A stretch of DNA of 64,000 nucleotides. Origin: Acholoe squamosa. Its lineage: Eukaryota > Annelida > Polychaeta > Phyllodocida > Polynoidae. The notes below the pieces were generated by a model, which was not told the DNA's origin, searched no databases, and saw nothing but the letters and a program-made list of their open reading frames with translations. The DNA lies in assembly GCA_949317995.1 (NCBI GenBank), contig OX439043.1:59227339-59291338 (forward strand), given 5' to 3'. The stretch's first letter is position 1, and every line of letters begins with the position of its first letter. Shown piece by piece: positions 1-64,000 of this stretch. The position numbers were made by a program, and so were the translations under genes.

Positions 1-442
1 GATTTCTGAAGCTCTGCCCGTGGGCGACCCCATTGAGCTACTCGGTCTGAGGCTGAGATCCAAAGGCCCAGGAGGAGGCAAGTAGGCTACTGTACTGGGA
101 ATAGGTCACTGTGACCCTATTTGTGACTGAAGATGTAAGGTTGGAGATGGGTGTATCATGTCTGTATGGCACCATCTGTTAGTCGCTCCATGTCCAATGC
201 TACATAGGCAAAGTAAACACTCTGGAGGATCAGAGATAACACAGGCAGACCAAGGAGGAAGGAAATGGTGTGGAGGTGTGGCTGTGCACAAAATAGTATG
301 ACACAGTCACTCTGAATGGGTTATGCCTGTATCGAAACCAGGCACTAAATTGTGAAAACATTCCTACCCGGGCCTACATGGTTATAGTCACATAGTCTGT
401 AATATACACAAATGTTGTCAGCATTGATTTTGTTAATGTTAA
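1..442. other. No feature recognised
   Basis: I see no coding exon, repeat or RNA in this stretch. Short open frames here have no recognisable product. The TTAA at 439-442 is the left target copy of the next element. Confidence 0.5.
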
Positions 443-1091
443 GGCCAAATCCCACTACGTGAAAAATGGGTCTAAAATGTTTGTGATTTTGGATATCGCC
501 AGCCTTGTACTCTTGTCAATATCCTAAATCACAAGGTTTGCCCTACCACCATACCTTTTCCAAATCCCACTGTTAGCCAATATTGGAGGGGAAATCTCTG
601 TGAAATTCATTACTCTACTGACTAGTTGCTACTTTAATTCACAGAGAAGGAGAGTTTGATATCAAAAACACTGTCGTATATCACTGAATTCTTATGTTTG
701 CAATAGTCTAGATCTTTAGATTCATAAATAGACTGTGCAATACATGTAATGAAACATGCACAAACCACAGGAAGAACATTCTTATGACTATAGTGTGTGG
801 AACTTGGGTCCTGATTTATCCAAAACAGACCTCTTGTGATGTACTAGAAATTCTTGTTTTCTTCTAAATCACAGGGGATTTCAGTATATCACAAAGATTT
901 CTGGCCTCTTGTGGAGAAAATATCAAAAACTTTTGATGTGATCCACTCCTGAAATCACAACACTTTTAAAAGGCCTCTTAGCCGTTATAGGCCTTCCATA
1001 GACGGTATTACCCCTCCAATATCGGCTAAGGACAACTGCATTCCTAAATCACAAGGGTTTATGGTCGTTTTTCGCATTGTGGGATTTGGCC
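443..1091. mobile_element. Kolobok-like MITE, copy 1 (TTAA target, GGCCAAATCCCAC termini)
   Basis: The left end reads GGCCAAATCCCAC after TTAA (439-442). The right end is the inverted GTGGGATTTGGCC, followed by a decayed TTTA. A second, subterminal inverted pair lies inside: TAGCCAATATTGGAGGGG near 574-591 and its near-complement around 1011-1030. There is no transposase frame, so it is non-autonomous. TTAA targets with 5'-GG termini fit the Kolobok superfamily better than piggyBac, which usually starts CC; the family name is an inference. Two further copies lie at 1312 and 41644. Confidence 0.8.
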
Positions 1092-1219
1092 TTTAGAAAA
1101 GGGTAGGCACCTGTGAGTGTGAGAGAGCCATTGCCCCTGCGCGTTTTAAGCATCCCTTCACATAGTAATACTCATAGCGGCTATTGGCAGCACTCGCAAT
1201 ATCAATGTGTAAAAAAAGT

Positions 1220-1300
1220 TACCGTAAATCCTCGTGTACAAGACGCGGCGTAAACACCAGAATTATACATCAACTCAGGATGAGTCTTACGCAAGGATTT
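1220..1300. repeat. Fragment of TACCGTAA-ended repeat
   Basis: The start TACCGTAAATCCTCGTG followed by ACAAGACGCGGCG resembles the end of the element at 29172-29466 (TACCGTAATCTCCCGCG). Only one end is present, wedged between two copies of the Kolobok-like MITE. Confidence 0.45.
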
Positions 1301-1311
1301 TGCCCCATAAA

Positions 1312-1821
1312 GGCCAAATCCAACTACGTGGAAAATGGGTCTAAAACGGCTGTGATTCCAGCTTTGGAGTCTTGTCAAAAACAAAATTCACAAGGAGTCA
1401 CCCCTACCTTTATCAAACCCCACTACTAGCCAATATTGGAAGGGAAATGTCTGTGAAATTCATCACTGTACTGAATAGTTGTTACTTTTAGTCACAAGTA
1501 CAACATTCTTATGACTAAGGTGTGTGGAACTTGGGTCCTGATTTATGAAAAGATAACACACCTCTTGTGATTTACTAGAGATTTTTGTTTTCCTCTAAAT
1601 CACAGGGAATTTCCGTATATTACAGAGATTTCTGGCCTCTTGTGAGGAAAACATCAAAAGCTTTTGATGTATTCCACTCCTGAAATAACAACACTTTGGC
1701 AAGGATTCTTAGCCATTATAGGACTTCCTTAGACGATATTACCACCCCAATATCGGCTAAGTAACCACATATCCTATATCACAAGGATTTTCTGGCTATT
1801 TTCGCGTTATGGGATTTGGCC
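1312..1821. mobile_element. Kolobok-like MITE, copy 2
   Basis: Same family as 443-1091. It starts GGCCAAATCC after TAAA (1308-1311) and ends GGATTTGGCC before TTAA (1822-1825). It shares the internal TAGCCAATATTGGA and CAATATCGGCTAAG inverted pair and the 'ggcctcttgtg' centre with copy 1. It is about 140 bp shorter than copy 1 because of a central deletion. No coding capacity. Confidence 0.8.
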
Positions 1822-1825
1822 TTAA

Positions 1826-2160
1826 TAGAACAGTACTAAAATGACCAAAATTTGGCCCCAGGTACGTCCTGTACATTTGGGTTAAGCCTAACTCGAGGAT
1901 TTACGATTGTTGACTTTTCTTTAAAAACAACAAAAGCAAAAGAAAATATATTCACGCAAATCCATGGCCCTATTAGCAAGAATCAGAAGGGGAAGAAGGT
2001 TGTTTAATTCACATTTTAACGAAAGCGCCCGATGTTTCGCCAAAGCTTTCATTTGGTAAGGAGAAGAAGACAATTTTCCACAAGTAATCCTCGGCTTATG
2101 TTTATTATTATTTTCTCTTCAAAGAATTGGCCGTGTACAGAATTTACACTAACCTTATAA
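1826..2160. other. No feature recognised
   Basis: AT-rich stretch. Overlapping minus-strand open frames run over about 2049-2447, but none gives a recognisable protein. Confidence 0.4.
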
Positions 2161-2214
2161 GAATGCAATATAATCATGATGTCCTTCCGGTGATGCACAC
2201 AAGAAATACACAAA

Positions 2215-2360
2215 GTCGCGTGCTTTCGCGTGGAAACTTCCCGCCAAAAAGTTCCCGCCGATCCTAGAAATTCCCGGCGTCTTACCAATCTGTCGTCTGC
2301 AGATGTCCTCCAAGGTGAGGTGGCTGGTACGAGACGCCCGGGGAGGCAAGTGTGGGCTCC
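2215..2360. promoter_or_regulatory. CpG-rich patch with tandem TTCCCGCC motifs
   Basis: In an AT-rich setting, this patch is rich in CpG and carries two close copies of TTCCCGCC (about 2237-2262), the core of E2F-type sites, plus a CCAAT at about 2285. Downstream there is a possible start followed by a donor (ATGTCCTCCAAG then GTGAGG, about 2303). This looks like a promoter, but no following exon was recognised, so the call is tentative. Confidence 0.25.
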
Positions 2361-2595
2361 ACTGTACTCTAATACCAAACTGTGGTCGGCCTGTTGATTT
2401 TTCCCCCTTTTTTTTTGGACCAGCCATCGAAACCATTTCCGTGTCACGGCCTTTGGGTCAACGTAAATAGTAGTGGTTCAAATACCGGTCTATTATTGGA
2501 TACACTTGAAATAGCAGAAGCACTTATAGATGTACTTAAAACCACCGTTTGTCTCTTTGGACTTTTTGAAAACTGTGAGATGTGTGTGTGTGTGT

Positions 2596-2752
2596 GGGGG
2601 GGGGGGGGGGTTTGGTAAGAGACGAGTCATTTATTACCAGGTTGGGGGGGGGGGCTTGTTAGATAAAGGGGGGGGGGGTCATTTTGAAAAAGAGCCCCTT
2701 GGCGGGGGGGGGGCAAAACCCAATGAACCTTCACACTGGGGGGGGGGGCAAA
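2596..2752. repeat. Cluster of long G runs
   Basis: Five runs of about 9 to 14 consecutive G lie within 160 bp on the + strand, separated by 20-40 bp of mixed sequence. This gives strong G-quadruplex potential. The runs may be the worn inside of a G-rich MITE such as those at 9032 and 34163, but no inverted ends were found here. Confidence 0.7.
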
Positions 2753-2799
2753 TCTAAATATGGGCAATTCATTCCCCATGTGTTGCAAGTCAATAATGA

Positions 2800-3413
2800 T
2801 GGTTAAGAATCATATCTTGTTTAAGCGCTTGGGTATCAAATAAGTGCCTGTCTCGAATAAGCGGCGGGGTGCAAACTATTGAAATAATGTTAAGCACTAA
2901 AACAGTATTTAAATAAGCGCATATCTCGAATAAGGGCCGGACTCGAAAGGTATTGAAATTGATAAGCACCCGAGCCACTGTGGTAGTCAAATAGATACAT
3001 TTTATTGGTCCATGGTGTTGAAGCCCGGTGTTGAGTGAGCAAGTAATAGACGTCTAACGCCATTTTGACAGCTAAGCTCATATTCGTGGCGACAACTACA
3101 TCACACATTTTCACAGAGGAATGTGTCAATGCCCGCACATAATGTGCACCACACACATCCGAGGGTATAGGAAATAGGAGATATAGACCCTTCTAAGTTT
3201 ACTAGTGTTGAAGGAGGAATCTTTGAAGTACATGTATCAAAGAAATAGATTATGTCTATTGTACATACTACTTTTACGTAATAGAGGGCTTAATGTATTG
3301 ACCTGTGCCCGGGCTTTCATTAATTTCAACTAGTCTATACCCCGGGCCGGGCGCTTATCGAGGACCGGCACTTATTAAAGGTCTGGCGCTTATAAATACA
3401 GGCCAATACGGTA
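2800..3413. mobile_element. Inverted-repeat element with AAGCGC/TTATAAGCGCC ends, carrying a SINE
   Basis: The right end (about 3340-3413), read in reverse complement, gives TACCGTATTGGCCTG, then TTATAAGCGCC, AATAAGTGCCGG and TCGATAAGCGCCCGG. The left side (about 2815-2870) carries the same series: TTTAAGCGCTTGG, AAATAAGTGCC and TCGAATAAGCGGCGG. The left half repeats this block once more at about 2912-2945. A minus-strand SINE (3020-3200) sits inside. The far left end is worn and uncertain. Confidence 0.55.
3020..3200 (-). mobile_element. SINE, (CTCA)-tailed family, copy 1
   Basis: In reverse complement it reads AAGGGTCTATATCTCC, GATGTGTGTGGTGCAC, CATTCCTCTGTGAAA, then AGCTGTCAAAATGGCGTTAG and a short CTCACTCA tail. 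It matches the copy at 61177-61380 along its length. No clear tRNA promoter boxes were found, so the 5' head may be missing. An open frame over it is only the translated SINE. Confidence 0.7.
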
Positions 3414-4346
3414 AGCCCCGTTTAAAAGCAATATGGAGATTAAGTTTAGATTTGGACAATAATTTTCTATAAAAGATACAATGCAATTACTTTAAACCGG
3501 GCTTTAAACTCTCCATAAGAACATTCCCCTCCACTTCAACAGTTTAATACTCCATAGAACTACCGGCCTACTCACCTCAAGTGGACCGTCAACTTTTGGC
3601 TGCAGTACAGGCCAGTCAGACTCACCTATTTTTTTTTATTTTTTTTTTACTTTGTCTTCATTCTTTCTCTTTTATAACCCATATTCCTACTTTATATAAA
3701 CACAAACCGCGGACGGGATGCCTTGTGGCTGGACGGCAGTCAATAAGTGTGAGTTGTGGGCTGATCCAGCCACAACGGCAACCTTCTCCCACTCCCGTGG
3801 GTGTCAGGTGGACTGGAGGGATGGGGGTGGGGTGGGGGATTGGGATGGGGGGGGGGGGGTATCGTCGTTTCCGACAGCCTCAAGTGCCGTGTAGGCCAGT
3901 GTACAGGGTGTGGTCCTGCCGTGGTGCCAGCGTCTATATATGAAAGACCTTTCCAAAAGAAAAAGAAAAAAAGAAGAAAAATAACAATGAAAAATGATTA
4001 TTATAACATGGTGAGATGGTGCGGATAATATGTCTTTCTCAAAATCCATGAACACTGTATTTTAGTACAATGTATCATAAGTATATGCACGTTGGTCTTA
4101 GATTGGCAATAGTCAAATTTGAAGCTTCAGGGAAAAAAGGGTAGTAAAATAAAAATTTGACCAGAACGATATCATAGACTTTAAAGACAAATTCTATAAC
4201 ACCCAAGGACTTTGTTCTGTTACTGATAATCTCAAATAACTCTTGATTGTATCAGTTTGATGTACTAACATTAAGAAAATGCAAAAAAAGTCAATATGTC
4301 ACAGTGCTTATTTTCACAGCATTATAAGTGTAAAATGCCTTAACTA
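3414..4346. other. Unannotated; G-run and purine tract only
   Basis: Contains a G-rich patch (about 3820-3860, a run of 11 or more G) and an AAAAGAAAAAG purine tract near 3955-3985. Open frames over these patches look like low-complexity translation. No exon was recognised. Confidence 0.5.
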
Positions 4347-4865
4347 CACTGTAAAAAAGGTGTTTAGATATTAAACACTTATCTAAACACTTTCCTGTCC
4401 CACCTTTCTAAACACTTATTATATAAGTTTATAGGGAAGTGTTTAGGCAAAAAGTGTTTAGACAAGTGTTTAGACAGCCAAAAAGTGTTTAGATAAGTGT
4501 TTAATTTCTAAACACTTATCTAAATAAGTGTTTAGAATCTAAACACTTATTCAAATGTTCTAAACACTTTTTGAAATGTGTTTAGAAAGGAAACACTTTT
4601 CTAAACACTTTTTGGGAAAGTGTTTTGTGTGTAAACACTTTTTGACTAAACGCTTTTTGCTAAACACTTTTCAAAAAGTGTTTTGATTCTAAACACTTTT
4701 CAAAATAAGTGTTTACAATCTAAACACATTGTTAATGTGTGTTTAAAATCTAAACACATATGGATGTGTTTAGGTGAAATGTGTTTAGAATGTAAACACT
4801 TATGCAATGTGTTTAAAAAACTGGGACAAATAAGTGTTTACAATCTAAACACTATTTTTACAGTG
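4347..4865. mobile_element. TA-flanked MITE packed with AAACACT/AGTGTTT motifs, copy 1
   Basis: It starts CACTGTAAAAAAGGTG after TA (4345-4346) and ends CACTATTTTTACAGTG before TA (4866-4867), so it has terminal inverted repeats and the TA target of the Tc1/mariner class. Its whole length is built of the heptamer AAACACT in both orientations, 23 exact copies by my count. This gives many nested hairpins; one, at 4507-4536, has 13-bp perfect arms (TCTAAACACTTAT) around a 4-base loop. It has no transposase. Related copies lie at 5174 and 58260. Confidence 0.8.
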
Positions 4866-4889
4866 TATAGACCCAATTTTCCGAACTGT

Positions 4890-4925
4890 GCCCCCCTAGA
4901 CGACTCCTTCTGGATCCGCCCCTGA
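4890..4925. repeat. End fragment of CAGTGGCGGATCC family
   Basis: The string CTTCTGGATCCGCCCCTG resembles the right terminus of the MITE at 48947-49092 (TCCTGGATCCGCCACTG). It directly follows the TA-flanked MITE. No left end is seen. Confidence 0.4.
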
Positions 4926-5173
4926 GAACCAGGTGGCCTCTGTGTATCTTGGCACATTTGTCTTTAATCTCACATATTTTGGCCCAAACGTTACGATCTA
5001 TAGATTTATGTTTGTAAAGTACCCACTATTTTTTTTTCTAGAATGGCTACCATACATTTGGTAATATAGCGGCCATCATGGGCTATTGAGAAGTTGAACC
5101 ATGCCAACCCCGCACAATATATGCACTCTATGTCAATAATATAATGTTACATGTTTAATGTTATAGGTGCCTA

Positions 5174-6306
5174 CACTGCAAAAATGGTGTTTAGATCCTA
5201 AACACAATTCTAAACATATTCTTGCAACGTTTTTGTAATCACATTAATTTCCTACACATGTTTAGCCAAACAATGTGCTTAGCTCAAGTGTTTAGAAATC
5301 TAGGTGTTTAGGTTTAAACTTTGTGTTTAGATATCTATGAATTTTTGTGTTTAGATGTTTATAAATTTTTGTGTTTAGATGTCTAAATGTTTTGACGGAG
5401 AGTTAGGGTGTGCAGACATGTATACATTAAAAAAAAGATGTCTTTTGTTTGTTTTCTCATTTACTGGGGGGGAGGGGGGTATTTACATTTCAAAGTCCCC
5501 AAAGATGTCAGCCACACCTATTTACGTGTGCATGTATGTACACACTGCATCAGAATGCATCAGCTTGGCAGGAAGGAAATAGCTTTGTCTATTCCAGAAT
5601 AACATGAAATAGGTGTCAGTCATTGAGCTTATTGATTATTTCATACTAATGATGGTGGTGTAAGGTGAATCTAGTCAACTTTCTATTGCCCTTTTTATTC
5701 TCATGACATTCAATGAATAGAAACTATAATAAACAAGGGGTTTGGGTACATTTGTCACAAAAATGATTATATGTGTTTAAAGATAGTCCATTCAAAGGTA
5801 GTGCTGCTACCTGGTGTGACTTCAACATCCAAGTATCTAAACATAATGATGTTTAAATCTTAACACCTATTATACAACTGTTTAAACTCTAAACATCTAA
5901 ACATGTTTAGCAAAAATGTTTATGTAATGGGTGTAGACCCCTAAAATCGACAGGGTGACATGGACTTTTCTTAAAATCGACAAAGGACATGGAGCTTCTA
6001 GGGACAAGGACATGGGACAAAAAAGATAGTGACAGGGGACATGGAGTTTTCTTAAAATCGACATGTGACATGGAGCTTAGTGACAAGGACAGAGGAAAAT
6101 ACAAATTTAGTGACATTTGACATGGGCTTTTCTTAAAATCGACAAGGGACATGGGGACCCCCCATCTAGACCCCCTATGTAGTTAGAATAAAAGTGTTCA
6201 TTTCCTAAATGTGTAGTCGATGAGACACCTAACTGACCTATATGTTTAGGTTTTAAACATGTTTAGACCTAAACATGTTTAAAATCTAAACACCATATTT
6301 GCAGTG
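5174..6306. mobile_element. TA-flanked AAACAC-motif MITE, copy 2 (with foreign inserts)
   Basis: It starts CACTGCAAAAATGGTG after TA (5172-5173) and ends CACCATATTTGCAGTG before TA (6307-6308). The outer parts carry TGTTTAG/CTAAACA motifs like copy 1 but sparser. The middle holds unrelated sequence and an 81-bp-period minisatellite (about 5942-6165), so it is either a larger relative or a host for later insertions. No transposase frame. Confidence 0.7.
5942..6165. repeat. 81-bp minisatellite (TTAAAATCGACA unit), locus 1
   Basis: TAAAATCGACA recurs at about 5942, 5972, 6053 and 6134; the last two steps are exactly 81 bp, with GACATGGAG/GACATGGGC in each unit. Since 81 is a multiple of three, one minus-strand frame stays open and repeats a VDFKK-like peptide; I regard that as a by-product. 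A second locus is at 9425-9580. Confidence 0.75.
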
Positions 6307-6308
6307 TA

Positions 6309-7637
6309 TGGATACACATAGTGAAGTTGCTGTTGTAAACCCCTCCAATTTCACCGAAAATATGGTATAGGACGAAATCATAGGCCTATAGAATAATTCA
6401 ATAGATTATAAGGTCAAACTGACTAGTCAGTCTCATGATTACTTGAAAAACATTGAATGATTTCAAATAGGGGTTTGGAGGTATTTTAACAGAGTGTCAT
6501 AATGATAATTATTATTAATAATGGCATGTAAATCATTTCAATGGCATTACAGTCCATCGGTGTGTGTTTGGGGAGGGGGGGTAATGGATTCCAGGCCCTT
6601 TTTTTAAGACCTGGTTCCTATTGTCCTGCCCTTAATTAGTACAAGAGAAACTAGTAGATTTGATGTGAACCTTAGTGCACTAGAGGAACTAGCCGGTGAA
6701 GGAAAAAAGAAGCAAAATGCTCAAGTATACACAGAAAGGTGGAAATGAAGGTAGTTAGTAGGTGGCTGAGCTCTGGTAAGTGTCTCTTGTCTGCATCCTT
6801 ATAGCATATAGCCCCTAGACTGGCAGCAGTCCCTGAGCTCTCCTCCCAAACCACTACACTCCACATCCCTCTCCTCTCTCTGCTGTCTGTCTAAAACTTT
6901 AATTCATTTCAATTTTTATTTCGATTCCCTTGCATTAAAATTGAGAGACTTGAGCAAGTTTACATAGCCCCCCCCCCCCACACACACACACCACTAAATT
7001 CAGTCCAACATGTACTACCGGTACACCACCTTCTCCCCTTTGTATAAACCCCTTATCACCCCATAAGCCTTTGCCATTTAATGGTAATTTTAGCACTGTC
7101 CTAGTTGAAAGGAAGCTTCATGAACAGTTTTGAATCGACGTGATCGGAGTTAAATGATGATCGTAGGTGGATAATTACTGGTTTTGATGTAATAATTGAA
7201 ATTATTAAACGGTACCACGAGTGTAATATGTTGGGGGGTTACCTGATATAGAAGTCTGTGTGGGTTGCTCTTCTCTGTGAGGGTCGCAGTTTGATTTGAA
7301 AAAAAAAGAAGAAATGATTTCACTTGTCATCTAATTTATAAACGTTCAAAATATAACAGGGTGTTGTTCGAATTCAAAATATTGTATGTGTATTAGGCGA
7401 ATCAACTAATATTTTATAAAAGAAAGGCTCTAAAAATACACACAATCACAGGGTCAGCAGGTAGAAATTTGCTATTTAAAATCCTACTCAATCATCATAT
7501 TCATAACATTAGGACCTGCAACAGGGCGGTGATATTTAGGTCTATTCTTGGTTTATCCCATATGTCAGAGACAAATGTTTATAGAAAATAAAATGTAGCC
7601 TTTAGCAGGAACAGGAATACTCCTATAAGGTGTAAGC
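6309..7637. other. Unannotated stretch
   Basis: AT-rich, with a C run at 6969-6979 followed by a short CA repeat. No exon, RNA or inverted-repeat ends recognised. Confidence 0.5.
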
Positions 7638-7639
7638 CA

Positions 7640-8490
7640 CACAGAGAGAATAAACGGAGTCACAAACGGAGTCTGGGGTATAAAAAGGGAGTCAATGCTT
7701 CCCTGACTCCCTACTCAGGTTATCTGACTCCCTTTTTTATTCAGAGTCACAAGATCCTGACTCCCTTTTGACAACGTCTGAGAGAGTCAGAGGTGAATAA
7801 GGGAGTCATTGGTGAGCTGGACTCACAAAGGGAGTCAGGGTAAGCCAGAGGGAGTCAAGCAAGTGATTTCCACTAGGTGGAGGCACTATCTCCAAAGAGG
7901 ATTTATCTCAATGCACTAATCTTTGTTTTGATTGGAATTAAGACAATGGAATTTACATCGAAAAAAAATTCAATTATTATAGGATCAATACATACCCTCC
8001 AAATAAGATACATTAGAATAATACAAACTACTTGATATATCGGCAATTTAATAACATTAAAAAGCCTTAGACACCCATTTTGTACCGATATCAGAAAGCT
8101 AAAGCCAAAATGAGTGAACTGCTTTGTCATGTCAACTTATGTACCTTGAGGGAAGTTCAGTATCCCTGCTATGTCTTTCATCATGCAAAGCAGAAGTGTA
8201 CAAGATGAAGTTTGACTGGCATTACACTTGATATCTAGAGGCTTTGGTCTAGATATAACTGTTATTTAAGATAAGTATACCTTCTCGAAAGGGAGTCAAT
8301 GATTGGCCAGACTCCCTTTTGGAAGGGAGTCAAAGGTGACCTGGACTCTCTTTTGGAGAAAAGGGGAGTCAATTTGAAGGCAAAACCTGGACTCCCTTAA
8401 GAGAGTCAGTTGACTCCGTTTCATCAGAAAGGGAAGTCAATCTGAAGGCAAGCCTGGACTCTCCTTTTGACTCCCTTTATTTTCTCTGTG
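7640..8490. mobile_element. Inverted-repeat element with GGGAGTCA subterminal motif arrays
   Basis: The left end CACAGAGAGAATAAACGGAG and the right end, in reverse complement CACAGAGAAAATAAAGGGAG, form terminal inverted repeats. About 230 bp inside each end carry arrays of GGGAGTCA and its complement TGACTCCC, about 20 exact or near copies in total. The centre (about 7870-8280) lacks them and is unique. Such subterminal arrays are usual transposase-binding regions in hAT-like or En/Spm-like elements. No clear target duplication and no transposase, so the class is open. Confidence 0.65.
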
Positions 8491-8499
8491 CACCTCTTT

Positions 8500-9030
8500 A
8501 CCACAAACGTTATTTTTGTGATGTATACTTAAATCCTCACGTATAATGAGCGCAATAACGCGAGGATAAGGTCTGGCTGCACCTTATATGACGTAACCAA
8601 GTCAAGGTGTGCCTTATGGGTTGGCTAGGATTACATGTGGTTCTCCATGTGATATATCACATGTGCATGGGTTGGCCAATGAATGGGTATTTGTCTCTTC
8701 AGTGATATACCTTGTTTGTGTTAGGTGCTTTCTTCTCTGCATACTGCTTTTGCTGAATAAGAATTCCTAGTGTCGATTTGCCGACAACCTACGACTTCTT
8801 ATTAACATGTAGGCTGTAGAAAGCATTCTAAATCTTCCCTATATGGGAGGTAGAAGGATATGAAGTTGTCCCCTAATCCCATAGCTCCATATGACATTTG
8901 ATGCTGTATGTTGTTTACCTTGAACTATATATGGGTCTGATACGTAGGAGGTGATGAGAAGCGTCAAGGTATTATGAAGTCATTTATTTTCAAAACCTTA
9001 AGATGTTTTACTATAATAGGGTAGTTCCTT
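8500..9030. other. Unannotated; degenerate GAGGATAAGG fragment
   Basis: About 8525-8640 has CCTCACGTATAATGAGCGC and CTGCACCTTATATGACG, a worn relic of the TACCGTAAT..CGCGTATAAGG family (see 29172). The rest shows no feature. Confidence 0.35.
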
Positions 9031-9031
9031 A

Positions 9032-9353
9032 GGGAGTGATCATTTTTTAACAACAGGGGGGGCCGGTGGGTTTGAGGGGGGGGTCAGAATTTTTTCAACC
9101 CCTTGACTGGGGGGGTCAGAATTTTTTCAATACCTCTGATGGGGGGGGTCAAAATAATTTCACCTGTTTTCAGTGGAAAACCCCGCGCGTTACTATAGGC
9201 TAAAAGGGGACGTTCGCGCGCGATTTTTGTCCCTTATGGGGGGGGGGGTCGAAAAAATTTTGCCCCCTCGAGAGGTGGGGGTCGAAATTTTTTTCGCGCG
9301 TCCGCGCGCAAACCCACCAGCCCCCCCCTGTTGTTAAAAAATGATCACTCCCT
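9032..9353. mobile_element. G-rich TA-flanked MITE, copy 1
   Basis: Both ends carry GGGAGTGATCATTTTTTAAC and its complement, followed inside by AACAGGGGGGG..GGTGGGTTTG; the inverted repeats are about 45 bp and nearly perfect. TA flanks are seen at 9030-9031 and 9354-9355. Inside are repeated GGGGGGGTCAGAATTTTTTC blocks and CGCGCG patches. There is no coding capacity. A second copy is at 34163-34480. Confidence 0.85.
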
Positions 9354-9424
9354 TACGTTTGTAGTGAATCGGTATGATATTATTGATTTAAGACTCCTCT
9401 AGTGGGCCTGAACCACTCGATTCG

Positions 9425-9580
9425 ACATGGGCCTTAGTGACATGGGACAGAAATTTAGTGACATGATATAGGTGCATTCTTAAAATCGACATAATATATA
9501 CATGATAGGTTTTTAGAGGTGACATGGAGGTTTGGGTGACATGTGACATGAGTATTTCTTAAAATCGACATTTTTGGGTC
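9425..9580. repeat. 81-bp minisatellite, locus 2
   Basis: Units with TTAAAATCGACA at 9480 and 9559 (79 bp apart) and a partial one at about 9417, with ACATGGG and TTTAGTGACATG between them. Same family as 5942-6165. Confidence 0.65.
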
Positions 9581-10231
9581 CCCTCCCCCACCCAAAGCCC
9601 CTATCTAAATTTATGCTTGGCCTTAAACTGAGGATGCGACCCTTATAAACTCACTTTAATTCCCTGACCACTGCCGCTGTCTGATTTGTGTGGATTCCCA
9701 CCAAAACCTCTCAAATCAGGGATAACTCTCCAAGCGAAACTTTCTCAATCCCCCTGTTCTTATACGTGGACTTTGCTGTCAGACAATCCCTCAACCAGCA
9801 AACTAAAGTCTGATGTGCATGTATTTGTCTCATATGTCTCCTTATTGGTTTTTTTTCTCCCTGGCGCCCCATGCTTCCAAGTGTGAGGAGACTGTTTTGC
9901 CTGTAACCTCGCCAAAAGGCTCCCTGTCTGTCACCACGCTCTCCAATGTCCGCCACCATCGTCCCAGTAGCCTCCACTTCCCGTGAAACTGATGAGAGAA
10001 GAGAAGAAAAAGAAAGGGAAAAAACGACGTTGTGTATACATGGAAGACCCTTGTTTTGGGGAGTCCATTGGGCCTCCTTATATGTGTCATGGGGTCAGCT
10101 AATGGTTTACATGTGTTTGATACCGAGAACCAACAGTGGGAAGTGTGTCCGTTATTTTATTTCCTTTAAAAACTTTTATAAATAGTATAGACAGTAAAAA
10201 CCAAATTGATTTCTATTTACACGCTATACAC

Positions 10232-10305
<74 letters not shown>

Positions 10306-10980
10306 TTGTTAATATAGCTACAATTGGTATAGCATTACTTTTTATGTGTAATTGTGACAATGTCTCTTTGATTTGTTTATATGGAAGAAAGTGGTAAATA
10401 TACATTTTGCATGGCGTATATATATTTAAAAAAAAAAGTTCCCAGACGATTATTTTCTATATACTTGTACTTCACACCCTTATCTATTCCTCAAGAATTC
10501 ATGTGGTCATGAAGCTTGATGATACGGTTTTCCTGAGAATGCCCTAAGATCTTTACAAATGAGTGTACCTCCTGTAGACTCACTGATCTTACTAATCGGC
10601 AGTCGTGATCACTAAGTAAGAGACAGGTGTAATCGATACATCAAATGTGTGAGATCTACTCCACCCTGCTCACCACTCAGTGCGTTTTCTGAAAGGGTGA
10701 CTCCAACTAAAGTCGTGAGGAGACAAACTTCTTAGGCCTGATTCCCTGTTATACCAGTGTGTAAAGTCTCCGGTAACATCTAAGATTCCTTACCACACAA
10801 ACTGCCACAATTCACGCGGATGCACCAGCGCCGCTCCATTAAGTGCCGAAATACCTTGTGTATATTTTTTAAAAGTGTTTTATTAAGGTTCACAGAAATT
10901 ATATATAAAAAACATAACCTGTCTCCGATCTACGACCTCGGCAAAGCCGTTATGATGCTCGGCCATATCACGCGCGGCTT
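9581..10980. repeat. Unannotated stretch with a (TA)n at 10235-10301
   Basis: It contains a (TA)n array of about 67 bp at 10235-10301, directly preceded by the palindrome ATACACGTGTAT. Open frames at 9686-10185 have no recognisable product. No exon was found. Confidence 0.6.
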
Positions 10981-11325
10981 AGGCAAAAAAAAAAGTTTAT
11001 TTTCCGGTCACCCGACCGACCTCAGCCAAACAGGGCCGACCTTATAATTTTTTTAAAGATATTTTTCATATTTTGTAACGAATTTTTGATTTTTTTCCCC
11101 GTCTCATTAAGTTTTTAGCATTATTGATTGGTAAATATACGAATCCAAGATATAGGAGCTTAAAACTGCAGTATGTTTTGCATATTTACGGAAATAAACA
11201 TTTAAACATTGGAATCCACTTATAACGCCATAAGTTAAAAAGGAATAAATAAATAAATAAATCCGACCTACCGACCTCAACACTTTTCACCATGTAACCG
11301 GGAATTCACAATATTTTTTTTGGCC
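10981..11325. mobile_element. GGCC-ended MITE, copy 1
   Basis: Left end AGGCAAAAAAAAAAGTTTAT then TTTCCGGTCACCCGACCGACC; right end CGACCTACCGACC, then ATGTAACCGGGAATTCAC and TTTTTTTTGGCC. The two ends are inverted copies. The same arrangement, including the internal CAAACAGGGCCGACC and AATAAATAAATAAATCCGAC, recurs at 40255-40671. Confidence 0.7.
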
Positions 11326-11329
11326 TTAT

Positions 11330-11530
11330 ACACGAGGATGAAGTGCGTCCCCGAGTGCGCTCTGCAGCTGAGGATGTTTCACAAGATTTGTACTAATCTG
11401 GCAAATTTAGTCCCAAATGCGTCTCATAGATTCGTCTCATAGCATCGCCTTCAACCAAGTTTTTGTTTTAATGGAAATCATACCGGTGTATATACACGAG
11501 GTCCGTCTTATACGCGAGGTATTACGATAG
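11330..11530. repeat. Worn TACCGTAAT/CGCGAGG repeat
   Basis: Contains CTTATACACGAGGATGAAG on the left and CTTATACGCGAGGTATTACG on the right, like the ends of the 29172 family. Worn, with no clear target duplication. Confidence 0.4.
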
Positions 11531-12787
11531 TCGGGGATCGGTTAACTCTCTTATTGGGCGTGAATGATTTTCCATGTGTGTATTTATACATGGTATTATC
11601 ATTTAACTTAAATTGTAGGCTGATCTGGGTGAGGTAGGAGGTCTATAGTTATGTGTGCCTACATGTCGATCTACATGATAGGCCATATGACAAAGCAGGG
11701 AGGTCCACGCCCAGAGGAAATGCATGTGAAAGTGTCATACATTAAAATTTATTTATTTCCGATTGTCAACAAGTGAGGGGGATACCCTTGTTGTCCCCGA
11801 GCGTCTGTCGCCGGATGCATGTCGCCCGCATACATTACGAGATCATTAGTCATTGAGTAATTAGTGGTCACGTGACTCATAAACCATGAGCCGCTCTGGG
11901 TGTTTATTTATATAGCGGTCTGTGAGTGGCTCAGCAACGTTGACCCCTTAACTGGCGACACCCCAATGTTCCGGAAGTGTTTAACGACATGTCGTTATCC
12001 ATACGGCGCCAAAGGTGACGTTCCAAATTAACGAAAAGTCGTCTGCTTACCAACAATCTCCGCAGGCCTAATGGAACCCACTTTCGTAGAAAAATGGGAG
12101 TCAGTGGGCGAGCAGAAGCCAGCCTGGATTTAACCAAAACATAGGCTACTACTGACAGATTTAGCGCCTCTGTGCCGGGGATTGTTTCTTTCAAGATCAA
12201 GATATTCCACAACAAACCGTGATATTTAAGAGATTTTCTCCGTTTTTAGAGCTAGGGATGCACTTGTTGCTTAGTCTGCACTGTGTGATTCGAGGTTTCA
12301 TTGGAAATCGCTCTTGAAGGTGAATTTCAGTGCAATGATAACAATTCTGTAGTTGTCTTCTTGGGAAGCAACTTGGGTAAAACCAATGGGGGTGAAAAAG
12401 TTGAGACATGTTGGATGCATGGGAATGCTCCAGTGGGTTTGGATGAAGCGTGAGAACATGTCTGGGCCCTATATAGTGCGACACACGTTGTAGTGTAGGC
12501 CCAATGCAGTCTTGTTTCAAAATATAGTCGGTAAAAAAGAATACATGTGACGTGATATCTGATCCACTGTAGCATGTTTTGCTGGGTAGAATTACAAAGA
12601 CGATAGAAAAACAACCGCCGACTACAAAACAAGAACAGACGCTAGCTAGGGGCGGTCAACCCAAAGGTTTACTATAGAATCAACAGCAGTGAGAAGAAAT
12701 AGAATAACATTTACAACATTTATGGTCTGGGTATCAACCGTCGGTTCGATTCTCTCAAGGAATTAAACAAAAAAACACTCTATTTGA
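11531..12787. other. Unannotated stretch
   Basis: Overlapping minus-strand open frames between 11931 and 12632 give no recognisable protein. No splice-flanked exon was seen. Confidence 0.4.
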
Positions 12788-12945
12788 GGGGCCAGCCATA
12801 AATGACGACACCCTAAGTTTGACAATTTTTGACCCACCCCCCTTTGCCCAGCCCACACACTTTTATCTTACAAATGTGTGGGGGCCATGCATCCCCGGCC
12901 CTGCCGCCCCCTCCATTGCGAGTGACATCCTTTATGGATGGCCCC
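12788..12945. mobile_element. Short MITE with GGGGCCAKCCATAAA ends
   Basis: It starts GGGGCCAGCCATAAATGACG and ends CATCCTTTATGGATGGCCCC. The centre has TTTTTGACCCACCCCCC. Flanking TGA on the left and TAA on the right are near-identical 3-bp targets, as PIF/Harbinger elements leave. 158 bp, non-coding. Confidence 0.7.
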
Positions 12946-12990
12946 TAACTATGGTACATGGGTACGTGCGCCGGTTGAAGGAATCTAATT

Positions 12991-13057
12991 TTAAATAAGT
13001 AAATAAATAAATAGGCATAGATAAATAAATAAATAAATAAATAAATAAGTAAATAAA
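12991..13057. repeat. (AAAT)n microsatellite
   Basis: AAATAAATA units run for about 67 bp with one short interruption (GGCATAG). Confidence 0.9.
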
Positions 13058-13365
13058 GGGAGGCGTGTTTTTGCTAGTTGCAGAAGAGTGCCCTCCTGGG
13101 GTGGGGACATGTACCCCCCCATACACACACACAGACTCCTACGACCACTTTTGGCAAACTCTAAAAACGCTCGAAACTATAAGGTCCAAAGCGAAATAAA
13201 AGATAATCGCATCCTACACCATGTGCTTGTCTTGCTCCTGAAGCACATGGCATCGAAATAATTGAGCAACGATACTTATATATCACAGAGCTAAACCTTC
13301 AGCACCCCTCTTTTTTCTTTCATTTCTTTTCTTCCTTCATATCTTTAGTCGATGAAAATTCCTTG

Positions 13366-13474
13366 GGGAACGTTCAACAATTACGTCACTGTGTATGGGG
13401 TGGGGTGGGGAGGGGGTATTTGAGTTACAAAGATGCAATATTAAAAAACAGTGACATAATTGTTAAATGCTCCC
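13366..13474. mobile_element. Short MITE, ends GGGAACGTTCAACAATTACG
   Basis: The left end GGAACGTTCAACAATTACG and the right end, in reverse complement GGGAGCATTTAACAATTATG, are inverted copies ending at GTCACTG. The middle is G-rich. CCTTGG occurs at both flanks and may be the target duplication. About 109 bp, non-coding. Confidence 0.65.
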
Positions 13475-14605
13475 TTGGCTTTTAAGAAAAATCTGTCCTG
13501 GCGCGAAATCCAGTGGAACTCAGTCGGCTGGGCGAGTCAGCCAAAGAATGCTACCCGGAAGTTGTCTGTTGTGGATGAGTGGAACGCTGGGTAGGCGAAT
13601 CTGCACGACACAGCAGCACAGCAGAGGAAACCAGCCTCCCCGAGGTCAAAGTTCAAATTTTTGACATAGCAGCGGACATATATATAGCAGTCAATATACA
13701 TGTACTACTCTACACATTAGTGCCCAGAATTATTTGAAGATTTTACATTATTAAATTTTCACAATTTTATCACTCAGTTGATAAGGCCAAATGTTATTTT
13801 GATTTTCTTTTGATTCGGGCTCTGTATTACATTTTCTGAATACTCATAATTCAGTGAAGACTTTCAATTAAGTCATATATTGGTAAGGTCTGGTAACCAT
13901 AGTTACCAAAACATTCCATTTGTTGTTATTTGATAGTATTTGGTCTCTCTTGTGTTATATAGCCTCTCCCTTTCCATAGTCCCTGCAATTCTGAAACCTC
14001 ACAGCATATATTCAAATCTGATTCTTCCTATATGCATACTGCCACTCGATCAGGAAACATAACATGCTAGTAACAATGCATGGATTCTCTATGGATGTGA
14101 ACAGTTCTTTTAGAATCTAATGGGAACATGGGACATTGGATATGATATGATCCAGCATAATATTGGTGTCATGTCAGGTTTTAGCCCCCTCGAGGGTTGT
14201 CCTGTAATGAATCACATGTTATGACAGCTAATTTTCAAGTTTTGACTCCCTGTGCTTTGTATAATGGAGATCAAGCATAATGGGTGATTGTATTGCAATT
14301 GGGAGCTCATGGCCGTTCTATAGAGGGTCTAACTGTGCAGATTGGACCAGTAGAAGTATCTGTATGAAAATTTCTTTCAATATACATACATTTAAGCACA
14401 AAACCGCGCATTTAAGCGCGCTTGGGCAACTATTGGTGCCTAGTGGGTCGACCATTGCTTGATCTGGCACCTGGCGAGATAACACTGATAAGAAACAGCA
14501 TGATGGATCCCGGGTCTTACATAAGGTAGGTACCCAAAAGAATCTGTACTGCAATTTTCTGATTGGTTAATAATGCATCCCGGGTCAATTCTATAATAGC
14601 CCGGG
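13475..14605. other. Unannotated stretch
   Basis: AT-rich. No exon or repeat end recognised. GGATCCCGGGTC at about 14504 is echoed by GCATCCCGGGTC at 14575, just before the next element. Confidence 0.4.
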
Positions 14606-15062
14606 TGTCAACCCCGGCCCCCGCACTCCCTGTACAAACTGACACCATCCACTTTACCGGATTTCAAATGCAACCCCTATCCACGGATTACTGAGCCTAA
14701 AAAGTACCCTATTTTTAGCAAAATCGCTGATTTTTGTGACCCAAAATCTAGCCCTATTTTCTGAAAAACGCTGACACATTCAAAACCTCCATCCCTATCA
14801 TTGAAAAACGCTGACAAAGGCATTCTCATTAGCTTTTACAATATACATCCTTTTTAATACCCAGGAAGTGCTCACAGAATTTCCATCAAACAAAGGTGAA
14901 TAAAACCTCCTTATTTGACGAACCTCATTTAGGAAAATGGATCCCTATATCTTAAAAAACGCAGACATGCAGAGCTTGAGTAAAAGGACCCTATTTCCGC
15001 ATTTTTTGGTAACGCCGATGGTGTCTAGATGTGTGCAAAGTGCGGGGGCCGGGGTGTCAACT
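14606..15062. mobile_element. Inverted-repeat element, ends with CCCCGGCCCCCGCAC
   Basis: Left: GTCAACCCCGGCCCCCGCAC, then ACTGACACCATC. Right: GATGGTGTCTAGATGTGTGC, then GTGCGGGGGCCGGGGTGTC. These are inverted copies about 45 bp long with some mismatches. Inside are repeated blocks of the GAAAAACGCTGACA kind (about 14763-14815). Target duplication not resolved. Confidence 0.6.
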
Positions 15063-15620
15063 TGGAAAGACTTCGTACAGGGTATAGTACATCTATTACA
15101 GTTACGCTGTTTTCTATAGAGCCATAATTTAGTATGATAGCCATTATTCATTGCCAGTAATTTGAAGAGCCCTTTTAACATAGTATCTAGTAAGCTATAG
15201 CACTGATGCCCAGGCACTGATGGGATATGATCAGCCAAATATGAATTTTTAGACCACTTTGATTAGATAACTTACTATAGTTCTCTAGGTGGGCCTCTTC
15301 AAATTTGTCTTAAAATATGCAAAAGACACCCCCCCCCCTTTAATGTAGATTGTTTGGTTAGCCCTATTGCTGAAAAAAAAAATTATTCTAAGGCTACCTA
15401 TTGGGTCTACTATTATTGGGTCCCAGATGTGATCCACAGAAGCTTTGAAAATATAGAATCTGGGAGACCCAGTCAAAATATTACAGGGGTTCTCATCATG
15501 CAAGGGTCTCACAGATACATGTAAGCTCATTGATTCAAGTATGAAAGGAGGATTCCCGCTGTGACTCCCATGACATCATTCTACAGCCAGGTTAACTTCC
15601 AAATATGGACATGGGATTCC
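15063..15620. other. Unannotated stretch
   Basis: No feature recognised apart from a C run at about 15331-15338. Confidence 0.4.
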
Positions 15621-15629
15621 CCCGTTTCC

Positions 15630-15900
15630 AGGAACGCGCGCGTTTGTGTCGTCTGCTATGACTCCTCCCGCCTCGCCGCGCGCGCCGACACGACTGCCCC
15701 CAAGCGAGAGGGCACCGCAACATCTGTGATGTTGATCAACAACACCCGGGACAACACCCCACCGGAAATGGCTCCTGCCTGAATGGAGCTGAATGCTGGG
15801 AGATGGGCAAGTAGACGGCGCGCGCGTAGGCTATTCTTGGTGCCTGTTTCTAGGAAAGATCCCGAAATATGCCGATTATTGGCGCGCGCGCTATTAACAC
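15630..15900. promoter_or_regulatory. CpG-dense patch with GCGCGCGC palindromes
   Basis: Four CGCGCGC-type palindromes (about 15635, 15676, 15819, 15881) and roughly 15 CpG in the first 100 bp stand out from the CpG-poor surroundings. It may be an unmethylated promoter patch, possibly upstream of FUOM on the same strand, but I found no FUOM first exon beside it. A CpG-rich transposon is the other explanation. Confidence 0.3.
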
Positions 15901-17269
15901 CCCCGCACCGGGGACGAACGCGAGACCCATGAATGAATCTATAAGTGCTGTAGTTGGTGGGGTATGGTGTAGCACCGATGTAGTTGTGGGTCTATCTCCC
16001 CACAATGAAACCACACCATTGGTCACTTTCATATCCACAGTCAGCAGTTAACAATACCGCCTATACATACACCCACCTCTCAAAACTTCAAATTCTCCCA
16101 TCCCTGTCCTCCCTCCTCCACATCTCCGTAGGTGGCCTCTGTATCCCTGCCCATAATCCAAAATCTCTTTTCGGAATAAGAATAAAGACATATTTGATAT
16201 AAACATGGTCCATACGGATACCACTGCACTATAGCCAGATGGGTAGGGTTGCAGATCGTGCCAGGTAGGAGAAATAATGCAGCACAATGGTGCTTTTTAC
16301 CTGGCGCCCCCGCACACCCCAAGTTCTACAGGTGACTTTTCCTTTGGGTAAATACTGCCGCCCTGTGGATTGGTTATTAAATTTCCCTGTGCACTGGCAG
16401 GGCGTAGGATGCTAAACAATGGGCTTTCTGAAAATACTGTCACTCAGATATCGCCTTTCCCCCAGCCTCTTGTATTGTAACTAACCCTTCTATTAATGTT
16501 GCGCCCCCATGATCATGATAATAGGACACCTGGTAGTAATCACTGATATCCATATGTATATACTTTTGTTGTACGTTACATGCTGCAGTAGATATTTCCA
16601 ACTGTATTACATTAACTTCTAAAAGGTTATTCTGTTTTTTATTATTTCTCGTGGGACTCACTACCGGGTCCTGAATAAGAGAGAAAGGTGGACAAAGAAT
16701 CACCAACCCTTTACACTCAATCTCTAATCCAATTGGGGTATAGTTCTAGGTGCATTTTGAAGGGAAAGGAGTCCCCTTTCAGGCTTGTAAGACATTAGAT
16801 TGTACTCTCGCTCTGGACCATGCATTCCTATGAAAAAGTAGGTATTTAGGTCCATTTAAATATTGTCTGAGTGTCACCACTTTACGGGGGGGGGGGGGTC
16901 AGGGATGAATATATATGATAAGGGTCTATTGTTGGGGTTTATCCAAACTCTTAGGTTATCAAGATTTGGTATTTTCTTAGGCTAACAACTTTGATGGGAC
17001 GGGGAGGGGGTTACACATCTTTGTATAAACCCCCCGGACTCGGAAGATGGGTATATTGCAAAATGACTGGATTCAAACTAACAAGCAATCTAAACACACA
17101 TGTATATCACATATCGCATGCATTATTGCAGAGAAATTAGGCATCTGCCTCTCTCCCTGTTTTTTTTTTTTTTTTCATGATTATGAAGTTTATTCCATTC
17201 ATATTTCTCTGAAATTCTTGAGGGTTTTGTAGTGGACCTACACAAACAAGTACTGTGACTGAACTGAAT
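15901..17269. other. Unannotated stretch
   Basis: Contains a G run near 16888 and a T run near 17160. No coding exon was recognised on either strand. Confidence 0.4.
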
Positions 17270-17860
17270 ACATTGCCATCGACTGTCCTTCAACTACTGC
17301 AGGTACTGTCCATGCTGAATACATTAACATTGGTCTGTCCTTGAGTTACTACCCCACATTTACCCCTGCTGTCCTGGAACTGGGACAGCCAGCCTGCATG
17401 GCCTGTCCTTGGACCATAAAGTCAAATGAATACATTACCATTATGCCCCTCACTATCAACACCGTTCCCGGCTAAGGCTGTGGGTACTGGTTTCTATGGA
17501 CATGGTGAGCAAGGACATATGTATTGAGAGTGTCCTCGAACAAGGCTGTCAACATTATTATTACTTGTAGCTGCCACTGTCCTGGAACAGGGGCGGCATA
17601 TATGTTTAAAGCTGTTTGTTACCCTTCTGTCCTTGACCTATGTATTATCATTGTCAGCCTGTAACACTGTCCTCCAACGGGGCCGTATATATTGCCAATG
17701 CTTGGCACTGCCACTGTCCTTGACAAAGGTTGCATATGTTGTCATTGCTTATAATTGGTACTGTTCCCTAACCATGGTTACATAAATCATCATTGCTTGT
17801 TCTGTATTTGTCATGGCTTTTGCCCAAGGTCATGTGTATTGTCATTGCTTCTTAGTCCCA
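17270..17860. repeat. Degenerate minisatellite, about 60-bp unit
   Basis: Roughly ten worn units share the order CACTGTCCT-GAACA-GGC then GCATATRTTGTCATTGCTT (for example at 17555, 17675, 17720 and 17820). The unit drifts in length from about 55 to 65 bp and the 5' units are the most worn. Confidence 0.6.
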
Positions 17861-17892
17861 ATATTGAGGTGAAGGTCAAGATTATGTAATGG

Positions 17893-17986
17893 GAAACCTC
17901 CTTAGAGATGGAGGTTTTGCCATAAAACCTCTGAGGCGAAGCCGAGACGGTTTTATGGCAAAACCCCTAGCTCTAAGGAGGTTTTC
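17893..17986. repeat. Long hairpin (palindromic mini-element)
   Basis: AAACCTCCTTAGAG, then GGTTTTGCCATAAAACC on the left pairs with GGTTTTATGGCAAAACC, then CTCTAAGGAGGTTTT on the right, around a short GC-rich loop (CTGAGGCGAAGCCGAGA). The stem is about 35 bp with few mismatches. It could be a tiny foldback MITE. Confidence 0.7.
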
Positions 17987-18151
17987 TAACTTATACTCCA
18001 TCCACTGAAGTTTATGTAACAGTAAAACCATAGATATAAGCATATTTTGACATAAACTGTAGAGGCCTAGAAGAGGATTTGAATTTTCTACACTTGCTGT
18101 GATACAAAGTTATGATAAATATATGGTGTTCCAGTCTACAATCACCAGCAG

Positions 18152-18220
18152 TCTCAATAGTATAATGGTTAGCATGTCTGACTTTGAGTCACAGAATGTG
18201 GGTTCAAGACTGCATGGGGG
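18152..18220 (+). tRNA. tRNA-Gln-like relic
   Basis: Box A-like TAGTATAATGGTTAGCATG, an anticodon loop CTTTGAG (anticodon TTG, Gln) and a box B-like GGGTTCAAGAC are in the right order and spacing. The acceptor and T stems do not pair well, so this is a decayed tRNA or a tRNA-derived SINE head, not a working gene. Confidence 0.5.
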
Positions 18221-18387
18221 AAAGTGTTTTTAACCTACACATACAAGGTAAAAGGAGTCTTTATAAAAGGCCCCCCCTGAAGCCCCCTTTTATCATTTTG
18301 GCAATCAGAGGATGTTCATTATAATACATTATTTTTAGAATTTGTTGCAAAAATGACAGTGGTCAACCGAGAATAAAACAAAATCAC

Positions 18388-18456
18388 ACCAGGGGTTTGA
18401 ACCTGTGTGGTCTAGATTTCTAGTACCAGGCCTTAATCACTACACTAGATTGACCA
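18388..18456 (-). tRNA. tRNA-like relic on minus strand
   Basis: In reverse complement it reads CTAGTGTAGTGATTAAGGC (box A-like) and, about 30 bases on, CAGGTTCAAACCCC (box B). Cloverleaf pairing is poor. It is the second of three tRNA-derived pieces within 500 bp. Confidence 0.45.
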
Positions 18457-18565
18457 GTCAAACTTTCAAAGTGAAATCACCCTGTTTATCTATAATTGAT
18501 TACTCAGTCATAGAAGTAGCATATTGCCCTTCAGTATATGTTCTAACACCCACAGTATCAGCTGA

Positions 18566-18647
18566 GGACTCATGGTGTAATGGTTAGCACATGAGACTCA
18601 GGATCCCAGCACTGTCTGGTGTGTGGGTACGAATCCCATATGGGACA
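18566..18647 (+). tRNA. tRNA-like relic
   Basis: CATGGTGTAATGGTTAGCAC (box A-like), a possible loop CTCAGGA, an enlarged variable region and a good box B (GGGTACGAATCCCA). The 5' and 3' ends do not form an acceptor stem, so it is a relic. Confidence 0.5.
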
Positions 18648-18677
18648 GAATTTTCCCAAGAATTACATCTGCTGTTC

Positions 18678-18801
18678 AAAAATGACCTTATTCATAGACC
18701 TCCTGCTATGCTTGGCCTATTTCACAAAATCTCCTCCCAGACTTGACCCAATTCATAAAACCTCCTGCTAGAACTGACCTAATTAATAAAACCTCCTGTT
18801 G
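18678..18801. repeat. About 32-bp tandem repeat, four units
   Basis: Units of the form TTGACCTAATTCATAAAACC then TCCTGCTAGAAC, each worn. Ends in a C run at 18803-18812. Confidence 0.65.
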
Positions 18802-18943
18802 CCCCCCCCCCCAAACTGTAGAATATGGAAATAAACCTACAGTAGGAACAATAGGGTGCAGAGCCAGGTGGAGTATAAGATATATATATACCCAACTCAA
18901 ACCTGAGAAGGTTGGTATTGCACTGAAAAGATAAGGCTTAAAA

Positions 18944-19056
18944 AGGTACTCTGTAGTGATCACTTTTTTCATCTTATTGATGAACCATGGGGGGAGTACC
19001 CAATGATGTTTTAGGTGATCACATGTGATCACCCTGGGTGATCATTACAGAGTACC
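18944..19056. mobile_element. 113-bp palindromic mini-element, AGGTACTCTG ends
   Basis: The left end AGGTACTCTGTAGTGATCAC and the right end GTGATCATTACAGAGTACCT are inverted copies. The middle has further GTGATCAC palindromes. Related GGTGATCA pieces recur at about 19500-19575, so the family may have been larger here. Confidence 0.65.
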
Positions 19057-22000
19057 TGTCTGAACTGATCAGAGAGGAGTTTGTGAATGAATACTTGTCA
19101 TCAATTAAAAATATTGCTTAAATTTGCATAGTTATCCCCTTCCCTCCCCACAACCAAGCATTTATTGAGGGCACTTACAGCTGAGTTATGCCCTGACAAG
19201 GCATACTTGTAGTTTGTATAAGGAATGTTAGTTAGTCCCAATGGTTATAACTATGGTTTGAATGACAAAAGAGGTGTGAATTATTAAACATGCTTTTGCC
19301 TTTGATAATTTTGACCAAATTACCTTTTTGATAAATTAAGATTCTAGTGTGATGTTTTTTTTTCACATACTTCATCTTATAGACACTGACGACCAAGAGG
19401 ATTGTAGATACAAAATCAAGATAGCTCACATAGTGACCATTGTATATCCCATTGTTGTAAACTAAGGCCCTCTGATGGCAGAAAAAATTTCATTGTGGTG
19501 ACCTTAGGTGATCATGATGATTACCTTAGGTCATCAATGGGGAAAGAAGAACCTAACGCATCAATAGTGATCACCTTAGTAGAAGCCTATATTTTCAGTG
19601 TGGTAATAGTCAGTTTGTTGGATGCATTGCTGTTGTAAGCTGGAATAAACAAGTCTTCATGACAAGTACCTCTCACTTGTTCACCTATCTGGGATTCTGC
19701 AGACCATCTCTGGCTACCCTTTGAATACATTTATTGAAATGGAGATCCATGCCTATGAACCAGCTCAGTTTCATCCGAAATATCTTCGCATTTATTGGCA
19801 TTGGTACATACCATATTGAAATGCACGTCTTTTGGTGAATCAACACAGACAAGGTTGAACCCTTTGAAGCCGATGTAGGCCCATATACATCCACATCAGT
19901 ACAATTGATACCAAAAAGTTCACGGCATCCATAAGGCCCTGGATGACGCACCCTGGAGACTGGTACTGTAAGGTTGTACATGTTCAACAGTTGCACCCAC
20001 TCCTGTGCCGCACTGACGGACACCCCCGACCCACCCCTTTTGATCCAATACTCTTTAGGGGTAACAGAAGGTCTCAATATCAATTTGCTGGCATGCGCCA
20101 ATGCAATGGTAGACGCAAAGAGGCTGTAGAACCTCCCTGGTAGAAGTTACTCAGTAGCATTGCATTGTTGACGACCCTCCATAGCGTGTATTAACCCTGT
20201 AGGGTTGACACGATGCATAAATGTAGCCCAGGGCTGCATACATGCGTCACCACCATCAGGAATCATTAAGATCCCATGCAGTGGTTAAAGTGGCCATTCC
20301 TTAAGGCACCATGCACCACTCCAGCTGATTGAGCACTAAATCAGGGACCCACTACCGGGTCCTACCTCCCCTCCATGACTCCACCCTCCCAGTGCTGCAT
20401 ACATACGAGCAGCTCTCAGCTGCTCCAGGGCTAGATGCATGAGCAGCTCCTGTACCTAAGTTGGTCCCTTTCTGCCATTCAGAAATCTTATACTTAGATC
20501 TGCACCCTTCTCGGAATCTGAGCGTTGCGTCAGGGGTGGGCACTGACTCAGGCAGGGCTTGATTGATCCTATACTATTGGTACCTAGATAGGGTGTATGT
20601 CGTATATCCGACATAGCTGGTGCCTCATGGTCATAAAGGTATGACAATGACACAGGTAGCAGTGTTACCTGTATACGTTTGAGGGGATATCGCTTAGTCA
20701 GCGCTATTATTAGACTATTGTTATTTCCATCTTATCTCTCTTATCTGATGCAATTTTACCGGTATAATGTTTTGAGTCTAGCGCAATGCATGCCTGTGCA
20801 TCCTATCGACATGCCATACGTTGAATACCTGAGCTCATATTTCATCTATCTATACATTCCTTCGTGTCCTAAGTCTATATAATTGCAGAGAAATTATTCT
20901 GCTAATAGAGCCCCTTGTGTGGTATATTTTGTGCCTTGGCAAAAAAAAATATGGAGGGATTGTAAAACTTGGCATTGGTGACACAGGGGTTTTAAAAAAT
21001 CGACGAACAGGGACAATTCAAAAGTGCATTCTTATACATGTAGTAGTATGCATACACGATTACACTACATCCTTCCTAAAAAATTGACTCAGTGAATTTC
21101 GAGCACTAAGTGGGCACTAATTTCATTTTAGCACTTACCCCATATATGGCATGAATTAGGACTCTGTACCCCAGAGACAATACCATACCAATCAGATTAA
21201 ACTCTAATCACTTCAATTTCAAATACCTATAAAGATTACGATAATCATTTAAAAAAAAACATTGCCAAAGGCAGTAGAGGAGGAACTAAGGTTCAAGAAT
21301 GTATTTTTTCTATTATCAAATGCATGTTTAGTTGAGCAAAATGAACGAATGATGAGACATCTAATCTAGAAAGTGAAGAGTTAATCACAGTAGGGGTTCG
21401 TCTGGATGAAGCAGACAGACTATGGTCATACCTGAGATTTACCCTTTCATGTTTACCGCACCTCCCCGCCTGACACTGCTCACCTGTATGACGTCATAGG
21501 GGTGATCCCCAGCCTCCCTTTGATGATGTCGCCAAAGGGATTTCCCCTATCTTTAAATAGATAATTTCAAAGGAATGATTATTTGTTGTTTGTGACATTT
21601 TGGAGTGTTTGACACATTGATCTGATGAAAGTGCAATCTGTTGTTTCGTCTGTGTGTGTCATCTGTGGAAGTATTAAGTCATTCCAATACCACTAAAGGT
21701 AGTAATGTGCCAAGTATAGGGTAGATGGCCACCGGCTTTTTCAACTGACCGCATTGTAACGAGGAATTGAATAAAAAGTTAAAGCTGGGTTCTTCAACAA
21801 AATATACAATTATCATACTTAACCAAACAGTGACAGGTATATGTATAGGGTCGCGTTCAGTTAAGTTCTCTAATAGTTTAAATTTGTTTCCTATCAACTG
21901 ATAATTATAACAAATATGGTAAAAAAAACAACAACAGAAAACAGACATGCACAATCTATTTCATTATTTTTTGTGTTATGTCCTGACATCCTGGTGATTA

Positions 22001-23924
22001 TAGCACATTATCGCCTAATCTAGCATAAAAATACACGTTATACGGACGCTAAAGTGCTATGGTTCACATGTGTATATTCATTTTGTAAGAAGATCGTGTG
22101 CAATAAAGCTTCCTTATCATGAATTATACATTAGCTATCTTAAATTACATAGCTTACTTCAACTGCATTTAATTCTCAACAACAAAAACAGTTGTTGCAA
22201 GTGGCCTTATTCAATCAATCAAAAACGGCATTTGTTCTTTTCACTTTTTGATAGTTTTATGACTAATCATTTGTTGTTAATATAGGTTAGAAGTGAACTC
22301 TGAGTTCAGAATATTAGAATACTAAATACCACTAAAACCATTAAAGCTACTCAAAAGAAAAAGGCCCTCCTGCTAGTAACTACCACAGCTTCCTGTCAGT
22401 AACCACCGCAGAATGAACAGAGAAGTATTCTTAAGAACAACAAGTTCTATCCATAGGAAAACAGAAAAGGTTTTTGGTCATTTATTTTTATGTTTATAAT
22501 AAGTTGTTTTACATCATGTACATGTTCATAGGTCCTGCCCTCAGTGAGAAATGTACATTCAGTTTGATCATAAAAAGGGGTGGTGACGATAAATAATCCT
22601 TTTGAGAGGCCCACTCTTAGCACCCTATTGACGGCTATATTTCCGGAAATCTTCTGTTAATGTCCATTAATGGTTTTTCTCTTTTTTTTCTCTCTCTTGT
22701 GTCACTAAGCACAGCTCAGGAAGTGTTAAGTGGTAATTACCTTTGTTCATCAAATAGGCTCACTACACCTCACCAACCACAGGCAGAAACTGAAGAATGA
22801 GCTAACCACATGCACCCAGTCTTGCAGTGCTAAGGCTCAGATTGAAGTATGCCAGTCCCTAAAGGAATGTGGAAATCGTGGAAATCGACCCCTTGTCATT
22901 ACTAATAGCTAAGTGGCAGCTCACACTGGTTCAAACCGTGACAGGTCCTATGTAGAATCATGATTATGCTGCTGGTACGCGTTAAGTTGGGGGTATATAA
23001 TACTAAAATTAAGCCCAACTTATTATTTCACATTGGATAGTCTTGACACCAATTTAACCTGGTTTAATTGTTAATATGGTTCACATTGTGCCATAAGCTA
23101 TTACAACAGGAGCAGGCGAATGGATGATTTGAAAATCAAACAAAATTACAATAAACACTAAAAGAAATAAACTAAAGTGTCCAATGACGACTTAAAAAAA
23201 AGGGGGAAAAATCTATTTTGCTCAAAGCAATTTGGGGACTCGTGTGTACTAAGTGAGTTCTGGCAATCTAAACACCTATGGTAAATTCATATTCAGACGA
23301 TATACTCTGGAAATCTATACGTAAATGGGTTTAGCCTAGAAATAAAACTGACTTGCCAGGCACGCGTGGGGAATGCGGAAATGGGTTGTGAGGTATTTGA
23401 TGGGCACATTTTTGTGGTCGTTGTTATCTTAGCACCTTGATATGACACAGAACGTAAAGTGACCAGCAGATGATTGGTGGGTGTAATTCCGGGTGTCGTC
23501 AACTGCACTCAACAATTGAAGAAGTTTGGTAGCTTTTTTCGTGAATTTTTATGGAGGCACAACAGTTGTGGTGCAAAATCAACTTTTTCGTACAGCTTAA
23601 TTATAAGGCTTAGACATAACAGTAAAAAAAAAATCAGTCTAGATACAACAACATTTTGTTTAAAGTTCATATCATTATAATGTCATAATTTTGAAGGAAG
23701 TAGATCTGAGAACAATGCAGTCTCCCTACATAGTAATTAAAATAGACATTTCCGTCAATTAGTATTCATATTGCATACCATTAGATTGAATCTCAGACAC
23801 ATGTACATTAAGGCTGCCAAAAGATGTCAGTTTTATATCTGAGTGCCTCCACATTGCCAATAACTGTCCACTCACCGGTGCCCCTTGTATGGTTGACATC
23901 AAACAGTGGCAGGTGGTTATGGTA

Positions 23925-23962
<38 letters not shown>

Positions 23963-25535
23963 ATGTATATGTGCTGTATGAGTATATACATAAACAAATG
24001 AAGTACCATAAACCAGTAGTGCACTCCACTTACACACATAGCCACCACCGGAAGAAGCCTGCCCCCATGTATACCCACGTGACATACCAGCCCCCTGATT
24101 CAGGCCCTATCACCGCCACTATATACAATCCAGTGTCCTTCCGCCAACCTACATGTTGTAAATGGGGCACTATTTTCTGTCGGCGGCAGGATACTCCACT
24201 TGCTGCCTGAGGACCGGCTTCCTCGGCTGGACGATAAGGTGAACAACTACTGACCACAGGTATTCCGACCGGCATGCCTTGCGGCAGGCCTGACCCCTCC
24301 TGACCCCACCCACTTCTCACCCTAATACTACTACCCACTATATGAAGGTTGTCATGGGCTTTGTCATGTACGTCTCCATTTTATCCACGCCTCCCTGCTG
24401 ACTAGCGTAATACCTGTGCTCATGCCTTAGTGATCCACGTATTTTACTATTTTACGCCGAGATTTTGTTTCATTGTATCCACAAGGAGAGTATCAAGAGC
24501 TTTCATGTTATCTACACCCCTACATTCTTTTAGCAACTTGGGGGGGGGGGGCTTCAAGGGGTTCAGAGGTGGCCCTAGATATTACATAGCTTTAAGAATT
24601 TTGAAAATTATGGTTGTCATTTTCTTTTTTTCTGGGAGGAGGCACTATAGATTAGTCAAAGGAATATAAACACAGGTCACCCCCCACACTTTTTCAGTTC
24701 ATCAACCCTTTACATTCAGTTCCTTTTCCTGTTGCTGGATTCAATGGCGCTGCAAAGAACACAGTACATCCCTATAACGTTGTTTGGACCTTCTCACTAC
24801 AGCCTGGTGCCACCAGTTCTGAAGCTAATTCATTGATTGGTCCATCTTGTTGGGTATAGACTGAGATAATGTGTACATAGCTGACATTTCTGACTTGTGT
24901 GGTCGTGACCACCCTGTAAATAGTGATACCCACCACATATTGCACACACTTACATTATGGCAGATAACTATAATTATGAAGATGAAGGGGTGGGGTGTCC
25001 AGGGGGATATCCCTACATTATCTGTCATTGACCAATTTATTGTTACTGCATGGTTTCATTATCCATTTAAAGTGAAAAAAAATCATATAAAATCTGAATC
25101 TATTTAACCGGCTTCCTCATAAGCCAACACCTTGAGGAGGCTGGAAGGCCCCTGGGGGCCACCACCTACCTAGGGACTTATGTTGATCTACACATACATA
25201 TCTATTACATGTACTCATCATTTCCATCCTCCTAATTAAAAAGCCTTGTTTGTGTGCAGGGGCATGGATACATGGCTCAGACCCAAGTAGGGAAGCACAC
25301 AAACAGTTTTATGTAAGGCTGTAATACCCCTGATTATAATCGCATCCCATGAACACGTAATTTTTTATTTATTATAGGTTATATTTAGGTTATAGGCGAG
25401 AATATAGGACACATTGGGATTTCTGTGAATTTTGTGAATTTCTCAGCTGTTAGCCATCGAAACCAAATGGAGGAAGTTGCAGGAAACAATTCAAGTGTAT
25501 ACCTCCTCGATGATTAAGAGCTTACACCCTGCAAT
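19057..25535. other. Long unannotated stretch
   Basis: I see no exon with recognisable product, no RNA gene and no resolved transposon. It contains a (GT)n at about 23938-23962 and the string GGGGTTTTAAAAAATCGACGA at about 20986 (echoed at 54850). Open frames at 19685-20101 (minus) and 24030-24338 (minus) have no family resemblance that I know. Confidence 0.4.
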
Positions 25536-26275
25536 GATTAATGAGGGAGAAATTAAAAGAAAATGTTAGGTGGTTCAAGGTTAGGAGTGCATCCCTTTAA
25601 GGGGGATATGATGCCTCAAGATGAATGTTCCTTTGTTATCACCATGCACACCAATACACTGCTCTCTAGCAGACTCACCAGCACTGCATCGATGCATCAT
25701 GCTGACCCGTCGAGGTTATACCACCCCAAAGGGTCTGTCACAGTGGCTGATCCAGGATTCGGAAAAGGAGGGGGCGCGACCCCTTATTTTGAGTAGATTT
25801 TGGGGTCCAAAATAAGCAAATATTGTAAACTCCCCGTCTAAGTCTGCCACTGTGCATGACGCATGAATATAATACATCCCTCACTCCATGCACTCATGCA
25901 TCTTCATGCACTCATGCATCATGGTGACATAGGGAATCAACACACTATGCAGCCCTTGACGCATTAATGAGGGAGAAATTAAAAGAAAATATAATGGTTC
26001 AAGGTTAGGACTGCATCCCTTTAAGAGGGATATGATGCCTGGAGGTTAATGTTCCTTTGTTATCACTATATTATATATGCACCAATACCGTGCTCTCGAG
26101 TAGACTCACCAGCAGTGCATTGATGCATCATGCTGATCATTCGAGGGTGTATCATCCCTAAAGGCTCAGCATGATGCATGGGTATCATGATGCATTCCTC
26201 ACTGCCTGCACTCATGCATCATGGTGACCAAGGGGCCTGGTACATTAAAACACTATGTGGCCCTAGAATCCCTAA
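25536..26275. repeat. Tandem duplication, two units of about 310 bp
   Basis: Unit A (25536-25964) and unit B (25965-26275) both run ATTAATGAGGGAGAAATTAA, GGTTCAAGGTTAGGA, GCATCCCTTTAAG, GATATGATGCCT, and later CACTCATGCATCATGGTGAC and CACTATG..GCCCT. Unit A is longer because the MITE at 25741-25852 lies inside it. The units differ at many sites, so the duplication is not recent. Confidence 0.8.
25741..25852. mobile_element. CAGTGGCGGATCC-family MITE, copy with empty site
   Basis: Starts CAGTGGCTGATCCAGGATTC and ends TCTGCCACTG. It is 112 bp, with a GGGGGCGCGACCCC block inside. The matching place in unit B of the tandem duplication lacks it, which defines the insertion to within a few bases and shows it came after the duplication. 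It may be hAT-like by its CAGTG ends. Confidence 0.75.
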
Positions 26276-27268
26276 TTGTGTCTATTTACGGTGTGTGGTC
26301 GTGATCCCTATTCACCTCATGTTGCTGATCTAATAGCCACCAACAGGTGCCAACTGCAGCTTCCTCCTCACCACAAAAACCAAACACAAAAGATGAAAAG
26401 AACCTCCACACTTGGAGGGGACTTTGAGGATGAGGGAGGAAGAGGGGGGCTCCCAGGACAGGCGGTCGGTGTGGTGATGTTTAATAAGGACCATGGGTTA
26501 GAAAATAGGTCTAGACTCCCCCGCTTTATTGATCACAATACTTCAATAGAGAATACATGGTCTCCAGACTTGAAATTCAAACATAAAATATATTCAACCT
26601 ATATCAAATGTATCATCGCTGTTCTTTAATTTTCTAGCGTTATTGCCTTTCTTTGTAGGAGATATTGAAGGATTGTAATATATCTTTTTTTTGTGCAGGT
26701 GCTTTGTCATGGTTTCATAAATGCTGCCTTATCATATAGAAAAAGGTAATCAAATTTGTCAGTAGCAAAATGGATCACGCCTGTGGTACAACACCCAAAA
26801 GGCGGTGGAGCATTCACCCAAGAACTTTAAAGCCTGAAGCAAAGGTCGTTCAACTTTTCCTGAACACTACATTATTTTAATTCAGAGAGGGCCTGTAGGT
26901 GAGAGATAACTTTCGGGGATTGCGGCGTTATGTGTTACCAAATGATAGACAATATATTCACTTTACACATAGACTATCTCCTTCAATTGTGTGTCCAGTG
27001 CAATATCTGCTACCAAAAGGACAACGAGTGCCAAGCGTTAGAGATTTCACATTTAATGAGGAAGATCTTCATTCTGTCATATAATTTCCCTCTGCCAGGA
27101 GAAGAGTGCCAAATGAATGAAATGAATACTAATATCAATGTTTCTCTATACTGTACAATTAGAAAAGGGATGAAATGTCATGGTGTATCTTTCTAAGGAT
27201 GATAAGTAGCCCCTCCACAATGGTGTTTGTTACAAACTAACACACTGTGTTTTTTTTTTATTTTGCAG
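26276..27268. other. Probable FUOM intron sequence upstream of exon 27269
   Basis: No further FUOM exon was found. The 15-base pyrimidine tract and TTTTGCAG at 27250-27268 form the acceptor of the next exon. Confidence 0.5.
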
Positions 27269-27337
27269 TATTGGCTGATGCCCATTTCCCCACCACCTCC
27301 ATCTGCAGCCATGGCCCTAAGGAAATCAGAGCTGATG
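27269..27337 (+). CDS. FUOM: FUOM (fucose mutarotase), internal coding exon
   Basis: Fucose mutarotase interconverts the alpha and beta anomers of L-fucose in the cytosol, feeding fucose into the GDP-fucose salvage route; family FucU/RbsD. The exon is 69 nt, preceded by a T tract and TTTTGCAG and followed by GTAAGT. Read from its third base it gives LADAHFPTTSIC, then GPKEIRADG, which closely follows the human protein as I recall it (LADLNFPASSIC, GPMEIRADG), including the Asp of the family's D-A-x-F-P motif and the Arg of EIRADG. The first two bases (TA) complete a Val codon from the previous exon, expected after GHGDEI. A second frame is open here but gives a meaningless proline-rich peptide. 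The last G joins GC of the next exon to make Gly. The upstream exon was not found. Confidence 0.9.
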
Positions 27338-27487
27338 GTAAGTTTCTATGCTGGTAATTATATGTTCCTCAATGTTTCTGATTGTTTTGTTTATTGTGTT
27401 CTTTTGACCTATATGTATATTCAGTGCAAAATGTGATCTCCTTTAGGCGCCGTATATTCACTGGCTATAATTCTGTAGATGTATGAC

Positions 27488-27489
<2 letters not shown>

Positions 27490-27559
<70 letters not shown>
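27490..27559. repeat. (TA)n microsatellite
   Basis: About 70 bp of pure TA just downstream of the FUOM exon. Confidence 0.95.
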
Positions 27560-27562
<3 letters not shown>

Positions 27563-28851
27563 TGTTATTCTGCAATCATAAACCTTGTATAGAGCCGTTT
27601 ACATGTAAACAATATAGTTATAAAAGTATGTGTCACATTAGTTTACAAAAAAGACAAGATTTGTTTAAAGTACAAAAAGGTAAGCTATTCAATTGTAATT
27701 GCATACATGATTTGTATTTCAACTAGTGGTGCATGTACTTTAATCAGGGTAATAGCTTATTAATTCCACTGCCAGACAAGAGTGTGTTTTACATATTCCT
27801 GGAATTCAGTGTTTACCTCTGAAGATATATTATACAATTTTATTTACTTTGTCTCAAATATACACATTAGGGTTGATCCCTGGGGCTTAACGGTGTTCAG
27901 CAATGTAGGTGTATTACAGAGGCCATGTAGAAAGGTTTAGCCCGAAGAAAAATCCATTAGAAAATACGTCACAAAATGTTATATCATATATATGCAATAC
28001 AAGAATATTACTTGTATTCAAATCACTCTTTGGGCTTTTGCCAAATAAATCACTGGAGAATAACCTATAAGAGGTACAGGATTTGGGAGGGTTTCTGACA
28101 GAGTCTGGCAGATTTGCCCCTACTTTTTGCAAATAAAACGTTGTTGTTTACTGGATTTCAGTGTAAATTGACATGCAAATCACAACAATAATATACGATA
28201 AGCACTGGTCCCGCCAGAAACTGCCCAGAGACACACACCTACATTGTCCACACCGATTTGCTATATACATTAGGGACTCTAGGTGTGCTCGAAGGCAATT
28301 GGCTGTTAATTCTCTACCACCTCTGTATAGATCTACATAGCCCCATGGACCAAATCCTCAGACCCACAGACAGTCTACTGTATTAATCTATTTATCTGTA
28401 GAGGAATCGATACATAACGTTTTTATTATGGGTATTTTCTCATTTAACATGGCCATTTGACCCCACTGGCTTATGATATCTAATATATAGAAAAGAAAAT
28501 ACTTGAGATCAGGCAACTTTAGGCCCGCTACTTAGGTTTATATTTAGTATCCCCATTGGGTGATTATGGAAATCCTAAAGCCACAGACTTCAGGCGTTTT
28601 GGACTGATGCCCCAAGACGCCCTTCCGCTGATTTAAGAAAGACGGAAGAGACCCTCAGCTGACCCCACGATCTTAAGTGTTCCAATCAAAGTCAACCACT
28701 TCCTACACCTCTGCATCATATAGGCGAAAGGTGCAATAGCCTAGGTATACTGTGCAAACTCAATATCCTCCTAATGAGGTAATTTCCAAGGCTTCAAAAT
28801 CGGGCCTTTTTATTACCACTAAAATATATACATGTGTGAAATGATTTACCG
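27560..28851. other. FUOM: Intronic, nothing recognised
   Basis: AT-rich intron sequence without repeat ends or exons that I can identify. Confidence 0.4.
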
Positions 28852-29140
28852 TAGCCTAATACCTCGCGTATTTGACCCAAAAAAGACACACCTCGCGTAC
28901 AAGGCACCCCAGAATTTGTGGATTTTATCAAAAATAGTAAAAATATCATAACTTTTGTTTTACTCAATGAATGTGTAAACTGAAAAAAAAGTTATGGGGT
29001 AGCAGTTCATTTGATACTGCATAAGGTTAAATGTGAGTATAGGGTGGGCCTACACTTATCTTATAGCATGTGAAAACTTTTTTTTTATGACAGTCATGTA
29101 GAACACATTGTTGGACTACCGGGGGTAATTGCAATATTCC
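28852..29140. repeat. Truncated copy of TACCGTAAT family
   Basis: Starts TACCGTAGCCTAATACCTCG and continues through CACACCTCGCGTACAAGGC and TATCATAACTTTTGTTTTAC, matching the left half of the neighbour at 29172 at lower identity. No right end. Confidence 0.55.
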
Positions 29141-29171
29141 ATTTCTGCATAGATCTATATGAAACATTGAA

Positions 29172-29466
29172 TACCGTAATCTCCCGCGTATAAGGTGCAG
29201 CCCGCGTATAGGGCGCACCTAGAGTTTTGGAAAATTCTCAAAAATATGAAAAATTCATAACTTTGGTTCTACTGAATGAATTTTCAAAATTCAAAGACCT
29301 ATGTGTAACTTGGGCCCCATAGACCCCTCTAGGCCCCCATATATCCTATTATGGCTAAGGGGGCATGTAACATATCAAAAGAAAGGTCTTGGAGTCCCCC
29401 TTGTGGTTGCAATGAGAACTAAAACCCCCCATATAAGACGCGCCTTATACGCGGGAGATTACGGTA
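29172..29466. mobile_element. MITE with TACCGTAATCTCCCGCGTA ends
   Basis: The left end TACCGTAATCTCCCGCGTAT and right end TACGCGGGAGATTACGGTA are inverted copies, followed inside by AAGGTGCA/GCGCCTT. 295 bp, non-coding. The TA at both tips may be the target duplication. Worn relatives lie at 1220, 8525, 11330 and 28852. Confidence 0.8.
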
Positions 29467-30047
29467 GTTAGCCTTACCAACTACAATTTGGTAGTAGTAC
29501 AGCGTCGTGACTGGTCAGAAATTTGTGAATTTCCCAAAACCCCATTATTGTTCTGTTATGGAACTGCTATCTCGAGACAGCAGTTTAATGAGATCCATAA
29601 TCGAACACGCCGTTTACCTGGGCTCCAGATCTTCAGAAATCGAGTATAGAATCTGACTGGTTTTTCCCTCCCCTCCCACCCTTCTTGCCCGCTCAGACAG
29701 CTATAGTTGGGTCCTGACTGGTCATTTTGGCCAGTGGAGCAAATGTATATAGAGAATGCATGGGAGCTCATACCCCCTTGGTCCGGTCGCCATATGGTCT
29801 GCCCTAGATGGGTGTTGCCCAAGCGGAACGCTCCCTCCCTTCCCCGCAGTCCCCATCTTTGATTGGCTGCTACACCGCCGAGGCCGGCACCACTGCCACC
29901 ACGGCCTGCACCACCGCCCTCCCCGCTCCCCGTGATTGGCTGAAACTGGTGTGGCATGATCCCAGATCTTAAAGTAGGCATCATGTCAAGATTTTAAACA
30001 ATTTTTTTTTCGGCGGGGGTTCATAATTCGGACTTGTAGTACGTCTT
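29467..30047. other. FUOM: Intronic, GC-rich patch
   Basis: About 29810-29940 is GC-rich (CACCGCC, CACCACGGCCTGC). A long minus-strand open frame over it (29556-29984) is glycine- and arginine-rich and looks like a translation of biased sequence, not a gene. Confidence 0.4.
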
Positions 30048-30819
30048 ATTGCATTTGGCACATTCGATTTACCCTAAATTCATAGTTTTGCTTCTGGGGG
30101 GTCCTGCCCCTCAAAATTTTGATCTTTGCTCTCTAGTTTTCTTGCCATTAGTGTAAGGTGAAATCTGAGTTGACAATGACATTCACCAGCTTGAGCTACC
30201 CTTAAGTCAATATTTTGAAAGGAGACTGGCTTTATTGTTGCAGTACATATGGATTATTGTCACAACTCGTCAGTGTTTGTCTCATAGTGCCGAAAAATTG
30301 AAGGAAACTGTTAGATTTTAAGTAAGTATGACGACATGTGCTGTGCGGCCTGCATGGTGGGCCGAGATTAGCATCATCTCAGACCACCATGTCAGCGTGG
30401 CACCAGCTGGCAATACTGTCAATACTGCATGTTGTAGAGGTGTGTACATTTGCTAGTATAGGTCCTAATTATGCTGGGGAAAGGTCAAAATGGCCTGAAG
30501 ACCGAGATACCAGGCCGAGATACCTTGTTGGGCGATGTCTAAGCCTATGCTATCATTAATACCCTCAAAACATTGCTGTAGAGGCCAAAATTATCGATAA
30601 CTTTTGATACATTTGTCACAGTTGAAAATAAACATCATCACGATGATCGCCAGCTTGAGATTGCATTCAGCACGTTCGATTTACCCTAAATTCATAGTTT
30701 TGCTTCTGGGGGGTGCTGCCCCTCAAAGTTTTGATCTTTGCTTTCTAGTTTTCTTGCCATTAGTGTAAGGAGAAATCTGAGTTGACAATGACATTAGCCA
30801 GCTCGAGCTACCCTTAAGT
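30048..30819. repeat. Pair of 160-bp direct repeats, 612 bp apart
   Basis: 30048-30207 and 30660-30819 have the same length with no gaps and about ten differences (about 94% identity). Both contain CGATTTACCCTAAATTCATA and GTTGACAATGACATT. The 452 bp between show no coding capacity. They do not start TG or end CA and lack a visible flanking duplication, so an LTR-type element is not supported; a local duplication fits. Confidence 0.75.
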
Positions 30820-31854
30820 TATAGGTCACGCTATGGGAGAACTCCTATATGAGGTTTTTGACTCCCCCCAATCCCCTTTTACCAGTCCTGCACTGGCATG
30901 TACCCCCCATCCCTCAAAAAACCCTTTTTCAACCTCTTCCTGCCTTAAACATAGCCTTTTTTCGCCGGTTGAGTGCAAAATAGATAGCTTTGAGCTGAAG
31001 GTAGTGAGCATGCACACTGTGGTAAGGGCACAGGTGGAACAGCTGGGGGCGAAAATTAGCCCTAGTTGAACAAATTATTTCGCTTATTCTTTACTCCTAA
31101 ATGTTCATACAGACTGCAGGCAATATAAGAAACATGAAAATGTGGACCACAAAAATGTAGTCAGCAGGGGAAAGGGTATTCTGCCCATAGTTTAATGAGA
31201 TGGTTTGGATTTAAGTATTATAAATAATGCAGTTATTAATATTAGACCATAAAGCAGGAAACCTTCAGACCAATAAGGAATGGCTAGATATATGACGTTA
31301 TTGACGTCATGACCAACTATGACGTTAATGACGTCATGACATTTCTACCACTGGTCAATCAAAGTCCTTTAGATGAGGGAGGAATAAAATATGGCCAAAG
31401 GGCACTCTTCATTCTGAGGTCTTGACTATAGCCTCACACCCACGCAATCCTACCTTCTGCTTGGAGAGCATTGACCGGAAGGCTGCGGGCAAGCCTGCAG
31501 GGGCAGTGGCGTTCAGAAACATGGTTTGCGACATGGCGGGGGTAGCTCATCAGACCACATCACTTAGACCGCAGACACCACTGTCATCACCTGCACCCTA
31601 TTTTTTTAATTTTTTTATTTATCGATATGCCTTAAATAGAATATGACCAATATACTCTTTTTTCATCTTGACCGATTTGTTACTACCAACATTAGCCTAT
31701 TTCGCGCAGACCTAAGCTAACGGTGACATATCTGATTCCCTTTCCCATTGATCTAAAGTTGGCTCAGCCATGATTACATATAATTTTTCAGAGAGTACCA
31801 TGGGGGTATTATAGCAAAATATCTCAGCCCCCCTTCCATATAGAGTAGTCCATG

Positions 31855-31926
<72 letters not shown>

Positions 31927-33210
31927 TTCCTGGGAGAAATGGAAAATTTAAGAAAAACTAATAATGTAAAGTCATGTACATTATAATTGGAATTAGTTTG
32001 TAATCAGTGTGACCGATATCTTCTCCCATTTTTCTATAATTCCAACCATCATATCTAATGAAATACGTCCATTCCTCGTCGTACTGATTTTATATGATCC
32101 CCTTCTCACTTTTACATTTTCATCTTCTTTAATGGACATCTCCTGGGCGTTTTCTAAGTAAGGTTGTTGAATCCAACCCCCAAAACACACCACAAGGACC
32201 CCACACCCAGTGTTAGACAGTGCCCTGTCGCGTGCCATCAAAACCTCTGTCATGTCTGCACACCTGTTTGGAGAGTGGAACAGGGGTCTGTGGTCGGAAC
32301 GTGTAAAAAAAAGGTGAAAGGTGGATCTGACTTTGATAATGTCCTGTTCTTTGCTGTTTTCTTTGTGCACGAATAGAAGGGAACAAGAACATTGTATAGC
32401 TAGAGAAAGACCCTTTTTGTTGACATGAAGTCATGACTGTGGCTTTGATACACTTAAAGAAAAGTCACGATCCTATGATTACCTGCATGTTAAACTCTGT
32501 TAATGTGCCTTGCACATTATGCTTACAAGACCTGCAATCAGTTAACACAGATAAATACACATATGATACCAAGTTCATTTACTCCTTGTGCAGTTGGATG
32601 CGAGGAAATGTAGTGACGTGCAAATTCATCATGTATTTTTTTTTAATTAATGTAACATTGTATGCAGATAGATGAAGGTTGAAACAATAACTACATATAG
32701 TGTGATTATATCAGGCCCATAACTAAGGGGTTCGTCATTTCAACATAACCACCCGACCTATCTAATGGGAGTCTCATAGATCCGGGCCATCCTATAGTTG
32801 AGATCAAAAAGTGGAGATGAGTTATATGCCAGTTATCAGGGTCTTTAAGAAGAAAATAATAACAAAATAAATATTGTCCTCCGTGTATGGCCATTTGAAT
32901 GATGAATTAGTAGAGAAATAAAGGTCAGTCTGTGCATTTGTTAAATGAAATTTTACTAACTTCCAGAGTTTGTACTAGGCTTCCAATAAAAGACATGCTT
33001 CTGCACGCCCATAAAGAGGTACGCCGTACATATAACAACGTAGATTTATATACAAGGTAGACACGTTGTCTGCATCTGTATTGTCTAGTGTGGAGCATTG
33101 CTTATACCCAGAAAAAGACTCCTAATCCATTTATACCCCCACTTAGTGGTCCCTCTTATATAGGTATACCATGTATACATTGTGTAAGTGTGAACTGGTA
33201 CATTAGGTGC
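30820..33210. repeat. FUOM: Intronic; CRE doublet and (TA)n
   Basis: Includes the CRE pair at 31291-31340 (listed separately) and a (TA)n of about 65 bp at 31857-31922. Open frames at 31993-32434 have no recognisable product. Confidence 0.5.
31291..31340. promoter_or_regulatory. Tandem pair of TGACGTCA (CRE) sites
   Basis: A 27-bp unit (TATGACGTTATTGACGTCAT then GACC) is repeated, placing full 8-bp CREs at 31302-31309 and 31329-31336. The motif is the consensus for CREB/ATF factors. It may be an intronic enhancer element or a chance duplication. Confidence 0.4.
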
Positions 33211-33432
33211 AGGCCTCTCAGTAACGGTCAAATAGCACAACATACAACCTCTATCTGCTTGGGAACTGCCCTTACTCTATCAAAAAAATAATTACTAATA
33301 TTTATTCAGAATAATTTATCACCGCTGATTTGTGTAGGCGTCTCAGTAACTCTCAAATAACAGAGCACACATCCTCTATATACTGGAGAATTGTCTTTAC
33401 TAATCAAAAATGAAATTTAATATTTATCTATA
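33211..33432. repeat. Worn tandem duplication, about 124-bp unit
   Basis: AGGCCTCTCAGTAACGGTCA (33211) and AGGCGTCTCAGTAACTCTCA (33335) begin two units that share ACA..CCTCTAT, then CTTTACT or CTTACTC and AATATTTAT. Identity is moderate. Confidence 0.6.
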
Positions 33433-33479
33433 GGGATTACAGGTATTGCTGGCACTCGTAATGAACTCTTGTCATGATA

Positions 33480-34112
33480 TGTGGGCAGATGAGGGGAAAG
33501 GGCCGTCCCTGCGGGATTTTTAGTACTGTGTTTGGCCACTGGGGGAGCTACAACAACAATAAATGTGAAAAATAGACCAAAAATGACTACTATGTACTTT
33601 TTTACATAGAAAAAGATGGTTTTCTCAAAAATATTCTATTTTCTGGCACTTCCTGTCTATTTGGAATGTAAATAGAACGTTTTGAATCCAAAAAGACACT
33701 AAAATAGGGGTTCTCAGGTAAATGTGTTACCATGGCAACCAAAATAAATGTTGCAAATAGAAAAAAACACAGTGTCCGTTGATAGAATGATCCATCATGA
33801 TTCATATGCTGAAAAAAGCATATAGACACCATTTCTAGATCCAAAACTGTGCCCAAAAGTATGAGCAAGTTTGGTCATTTTTGATTGATTATTTAAATCA
33901 TTATGCTAATTAGATATCAAATCCAATGCAAACAATGAATAATACAGCTTATTGCCTATATTGATACAGTTATGTCATTCCATTTTTGTGAAGCAATATC
34001 TCCAAGACCAAAAGGGCTATCTGCAAGGGTGATACCTCATTTTAAAGCTGATAACTTCAATATTAAATGTCACATTTCACCTCGGAGGACCCTTTCCCCT
34101 CATCTGTCCACA
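33480..34112. mobile_element. TA-flanked MITE, ends TGTGGRCAGATGAGGGG
   Basis: The left end TGTGGGCAGATGAGGGGAAA and the right end, in reverse complement TGTGGACAGATGAGGGGAAA, are inverted copies of about 28 bp. TA lies at 33478-33479 and 34113-34114. 633 bp, AT-rich centre, no transposase. Confidence 0.8.
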
Positions 34113-34162
34113 TATTCTTAAAACCCAAACTTTAAAATCGTGTTTCAAGACTTGGGGACCTA

Positions 34163-34480
34163 AGGGAGTGATCATTTTTTAACAACAGGGGGGGGGCTGG
34201 TGGGATTGAGGGGGGGGTCAGAATTTTTTCAACCCCTTGACCAGGAGGGGCCAGAATTTTTTGCCCCCTTGACTAGGGGGGTCAAAATAATTTCACCTGT
34301 TTTCAGCGAAAAAGCCTGTGTGTTACTATAGGTTAAAAGGGCGCGTTCGCACGTGCTTTTCGCCTCCCGAGGGGGGGTCGGAAAACTTTTGACCCGTTGA
34401 GAGGGGGGGCTGGAATTTTTTTCACGCGTCCATGCGCAAACCCACCATCCCCCCCTGTTGTTAAAAAATGATCACTCCCT
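34163..34480. mobile_element. G-rich TA-flanked MITE, copy 2
   Basis: AGGGAGTGATCATTTT at both ends in inverted order, TA at 34161-34162 and 34481-34482, and the same internal order as the copy at 9032-9353 (AACAGGGGG, GGTGGG, GTCAGAATTTTTTC, TTACTATAGG). Confidence 0.85.
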
Positions 34481-36094
34481 TATTAATAAGTTTTTCAGTT
34501 TTTGTGAAATTCCATCCAGTTCAGACGTCACTTTAGCAAGGGAAAGGTAGACATATATGAAAATTAAGATACCAGGATACATTGTACTTGTACTATAAGA
34601 TCCTGTCTTTCCTTCTGCAATTTCTGACTATTATCATCTGTCAGTTGTCAGGCAGCACTCCCTGGGCCCTTGAACATTGCCAGGGTATAACATAAACGAG
34701 GGTTTAGATCGTAGTGCAATCTTCAGATTAACCTTCTCACTTGTATACAGTCATGTAAGCCTTATAAATGAAAAAAAAATTCTATCAACCATATTGCTTA
34801 GATATACCGTCTGAAAGATATTACTTTTTTTTCTTTTGGTGTTTTGTTTTCAATCCACAAACTTTACATACAGGTGCATGTAGACCTATGCCATACACAG
34901 GGTCCCAATGATTGCAATCGAGGCATGTCCGCATCCACAGTGCACCTTGCTAAACAGTATGTGTACCCCGCTGTATAAACAATTGGGGAAATGGAAAACC
35001 TAATGCAGTCGATTGATATCCTGCTTTTAAAGAAAGAAAATCAAAGTATGACGGGGAAGAGTGTAAGAAACTGAAAGGCTGGTTTATTCCACACCCTTAC
35101 AATACACAGAATTATAGACCCTCGGGTTCCATGATTTTCCGGTTCCTTTTCCCAATCAAGGATGTCTATTATAAAGTGGTAATCAAATCCGATACATGTA
35201 TGAGGAAAGTAAAACAAGACACAGTGATAAACTATGATATCCTCCTATGAACAGTGTTCATAGGGTAGAGGCACCCACTTCGGACGCTCCTGGCCACACA
35301 AGAGGTGACCATATTTGATGCTCTAATCCTATGACTTCAAATGTGATGAATTCCACTTTCCATTGCCCCAGTTGATGCATGATACTTAGCCATCTATATC
35401 CATGAAGAGGTTCTGATATAACTTTCCAATACATATAAATGAATGAGCTGTACATATTTTGTCTTCATAACATCCAATTGCACCCACAGCCACACAGCCC
35501 ATGCCAGAGGTGACCCTAGAGTCAGACACTATGTTATCTACATGATACAGACACAATGGGTTGCTATATGTGAGGAGTTCTATGAAGGCATGTAGCATGT
35601 AACACTAATGAATCTAATACAATACTTCTCTCTGGGATATTCTCAGATATTTAATTTTGCATACCTGTAACAGGTCAGTCAATGGGTCCAGATGAGCGAG
35701 CCTTCTATGGGCAAATGGAGAATTAATCATATTTAGGTGTTAGAAGGGTTGGTTAACCAAACACAGATTCAATATTCCTATCTGGGAGTACAGGTATATT
35801 ATCAAGGATTCTGTTTGTGATGAAATATTCATTCTAGAAATATTTAGATTATGATATAATTGTGTCCAAGGTGGGGTGTAATTGGTGTCTGACCGTAGGT
35901 ATAATATGGAGGTTCTATAAAGATATTGTTGTTGTTGGAAATATTCATTCGCTTCATTTGTCATTCACAAATGATCTCCTCCAATGGGAGCCATTGACAT
36001 ATAACAATGACCAAACATGTAGTCATATCACATACAGGACAAACATAGAGACATTATCACAAGTGTTGGTTGGTCGGGTATTAATGCTAAGCGC
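34481..36094. other. FUOM: Intronic; may include LINE 3' sequence
   Basis: Directly past the LINE coding end (toward lower coordinates) there may be some LINE 3' untranslated sequence, but no poly(A) or terminal repeat marks its end. Minus-strand open frames at 35258-35964 have no recognisable product. Confidence 0.35.
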
Positions 36095-38312
36095 TCAATT
36101 CTCTTTAGAGCACTTGTTCCAGAGGTGGTTGCCCCTGTATAGCGGGCTACGCCGATAAATGTCTCGGATTACCCTACTGATCTTGAGTCGTATTTTGTCA
36201 TTGCTGCGCAAGAGTCTCGTTGGTTGTACAATCTTATCCAAATTCCTTGACTGCTGGTAGATCCATGACAGCATTTGTCTGCTTCTTCTTGTTTCAAGCT
36301 TCTCCACCTCATATTCGACATGGAGGTCTATCACTCGTCCATCCCTACAGTCCCATATCTTGGAACAAACTCTCAAAGCGTCATTTTGCACCGTTTGCAG
36401 TCGATCATTTACCCATGCTGGTCCTCCATCCATTACCATTAGACAGTATTCCAATATCGGCCTGATCAATACTTGGTACACCTGGTATGTTTTTTTGGCA
36501 TCTGTATGGGCTCTCACATTTTTCAGCTGACTCACTCTAAGTCTTGCTAGGTTCAGCACTTTCTTGCATTGGGATTTGAAGCTAAGCATACTATCTATCA
36601 ACACTCCTAGGTTGTTGAATACTTCCACTGCCTCCAATTTGCTGCCTTTCAGATACATAAGCAAATATCCCATGCAAGTGGACATTTGCATTTATGTTAT
36701 GGCTACACTGGTTTGAAAGCTTTTAAGTAGAGAAATTCAACAAAATTTAGCTCTGTTTATTGCAGCAGGTCACATGATCATCAGCCATTGAATATGGCCA
36801 CATATTGTATTCCATCCCCCCATTGAATACGACATGTCCAGTACTGTTCTATAGTAACGATCATATCTGCCATGACATAAAAGTATTTATCAGTCAAGTC
36901 AGGTTTTGCGTTATTCCCATGACACCATAGTACCTTTGTTTTTTCTGTGTTGATCATCAGCCTGTTCAAGGTACACCATTCATCAAGATCGTTAAGGGCT
37001 GACTGCATGAGTAGAATATTTCTGTCAATGTCGGTGGAGTTAGCAACCAGTGCTAAGTCATCGGCGTACATGTAGTGTGACACATTATCTAGGACATTTT
37101 TTACATCATCGATATAGCACAAGAACAGCAGAGCCCCCAATACGGAGCCTTGGGGGACTCAGCATGGGACCTCCCTCTTCAGTGATTTCATTCCATTTGC
37201 CTGTGTAACTTGTTGTCTTAACTGTAGGTAGCTGCTGATCCAGCCAACTGTGCTATTATCACAACCTAGTTTTCTCATTTTTGCTACCAGCCTTAGGTGG
37301 TTTACACAGTCAAATGCTTTTCGTAGGTCCACAAATACCACTAGTCTGAGTTCCTCTTTATTTTGTGCTTCATAAAGCTCTGTGGTAAGTCCCAACACTG
37401 CATCTCCGGTGCATCGTCCAGGGATGAATCTATACTGCCTGTCAGAATACAGCCCATTGTTTAGCAAGTGTGTCATAACTTGCCCATGCACTCCCTTTTC
37501 AAGCACTTTGGAGCAGGCATTCAGCAGCGTGAATGGTCTCCAGTTCCCGACTACAGACAGATTCCCACTTTTGGGGAGTGGTACTATCAACCCAGTCTTC
37601 CATTCTTTTGGGAACGTTCATGATGCTATGCTACTATGTGCTCCACCCCTGATGACTTTGTACCATCAAGCTCACGTGCTATTTTGTTAAAAATAATTTT
37701 TTATGTAGTTTGCCGTGTCCTTTTGCTCTACATACTGGCCATTTTTATCCATTAAGCTCAGTTTAACTTCAGGCTCCACTCCCTTCCACACGAAGTTTAG
37801 CTCCTTCCAGAATCTCTTTGGATCATTACGGTATCTTTCAAGTAGGCCTAAGACATTATTTCGCACATTCTCATTCATTCTGACTCTGATGACTTTGTTC
37901 AGTCTATTGACTTCCCTCTTGTGTACTGCTCTTAAAGCTGCATTTGCCTTACGTGCCTTGCGAAAGTGTTTCTTTTTCCTCCGGGTGATTGTTTTCACAT
38001 TGTCTGGCAGCCCCTTCCGGCAATTGGCAGGTACCTTAAAAGTCCTAATAGGGTGGTGTACATCCAGATAAGCCTTGATGTGGTCAATGCCCGCATTATA
38101 GAGGATGTTGGGATCAGTGCCAGGTGGATGAGCACCTGGGTCCCAATCCCCCATTTGAGCTTGTAACTCTTCAGAATCGTAGTTTTTATACGATCTGCCT
38201 GTGATTTCTTTCTTAGTGTGTCTGAGCCTGGCCTGTTTTTTGTTTTTTTTACCACAAACAGAGGCATGTGGTCATTTTGTAAGTCATTAGCTAGTCCAAC
38301 CAGGAGCTTCAT
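36095..38312 (-). pseudogene. CR1/L2-like LINE, 5'-truncated and broken
   Basis: Minus-strand non-LTR retrotransposon. From the 5' side: a linker before the RT (38154-37687, with KRFWKELNFVWKG); then RT palm pieces (37590-37159: VPLPKSGN, NWRPFTLLNACSKVLEK, VFVDLRKAFDCVNH); then VPQGSVLGALLF and the catalytic MYADDLALVA (37140-36781); then the thumb and C-terminal region (36691-36095: LGVLIDSMLSFK, YQVLIRPILEYC). The endonuclease is absent. The RT finger region appears deleted: only about 25 codons lie between the linker and FPKEWKTGLIVPLPK, with stops. An in-frame TGA stands just before VPQGS. The C-terminal part is in another frame, with about 180 bp of unrelated sequence around 36720-36890. 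The 5' piece (38312-38150) is in a third frame. The clade is judged from motif style only. Confidence 0.88.
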
Positions 38313-38349
38313 TCACTCAACATTCCTCATCCTCAAAATATAACAAAAG

Positions 38350-39431
38350 CCAGGGCTGGGCATATCTGAAAATCTTGGAGCCAATGCTCAAGGGGCTGTA
38401 TCCGTGGATTGGGTGAATCCAAATTTTTCAGAAAAACTGACAGGACCCCCCCTTCCCCAAAAGTTGTCCATTTTAGAGGCCATTTGGTGCATTCTGATGC
38501 ATTTCTTGAACCCAATATAGAGGTTACCCTACAAATTTCTCTGGCATTGAGCAATTGCAGGATACACATTTGGGCAATGGGGTCTAGGCCTATCTCAGTG
38601 CTTTGATAGGATGGTCAAGCAAGGAGAAGTGAATTTTCAAGGCCGACAAAGGAACTTGAGGGTCTAAAGGCATGGCCACCAGGAAAGTTTTTGGATTTTG
38701 AAGGGAATTTGGTGCATTCTGGAGCATCTTGAGAACTATACTGACATTTACTTTTCTAGGCCAGACCCATCAGCCTTCTTCCTGCTGTCTGATATGTCAA
38801 AGCTACTATTATAGGCAGGCAGTTCAGACGGCCTAATACATGTACTTTTCCAGCCACACCTTAGCCTTAGGGGTTGGTTTTATCTATTTGAGAAGGACAA
38901 GACATTTCTTTCCTGACACCCCATCTCTCTTGCCAAGTCAACAATGGACCTTTGAAATCTTGTTTTCAGGATTCAAATTTGCCACTCGGATAGTGAAATA
39001 TCCACTTCTTGCAAACTACATTGTTACATGGCTAAGAACTGCCTTCCACCAGAAGATACATTGGTCCAAAAAGAAATCCACTACTTGTCAATGGGTACAT
39101 TATCAAAAATGTTATGTTGGAGCCCCATCCCCCGACCCTATCAATGGTCAAAAATTATTGCCAGAGAATTTACACAGACCTCAGGAACTGTCTTTCTGTT
39201 ATCAATAATTTCGGATTTTTCCAGATTTCTCAGAGATTTCAGACCCTTGTTAATGGTGGAATTGAGAAGGATGTGCGGTAGGGGCCATTTTCCTGAGAAA
39301 ATTTTGAAAAAAAGAATGTCAAAACATGCATTTGGGAATCAATTCATAACTTTGGTTCTAGTAGGAATATTTGAAAAATTCTTTCCCTGTTAGAAAGCCC
39401 TCAATCTGGCAATAATTCTGCCCAGCCCTGG
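38350..39431. mobile_element. Inverted-repeat element with CCAGGGCTGGGCA ends
   Basis: CCAGGGCTGGGCA at 38350-38362 and its exact complement TGCCCAGCCCTGG at the right end. The ends start CAGGG when trimmed by one base, which fits hAT-like elements, but no 8-bp target duplication is visible. Inside are repeats of the GGTGCATTCTG kind (38485, 38710). About 1.08 kb, non-coding. It abuts the 5' end of the LINE. Confidence 0.65.
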
Positions 39432-40254
39432 AAAAAACACCCTGGGTTTGCACAGCTGTAAAACCATGTAAGATTTGAGTTATATATCTCATTCCTCACT
39501 TGTTAGACATTATGATAGCTTGGTTTTCATGTCTAGTTCAAATGATAGCCAAAATCCTCATATTGATTATGTAATTTAATCCAAAAAGTGTCCGACTTTG
39601 GGTGTCTGTCCGACTCAGGGTGCCTCAACCCTATACCACTACCATTGAATGGTTTTCTTTAATCAGCCGATATTATAGGAAAAGAACATTCATAGAAAAA
39701 ACTGGGTGCACAGCTCAATGGATCGACCTATTCCTCACAAAGTGTTTGGTATCTTGTCTTGTTGAACAGTGTTGTTGTTGCGAAATTTTTATTGGATCTC
39801 TTCCAACAGAGACAATTTACAAATAGGACACAATGTGAGGCAAGTCGCCATGGACATTCTCAAACACAGGTCATTGACATCACAAACATGTATATAGACT
39901 CATAGACATTACAGAATACTGATCAAGTAAGGTGGATTTCATAGCCAGACGGGGTGAGTGATGGCAATATTACACTAGTTGCTCATCGTTAGTGAGACTT
40001 CCTAGAGTAGGCTGTGGTTGCTGTGCTGCAGTGCAACGGTCTCAGGGGTATATGCCTCGACACAAGGGGCCCTTTCTGTAGATCTTCATTTTGTTCCATG
40101 CATCACATTTATTATTTTATTCCTAAATAGACATGTAGAAAAAGAAAATAAATTATGCAGTTAATGCTCGGGACAGCGCATCAAAACAATGGCAAAGAGC
40201 CAAGATATATGTAGCCTAGATCTATATGAAGCGCGGCATTCCAGTATAATCATA
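39432..40254. other. FUOM: Intronic, nothing recognised
   Basis: No repeat ends or exon seen. Confidence 0.4.
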
Positions 40255-40386
40255 AGGCCTAAAAAAAGGTTTGTTTCCAGTTACCCAACGACCGTAGCAA
40301 AACAGGGCCGACCCTAGAAATTCTTTTTTATTTTGGGAATTTTTGACATTTTTGTGGAATTTTTAGGGGTTTTTTTCGGGGAGCTC

Positions 40387-40448
<62 letters not shown>

Positions 40449-40671
40449 CTCATCTATTAGTATACTGGTCATAAGTCATTCATATCTTTTACATATGTTT
40501 CACATTTCTTATGTTTTTAATATTTCCACTGTAAAATCATAGTATCCAACATGTCTGCCCATATATTTCTATAAAAAGAAATACATAAATAAAAAATAAA
40601 AAAAAAACGACCTACCGACCCTACACTGTTTAGCCATGTAACTGGAAACACACATTTCTCTTTTTGGCCTA
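40255..40671. mobile_element. GGCC-ended MITE, copy 2
   Basis: AGGCCTAAAAAAAGGTTTGT, then TTCCAGTTACCCAACGACC on the left; CGACCTACCGACCC, then ATGTAACTGGAAAC and TTTTTGGCCT on the right. It matches the copy at 10981-11325 and holds a (TA)n at 40388-40445 that the other lacks. Confidence 0.75.
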
Positions 40672-41643
40672 ATGTAGCGACCGTAGTAATGTAGCTACTA
40701 CATTTCACAGTTATCAAATAATTCGCTCAACCAGATTTACCATGTATTGGTAAATTCACCCTTTGAAAATATCAGAAGAGGGGAAAAAAGGGCCACTTGT
40801 TGCTCATGACACAGATATTGACCTCCGGGGCTATTTATTGATAGGATCTCACATACGCCTCGTTACATAGTTTGCCTCCCTCAAGCTTTAGATAAATTGT
40901 GCCGTATCCATCTCTAGTTTCTTTTTCGATGAACACGCCCATCAACATTACTTATATTCGTTGCTATCAGCCAGGGCGCGGCCGTCTTCCCGCCAAATGT
41001 CCAGTCAGGAAGTCGTCTGCGTCTCCCACAGACGCTGGCACCCACTCCGCATGTCCAGGGACATGTTCTATAAAAAGGTGTCAAAAAGCATTCAATGCAG
41101 ACAACGCGGATGAGCAACATAAATCAGTTCATTCCTGCTAAATTTCACCCTGGCATTTCACAGTTAAGCTCATCGATAACAGTTGGTTTAATGTACATGT
41201 ATTGTATGGAATTCACATTTCAACTTAAGTGACCAAGCACTCTTTTCACCAGGAGGTTCTTCCACGGATCCTAACGTTCACATGTTTTTATCATTTTCTT
41301 ATTTCAATGAAATCTTGTGCTTTAGACCTATGTTTTACGTTGAATAAATAGCATGATAACCACCACCATTACAATGGGGTATATTGAGCTTAATCTACTG
41401 GGCATTGTAAGTAGGCCTACCTCCTGTAAATCACCTTGTAAAACATAGGTTTCCATGCTTAGGTAAACATGTAGCTATTTGCATTTTTCAGCTCTAAAAT
41501 GTCATTTGTATTTGATTTATTGATTTGACGGAAATTTCCGCTTAGTGCCTCTGCCCCAATGGCGATCTTCCAGTGCAAATGAGGGAATGATTTTGGTGTT
41601 TATACTCAGAATCATTAAATCATTGTGCACGTGTGACACTTAA
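40672..41643. other. FUOM: Intronic, nothing recognised
   Basis: A short GC-rich patch at about 40975-41050 includes CTTCCCGCCAAATG. No exon recognised. Confidence 0.4.
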
Positions 41644-42138
41644 GGTCAAATCCCACAACGCGAAAAAAATGGGCCTAGTATCCTTGTGATTTAAAGTATC
41701 TACAGGCCTGAACTCTTACTGTTATTGTATATCACAATGGTTGGTCATGCAGCTCCTCCTCATCCAAATCCATCTGCCAGCCTATGTTGGGCAGTACATC
41801 TCTGTGATTTTGATTCTATTGCTGCTTTTGACCGCTGGATATCTGTGATTTTGATTCAATCGCTGTTATTGGGCAGTAAATCATTGTGAGCTACATCTTT
41901 TAGCTGGGAAATCATGACCTCAGACAAATTCACAGTGATTTCTGCCCATTTCTAAAGAAAATATAAAAAAATGTTTGATGTGTTGCACTCCATAAAAATC
42001 AAGACTTTGGCAAGGCTTGTTATCTGTTATAGGTCCTCCTTAGACGATAGTACATGTACCCTCCAATATCGGCTAAGGAACAGTGCATGCCTAAATCACA
42101 AGGATTTTATGGTAATTTTCGCATTGTGGGATTTAGCC
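41644..42138. mobile_element. Kolobok-like MITE, copy 3
   Basis: Begins GGTCAAATCCCACAACGCG after TTAA (41640-41643) and ends CGCATTGTGGGATTTAGCC before TTAA (42139-42142): a perfect TTAA duplication. It retains CAATATCGGCTAAGGAAC near the right end. It is the copy that best shows the target choice. Confidence 0.85.
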
Positions 42139-42892
42139 TTAAGGAAGATCAGATACATTTTGCGTTTGGGGAACACCCTTACCGTGGTCGTTATTGGACC
42201 TTTTTCAGTGCTACCCAATAATAAAACACCACCCAGAGCCTCAGGGTTTGGCAGACGCAGCAAACGCCTACCATTAGCGAGAGGAGGTTGATCAGCGCTG
42301 TAACGTGCCGTTTGTTTGGTCGGTCTAGCCGCTAAGGTGTGTAGGCCAGGTCACAGGGTCAAAAAAAAAACTGGAAGGGATGAGGGAAGTGGAGAGATAA
42401 AAAAAGATTAGTGATGTGTCTGTTTCCATGGGCGGTGGCATCTCAATGTAACCGTTATACCGGTTACTGTATATAGCTAACCTATATACGGATTCTGTGT
42501 ACGTGCCAAAAAGGCATCTCAGTTCATAGAATTTGGGGAAAAGTGCCAATGATTAATCAGTGTCTGTTTATTTTTCTCTATTTACAACGTGGGAAATGAA
42601 GACAATGTGATGTGTGATGTCCTGATTAAAATTGGCAGTATACAGGGCCCAAGTTTCCATGCACTGTGACCATGGTCAAAAACGGCGTAAAAGTACAGAT
42701 ACAGCATAGAAATAATACATGTATGATGATATTAAACCGCACTCGCTATAGTCCCGCTTTATATCAGCAGGGTTAATTGACAGCGGAAGGGAACGGCAAT
42801 AATTTAGCAATATAGAATACATGCCCAAAAAAGTGTACATATGACCAAGACATAAGGGTATCAGTGACCCCAAAACTTGGGAATATTATATA

Positions 42893-42981
<89 letters not shown>

Positions 42982-43276
42982 CTATGCATTTCTAAAATTA
43001 TTTCATTTTTTGAGGCGTTAGAAGCAAGATCTGTTCGCCTTGTAGAGACATCTATTTCCATATACTACTTCCAACAAATTGATTGGAAGTGGGAGACATG
43101 TTATTAAGGGTGGATCGGCCAATTTGGGACATGGGCCACGTTGGAAGCATTTTAGGGATGTGTAACTGACAATTCTAGTAGACAAATATTCCTTCTTTTC
43201 CACGATAAAAGAATGTTAAGTTTTGACATAGACAACCTAACATACCAGGTAATCATACCATCTTACTGTTTTTCAG
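42139..43276. repeat. FUOM: Intronic; (TA)n at 42900-42979
   Basis: About 80 bp of TA repeat, then ordinary intron up to the branch and acceptor region of the exon at 43277. Confidence 0.7.
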
Positions 43277-43347
43277 GCCATGCTATTCCTCAGCTCTTGG
43301 AGGCCGTCCTGAAACTATTTCCTCTTGATCCATATGTGGACAGTCCG
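43277..43347 (+). CDS. FUOM: FUOM (fucose mutarotase), next coding exon
   Basis: 71-nt exon between CTGTTTTTCAG and GTAAGT. With the G carried from the exon at 27337 its first codon is GGC, and it then reads HAIPQLLEAVLKLFP and LDPYVDSP. Human FUOM, from memory, has GIPQLLEAVLKLLP and LDTYVESP at the same place, directly after EIRADG, so order, phase and sequence all agree. In the family this is the helix after the fucose-binding loop. It ends on a codon boundary, so the next exon should start in phase 0 with a VMELVPSD-like sequence. I searched by eye to the end of the window and did not find it. The YR retrotransposon starts about 600 bp downstream in the next intron, same strand. Confidence 0.92.
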
Positions 43348-43551
43348 GTAAGTCTTTAGTCTACTTCTTAGTAGTGTGTTTCTGTATAAGCATAAAACAT
43401 CATTTAGATCACGACACGTTACATAAGTCATTTACTGATGTAAAATGACTTACAATACTAGTGAAATACCAGTGAAATCAGACTTGTGGAAATATTTTAG
43501 GCATGTTATTCTAATGGAAGACACTCCTCTAGAAACCTACTTCTGTCCATT

Positions 43552-43554
<3 letters not shown>

Positions 43555-43594
<40 letters not shown>
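43555..43594. repeat. (CT)n microsatellite
   Basis: About 40 bp of CT, followed by a C/T-rich tract with CTGCCTGC units to about 43750. Confidence 0.9.
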
Positions 43595-43597
<3 letters not shown>

Positions 43598-43896
43598 AGC
43601 ATGTTCCCCTGCATGCCTGTCTCCCTCTTTCTTTTTTTCCATCACCCTGCCTTGCAACTCAGTGACTGCCAGTATCCCTTCCTTCCTCCACTGTGACAAG
43701 CCTCTGTCTACCTGCCTGCCTGCCTGTCTGTATCCCTGCCTCTCCGTTGTCTGCCTGCCTCCCGCCCCCTCTCCCCATCATCCGGTCTTCTGATTGTTTT
43801 GTATATAGAAAAATATGAGCATAGGCCAGATTGCTTGTCTGGCGACCAAGGCCATATACATGTACATAGGAGATCCCCCAAAAGAAATTCATAGTA

Positions 43897-43897
<1 letters not shown>

Positions 43898-43945
<48 letters not shown>
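43898..43945. repeat. (TA)n at the left edge of the YR retrotransposon
   Basis: TA array that ends where the element's A1 repeat starts. TA units also follow the right end (48851-48864), so the element inserted within a TA microsatellite. Confidence 0.85.
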
Positions 43946-43948
<3 letters not shown>

Positions 43949-44151
43949 AACTATATACACCCGTGTATATTTATATAATTAGCCGCGGACGGTTAGGGAC
44001 TACTTGCAGCGCGGAGTGGTATCTATGAGGTCATCGATGACGTCATGGTAAATATTCCTCCAGTATATAAGGGGGAGTTTTCATGTAACGGTCAATTGGC
44101 TCGATTCACCTGGACAGGTAACACCACGCTGGGTGTTTCCTTGATTTTTAA
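43946..44151 (+). repeat. Split direct repeat A1, with promoter motifs
   Basis: Contains near its tip an 8-bp inverted pair ATATACAC/GTGTATAT, a consensus CRE (TGACGTCA, 44038-44045) and a TATA box (TATATAA, 44064-44070). By position these would drive the element's transcript. Identical by eye to A2. Confidence 0.85.
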
Positions 44152-44190
44152 CGGTTTTTTCCGTTTTATTGCTTGAATATCGGCTCAAGC

Positions 44191-45246
44191 ATGGGGAGAA
44201 AGACTGCTGCAGGTGCTAAGAAGAAAGGTTCGTCAAAAAAATCGGCTAAATCGGCTAAAACGAACCAAGAATCGGCCAATTTGGGATCTTCGAGCAGCTT
44301 AAACTCTCTATGTGGGGGTCTGGAGCCCTTACAGCCTATTATGCCACAGGCTAAAGAGAGTGAGACTGCTGACCAGACGAGGCTAGACTTGATGGAAGAA
44401 GACCTTGTGGATATAAAGAATATGCTGCGAGACGTTATTGCCAGCCAAGGGGCCCGTAAAGACGAGATGAATCCATTGAGCGGACCGGACAGCGGGTCGG
44501 CGGGAGCACGTGCATCTGTATACAAACAAGATTCGAGAGACGCGAATCCAAGGCGACGGGGGCGTGGTCTACAGCGGGACGTTGACAACGATAGCGTCCA
44601 TAGCAACCAAGATGGCGGCGAGTGGACCAGAGCGGGACGTAGAGGTCGTCGGACGAGATCAAAATCATCGTATACTGCTCGTCATAGGAGTCCCAGCTCG
44701 TCAAGAGGGTCGTCAATGGACTCGTCAATTCATCGCCATCACGCCAAGCAAAAAATTGGTGAGTTTGACCACGAACAATTCATTAAAAAACGTGAAAAGG
44801 TCAACAGCATTGAGAAACTTGTATTGGTCAATATCAAATTCATTATAGATTATTACAAGGATGGGGACAATGTGGAGGGCATGCTCAGGCACCTCCAAAT
44901 GTTGGTTGAGAAGTCGGATACGAAGATTTTCACTGTAAAAGCCTTAGTAGCATATGACAAGTCCGTTAGGGACAGGGCCAATACTGATGGTTTAGATGCC
45001 TTTGCCATGATTGAAAATTCGGATATTCTCCGTCACTTGTCCTATGATGGGACAGTACAGGCCCAGAAGGCTTATTCAACTAAGTCAAAAAATCCTGGAA
45101 AATTTAAGGTATCTACAAACTCATGTTATGCCTTTAACAGGGCTGAGGGATGTACTAGGGATCCCTGCAAGTATAGACATGTATGTAGTTCATGTACCAA
45201 ATCAGGCCACAGTAGAGTGGATTGTCAAGTTAATAAGTCTGAATAG
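44191..45246 (+). CDS. Gag-like protein of the YR retrotransposon
   Basis: About 351 residues from the ATG after the A1 leader. The N-terminal half is basic and low in complexity (KK, SS and RR clusters), the middle is helical, and the C-terminus carries two metal-binding motifs: a CCCH type starting at Cys312 (C-x8-C-x5-C-x3-H), directly followed by a CCHC knuckle (CSSCTKSGHSRVDC). Nucleic-acid binding in a particle-like complex is the expected role in this order. It was matched by position and zinc motifs, not by overall similarity. Confidence 0.8.
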   Translation: MGRKTAAGAKKKGSSKKSAKSAKTNQESANLGSSSSLNSLCGGLEPLQPIMPQAKESETADQTRLDLMEEDLVDIKNMLRDVIASQGARKDEMNPLSGPDSGSAGARASVYKQDSRDANPRRRGRGLQRDVDNDSVHSNQDGGEWTRAGRRGRRTRSKSSYTARHRSPSSSRGSSMDSSIHRHHAKQKIGEFDHEQFIKKREKVNSIEKLVLVNIKFIIDYYKDGDNVEGMLRHLQMLVEKSDTKIFTVKALVAYDKSVRDRANTDGLDAFAMIENSDILRHLSYDGTVQAQKAYSTKSKNPGKFKVSTNSCYAFNRAEGCTRDPCKYRHVCSSCTKSGHSRVDCQVNKSE

Positions 45247-45288
45247 GATTTTACAGGTGGCCAGGTTCCTATATGTGATAGTGTGTCG

Positions 45289-47301
45289 ATGCCAAAATCG
45301 TGTATAGTAGGTTTGGTAGATCCTGGTCCGCCCCCACCCGTTGCTCCAGCTCAGGGTGTTGGTGTGTGTAATGCTGGAGTAGTAGAACCTGTCCCCCCTG
45401 GTGGTTTCAAGGTGGCAAGTTTACAAACTAAATTTGGTAATGATATTAATATTGAAGCCAACTCTGTTGGTTCGGATGTATCATATATTAGCCCAGTACA
45501 GGGCAAGGTTAGACCATTTTTTACTGTTGCTATAAAAAATTTACCTAGCATCGAAGTGTATGATAGCTGTATAAATGGTGTGTGCAATTGTGTTCACTAT
45601 ATCAATGGGAAAAATTCCCAAATTTTACCTTGCAGAGTTGCCCCATTCTTAACCCAAAAAGGAGTTATTAATATAAATGATAAAGAGGCACTATTCTTAT
45701 GGCAAGGCTTTGTTGAGGGGTTCAGGATAGTGGATCCTGACTGCAATACTTCTTATGATTGCAGAAATTATAAGTCAATCCTCGAGGGAAAATTCTATAA
45801 TGAGTACTGTGGTATATTGCTAGATGAACTAGAGGCTGATCTAGTCTCTAAGAGTGCAGATAAACCCCGTTGTATCCATGCTCTAGGTGGTGTAGAAAAA
45901 TCAAATGGAAAGTTAAGACCCATAACTGACTGTAGTATGCCTGATAAAATATCTATTAATAATTTTATGGAGACTACTAGCTCGGCATTTTCTTATAATA
46001 GTATTAGCACGGTGACTGCTCAATTGAATAAGAACAATTTCATGAGTGTTGTGGATTTAAAGTCAGCTTATAGGTCTATAAATGTGTATGCACCTCACAC
46101 TTCCATGCAAGGTTTCAGATGGAATTTTGGGCATGGGGAGGAGTATTATGTGAGTAACAGGTTAACTTTTGGCCTGAAATGTGCCCCGTATATCTTTAAT
46201 AGAATTTCTGATTTTATTGTAGAGGTGGCAAAATTCTACGGTGTAGAAAAAATTGTAAATTATCTGGACGATTTTATCGTAATTGCTGATACTTATGATG
46301 AGTGTCTTAGACAGAGGAATTTATTAATGGAGTGTATGGCGTACATGGGTTTTGTAGTATCCAAAGAAAAGGTGACCGACCCATCTCAATTTTGTAAATT
46401 CTTAGGCATTAACATAGATTCAGTTAAGTTGGAACTGTCTTTGCCTATTGAAAAGGTTGAAAAAATGGAGAATCTCTTATTAGATAATGTTAATAAGAAA
46501 TTTATTTCTAAAAAGAACTTAGAGAGAATAGGTGGTTTAATGTCTTTCTGCTCGCAGGTGGTCAAGGGTGGTAGAACTTTTAGTAGGCGAATTTTCGATC
46601 TCTGCGCTCGGGCACGGCCCGGTGGTTATATTAGGGTTTCAGCTTGCACTCGCCAAGACATTCAGTGGTGGCTGGATTTTTGTAGAGTTTTTAACTGTAA
46701 GAGGTTAATTCTAAATGATGTTATTGATACACCTATGTACTCCGATTCATCTATTAGGGGCTTTGGAGCATGGATGGGAGATGATTATTTGTATGGTGAC
46801 TGGACTTCTCATGATAAATTCAACCTAGGTTCAGGTCATTTTTCCCTCCCTCCAATGTTGGATGTTCTACAAAATCATCATAGAAATATAAATGTATACG
46901 AGTTATATCCAGTCATGGTTGGTTTGAAACGTTGGATTTCGAATTATAGAAATAAAAGAATACACTGTATTACTGATAATATGCAGGTTCTAGCTATGAT
47001 AAATACCGGTAGGTCAAAAAATAAGCTTTGTATGGAATGGCTTAGAGAAATTTTTTGGCTTTGTTTCATTAATAATGTGGAGGTGTATGCAACTTATATT
47101 AGGTCAGAGGACAATATCCTGGCCGACCAGCTATCGAGACTTGCATACAAGGGTATGCCTGGTAAATGTATAACTTCTCTCCGTGAAAATGATATGTGTT
47201 GCTTTAATTCCAGAATGGAAAAGGTTACAAAAAAGAAAAGAGTCTCTTTTAGCGAAGGGTGTGTCAGAGAATACGAGGAGGGCAAGGAAACAACAACTTA
47301 A
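45289..47301 (+). CDS. Reverse transcriptase-RNase H of the YR retrotransposon
   Basis: About 670 residues. RT motifs: GKLRPITDCS, SVVDLKSAYRSI, LTFGLKCAPYIF and the catalytic YLDD at about residue 325. An RNase H domain follows, with YSDSS (Asp about 486), an ELYPVMVGLKRW helix, TDNMQVLAMI and EDNILADQLSR. It copies the element RNA and removes the template strand. The frame ends soon after RNase H, so no methyltransferase domain fits. It overlaps the next ORF by about 110 nt in another frame. Confidence 0.92.
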   Translation: MPKSCIVGLVDPGPPPPVAPAQGVGVCNAGVVEPVPPGGFKVASLQTKFGNDINIEANSVGSDVSYISPVQGKVRPFFTVAIKNLPSIEVYDSCINGVCNCVHYINGKNSQILPCRVAPFLTQKGVININDKEALFLWQGFVEGFRIVDPDCNTSYDCRNYKSILEGKFYNEYCGILLDELEADLVSKSADKPRCIHALGGVEKSNGKLRPITDCSMPDKISINNFMETTSSAFSYNSISTVTAQLNKNNFMSVVDLKSAYRSINVYAPHTSMQGFRWNFGHGEEYYVSNRLTFGLKCAPYIFNRISDFIVEVAKFYGVEKIVNYLDDFIVIADTYDECLRQRNLLMECMAYMGFVVSKEKVTDPSQFCKFLGINIDSVKLELSLPIEKVEKMENLLLDNVNKKFISKKNLERIGGLMSFCSQVVKGGRTFSRRIFDLCARARPGGYIRVSACTRQDIQWWLDFCRVFNCKRLILNDVIDTPMYSDSSIRGFGAWMGDDYLYGDWTSHDKFNLGSGHFSLPPMLDVLQNHHRNINVYELYPVMVGLKRWISNYRNKRIHCITDNMQVLAMINTGRSKNKLCMEWLREIFWLCFINNVEVYATYIRSEDNILADQLSRLAYKGMPGKCITSLRENDMCCFNSRMEKVTKKKRVSFSEGCVREYEEGKETTT

Positions 47302-48136
47302 AAGGTACAAAAAATTTTGTGATAAATTTAATTTACCTAAATTTCCTTGTTCTCCCTCACAGGCTGCTACATATGCAGTATATTTATCTAGTTATATGAA
47401 ACCTTCTTCTGTGAGAAATTATTTATCATCCATTTGGTATCATCAAAAACTTAGTGGTGGCTTAGACCATAGCAGTAATTTCATGCTAAAAAAGGTTTTG
47501 GATGGTATTGATAGAAATTATTCTGTTCCGGCTAGGGTTACTCACCCATTGAGTCCAAGAGAAATGTTATGTATCAGATCGTATTTGGATCTCTCCAACA
47601 GGGCTGACTTGAAGTTCTGGTTAGCTATTCTGTTATGTTATAGAGGTGTCCTTAGAATAGGACATGTTGTATCTTCTCCTCATACACTACGGGTAGGTGA
47701 TGTAAAAATGTTTAAAAGTTATGCTAGTCTTCGCATTAAGACCTCTAAAACTGATCAACTTGGTGCCCATGCGTTTAACATATACTTATGTAGGGATGAT
47801 ACCTCATTGTTATGTCCTTGTAGAGAGTTAGGAAAATTGTGCACAGGTAGGGCTGTGAATGATTATTTATTTAAAATTAATGGTTTTCCTCTACAGTACC
47901 AATATATTAATTCTAGACTGAAGTCTTTATCTATACGTGCTGGTATCAAGGGTTCGGTCTCCACCCATTCACTTAGGCACGGTGGGGCTACTATGTTAAA
48001 GGACGCAGGACTGAGTATAGAGTCTATTAAGAGGAAGGTAAATTGGAAATCTAATTCTGTTTTTAAATATTTACACAACCATAAAATTGAACTTTTGGAG
48101 TTAGATAGACTTTGCCAATCTCAATTGCATTGCTGA
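47189..48136 (+). CDS. Tyrosine recombinase of the YR retrotransposon
   Basis: About 315 residues, phage-integrase fold. An N-terminal SAM-like core-binding part (SPSQAATYAVYLSSYMKPSS, residues about 55-75) is followed by the catalytic domain with Arg in GVLRIGH (about 156), HSLRHGG (His260, Arg263) and the nucleophile Tyr in FKYLHNH (about 294). It would insert a circular DNA copy by recombination, which explains the missing target duplication. It begins inside the RT frame, so it needs a separate start or internal initiation. Confidence 0.92.
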   Translation: MICVALIPEWKRLQKRKESLLAKGVSENTRRARKQQLKRYKKFCDKFNLPKFPCSPSQAATYAVYLSSYMKPSSVRNYLSSIWYHQKLSGGLDHSSNFMLKKVLDGIDRNYSVPARVTHPLSPREMLCIRSYLDLSNRADLKFWLAILLCYRGVLRIGHVVSSPHTLRVGDVKMFKSYASLRIKTSKTDQLGAHAFNIYLCRDDTSLLCPCRELGKLCTGRAVNDYLFKINGFPLQYQYINSRLKSLSIRAGIKGSVSTHSLRHGGATMLKDAGLSIESIKRKVNWKSNSVFKYLHNHKIELLELDRLCQSQLHC

Positions 48137-48180
48137 TTGGTATGTGTTTTCACATGTGTTTGGCGTGTTTTATGTGTTTT

Positions 48181-48360
48181 GGCATGTATGGTGCTGATAG
48201 CCCCAAGGTCAGTAACCCACCAAACTCATGTGTTTCTGTGATGGATCATTTATTACTTGTACATTATATTAATACCTTTTATTACCGGTACATCCTAGTA
48301 TTTATTGATAGCTTATCTATTTATTACCGGTATAACTTTCCCTGGTAGCGAGATAACTTA
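48181..48360 (+). repeat. Split direct repeat B1
   Basis: 180 bp, GGCATGTATGG to GAGATAACTTA, joined directly to A2. TTTATTACCGGTA occurs twice within it. Confidence 0.9.
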
Positions 48361-48566
48361 TGGAACTATATACACCCGTGTATATTTATATAATTAGCCG
48401 CGGACGGTTAGGGACTACTTGCAGCGCGGAGTGGTATCTATGAGGTCATCGATGACGTCATGGTAAATATTCCTCCAGTATATAAGGGGGAGTTTTCATG
48501 TAACGGTCAATTGGCTCGATTCACCTGGACAGGTAACACCACGCTGGGTGTTTCCTTGATTTTTAA
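48361..48566 (+). repeat. Split direct repeat A2
   Basis: 206 bp, same as A1 including CRE and TATA box. A 104-bp spacer separates it from B2. Confidence 0.9.
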
Positions 48567-48670
48567 ATCTTACTGTTATTACTATTGTTGTTACTATACT
48601 ATTGTTATTATATTATGCATTTTACTGGCTATGCTTATTGTCAACTAATTATTATAGTTGTTTTAATAAA

Positions 48671-48850
48671 GGCATGTATGGTGCTGATAGCCCCAAGGTC
48701 AGTAACCCACCAAACTCATGTGTTTCTGTGATGGATCATTTATTACTTGTACATTATATTAATACCTTTTATTACCGGTACATCCTAGTATTTATTGATA
48801 GCTTATCTATTTATTACCGGTATAACTTTCCCTGGTAGCGAGATAACTTA
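48671..48850 (+). repeat. Split direct repeat B2 (right end)
   Basis: 180 bp, same as B1; followed by a short TA run that belongs to the target. Confidence 0.9.
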
Positions 48851-48946
48851 TATATATATATATATAAAAGACACCTGGGGTTATATGGGTTTGAAGCTCT
48901 ACATGGCCCAGTGCTAGGCTCTCCATCCCGGTTATGGCAGACAAAT

Positions 48947-49092
48947 CAGTGACGGATTTAGAGGGGACGTGGGGGCCCCAGTACTTAAGAGTTTTACATA
49001 TTTTGGACCCCAAAATTTGCCCAAAAATAGGGGGTGCGCCCCCTCCTTTTAGGCCGTGCCCCCTCCTTATCCAAATCCTGGATCCGCCACTG
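48947..49092. mobile_element. CAGTGACGGATTT/GGATCCGCCACTG MITE with target duplication
   Basis: Begins CAGTGACGGATTTAG and ends CTGGATCCGCCACTG, with ACAAAT directly on both sides (48941-48946, 49093-49098). 146 bp. Inside it has GGGGGTGCGCCCCC. The CAGTG ends suggest a hAT-like source, though the duplication seen is 6 bp and hAT usually gives 8. Lies about 100 bp from the YR retrotransposon. Confidence 0.8.
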
Positions 49093-49098
49093 ACAAAT

Positions 49099-52000
49099 GA
49101 CTTAAAACAGGTCTGTCCATCTATCACTATGCCTATGTAGTTATGGATGTTAAAGAACCATTGCCTCGTTAAAAGTGTAGGGGCGTGCTTTCTACCTTCT
49201 CATAGATTCGGTCATCATCACACTTCTTCCATTTACAGGTACTTATAATGTTTGTTTGGTCTGGATCTTCATCATATAAAAGGTGCCTCTGAACACTCCA
49301 TTCTTTGTGGCTTAAAAAACTTCACATAAAAAAAAAGAAAAAAAAAGTTATGTATACAAGAAATGTCACTTCCAGGGCTCCGTAGTAATGGCATGTCTCT
49401 GGTGTTTCCATGAATATGACTTTATCAGACAGTAGTAAAAGAAGTATCTATATTGAATACATATCCAACAGCTCATCTTGTTTTAAGCATTGCATCCAAA
49501 ATACACATACAATGTATCAATATTTACTACAAATATATTAGATTTGATCTAAGACAATATCTAACAGCAAAACTACAGTCTATAAGTGTGTACACGTGGC
49601 ATTTGGTAGGACACGGTTAGATGCTGATGTAACTTTATATGAGTGTCCCTTCAAGCCTACCAATCACATAAAAAAAAGACTGACTTCCTCGTTCCCATTT
49701 CCTTACAATATGAGCGGCCATGCAAAAAAAGATACTCTTTATTCCTTTACAGAGATCATCCATTCTCTGTGGCTTGTTACAGATGGCAGTGCCTGGTATA
49801 GACTGTTCTAGGATGTGTACACACATCCTCATTCTCCCACCTGTTCTGAGGGATGTACCTCAGTACCTGGCCGATAAACCCTGAGTCTTTGACTCTGCAC
49901 CCTATGCTCCCATCTGGAGGACCACAAGTCACAGATATACATATGTAAACATAAACAAAGGTCATACTCTAACATGCTCAAAGGATAAAACCAGTGCCTA
50001 TGTCACTATAGCTGTATGCGTGTTTCATTCAGGAAACAGTTCGTCCTACAGGCCCATTTGTCATTCTGAATAATTATGGTCGATTATCACAAAGTTGGCC
50101 ATTCACCATTCTGCATTACTGCAATTTTCATTGACATCAATTAAGTAACTTAAGTGCTTAGGATACCAAGTTTTGTTAAGCTAAGAGACTTCATGTTATA
50201 TACGTTACACATCCCTGTGCATTAAGCTATTTGGTTGTTATCAGAGCTTTGCATAGCATAGGTCATATAGAAATTATCAACAGGAATTTGAAGAAGTGGT
50301 TTGATCATAGATTTGTTCTTTAAAAAAGTCATTTATCGTAAATGTCCAGAACTCCCCTCGCTTCTGGTCTATTTAGATTATGACACCTTTTTTATATAAA
50401 GTTTGGTTTCAATATCAGGCGGGAATTATTCTAATGGGGAGTGGCAATGGCATCGACCTGGTATTTCCATGCACAGGAATTAGTATATTCAGGGAGTACA
50501 AATAAAAGGAACTTATAAAGGGGCTATACTTCACCCGTCTATAGGACCAGATCAATCTAGAGCATTAGACAAGAGCAGTGGAAGAAGTATTAGATGTTAT
50601 TAAATCACCAAGCAACTCTCTCTTTTTTTTGTCAAAGCCTTCCACCTGAATTACACATATATTACCGGTAATATATTCGTACTGAAAACGTATGGAATTT
50701 GCCATGAGATTTGATCTATGACAGTATTTAATAAGCTAACAAACTTCATAACCTGCACACCACCCTGTGCATATTCCATAGTTCCAAACTCTTTTTTTTT
50801 ATGTTGGCCAAAATTATGAGAATCAGCCAAATGCTAATATATAGGAAACAGAGTTTGGTGCGTATTTCCAAGCTGGTGGCGAGGAGGTGGAGTTATGTGT
50901 GGTGTGGGGGTTGAGACATGATGAACTATTATGGGAATGTCAATATCCTGATGTACATAGTTGTCATAAGTGAATTTGTAGGACCAGGTCTCCACCCACC
51001 TAATGATGTTTGAAGGCACCCAGGAGGATTATTATTTTCCTCCTGCATGACAAGACGCTAACGTTGTCACATACACCATGAGAGACAGTTCACAAACAGA
51101 ATAGTGCAAATTATGCGTATAATTCTAGGCATCAGATAACTAGCTAGATTGCTAAGGTTATGTCCTTAACCAATCAAACCAAGGTCACCCATCACTAGCC
51201 TGTAGGACCTAGGGTACGTCCAGTGGTTGGGACCTATGGGAGGGGGGCACTCTCCCTTGGTTTGGGTACCAATTGTGGTACTGACCCCAAGTAGCGGTGT
51301 CGTCACTGTGCCCAAAAGGGGGGGGGAGGGAGCTGTCAATTGAGTTTGATTTTGAAGATCAGGGGCTTTTGATACCTCTTATGACTTGAATGTCATTTAA
51401 AGAACCTCACCCCAGGGCCGTGAGGTTCCTAAATCTTATCACCTTAGGTATTTTACATGGATGATGGCCCCACAAGAGGGGGCTGTTATCAGACTTGTTG
51501 AAAATTGGGGCTGTAAAATTAAAGCTGCTCTTTAGGAGGCTGTAAAATAGCCAACAATTGGGAGCTGTAGTTTCAACAGCCCCTTTGGGGTTGGGTTGGG
51601 ACCCCGTCCTTGGTATTTTTTTTCTTGATTTTAACAATAATATACCGCCATGGGTAAAAGGGAGTCTGGATTCTCCTGTTATGAAGGCTCCCCTTTATCT
51701 AATCTAGCATTTTACTGCAGTACATATATTATATTCTGCAAATTCTGACTGGGGGTGGTCAATAAGTGGCAGATCTACTAGAGAATGACTCTGCCATTAA
51801 AATTTTAATCATAGCAATTGCACTCCTTCTGACCGCCTAACCCGTATGTATAAAGCGCGTTATTTTTGGGGTATATTTTCCATATGTTTTCCTTCTTTCT
51901 CTCTTTTTTTTTTGAGGGGGGGGGGTGCTTCCATCCGAAATGGAGTTAATGTGTAGGCATTTTACGATAGCATATCTCCCTTACATATCACCCAATGTAT

Positions 52001-54905
52001 CATTGTCCTAGAGTCCCAAACTTTTTGACACTTTGGCTTCCTGTAATTCTAGTATCTACACATCACTATGCAGCATCCCCGGGGCCACTTAAGACACGAT
52101 AAGAGACCACTGAGTGAGCCCTGGAAGAATCCCCAGCTGTATACAGTGCCATTTATAATGAAAATAGGAACATTTGGTACATGTATTCCTTCTTGTGGGT
52201 TTTACCGAGAGTATCTAAATCCTAGCATAAGGAAAGTGCCAGTGGAGTGTGTGTGTGTATTTTTGTTGTTGTTTTATGTTTGTTTGTTCCAAACCCAATT
52301 TAAGTGAATCACCGCTCAAAGTTTTTTTTTATCATGTAATGTAATTTCTATCGTGTAAGGAAACCACTTTCACCAAAGGCTATGCCATGCACCTTAGAGG
52401 TAGAGCATTCACCAAAAGTAGATAGGTCCAATCTGGGTCCAATCTCCAATTTAGTTTTGGTTATTTCCTTTAAATTAAATGTATGCAATCTTTTATTTTG
52501 AACTATCAGTATTATAAATCCTAGTGGCTGTTCCATGGTATTTATGAGTAACGTAAACCGGATACCCTCGCCCATCTTCCTGTACTTTCCTACATAGGAC
52601 CCTTTGATTACACAACTTGTCATTTGTTCAACCCAAAAATCTAGAATCGTTCAGGGAAGTAATAAAGGGAATGATTAGGGGAAGATCCGCTCACTTCGTC
52701 GCCTTTAAGTTGCAACATACATTTACAAAAATAAATCATACATGGGTCGGGGCAATATCATGGCCATTAGTCACCATGACTTGCACGAACCTTGTAAAAT
52801 AAGAATTCAACCCCTGGCCAGTATTTATAATGAAAATGTCACGAGAACTTAACACTATTTAATCCAAAAACCATTGCGATGTATAGGTTGTACACACATG
52901 TAATTCTTTTTATTAAAAGACCACACTGAAAGAGCAATGAGGCAACTTACAAGTCGACACATCCCCAACGGAGTCTATGGATTGCTATCTAACAATGTGG
53001 AGAGTAAAAAACGAGAGAGAGAGAGGGGGGGGCGTAAGATGGACTAATACTAAGATGGACGTCCATTCGTCGTCAGGATAAACCAATGCATTACCGGAGA
53101 GTAACTCGCCTTTAAAATCACGTGAGGAGTGTATCAGCCTTGAAGCATTGGCATGATGCACTAATTCAGCATGAGTGAGTTATTCACAAGCACCTATTTA
53201 TCGTAATGTAGATAATTAATTATTAATTGGGTGCTCTGCTTGGAAAGTACTTCCTTAAAGTGACTGACCTTTGAGCCTTATCTCATAAAGCACTACGTGA
53301 AACAGATATTTTCCCAAATGTATACATGGATGTATGCATATATCCAATAGTGGCTTTTTGTATCAGCAGGTGGCCTGCCTGGGACCCCGTCTAGGGACGT
53401 GTTTACAGAATGTGCTGTCATTGTGGACATGGTGGAGGTGTTTTTCTGCAAGAACAAAGAACTGTTAATCAGAGACTAAGGTATCATTACAATAGGAACC
53501 TGCTATCAGTCACCCGGATGTAGAGATAGGTGCTGCCTCCTAGCAGTAGTCTGGGCCACATGCTGACAAGCAGTTCACATACTTGTAGATCCATTATAGA
53601 ATGTTTGCTCCTTCCTGGTCTTCCTGTTTGGGTTGGTTCTTTCCTGCAGGGCGACTGTGGAAATGAGATCCTTTACGTCGACTGCTCTTTATCAGAACAT
53701 CAAATTCTATGTTAAATTCCCACGGTCAATCCCCGGGGCTCAAACATTTCCTTAAACATACAAATTATCAACCCATGTAAATCCAGTCAAAAGTTGGTAA
53801 AGAATAACCTCAAGGGTACCATGATGCGGGGGTTGTTTCCCATACCTTCCCATATCCATAAAGGAAGTTTTCTCCTTAAGTGGCAGGGAAGCAAAATACA
53901 AAGCCTATGGTGTGGGCCTAGGGTGTTGGGGGAAGGCGTGTATGCATAAGGGAAATCCAAGGAAATTTGGGGATTTTGATATAGTTCAACGTTAATGACA
54001 ATCAAAGTGTTTACTCGTTTCCAGAAATGAATCTCCTAATTATTTTGAGGAAGGCAAAAACATAATCTACCTTTCGTGTATGGGATGAGGATGCCCCTCC
54101 CTGGCCTCCCTCCAATCCCTCCCCTCCCTCCCCCTCCCGGCACACCCACACCTGGGTGGCCAATAGCTCCATCCCTGATGCACGGTCCGCTTCATTCTAG
54201 CTAAAATAACAACTTTTCTATCAATAACCAGATCGAAAAGTGTGCAGTATTCAGTAATTAGCTGTGAATAGACTCTAGGTGCAAAGACAGGTGGCTAGTG
54301 AGCATGGCCTGCTGTTAGATGGCTGTTACCAATGCTTCAGCACGTCACACAAAGAATCATGTAAGGGGAACCTCTTAAAGCAGATGCTATCTCTACTCCC
54401 TCACGTCTCAAAGGAACACGCCCATAACAAGTATGTGTATCATGACAGACATGATACCACAGGTGTAACACCTGCTGTACACAACACAGCTTGTATCACT
54501 ATTTATCCTTTTAGCACCACACTCCCACTATGAAGGTTTTACATGTATTTATCTATTTATTTTTTAGATTCTAACGCAGTCCCTGATATGAATTAAGCTG
54601 AAATTGCATTGAATTATTCTGATTGATTGTTTTTTTCATTTTATTGACATATAATATTTTCATGCCACAGGGAGCCTTTAAAGAAAAATGTCAACTAGTC
54701 CCAATTAGAATAGTGATATCAATTTATCAACCATTGTTCATGAATGAGTGTATAGGACTGGTGAGTTACTCATCAGGGATACATTCATGTATCATGAAGC
54801 CAAAGTGGTGCCTATACACATGGATAATAACTGGCGGAGTAACAGAGGGGTTTTAAAAATCGACGACCGTAGAGTGACAGAGTGGCACTGCATCAATCAC
54901 AAAAT
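49099..54905. other. FUOM: Long unannotated stretch (probable FUOM intron)
   Basis: No exon matching the rest of FUOM was found. It contains a G run at 51321, a T tract plus G run at 51904-51928, a GA tract at 53012-53031 and a C/T-rich patch at 54095-54140. Weakly similar segments near 49540, 50180 and 50715 (GATTTGATCTA, AAGCTAA..ACTTCAT) hint at an old local duplication. Confidence 0.4.
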
Positions 54906-55016
54906 GGCAGGGGCGGATACAGGGGGGGGCAAACGGGCCTTGCCCCCCCCCCCCCCACAAAAAAAAGGAGGAGGAGGAAGAAGAGAAAAAGAGGAGGAAA
55001 GGGAGAGGGAGGCAAG
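54906..55016. repeat. G run, C run and polypurine tract with CAGGGGCGGATAC end
   Basis: Starts CAGGGGCGGATACAGG, like the left end of the CAGTGGCGGATCC family, then a 14-base C run and a GGAGGAGGAGGAAGAAGAG-type purine tract of about 50 bp. No right end seen. Confidence 0.5.
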
Positions 55017-55799
55017 ATATGGTGTTCCATATACCATTAGAAAGCTTAGATCATAAGGAAATGATCTAAGCTAATGTTGGCTTCTCAAATAGATGCAATG
55101 AAAACTGAGCCTCATTTTCACAATTTCAAAAGAATTGTTTCTCTTCTCCATGGTTCAAATGAACCTTCCAGTCACCCCCTCCCCCACATACATCCTATCC
55201 CTTCTGGTATGTCTTGTCCCTTGCTTTTTGCTGTAATAACACATCATTGGAACCTCATGCTTACTCTTCTGGAAGGCAATAATGTCAACATGATGCATGT
55301 GCACTGTATGTATCACTGGTGAGTCCCTTGCAAAGTTCCCATGTGAAGTCTCTACTATGATAATCAGACTTCCCAGCAATAATATTCCCACTTCAGAATA
55401 CCAAGCAAGTGTAATCATGAAAGTAACAGATAGAAATCAGAGTAAAATAAGAACTCCTCTATTGATGTACCAATGTAATAGTTATGTCATTTCAATGAAC
55501 CAAACCGTATATCTGTATTAAAATTTAGATAGTGCACAAAGATAGATAAATTCAAACTGATTGTGGTCAGCCTACCAACACCCCCACCCCCATATCCATT
55601 ACTTAAAAGCTAACCCACCTCCCAGTCTACATGCTCCTGTGAACCTAATCAGGATGGTGCATAGTTCCTCAGGGAAGATTTCTCACTTTTCCCTTCTTGC
55701 ACCTGGGTTCAACTTTTCTGGTCCAATGAGAATTCATTTTGTCACGTTGTGGGGGGTGATCTTTGTTAAGTTGTCAACCAAGGATATTTATCCCAAGAC

Positions 55800-56443
55800 A
55801 GCACCAGAAGGCACCATTTAACCTCCAAGATTGCAATTTTTTTCCTGGAGGAACCCCCAGACCAACCACCTTTCCTTCAATGAGGATTGCAACTCAGACA
55901 ATATTCTGGTAAATTGTGAAAATGCATTGGTTTCACAATTTTCTTTTGGAGAGTGGGGGTGGGAGAGTGCATACCAATACATAACATGATGTTCCAGAAT
56001 GCCTCAGAATGCACCATTTCACGTCTTATATTTCAGAATTGTCTTGGGGTCCAAGCCCCTCAAACCCCAAAATTCTAAGTGTTAGTACAAGTTTTCCATT
56101 TTAAAAGGGGTTCAATAATGCACCAGAATGAAAATTTGGTATACGTCCCCAAGTTCCTTCAGGGATAGATGACATGTATGTCACATATGAAGGATCTTTA
56201 ACATAAAAACTGATTTCTAACCTAAAGTCGTACAGACCTGACACTTAATATGTTTAATTAGAATGCATCAGAATGCACCATTTTAAGTATAAATCCTCAA
56301 AAATTTCTTGGGGGGCATGCCCCCAAAACCCCCTAGTTTAACCGCTGCACTCACTTTGCTTGCAGTGCTCAGGGGCATTGAGTATCTCACTGCTGTCACT
56401 AGGTCATGCCCCCCCCCCCTAGAGAATCCTGGATCCGCCACTG
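55800..56443. repeat. Worn array with GAATGCACCATTT subunits, ending GGATCCGCCACTG
   Basis: Three subunits start near 55808, 56005 and 56271 (CACCATTTAACCTC, GCACCATTTCACGTC, GCACCATTTTAAG). The last has TTGGGGGGCATGCCCCCAA. The stretch ends in TCCTGGATCCGCCACTG, the right terminus of the family at 48947. The motif TGCATCAGAATGCACCA also occurs, inverted, in the element at 38350. Confidence 0.5.
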
Positions 56444-58259
56444 AAATGGGACTCCGGAGTGACAGCATGAACCTTTCGAGCACCCATGTACAGGCACAAA
56501 TTCACATCGTGTCATCATAATACTATGTCGTCCTTAGAATGATAACGTAGGCCCCTGTACTTTAGTATAAAACTGTACGGTTCAGGCCAGGAAAGCTTAT
56601 GGCATTTGCCAATTCAAGCTTGTCAGACGGTGGATTTATTTCATTACGAAGCTCCCATAGCTGATTTCACCGCCATCAATTAAACGATATATATGTTAAA
56701 TAGTGTATGCATATACTTATGCATACTTCAATGTCATTCACTGTTATAAGTCCCTATAGATATACACTGGCATGAATAGAATGTAGACTATATCGTTGAG
56801 TGCTGGGTGGGGCTCTCCTTATGAGTTACAACTCTCCACTCATCCACCTGCCCCTACATGCTGGAGAGACCTGCTGAGGGCCATTATAGAGGCCCTCTGC
56901 ACATCACGACCTTGACACTGGAGGAGGTGAGGGTGGGAGGGGGTGGGTTGAGGAGTTTTCATACTGCACACTCAAAGATAGAAATATATATATATGTTCT
57001 AGAGGGGTAAGATGAGCACGATCGGGTGAGGGGGTGTTGGGTAGTTGCCATTCCCATATACATTGCATATGTATACATGTACAGAAATTGCAGGGGCGTC
57101 GGAAGCAACTCTACCTTGGGGGGGGGGGGGCAACGCGGGCCGGACGGGACACGTTGACAAAGTTAAAGCACAGCAAATGAAGCACTTTGTTTGTTTAGAG
57201 GGTTTAGGGGATGCCCCCAAGGAAAATTAGAAACATTTAGACATTTTGCTATTTTGATCAATATGTTCAGTAGAACAAAAAAAAACATATTCTGCCCCCC
57301 CGGTCTGGGATTGGGGGATGGGGGCATGCCCCCCTGGCCCCCCTATTCCCACACCCCTCATATTCGATTTCCGTCCTTCAGCTTTGAATGTCACATCACT
57401 GTTATTGTCCTTTCTTCTTGGTTTATGTGTGTAAGTAAGTTTCATATAGAAGCTAAACCATAGATCGCTAGTGCAGGTTTCTTTCCTCCCAAGATAGTAA
57501 TTTTTTTCACGAGTATTCAAAGCGGTAGTAATTCACTTATCAATTCAAAACGTGGTTCCTTAATAAACCCTCCTGCCCCCCCCCCGTGAATATACATTGT
57601 AGTGCCAATAGCACCCTAAGCCTATCAACGTATACCCCCGGAACCGGATATAACCCAAATGACTTCCGGTGTCTTACTTCTAGCCATCGATCACAGACTG
57701 ACAATTAGAGGTGAACGTTCAGAACGCAGACAAGAAAGGCTTTGTGATATCCTAATTAGAGGGCTTTTATTTAGCACAGATTGGCGCATTCCAATCCTGA
57801 TTCTCATATGACTTTGCCACTTATTGGTAAGACAAAAAAAGGTCTCACGCCCAAACCTCCCTTATACGTCAAAGAAAGGAAAATTAGAAGTTTCAGGTAA
57901 ACAGACTTATCAAAGAAAAGGTACCCACATTTTGTATAAACCTGAGACATTTGTACAGGCACAGTTTATTTATGGAACTAAGTTAAAGTTCCTTTAACAC
58001 GGTTATTAAGCACATAAAAGTGTGAGGAGTGAATCACAGCTTTTCAGCAAAGGGGGTTTTCTTGTGACCCCCCACCCCCATTTTTTTTTTTGGGGGGGGG
58101 GGAGTTGCCAGGACTTACAGTCTTTGACCACCCGCCCACACAATGCCCAGGGGCTACAGGCGGAGAGTAAGATCAAGGTGATCAAATTCTTGTCCCTCTC
58201 TACCTTCGGGAAATGAGATGATTGACCTTTTGTAGTATTGAAGCCAGACGCCCACCCTT
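56444..58259. other. FUOM: Unannotated; G/C-run patches
   Basis: G runs at 57118-57130 and 58093-58102, C runs at 57294 and 57576. Around 57090-57350 a CAGGGGCGTCGGAAG start and GGGGGCATGCCCCC palindrome suggest another worn MITE, without resolved ends. No exon recognised. Confidence 0.4.
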
Positions 58260-59139
58260 CACTCTAAAAAAAATGTGTTTAAATCAAAACACATTTTACC
58301 TAAACACTTTTTGGTAAAACACATTTTCATCATCTTAACACTTTTCCTAAAACACTTTCACACTTTTCTGCGAAACTGTTCAGGTATATAAAAGTGTTTT
58401 GATACTTGGTTCCAATCCAACTCACTAGGTGGCAGGGGCCACATAAGAGGGTACTACCGTAACATTCATATGGACACAAATGTCTGAATTTATGTATAAA
58501 TGATGATAATACACAACATCTTGATAGAACGTAACATTGACACTTTATCTTAGAATCAATTTGTAAAAGAAATGTATAGAAATTAACTTATCATTACCTT
58601 GATTCCAATGAAACCCATGATAAACACCCATTTTGTAGCATTCATCATTAATACATCGGGTCCTAAACTCACTGACTAACTCTGTGCACTAATGTGCTTG
58701 AACCCATCTTGAGTATAGGCCATATATAGCCTGGTTAGCACAGATTCAATGTTGATAACTGAATGATCAACATTTATCAACCTGCTATCAACAGTGATTC
58801 AATATTCTCTACCTGCAGATAGACAACAATATCTGGTAGGAAGGACTCACTAATCCTAAAACTGGAGCCATGGGATTATTAAGAAGATGAAATAATAGCA
58901 AGGACATTAATTTGTCTGAAACTCATTTAAACACTTTCTGAACCTAAACACTGTATTCTCAGAATCAGTTAAACACGTTTTCAAATTAACACATTTCAAC
59001 CAAATCACTTTTGAATTTTTAAGAACTTAAATTGAAAAAGTGTGAAGTGTCTTGCCTAAAAAAGTGTTTCACAAAATGTTACAAGAAATTGTTTTAAATG
59101 TGAGTAAAAGTTTTTAAAAACTAAACACATTTTTTAGTG
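58260..59139. mobile_element. AAACAC-motif MITE, copy 3
   Basis: Starts CACTCTAAAAAAAATGTG and ends CACATTTTTTAGTG. AAACACTTTT and AAACACATTTT motifs fill about 130 bp at the left and about 240 bp at the right; the centre is unrelated. The TA flanks of the other two copies are not clear here. Confidence 0.65.
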
Positions 59140-61163
59140 TGTTGTGTGCCCTCTCCACCCTCCACACCCCATGTCCTCCTGCTGAGAGGAAGAAATACAA
59201 ACAAAAAAAATGTATAACAAAGAATGAAATGGGTTAAAAAGAATAGAATTCCCTCCATCTTGCACCTTCACCCCCCACCCCATCCCTAGTGTGGCACTTA
59301 AGCCCACATCGTCCTCCCTGTGGTATTCCCAATATAGCACAAGTACCCATGCTGCCTCCCACACCCACTGATTCCCTCAGGTCCTGCAGTCATTATTGGC
59401 TGTAGATTGACAGCGCTCTATTGCTATAGGGGAAAGTGGTTAGATCATTGGATGACCAACGCCCTACACAAAGAATCGTCCTGCTGTATTACCCCCGACC
59501 TCCCCCCCTCCCCTCACCAAGAGGAAAACACATACAAATAGACAAAGTCACCCTCCTACACACTACAACACTGGAATCCTGCGACCCACGCACCTATACA
59601 GTTGTTGCAGCTGCCATTTGAGAAGTGAGCAAGTTCTGCATCAGAATAAGAATCAGACTAATTCATGTTCTTTCCCTTATCCACAGGCATTTGTGTAGAG
59701 ATATGATGCATGTATTGGTATTGGTTCAACCATGACATGTCCCTTGAGGATTCAGCGGTCACTAGCTCCTGATAGATCCATTCTGTCAGTGACAGTGATA
59801 CAGTATAATGCATATCTGTGATTCATAGCTTACAAGGACCTTATTCATCACCTCAACAGGGATAGACGCTAACATTTTGGGCCGTTGGCCAACCGGGCCA
59901 GCAGTCCAGGTATAGTAATGTAATTTCAAATAGTCTACTGACCAAATGGCCAATTTAAAGGGAAATCTAGGAAAGATCACTGGCCCGCAGCCAAAGTTAC
60001 TGGCCATTGGCCACCGGGCCAGTGTTAGTGTCTTCCCCTGCCTTAAGACGCGATTCCACTTTTGAAAAGGTTGTTCATCCATTTGTCGGACAGAATCATT
60101 AATAAAAGTTCTCCAAGTTCCTCCCATATGTAATGACAACTGCATTAGGCACATAAGTCTCTGATAATACGAAAATACCAGATCATTATTTTGTTTCATA
60201 GACTATGCTGGTCACTTTTAGATGACCTTTTGAGTGATATCTACCAAAAGTCAATTGAGAAAAATATTGGCATTATTTTTTTTTCTTTTTCTTTTTGCTC
60301 TTGAAGTTTTGAATTATTTGCTTTTCTTACAGGAATCCTCTCTATCATGGTAATACCATTGGAAGTTTTCCGATCTGGCCCTCAAAATTCAAATTCTGTG
60401 AGGAATTTTTAATTCGCCATTTTGCCACCTGGTGGCATTGCAGGGGCACTGTATTCTAAAATGATGATGAAAATGCTATTTTTTTATGCGGAATTCAATG
60501 GTCTCATTTAAAAGTGCTCCATTTTGGGTATAAACATCCCATATTTGGAAGGTAAAAATGAACATTTTTCATGAAAAGATTGGCTTAAGTGCCTATTCCT
60601 GTTTGCCATGACAAACATCCCAATATTCTAGATTTGCAAATGTTTATGCCATTTTTGGGGGGTTTTCACCAAGAACCCAAAATTGAAAACAGAAATGGAA
60701 AATTCATTCTAGATCAAAATCAATGATAAAAATTATAAAGAGTATCATCATATATTTATTATAAAAAAGGCTGATTTTTTGTGTTTTTAGACAGGCCTAT
60801 GATTTATAATGTATTTAGAGCTAAATCATCAATTCCCTATATGAATAACAACCTATGTTCAATTAGAGGTTCTGATATAACTACTGGGAATATCTTAGCC
60901 AATGATGTCTCATTTTAAAGATCTGGAGATGAACTTTGATAATCAATTTCCCTACAGAGGGGTGTTTTTGCTTACCTGGTCACAGTCATATTGCCTTGAC
61001 GCACTGGCATTCATTTCTTAAAGCCAAACATCTCAAGAAAGGAGCTAGTATGTACATGTATCAACTACAGGATATGCCCTTCTCCTGTATTTTAGCAACC
61101 CAAACAGATTACGCAGCCATCTTTGGTCAACCAAGGTCGAAGAAGTGAACGCCCCTACCAATT
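59140..61163. other. FUOM: Unannotated; GGCC-rich repeat near 59875-60010
   Basis: GTTGGCCAACCGGGCCAG (59889) and ATTGGCCACCGGGCCAG (60005) are near-direct repeats, with inverted versions of the same motif nearby; probably a worn small element. No exon recognised. Confidence 0.4.
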
Positions 61164-61393
61164 ACAGTGCAGAAGGGGCTTCCCTAGCCCACTTAAAAGG
61201 GTCTATTTCTCCTCTTTCCTATCCCCTCAGGATGTGTGTGGTGCACATATGTATGGGCACTGATACATTCCTCTGTGAAATTGTGTAATGTGGTTCTCGC
61301 CATGAATATGATCTTAGCTGTCGAAATGGCGTTAAACATCTATTACTCACTCACTCACTCACTCACTCACTCACTCACTCACAGTGCAGAAGG
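61164..61393 (+). mobile_element. SINE copy 2 with 13-bp target duplications
   Basis: ACAGTGCAGAAGG occurs at 61164-61176 and 61381-61393. Between them the SINE (61177-61380) runs from CTTAAAAGGGTCTATTTC through GATGTGTGTGGTGCAC and AGCTGTCGAAATGGCG to a (CTCA)n tail of about 35 bp. It matches the minus-strand copy at 3020-3200. No convincing box A or B, so a 5'-truncated insertion is likely. Confidence 0.85.
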
Positions 61394-61896
61394 TACTAGG
61401 GTAACTGGCAGTTATCCCATCCAACTTGAATGGTCAGATGCAAACAAGTGTGGAAACATTTCCCCATTCTATGCCATTAATAAACTATTCTATACTTCAT
61501 AATAATATTACAGAATGCTAGGGCATGGGTATTTATTGAAACAAGACCTGGGGTTACTACATTACTTGGAATACTCAAAAAATCAGCCAGAACTGAAAGT
61601 TAGGCACATGTACTAGGGTAACTCCTAATGAAGTTACCTTAGTACTTGTTATTGTAAACAAACTGAGTTACCCTAGTACAGTCAAATCTAAAACCTCTCT
61701 ATACTACTGCTATAGACAATGTCAGGCTACAGTTATTAGTTCAGATGATTGTGCATTTTATACACCACATCTTAACAATTTTAAAGCATTACCCAAGTCA
61801 GTAGAAAGCCGTGTAATCTCCCTTTTTAGTTCTCTATGCTACATTATAGGATCTGCCAAGTTGGATGGGGTAACTGGCAATTACCCTAGAACCTTC
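61387..61896. mobile_element. MITE with CAGAAGGTACTAGGGTAAC ends, split by the SINE
   Basis: The left end AAGGTACTAGGGTAACTGG and the right end, in reverse complement AAGGTTCTAGGGTAATTGC, continue as inverted copies for about 40 bp (CCCATCCAACTTG in both). Two more copies of TACTAGGGTAAC lie inside in opposite directions (61611, 61665). The SINE at 61177 inserted in its outermost left bases. Confidence 0.75.
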
Positions 61897-64000
61897 TGAC
61901 AGGCAACTGTCGATGCAGTGAAGCAAGCTGGGAGTTTTACAAAAATTTAATGACCAGCTAATGCCACCTATATAAAAATGGGGTTGATGTTATTTGGGGT
62001 TTATTTGACAACTATTGTTTGATCATTGATCTTCACATTGATTTGTTAGCATTGAGAAATTCAAAACACTAAGGGAAAGAGTCCTGCTAAACCTAATGTA
62101 TGAGTATGCGTAAAACCACGACAACTGTTTTGGGCCCGTTAGAAATCTAAGGGCCAATGGTAAGATGACGCTGAAACCGAGAAATAAAATCTATGATAGA
62201 GGTCTACTGAAAAGAGGCATGGCACGGAACTTTGGGATGCACTAAAAAAGGCAGTCCAGCATGCACAGCCGAAGGAGGCTTTTATCTGGCTGATCTGAAT
62301 ATTGGTCATTATCAATTCGCTTAAGTTTTAAAGGTTTGTGTCAAAGACATCATAATATTATATGCACACACACACAATTGAGATACTGATTACGTTATAT
62401 GGGGTGGCCTTAATTGAAAAAAACTCACGATTGTATTCTGATATGTATTTATTCTGCCAATAAAACTACAACAATTCCCAGAAAGCCTACAAGTTGAAAT
62501 AGGATAAAGCTTTAATTTAAAATGTAGGCTGAAATAGGCTTTCATCGTTTTCGAAACATATAACCTGACATATAAATTTTGCCCTATAGATACCAACCGT
62601 AAAAGTACCTGATAAGATTTCTTTGTGAAGAGTCCGCTTCCCAATGTCCACGCCCAATTCACACTATACTTATATGCTGAGTAAATAGAGGGTCCCACTA
62701 ACCTATAATGTATTCCCACAATGTATTACATTCTAAGACAAAGCACAGACGTGGGTAGGTACACCTTGGTGTTCACTCGTGCCATCTCTCTAAACCACAC
62801 CCCCATCCTACCCTAATACTATCGTGGGAAATAATCAACCCCTTAAATGCCACATAGTGCACATTGTGATTGCGTTATTGTGAATCTACTCTACCAGGTC
62901 TATATTGATGCATTACAAGGATTTAATTAGATAGATGCATTCCTCACGGATCGGCAATATGCATGAATGTAGACTACTGCAGCACTGACAAGTAGATTGC
63001 CTTGTACTGTATTCAATCGTCCTGATGACAAATGGGAATGATGCTAAAGCACTATGCGGCCCTTAAAGGATTTTAATCAACTAGGAGTACAAGAGGACAG
63101 GAGTCAACATTGGATGGGAGGTGTCATGATTTGTTAGTTTATCTGTGTAGGCTGGTGTCTTCTTGAAACTGTGTGCAAGACAAACCACCTACGGACCTCT
63201 CCATCTCCTTCTGCGGGCCCGCCCTTCTATATATAAAGGCAACTAATTGTAACATTCTTACATGTCTTAGACACAGGGTGGGGCCATCCTCACCCCCCCC
63301 CCGTAGGCGTCTTAAGTACCTTTAATGAATTTGTTCTCATGGGTTTATGATTCTCAGTTGAACTCAAGTGGACAGAGTTGACTGACAGGTGGGTTGACAG
63401 GGAAGCACATGGGCGTTTCGCAGAAAATAATTTTAATACTTGCTGATGTGTGCATATTCGCTCTTTTCATAGTTGATGTTTCAGATGCAGGGAGGAATAT
63501 TTGTTAAATGGATTTTGATATAAGTGCCTTTTCCTGGGATCACAAGGGATTCCCTTTTCATAATGATATAGCTTTATTGCGTGAAAAAGGCGGATTCTTG
63601 TGTATTTCTATCAAAGAGGTGTGTGTTCTGAGAATAGTATTAGAGTTGAAATCTAGGCTAATCAGATGTAACTTGTGGTAAAGGACAGAGTACATTTTTT
63701 TGTAGGTTGCATGTTTTCTGGTATGAATAAAAACAATCGTTTATTAGTTTAACCTCCAGATATCAATATCATAAAATCAAAATATTCATTAGGCCTATAC
63801 AATGAGTGATTCCGTTTATAGTTTTTATAATTCGACTGACGGCTTACAAAAACATACGAAATGAGCTGATTCTTTTGCCACTGTCAGGGTCAAAATGCTA
63901 TTGAAAGGCATGTGCTTTCCTTGCATAGCTCTGTGGTGATTATTCTATTGGGGTGCAGCCACTTAGCAATTTTACACAGCATACAATGCTCTAAATTACC
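61897..64000. other. Unannotated stretch to window end
   Basis: No exon, RNA or repeat end recognised. CACTATGCGGCCCTTAAAG near 63050 echoes the end of the duplicated unit at 25536-26275. C run at 63292-63302. Confidence 0.4.

Follow-up and report, generated by a model that had tools for sequence, protein, structure and literature searches.

Among the retrotransposons that encode a tyrosine recombinase (YR), Ngaro elements are described as carrying gag, reverse transcriptase/RNase H (RT/RH) and YR genes in the layout A1-[ORFs]-B1A2B2 (PMC8547959; PMC9210276; PMC4157794). They are set apart by internal repeats following the YR gene and by the lack of a methyltransferase (MT) (PMC4157794), the latter being stated also in PMC3266345, PMC9210276 and PMC3783388, in each case in the accessible parts of these papers. 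VIPER-like elements, to judge from a description available in part (PMC6681497), likewise lack an MT and carry A1, followed by B1, A2 and B2 at the 3' end, but form a separate clade known from kinetoplastids. PAT elements share the split direct repeats and, in Pat1-like forms, a zinc-finger Gag (accessible part of PMC4157794), yet they possess an MT, while DIRS1-like elements, for which integration at a 3-bp core without target duplication has been described (PMC3266345, in part), feature inverted repeats as well as an MT. Gag and pol in one frame with a UAG in between are known from, e.g., the gammaretrovirus MuLV (PMC4178896, in part).

The element studied here lies in a window of 64,000 nt (the whole stretch of DNA analysed). 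At a probability of about 0.7, its features are jointly explained by a YR retrotransposon of the Ngaro type, young and to all appearances intact, which would integrate via TAT into (TA)n and produce Gag-Pol by stop-codon readthrough. Its anatomy is that of an ordinary Ngaro, in which group the absence of an MT is normal. New in this analysis are the (TA)n at the left ends, with a TAT core at the junctions, and the single UAG that interrupts the frame common to gag and pol; neither is mentioned in the accessible parts of the Ngaro accounts cited above. Many young copies in one assembly offer a clear view of YR retrotransposon integration, with its TAT core, its (TA)n target and no duplication of the latter. 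The same copies bear on how Pol might be expressed, which the literature examined, as far as accessible, leaves open.

The complete element occupies positions 43947–48850 on the + strand in the layout A1-[gag-pol-YR]-B1-A2-spacer-B2. A sequence-only reading had placed a whole YR retrotransposon with its parts in order at 43946–48850; these coordinates are correct to about one base, and ORFs, domains and repeats were all recovered. The repeat pairs, previously judged identical by eye, indeed are: A1 (43947–44151) and A2 (48362–48566) match at 208 of 208 positions (43944–44151 vs 48359–48566), and B1 (48181–48361) and B2 (48671–48851) at 181 of 181, both counts taking in the shared TAT. A spacer of 104 nt (48567–48670) separates A2 from B2. 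The long repeats are direct, with the internal pair 3' of the YR gene as in Ngaro, unlike DIRS1-like elements with their inverted terminal repeats and internal complementary region. The repeat order is the same in the 20 further loci fetched, which together with the window make up the 21 copies examined; of 26 loci that are nearly full-length, the five showing most divergence are not part of this set. Across these copies, comparison of A1 with A2 and of B1 with B2 revealed 13 mismatches and 3 gapped bases in about 7.9 kb, and nine of the 21 show no difference within either pair, in line with the recent insertion proposed earlier. The host genome (1.48 Gb) harbors many young copies of this family; of 65 scored pol places, 63 are listed with open frames that measure exactly 684 aa, three of these with an internal stop.

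Profile searches of the window proteins recovered RVT_1 (45895–46416, including YLDDF; E 2.2e-19) and Phage_integrase (E 1.3e-11), and a weak RVT_3 match for RNase H (46891–47142; E 0.012, under Pfam's cut-off), with D500, E552, D577 and D627 of pol invariant in three aligned elements. The YR ORF (47174–48136 from stop to stop, first ATG at 47189) overlaps the end of pol in a different frame, and its residues R161, K192, H265, R268, W291 and Y299, invariant in three aligned elements, are presumably catalytic. RT and RNase H are thus followed by the YR with no MT domain between them, as in Ngaro, and the MT that marks PAT elements 3' of RNase H was missing: PF05869 (Dam/MT) was not found in the element at E up to 1, while the same profile detected 69 places in the same genome and also matched the pol proteins of L040 (4.8e-8) and L042 (1.9e-8). 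The claim of a pol without MT hence holds, as does that of a metal-binding pair in Gag, where by eye C-x8-C-x4-C-x3-H precedes C-x2-C-x4-H-x4-C at the C-terminus, motifs that we take to be of the CCCH and CCHC types.

Gag (44191–45246; 351 aa from the first ATG) and pol (45247–47301; 684 aa) are in one frame, divided by a single UAG (45244–45246) in all 21 copies. A relative beside L013 keeps both the TAG and the frame, although 331 compared pol codons give dS 2.3 and dN 0.21. Six other families of the same genome (L036, L037, L038, L039, L044 and L046) likewise have one stop in frame. One in-frame stop, a common frame and their preservation among copies and relatives, as expected of a readthrough element, are therefore all observed. 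Moreover, coding sequence is conserved ahead of the first Met of pol: L044 and L038 are identical at 27 of 72 residues there (pN 0.43 vs pS 0.89), L036 and L039 at 15 of 30 (dN/dS 0.40), and the window protein matches (E 6e-9) the N-terminal 214 residues of L046, in which no Met occurs before residue 215. The single stop in six families together with the conserved protein ahead of the first Met in some of them points to readthrough, and these comparisons suggest that the window element may likewise produce Gag-Pol in this way. Termination at the stop would yield Gag and readthrough Gag-Pol, whereas the YR would be translated separately in the frame that overlaps pol, possibly starting at ATG 47189. 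The resemblance to MuLV is one of layout only.

The strongest competing explanation, which we regard as unlikely but of real weight, is that Pol arises by reinitiation, from a spliced RNA or from an internal start, the common frame being left over from a gag-pol fusion. Pol of the window family has its first Met 15 codons past the UAG (ATG 42 nt downstream), which leaves room for reinitiation, and the 14 codons ahead of it are without constraint (dN/dS 1.08 vs L031, 0.79 vs the L013 neighbour). In addition, stop contexts vary among families (UAG G, UGA C, UGA U and UGA A), and the chance probability of such a late first Met is 0.03 for L046, 0.12 for L038 and 0.26 for L044. This explanation is opposed by the coding sequence that L036/L039, L038/L044 and L046 conserve ahead of their first Met, by the retention of stop and frame at saturated dS, and by the absence of the window-family ATG from the L013 relative, though a Met occurs at residue 9 there.

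Regarding a possible stimulus for the favored readthrough, the window family folds strongly 3' of the UAG (z –2.3 to –2.9), which five other families do not (z –1.5 to 1.6). The fold is different in L031, and its covariation was not significant, 167 of 500 shuffles doing equally well. A conserved stimulatory RNA 3' of the stop thus receives no clear support, and no stimulator common to the families was found. Some other arrangements weigh against readthrough: gag is broken upstream in L037 and L046, pol is displaced in L051, which belongs to the L046 family and has a whole gag, and gag and pol occupy different frames without overlap in L001, L003 and L047. L049, which is nearest to L036/L039 (46–48% identity), has a –1 overlap with A_AAA_AAG instead. 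Two TAG codons suspected inside L044-family pol (19 of 24 such rows) were discounted, lying in L044 at and beyond pol's own end.

A (TA)n run of 12–55 nt abuts the left end in all 21 copies, and an intact AACT-TAT right end is followed by a TA run in 19 of them, the right flank of L017 not being (TA)n; by comparison, 318 of the 64,000 window positions (about 0.5%, the element's own flanks counted) are preceded by 12 nt of TA. In the window, the left flank (43898–43946, unstranded) shares the TAT core at 43944–43946 with the element, and the right flank is an 18-nt run (48849–48866, unstranded) overlapping the core of B2 at 48849–48851. TAT recurs at the B1|A2 junction (AACT-TAT-GGAACT, + strand, TAT at 48359–48361), presumably a copy of the circle junction. 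According to the published model, the RNA would be reverse-transcribed and the A and B repeats would anneal to give a circle with TAT at the B|A junction; the YR would then catalyze exchange between this 3-bp core and one of the TATs within a stretch of (TA)n, which would therefore leave no target duplication. We infer on these grounds that the window family targets (TA)n. That the flanks are instead made by the element, or belong to copies surviving in neutral DNA, is highly improbable. Microsatellites are tolerant sites, and the sample came from a similarity search only and excluded the most diverged loci, yet the B1|A2 junction carries no (TA)n, run length varies by copy and by side, and such flanks are missing from single copies representing three other families (L036, L039 and L046). 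In L044, a member of another family, TA runs occur about 40 nt from the left repeat.

In RT/RH and YR trees, the window element and the MT-less elements split from four MT-bearing ones (L040–L043, which occur separately in the same genome) with support of 100/100 for both genes, the rows being the window, 11 others labelled MT-less and the four with MT, with no named reference among them. Descent from the PAT lineage, with loss of the MT and a merely convergent resemblance to Ngaro, is also highly improbable: split direct repeats also occur in PAT elements, and a lineage in Caenorhabditis briggsae has been proposed to have undergone such a loss (PMC4157794, in part), but both genes fall with the MT-less elements, in trees where two of the four MT elements have DIRS-type inverted repeats and no certain PAT is included. 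The earlier suggestion of a lineage between the described groups, built on the CCCH + CCHC pair and a pol ending soon after RNase H, is not borne out and retains next to no credibility, because Ngaro itself is defined by the missing MT and post-YR split direct repeats (PMC4157794, in part), early pol ends are common to other MT-less elements, the zinc pair recurs by eye in six of them (L001, L003, L037, L038, L044 and L051), and the trees give the window element no intermediate position.

Beyond this family, we tentatively consider, at slightly less than even odds, that one clade within Ngaro finds safe insertion sites in TA microsatellites via the 3-bp TAT core of its YR, that Ngaro elements widely use Gag-Pol readthrough and that lineages switch between readthrough and –1 frameshifting like LTR elements and retroviruses, while the B|A junction may let copies pile into satellite-like arrays. 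The literature searched, in which subscription papers are thinly covered, yielded no account of readthrough in Ngaro elements, of their targeting to (TA)n or of long arrays formed by them, which does not show absence from print. IMG/VR yielded no relatives by protein or alignment, its pattern searches giving 0, 0 and 1 record without homology, and a GTDB protein search gave none either. The GTDB pattern search returned three records, two of which, filed as bacterial MAGs, hold the true relatives L001 and L003, the third being unrelated.

Non-autonomous derivatives were suspected as well, and the three such loci fetched carry the pol of another subfamily. At one locus (C7), a head-to-tail array spans 143 kb with 33 units inferred. 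Unequal recombination between A repeats would be the simplest origin of both tandem units and solo A-spacer-B copies, and insertion of unlike copies is disfavoured as a source of the former. The array resembles a retrotransposon turning into a satellite.

The element at window 43947-48850 (+ strand) is a complete tyrosine-recombinase (YR) retrotransposon with the layout A1-[gag-pol-YR]-B1-A2-spacer-B2, in which the direct repeats A1/A2 are identical over 208 bases and B1/B2 over 181 bases (both counts including a TAT shared with the flank or junction). Between A1 and B1, the + strand carries a gag of 351 aa (ATG at 44191), a pol of 684 aa and a YR of 320 aa from stop to stop. Pfam gave clear matches to RVT_1 and Phage_integrase, a weak one to RNase H and no methyltransferase (MT) domain at E up to 1, which bears out the sequence-only reading of a whole-looking YR element without MT. 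In alignments with two outside elements, YLDDF was invariant, as were the residues expected of RNase H and YR.

Ngaro elements are described as having no MT and as bearing A1...B1A2B2 repeats in passages of PMC4157794, PMC9210276 and PMC3783388, the missing MT also in a passage of PMC3266345 and the repeats in one of PMC8547959. According to the relevant passages, VIPER shares the layout of the window element (PMC6681497) and an MT-less form has arisen inside PAT (PMC4157794); anatomy alone is therefore insufficient for Ngaro membership. We compared 16 pol and 15 YR sequences, L037, another family of this genome, being omitted from the YR tree because its YR is broken. The four MT-bearing elements (L040-L043) made up one side of a branch with 100/100 in both trees. 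Their Dam matches were above cut-off for L040 and L042, as they were in the genome search for L041 and L043, which reached 25.3 and 27.5 bits in the protein scan, just under the cut-off of 28.1; L041 and L043 also carry inverted repeats near the 3' end. The MT-less labels of the tree rows were checked by Pfam, and the partly read L049 stands outside the tree. In the pol tree, the window element groups with L046 and next with L037/L038/L044 (99/99). The tree carries flags, an odd letter make-up in the window element, L033, L046 and L047 as well as long L001 and L003 branches, and the YR tree of 15 sequences does not resolve this grouping. In anatomy the window element is an ordinary Ngaro, and the name is applied on the basis of this anatomy together with the separation from the MT rows. 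DIRS-type families with long open frames (L040-L043) also occur in this genome, with at least 69 Dam/MT matches among the matches listed (150 of 637 candidates scored).

The lack of MT combined with a Gag carrying a CCCH plus CCHC motif pair had been suggested as a possible mark of a lineage between the described groups. The Gag pair marks no such lineage: by eye, a CCHC-type motif also comes after CCCH in Gag of L001, L003, L037, L038, L044 and L051, while L036, L039 and L049 have a single CCCH only (by eye). L001 and L003 are Ngaro-type elements whose short contigs belong to records classed as bacterial MAGs (one of them AqS3), which are most probably contaminated with eukaryotic DNA.

The 1.48-Gb genome (63 contigs) holds at least 35 DNA matches to the window element (26 of 4507 candidates scored), at least 27 of which, at 26 loci, span at least 4,600 bases with 86-100% identity among the matches listed. 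The pol search gave at least 65 places (65 of 20814 candidates scored), every one with an identity of 90% or above, and one array accounts for 30 of the 65; both copy numbers are lower bounds. We read 21 copies, i.e., the window element and 20 fetched loci, leaving out the five most diverged of the 26 and counting a tandem dimer once. Across these copies, the two repeat pairs (about 7.9 kb compared) showed 13 mismatches plus 3 gapped bases, and no difference at all in 9 copies. Since the pairs are nearly identical, the insertions themselves are young, as the first reading had proposed, and the 86-92% identity among most copies reflects subfamilies.

In all 21 copies, one TAG separates gag and pol in the same frame, and an open pol frame of exactly 684 aa is listed at 63 of the 65 scored places (best 65 of 20814 candidates). 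Both TAG and frame are retained in a relative beside L013 (dS 2.3, dN 0.21), so purifying selection acted on pol while the stop was present. A single in-frame stop layout occurs in seven of the ten families read (window family, L036, L037, L038, L039, L044 and L046), which are not independent but form two supported groups in the pol tree; gag is broken further upstream in L037 and L046, L048 (a copy of the L038 family) has UAA in place of UGA, and pol is displaced in L051 (L046 family). The layout is missing from L045 and L049, where gag and pol overlap in -1, from L047, where a gap lies between them, from all four MT elements, whose gag and pol likewise overlap with pol in the -1 frame, and from L001 and L003. 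The L049 overlap holds an in-frame A_AAA_AAG heptamer (about 1985-2000 of the reversed strand), whereas its nearest families, L036/L039, are stop-type, suggesting that the recoding mode switched among close relatives.

Pol has its first Met at residue 15 (window family), 16 (L037), 31 (L036 and L039), 71 (L038), 73 (L044) or 215 (L046). Protein is conserved before it in L036/L039, L038/L044 and L046. Taken by itself, so late a Met could arise by chance, with probabilities of 0.12 (L038), 0.26 (L044) and 0.03 (L046); the 14 preceding codons of the window family showed no constraint. A strong stem follows the UAG in the window family, with no significant covariation and no counterpart in the other families tested. 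Stop-codon readthrough is the simplest account of the whole, short of proof for the window element, whose putative readthrough layout is supported by comparison.

Insertions of the window family show a clear association with (TA)n. Directly at the left end, 21/21 copies have a TA run (12-55 nt), against 0.5% of window positions with 12 nt of TA just before them (the element's own flanks counted), and an intact AACT-TAT right end is followed by a TA run in 19/21; L023 lost one right-end base before TA, and the right side of L017 is not TA. Right ends lie in (TA)n at five more loci (L053-L057). TA flanks are absent at L036, L039 and L046 (one copy per family); in L044, a Ngaro-type element of another family, long TA runs lie about 40 nt outside the left repeat (L044 1-207). 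The left end reads TAT-GGAACT, the right end AACT-TAT and the B|A junction AACT-TAT-GGAACT. Exchange over a 3-bp core would place TAT at all three, in line with the 3-bp junction that a passage of PMC3266345 describes for DIRS1.

A head-to-tail array of [A-ORFs-B] units occupies 35141628-35285094 of contig C7, closed by A-spacer-B and then (TA)n; (CA)n and an 8-nt TA run precede its left end. This array (L033, L034, L035, L052) belongs to a sister subfamily, spanning 143 kb and lying 35 Mb into an 84-Mb contig. Unit lengths of 4369, 4357 and 3198 were read directly, one unit being internally deleted, and 30 x 4369 + 2 x 4357 + 3198 gives the observed A-to-A span, 142,982; hence we infer 33 units, helped by the pol spacings, a number possibly affected by assembly. 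Two units compared were 99.95% alike (2 bases and a 12-base gap). A tandem dimer, A-ORFs-B-A-ORFs-B-A-spacer-B (L020, C14:14768300-14778100), has units differing at 4 of 4404 bases and at 25 or more from each of five other copies tried. A solo A-spacer-B sits in (TA)n at L056, L057 has B and then two tandem A-spacer-B units, and no B is listed just before 9 of 41 near-complete A-spacer-B matches. Unequal recombination between A repeats would yield both arrays and solo A-spacer-B; YR action or multimeric circles are possible sources as well.

Mosaic copies also occur: at L053, L054 and L055, the B-A-spacer-B ends are 99.5-100% identical to the window element and the coding part about 89%, and in L028, B is 99.4% and A 87% identical. 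Ends and coding parts seem to recombine between subfamilies. Elsewhere in the window, a reverse transcriptase broken over several frames (36095-38271, - strand) looks by eye like a non-LTR element, and a tRNA-Leu(CAG)-like sequence (18567-18647, + strand; 30.4 bits, Rfam threshold 29) may be a gene or a SINE relic.
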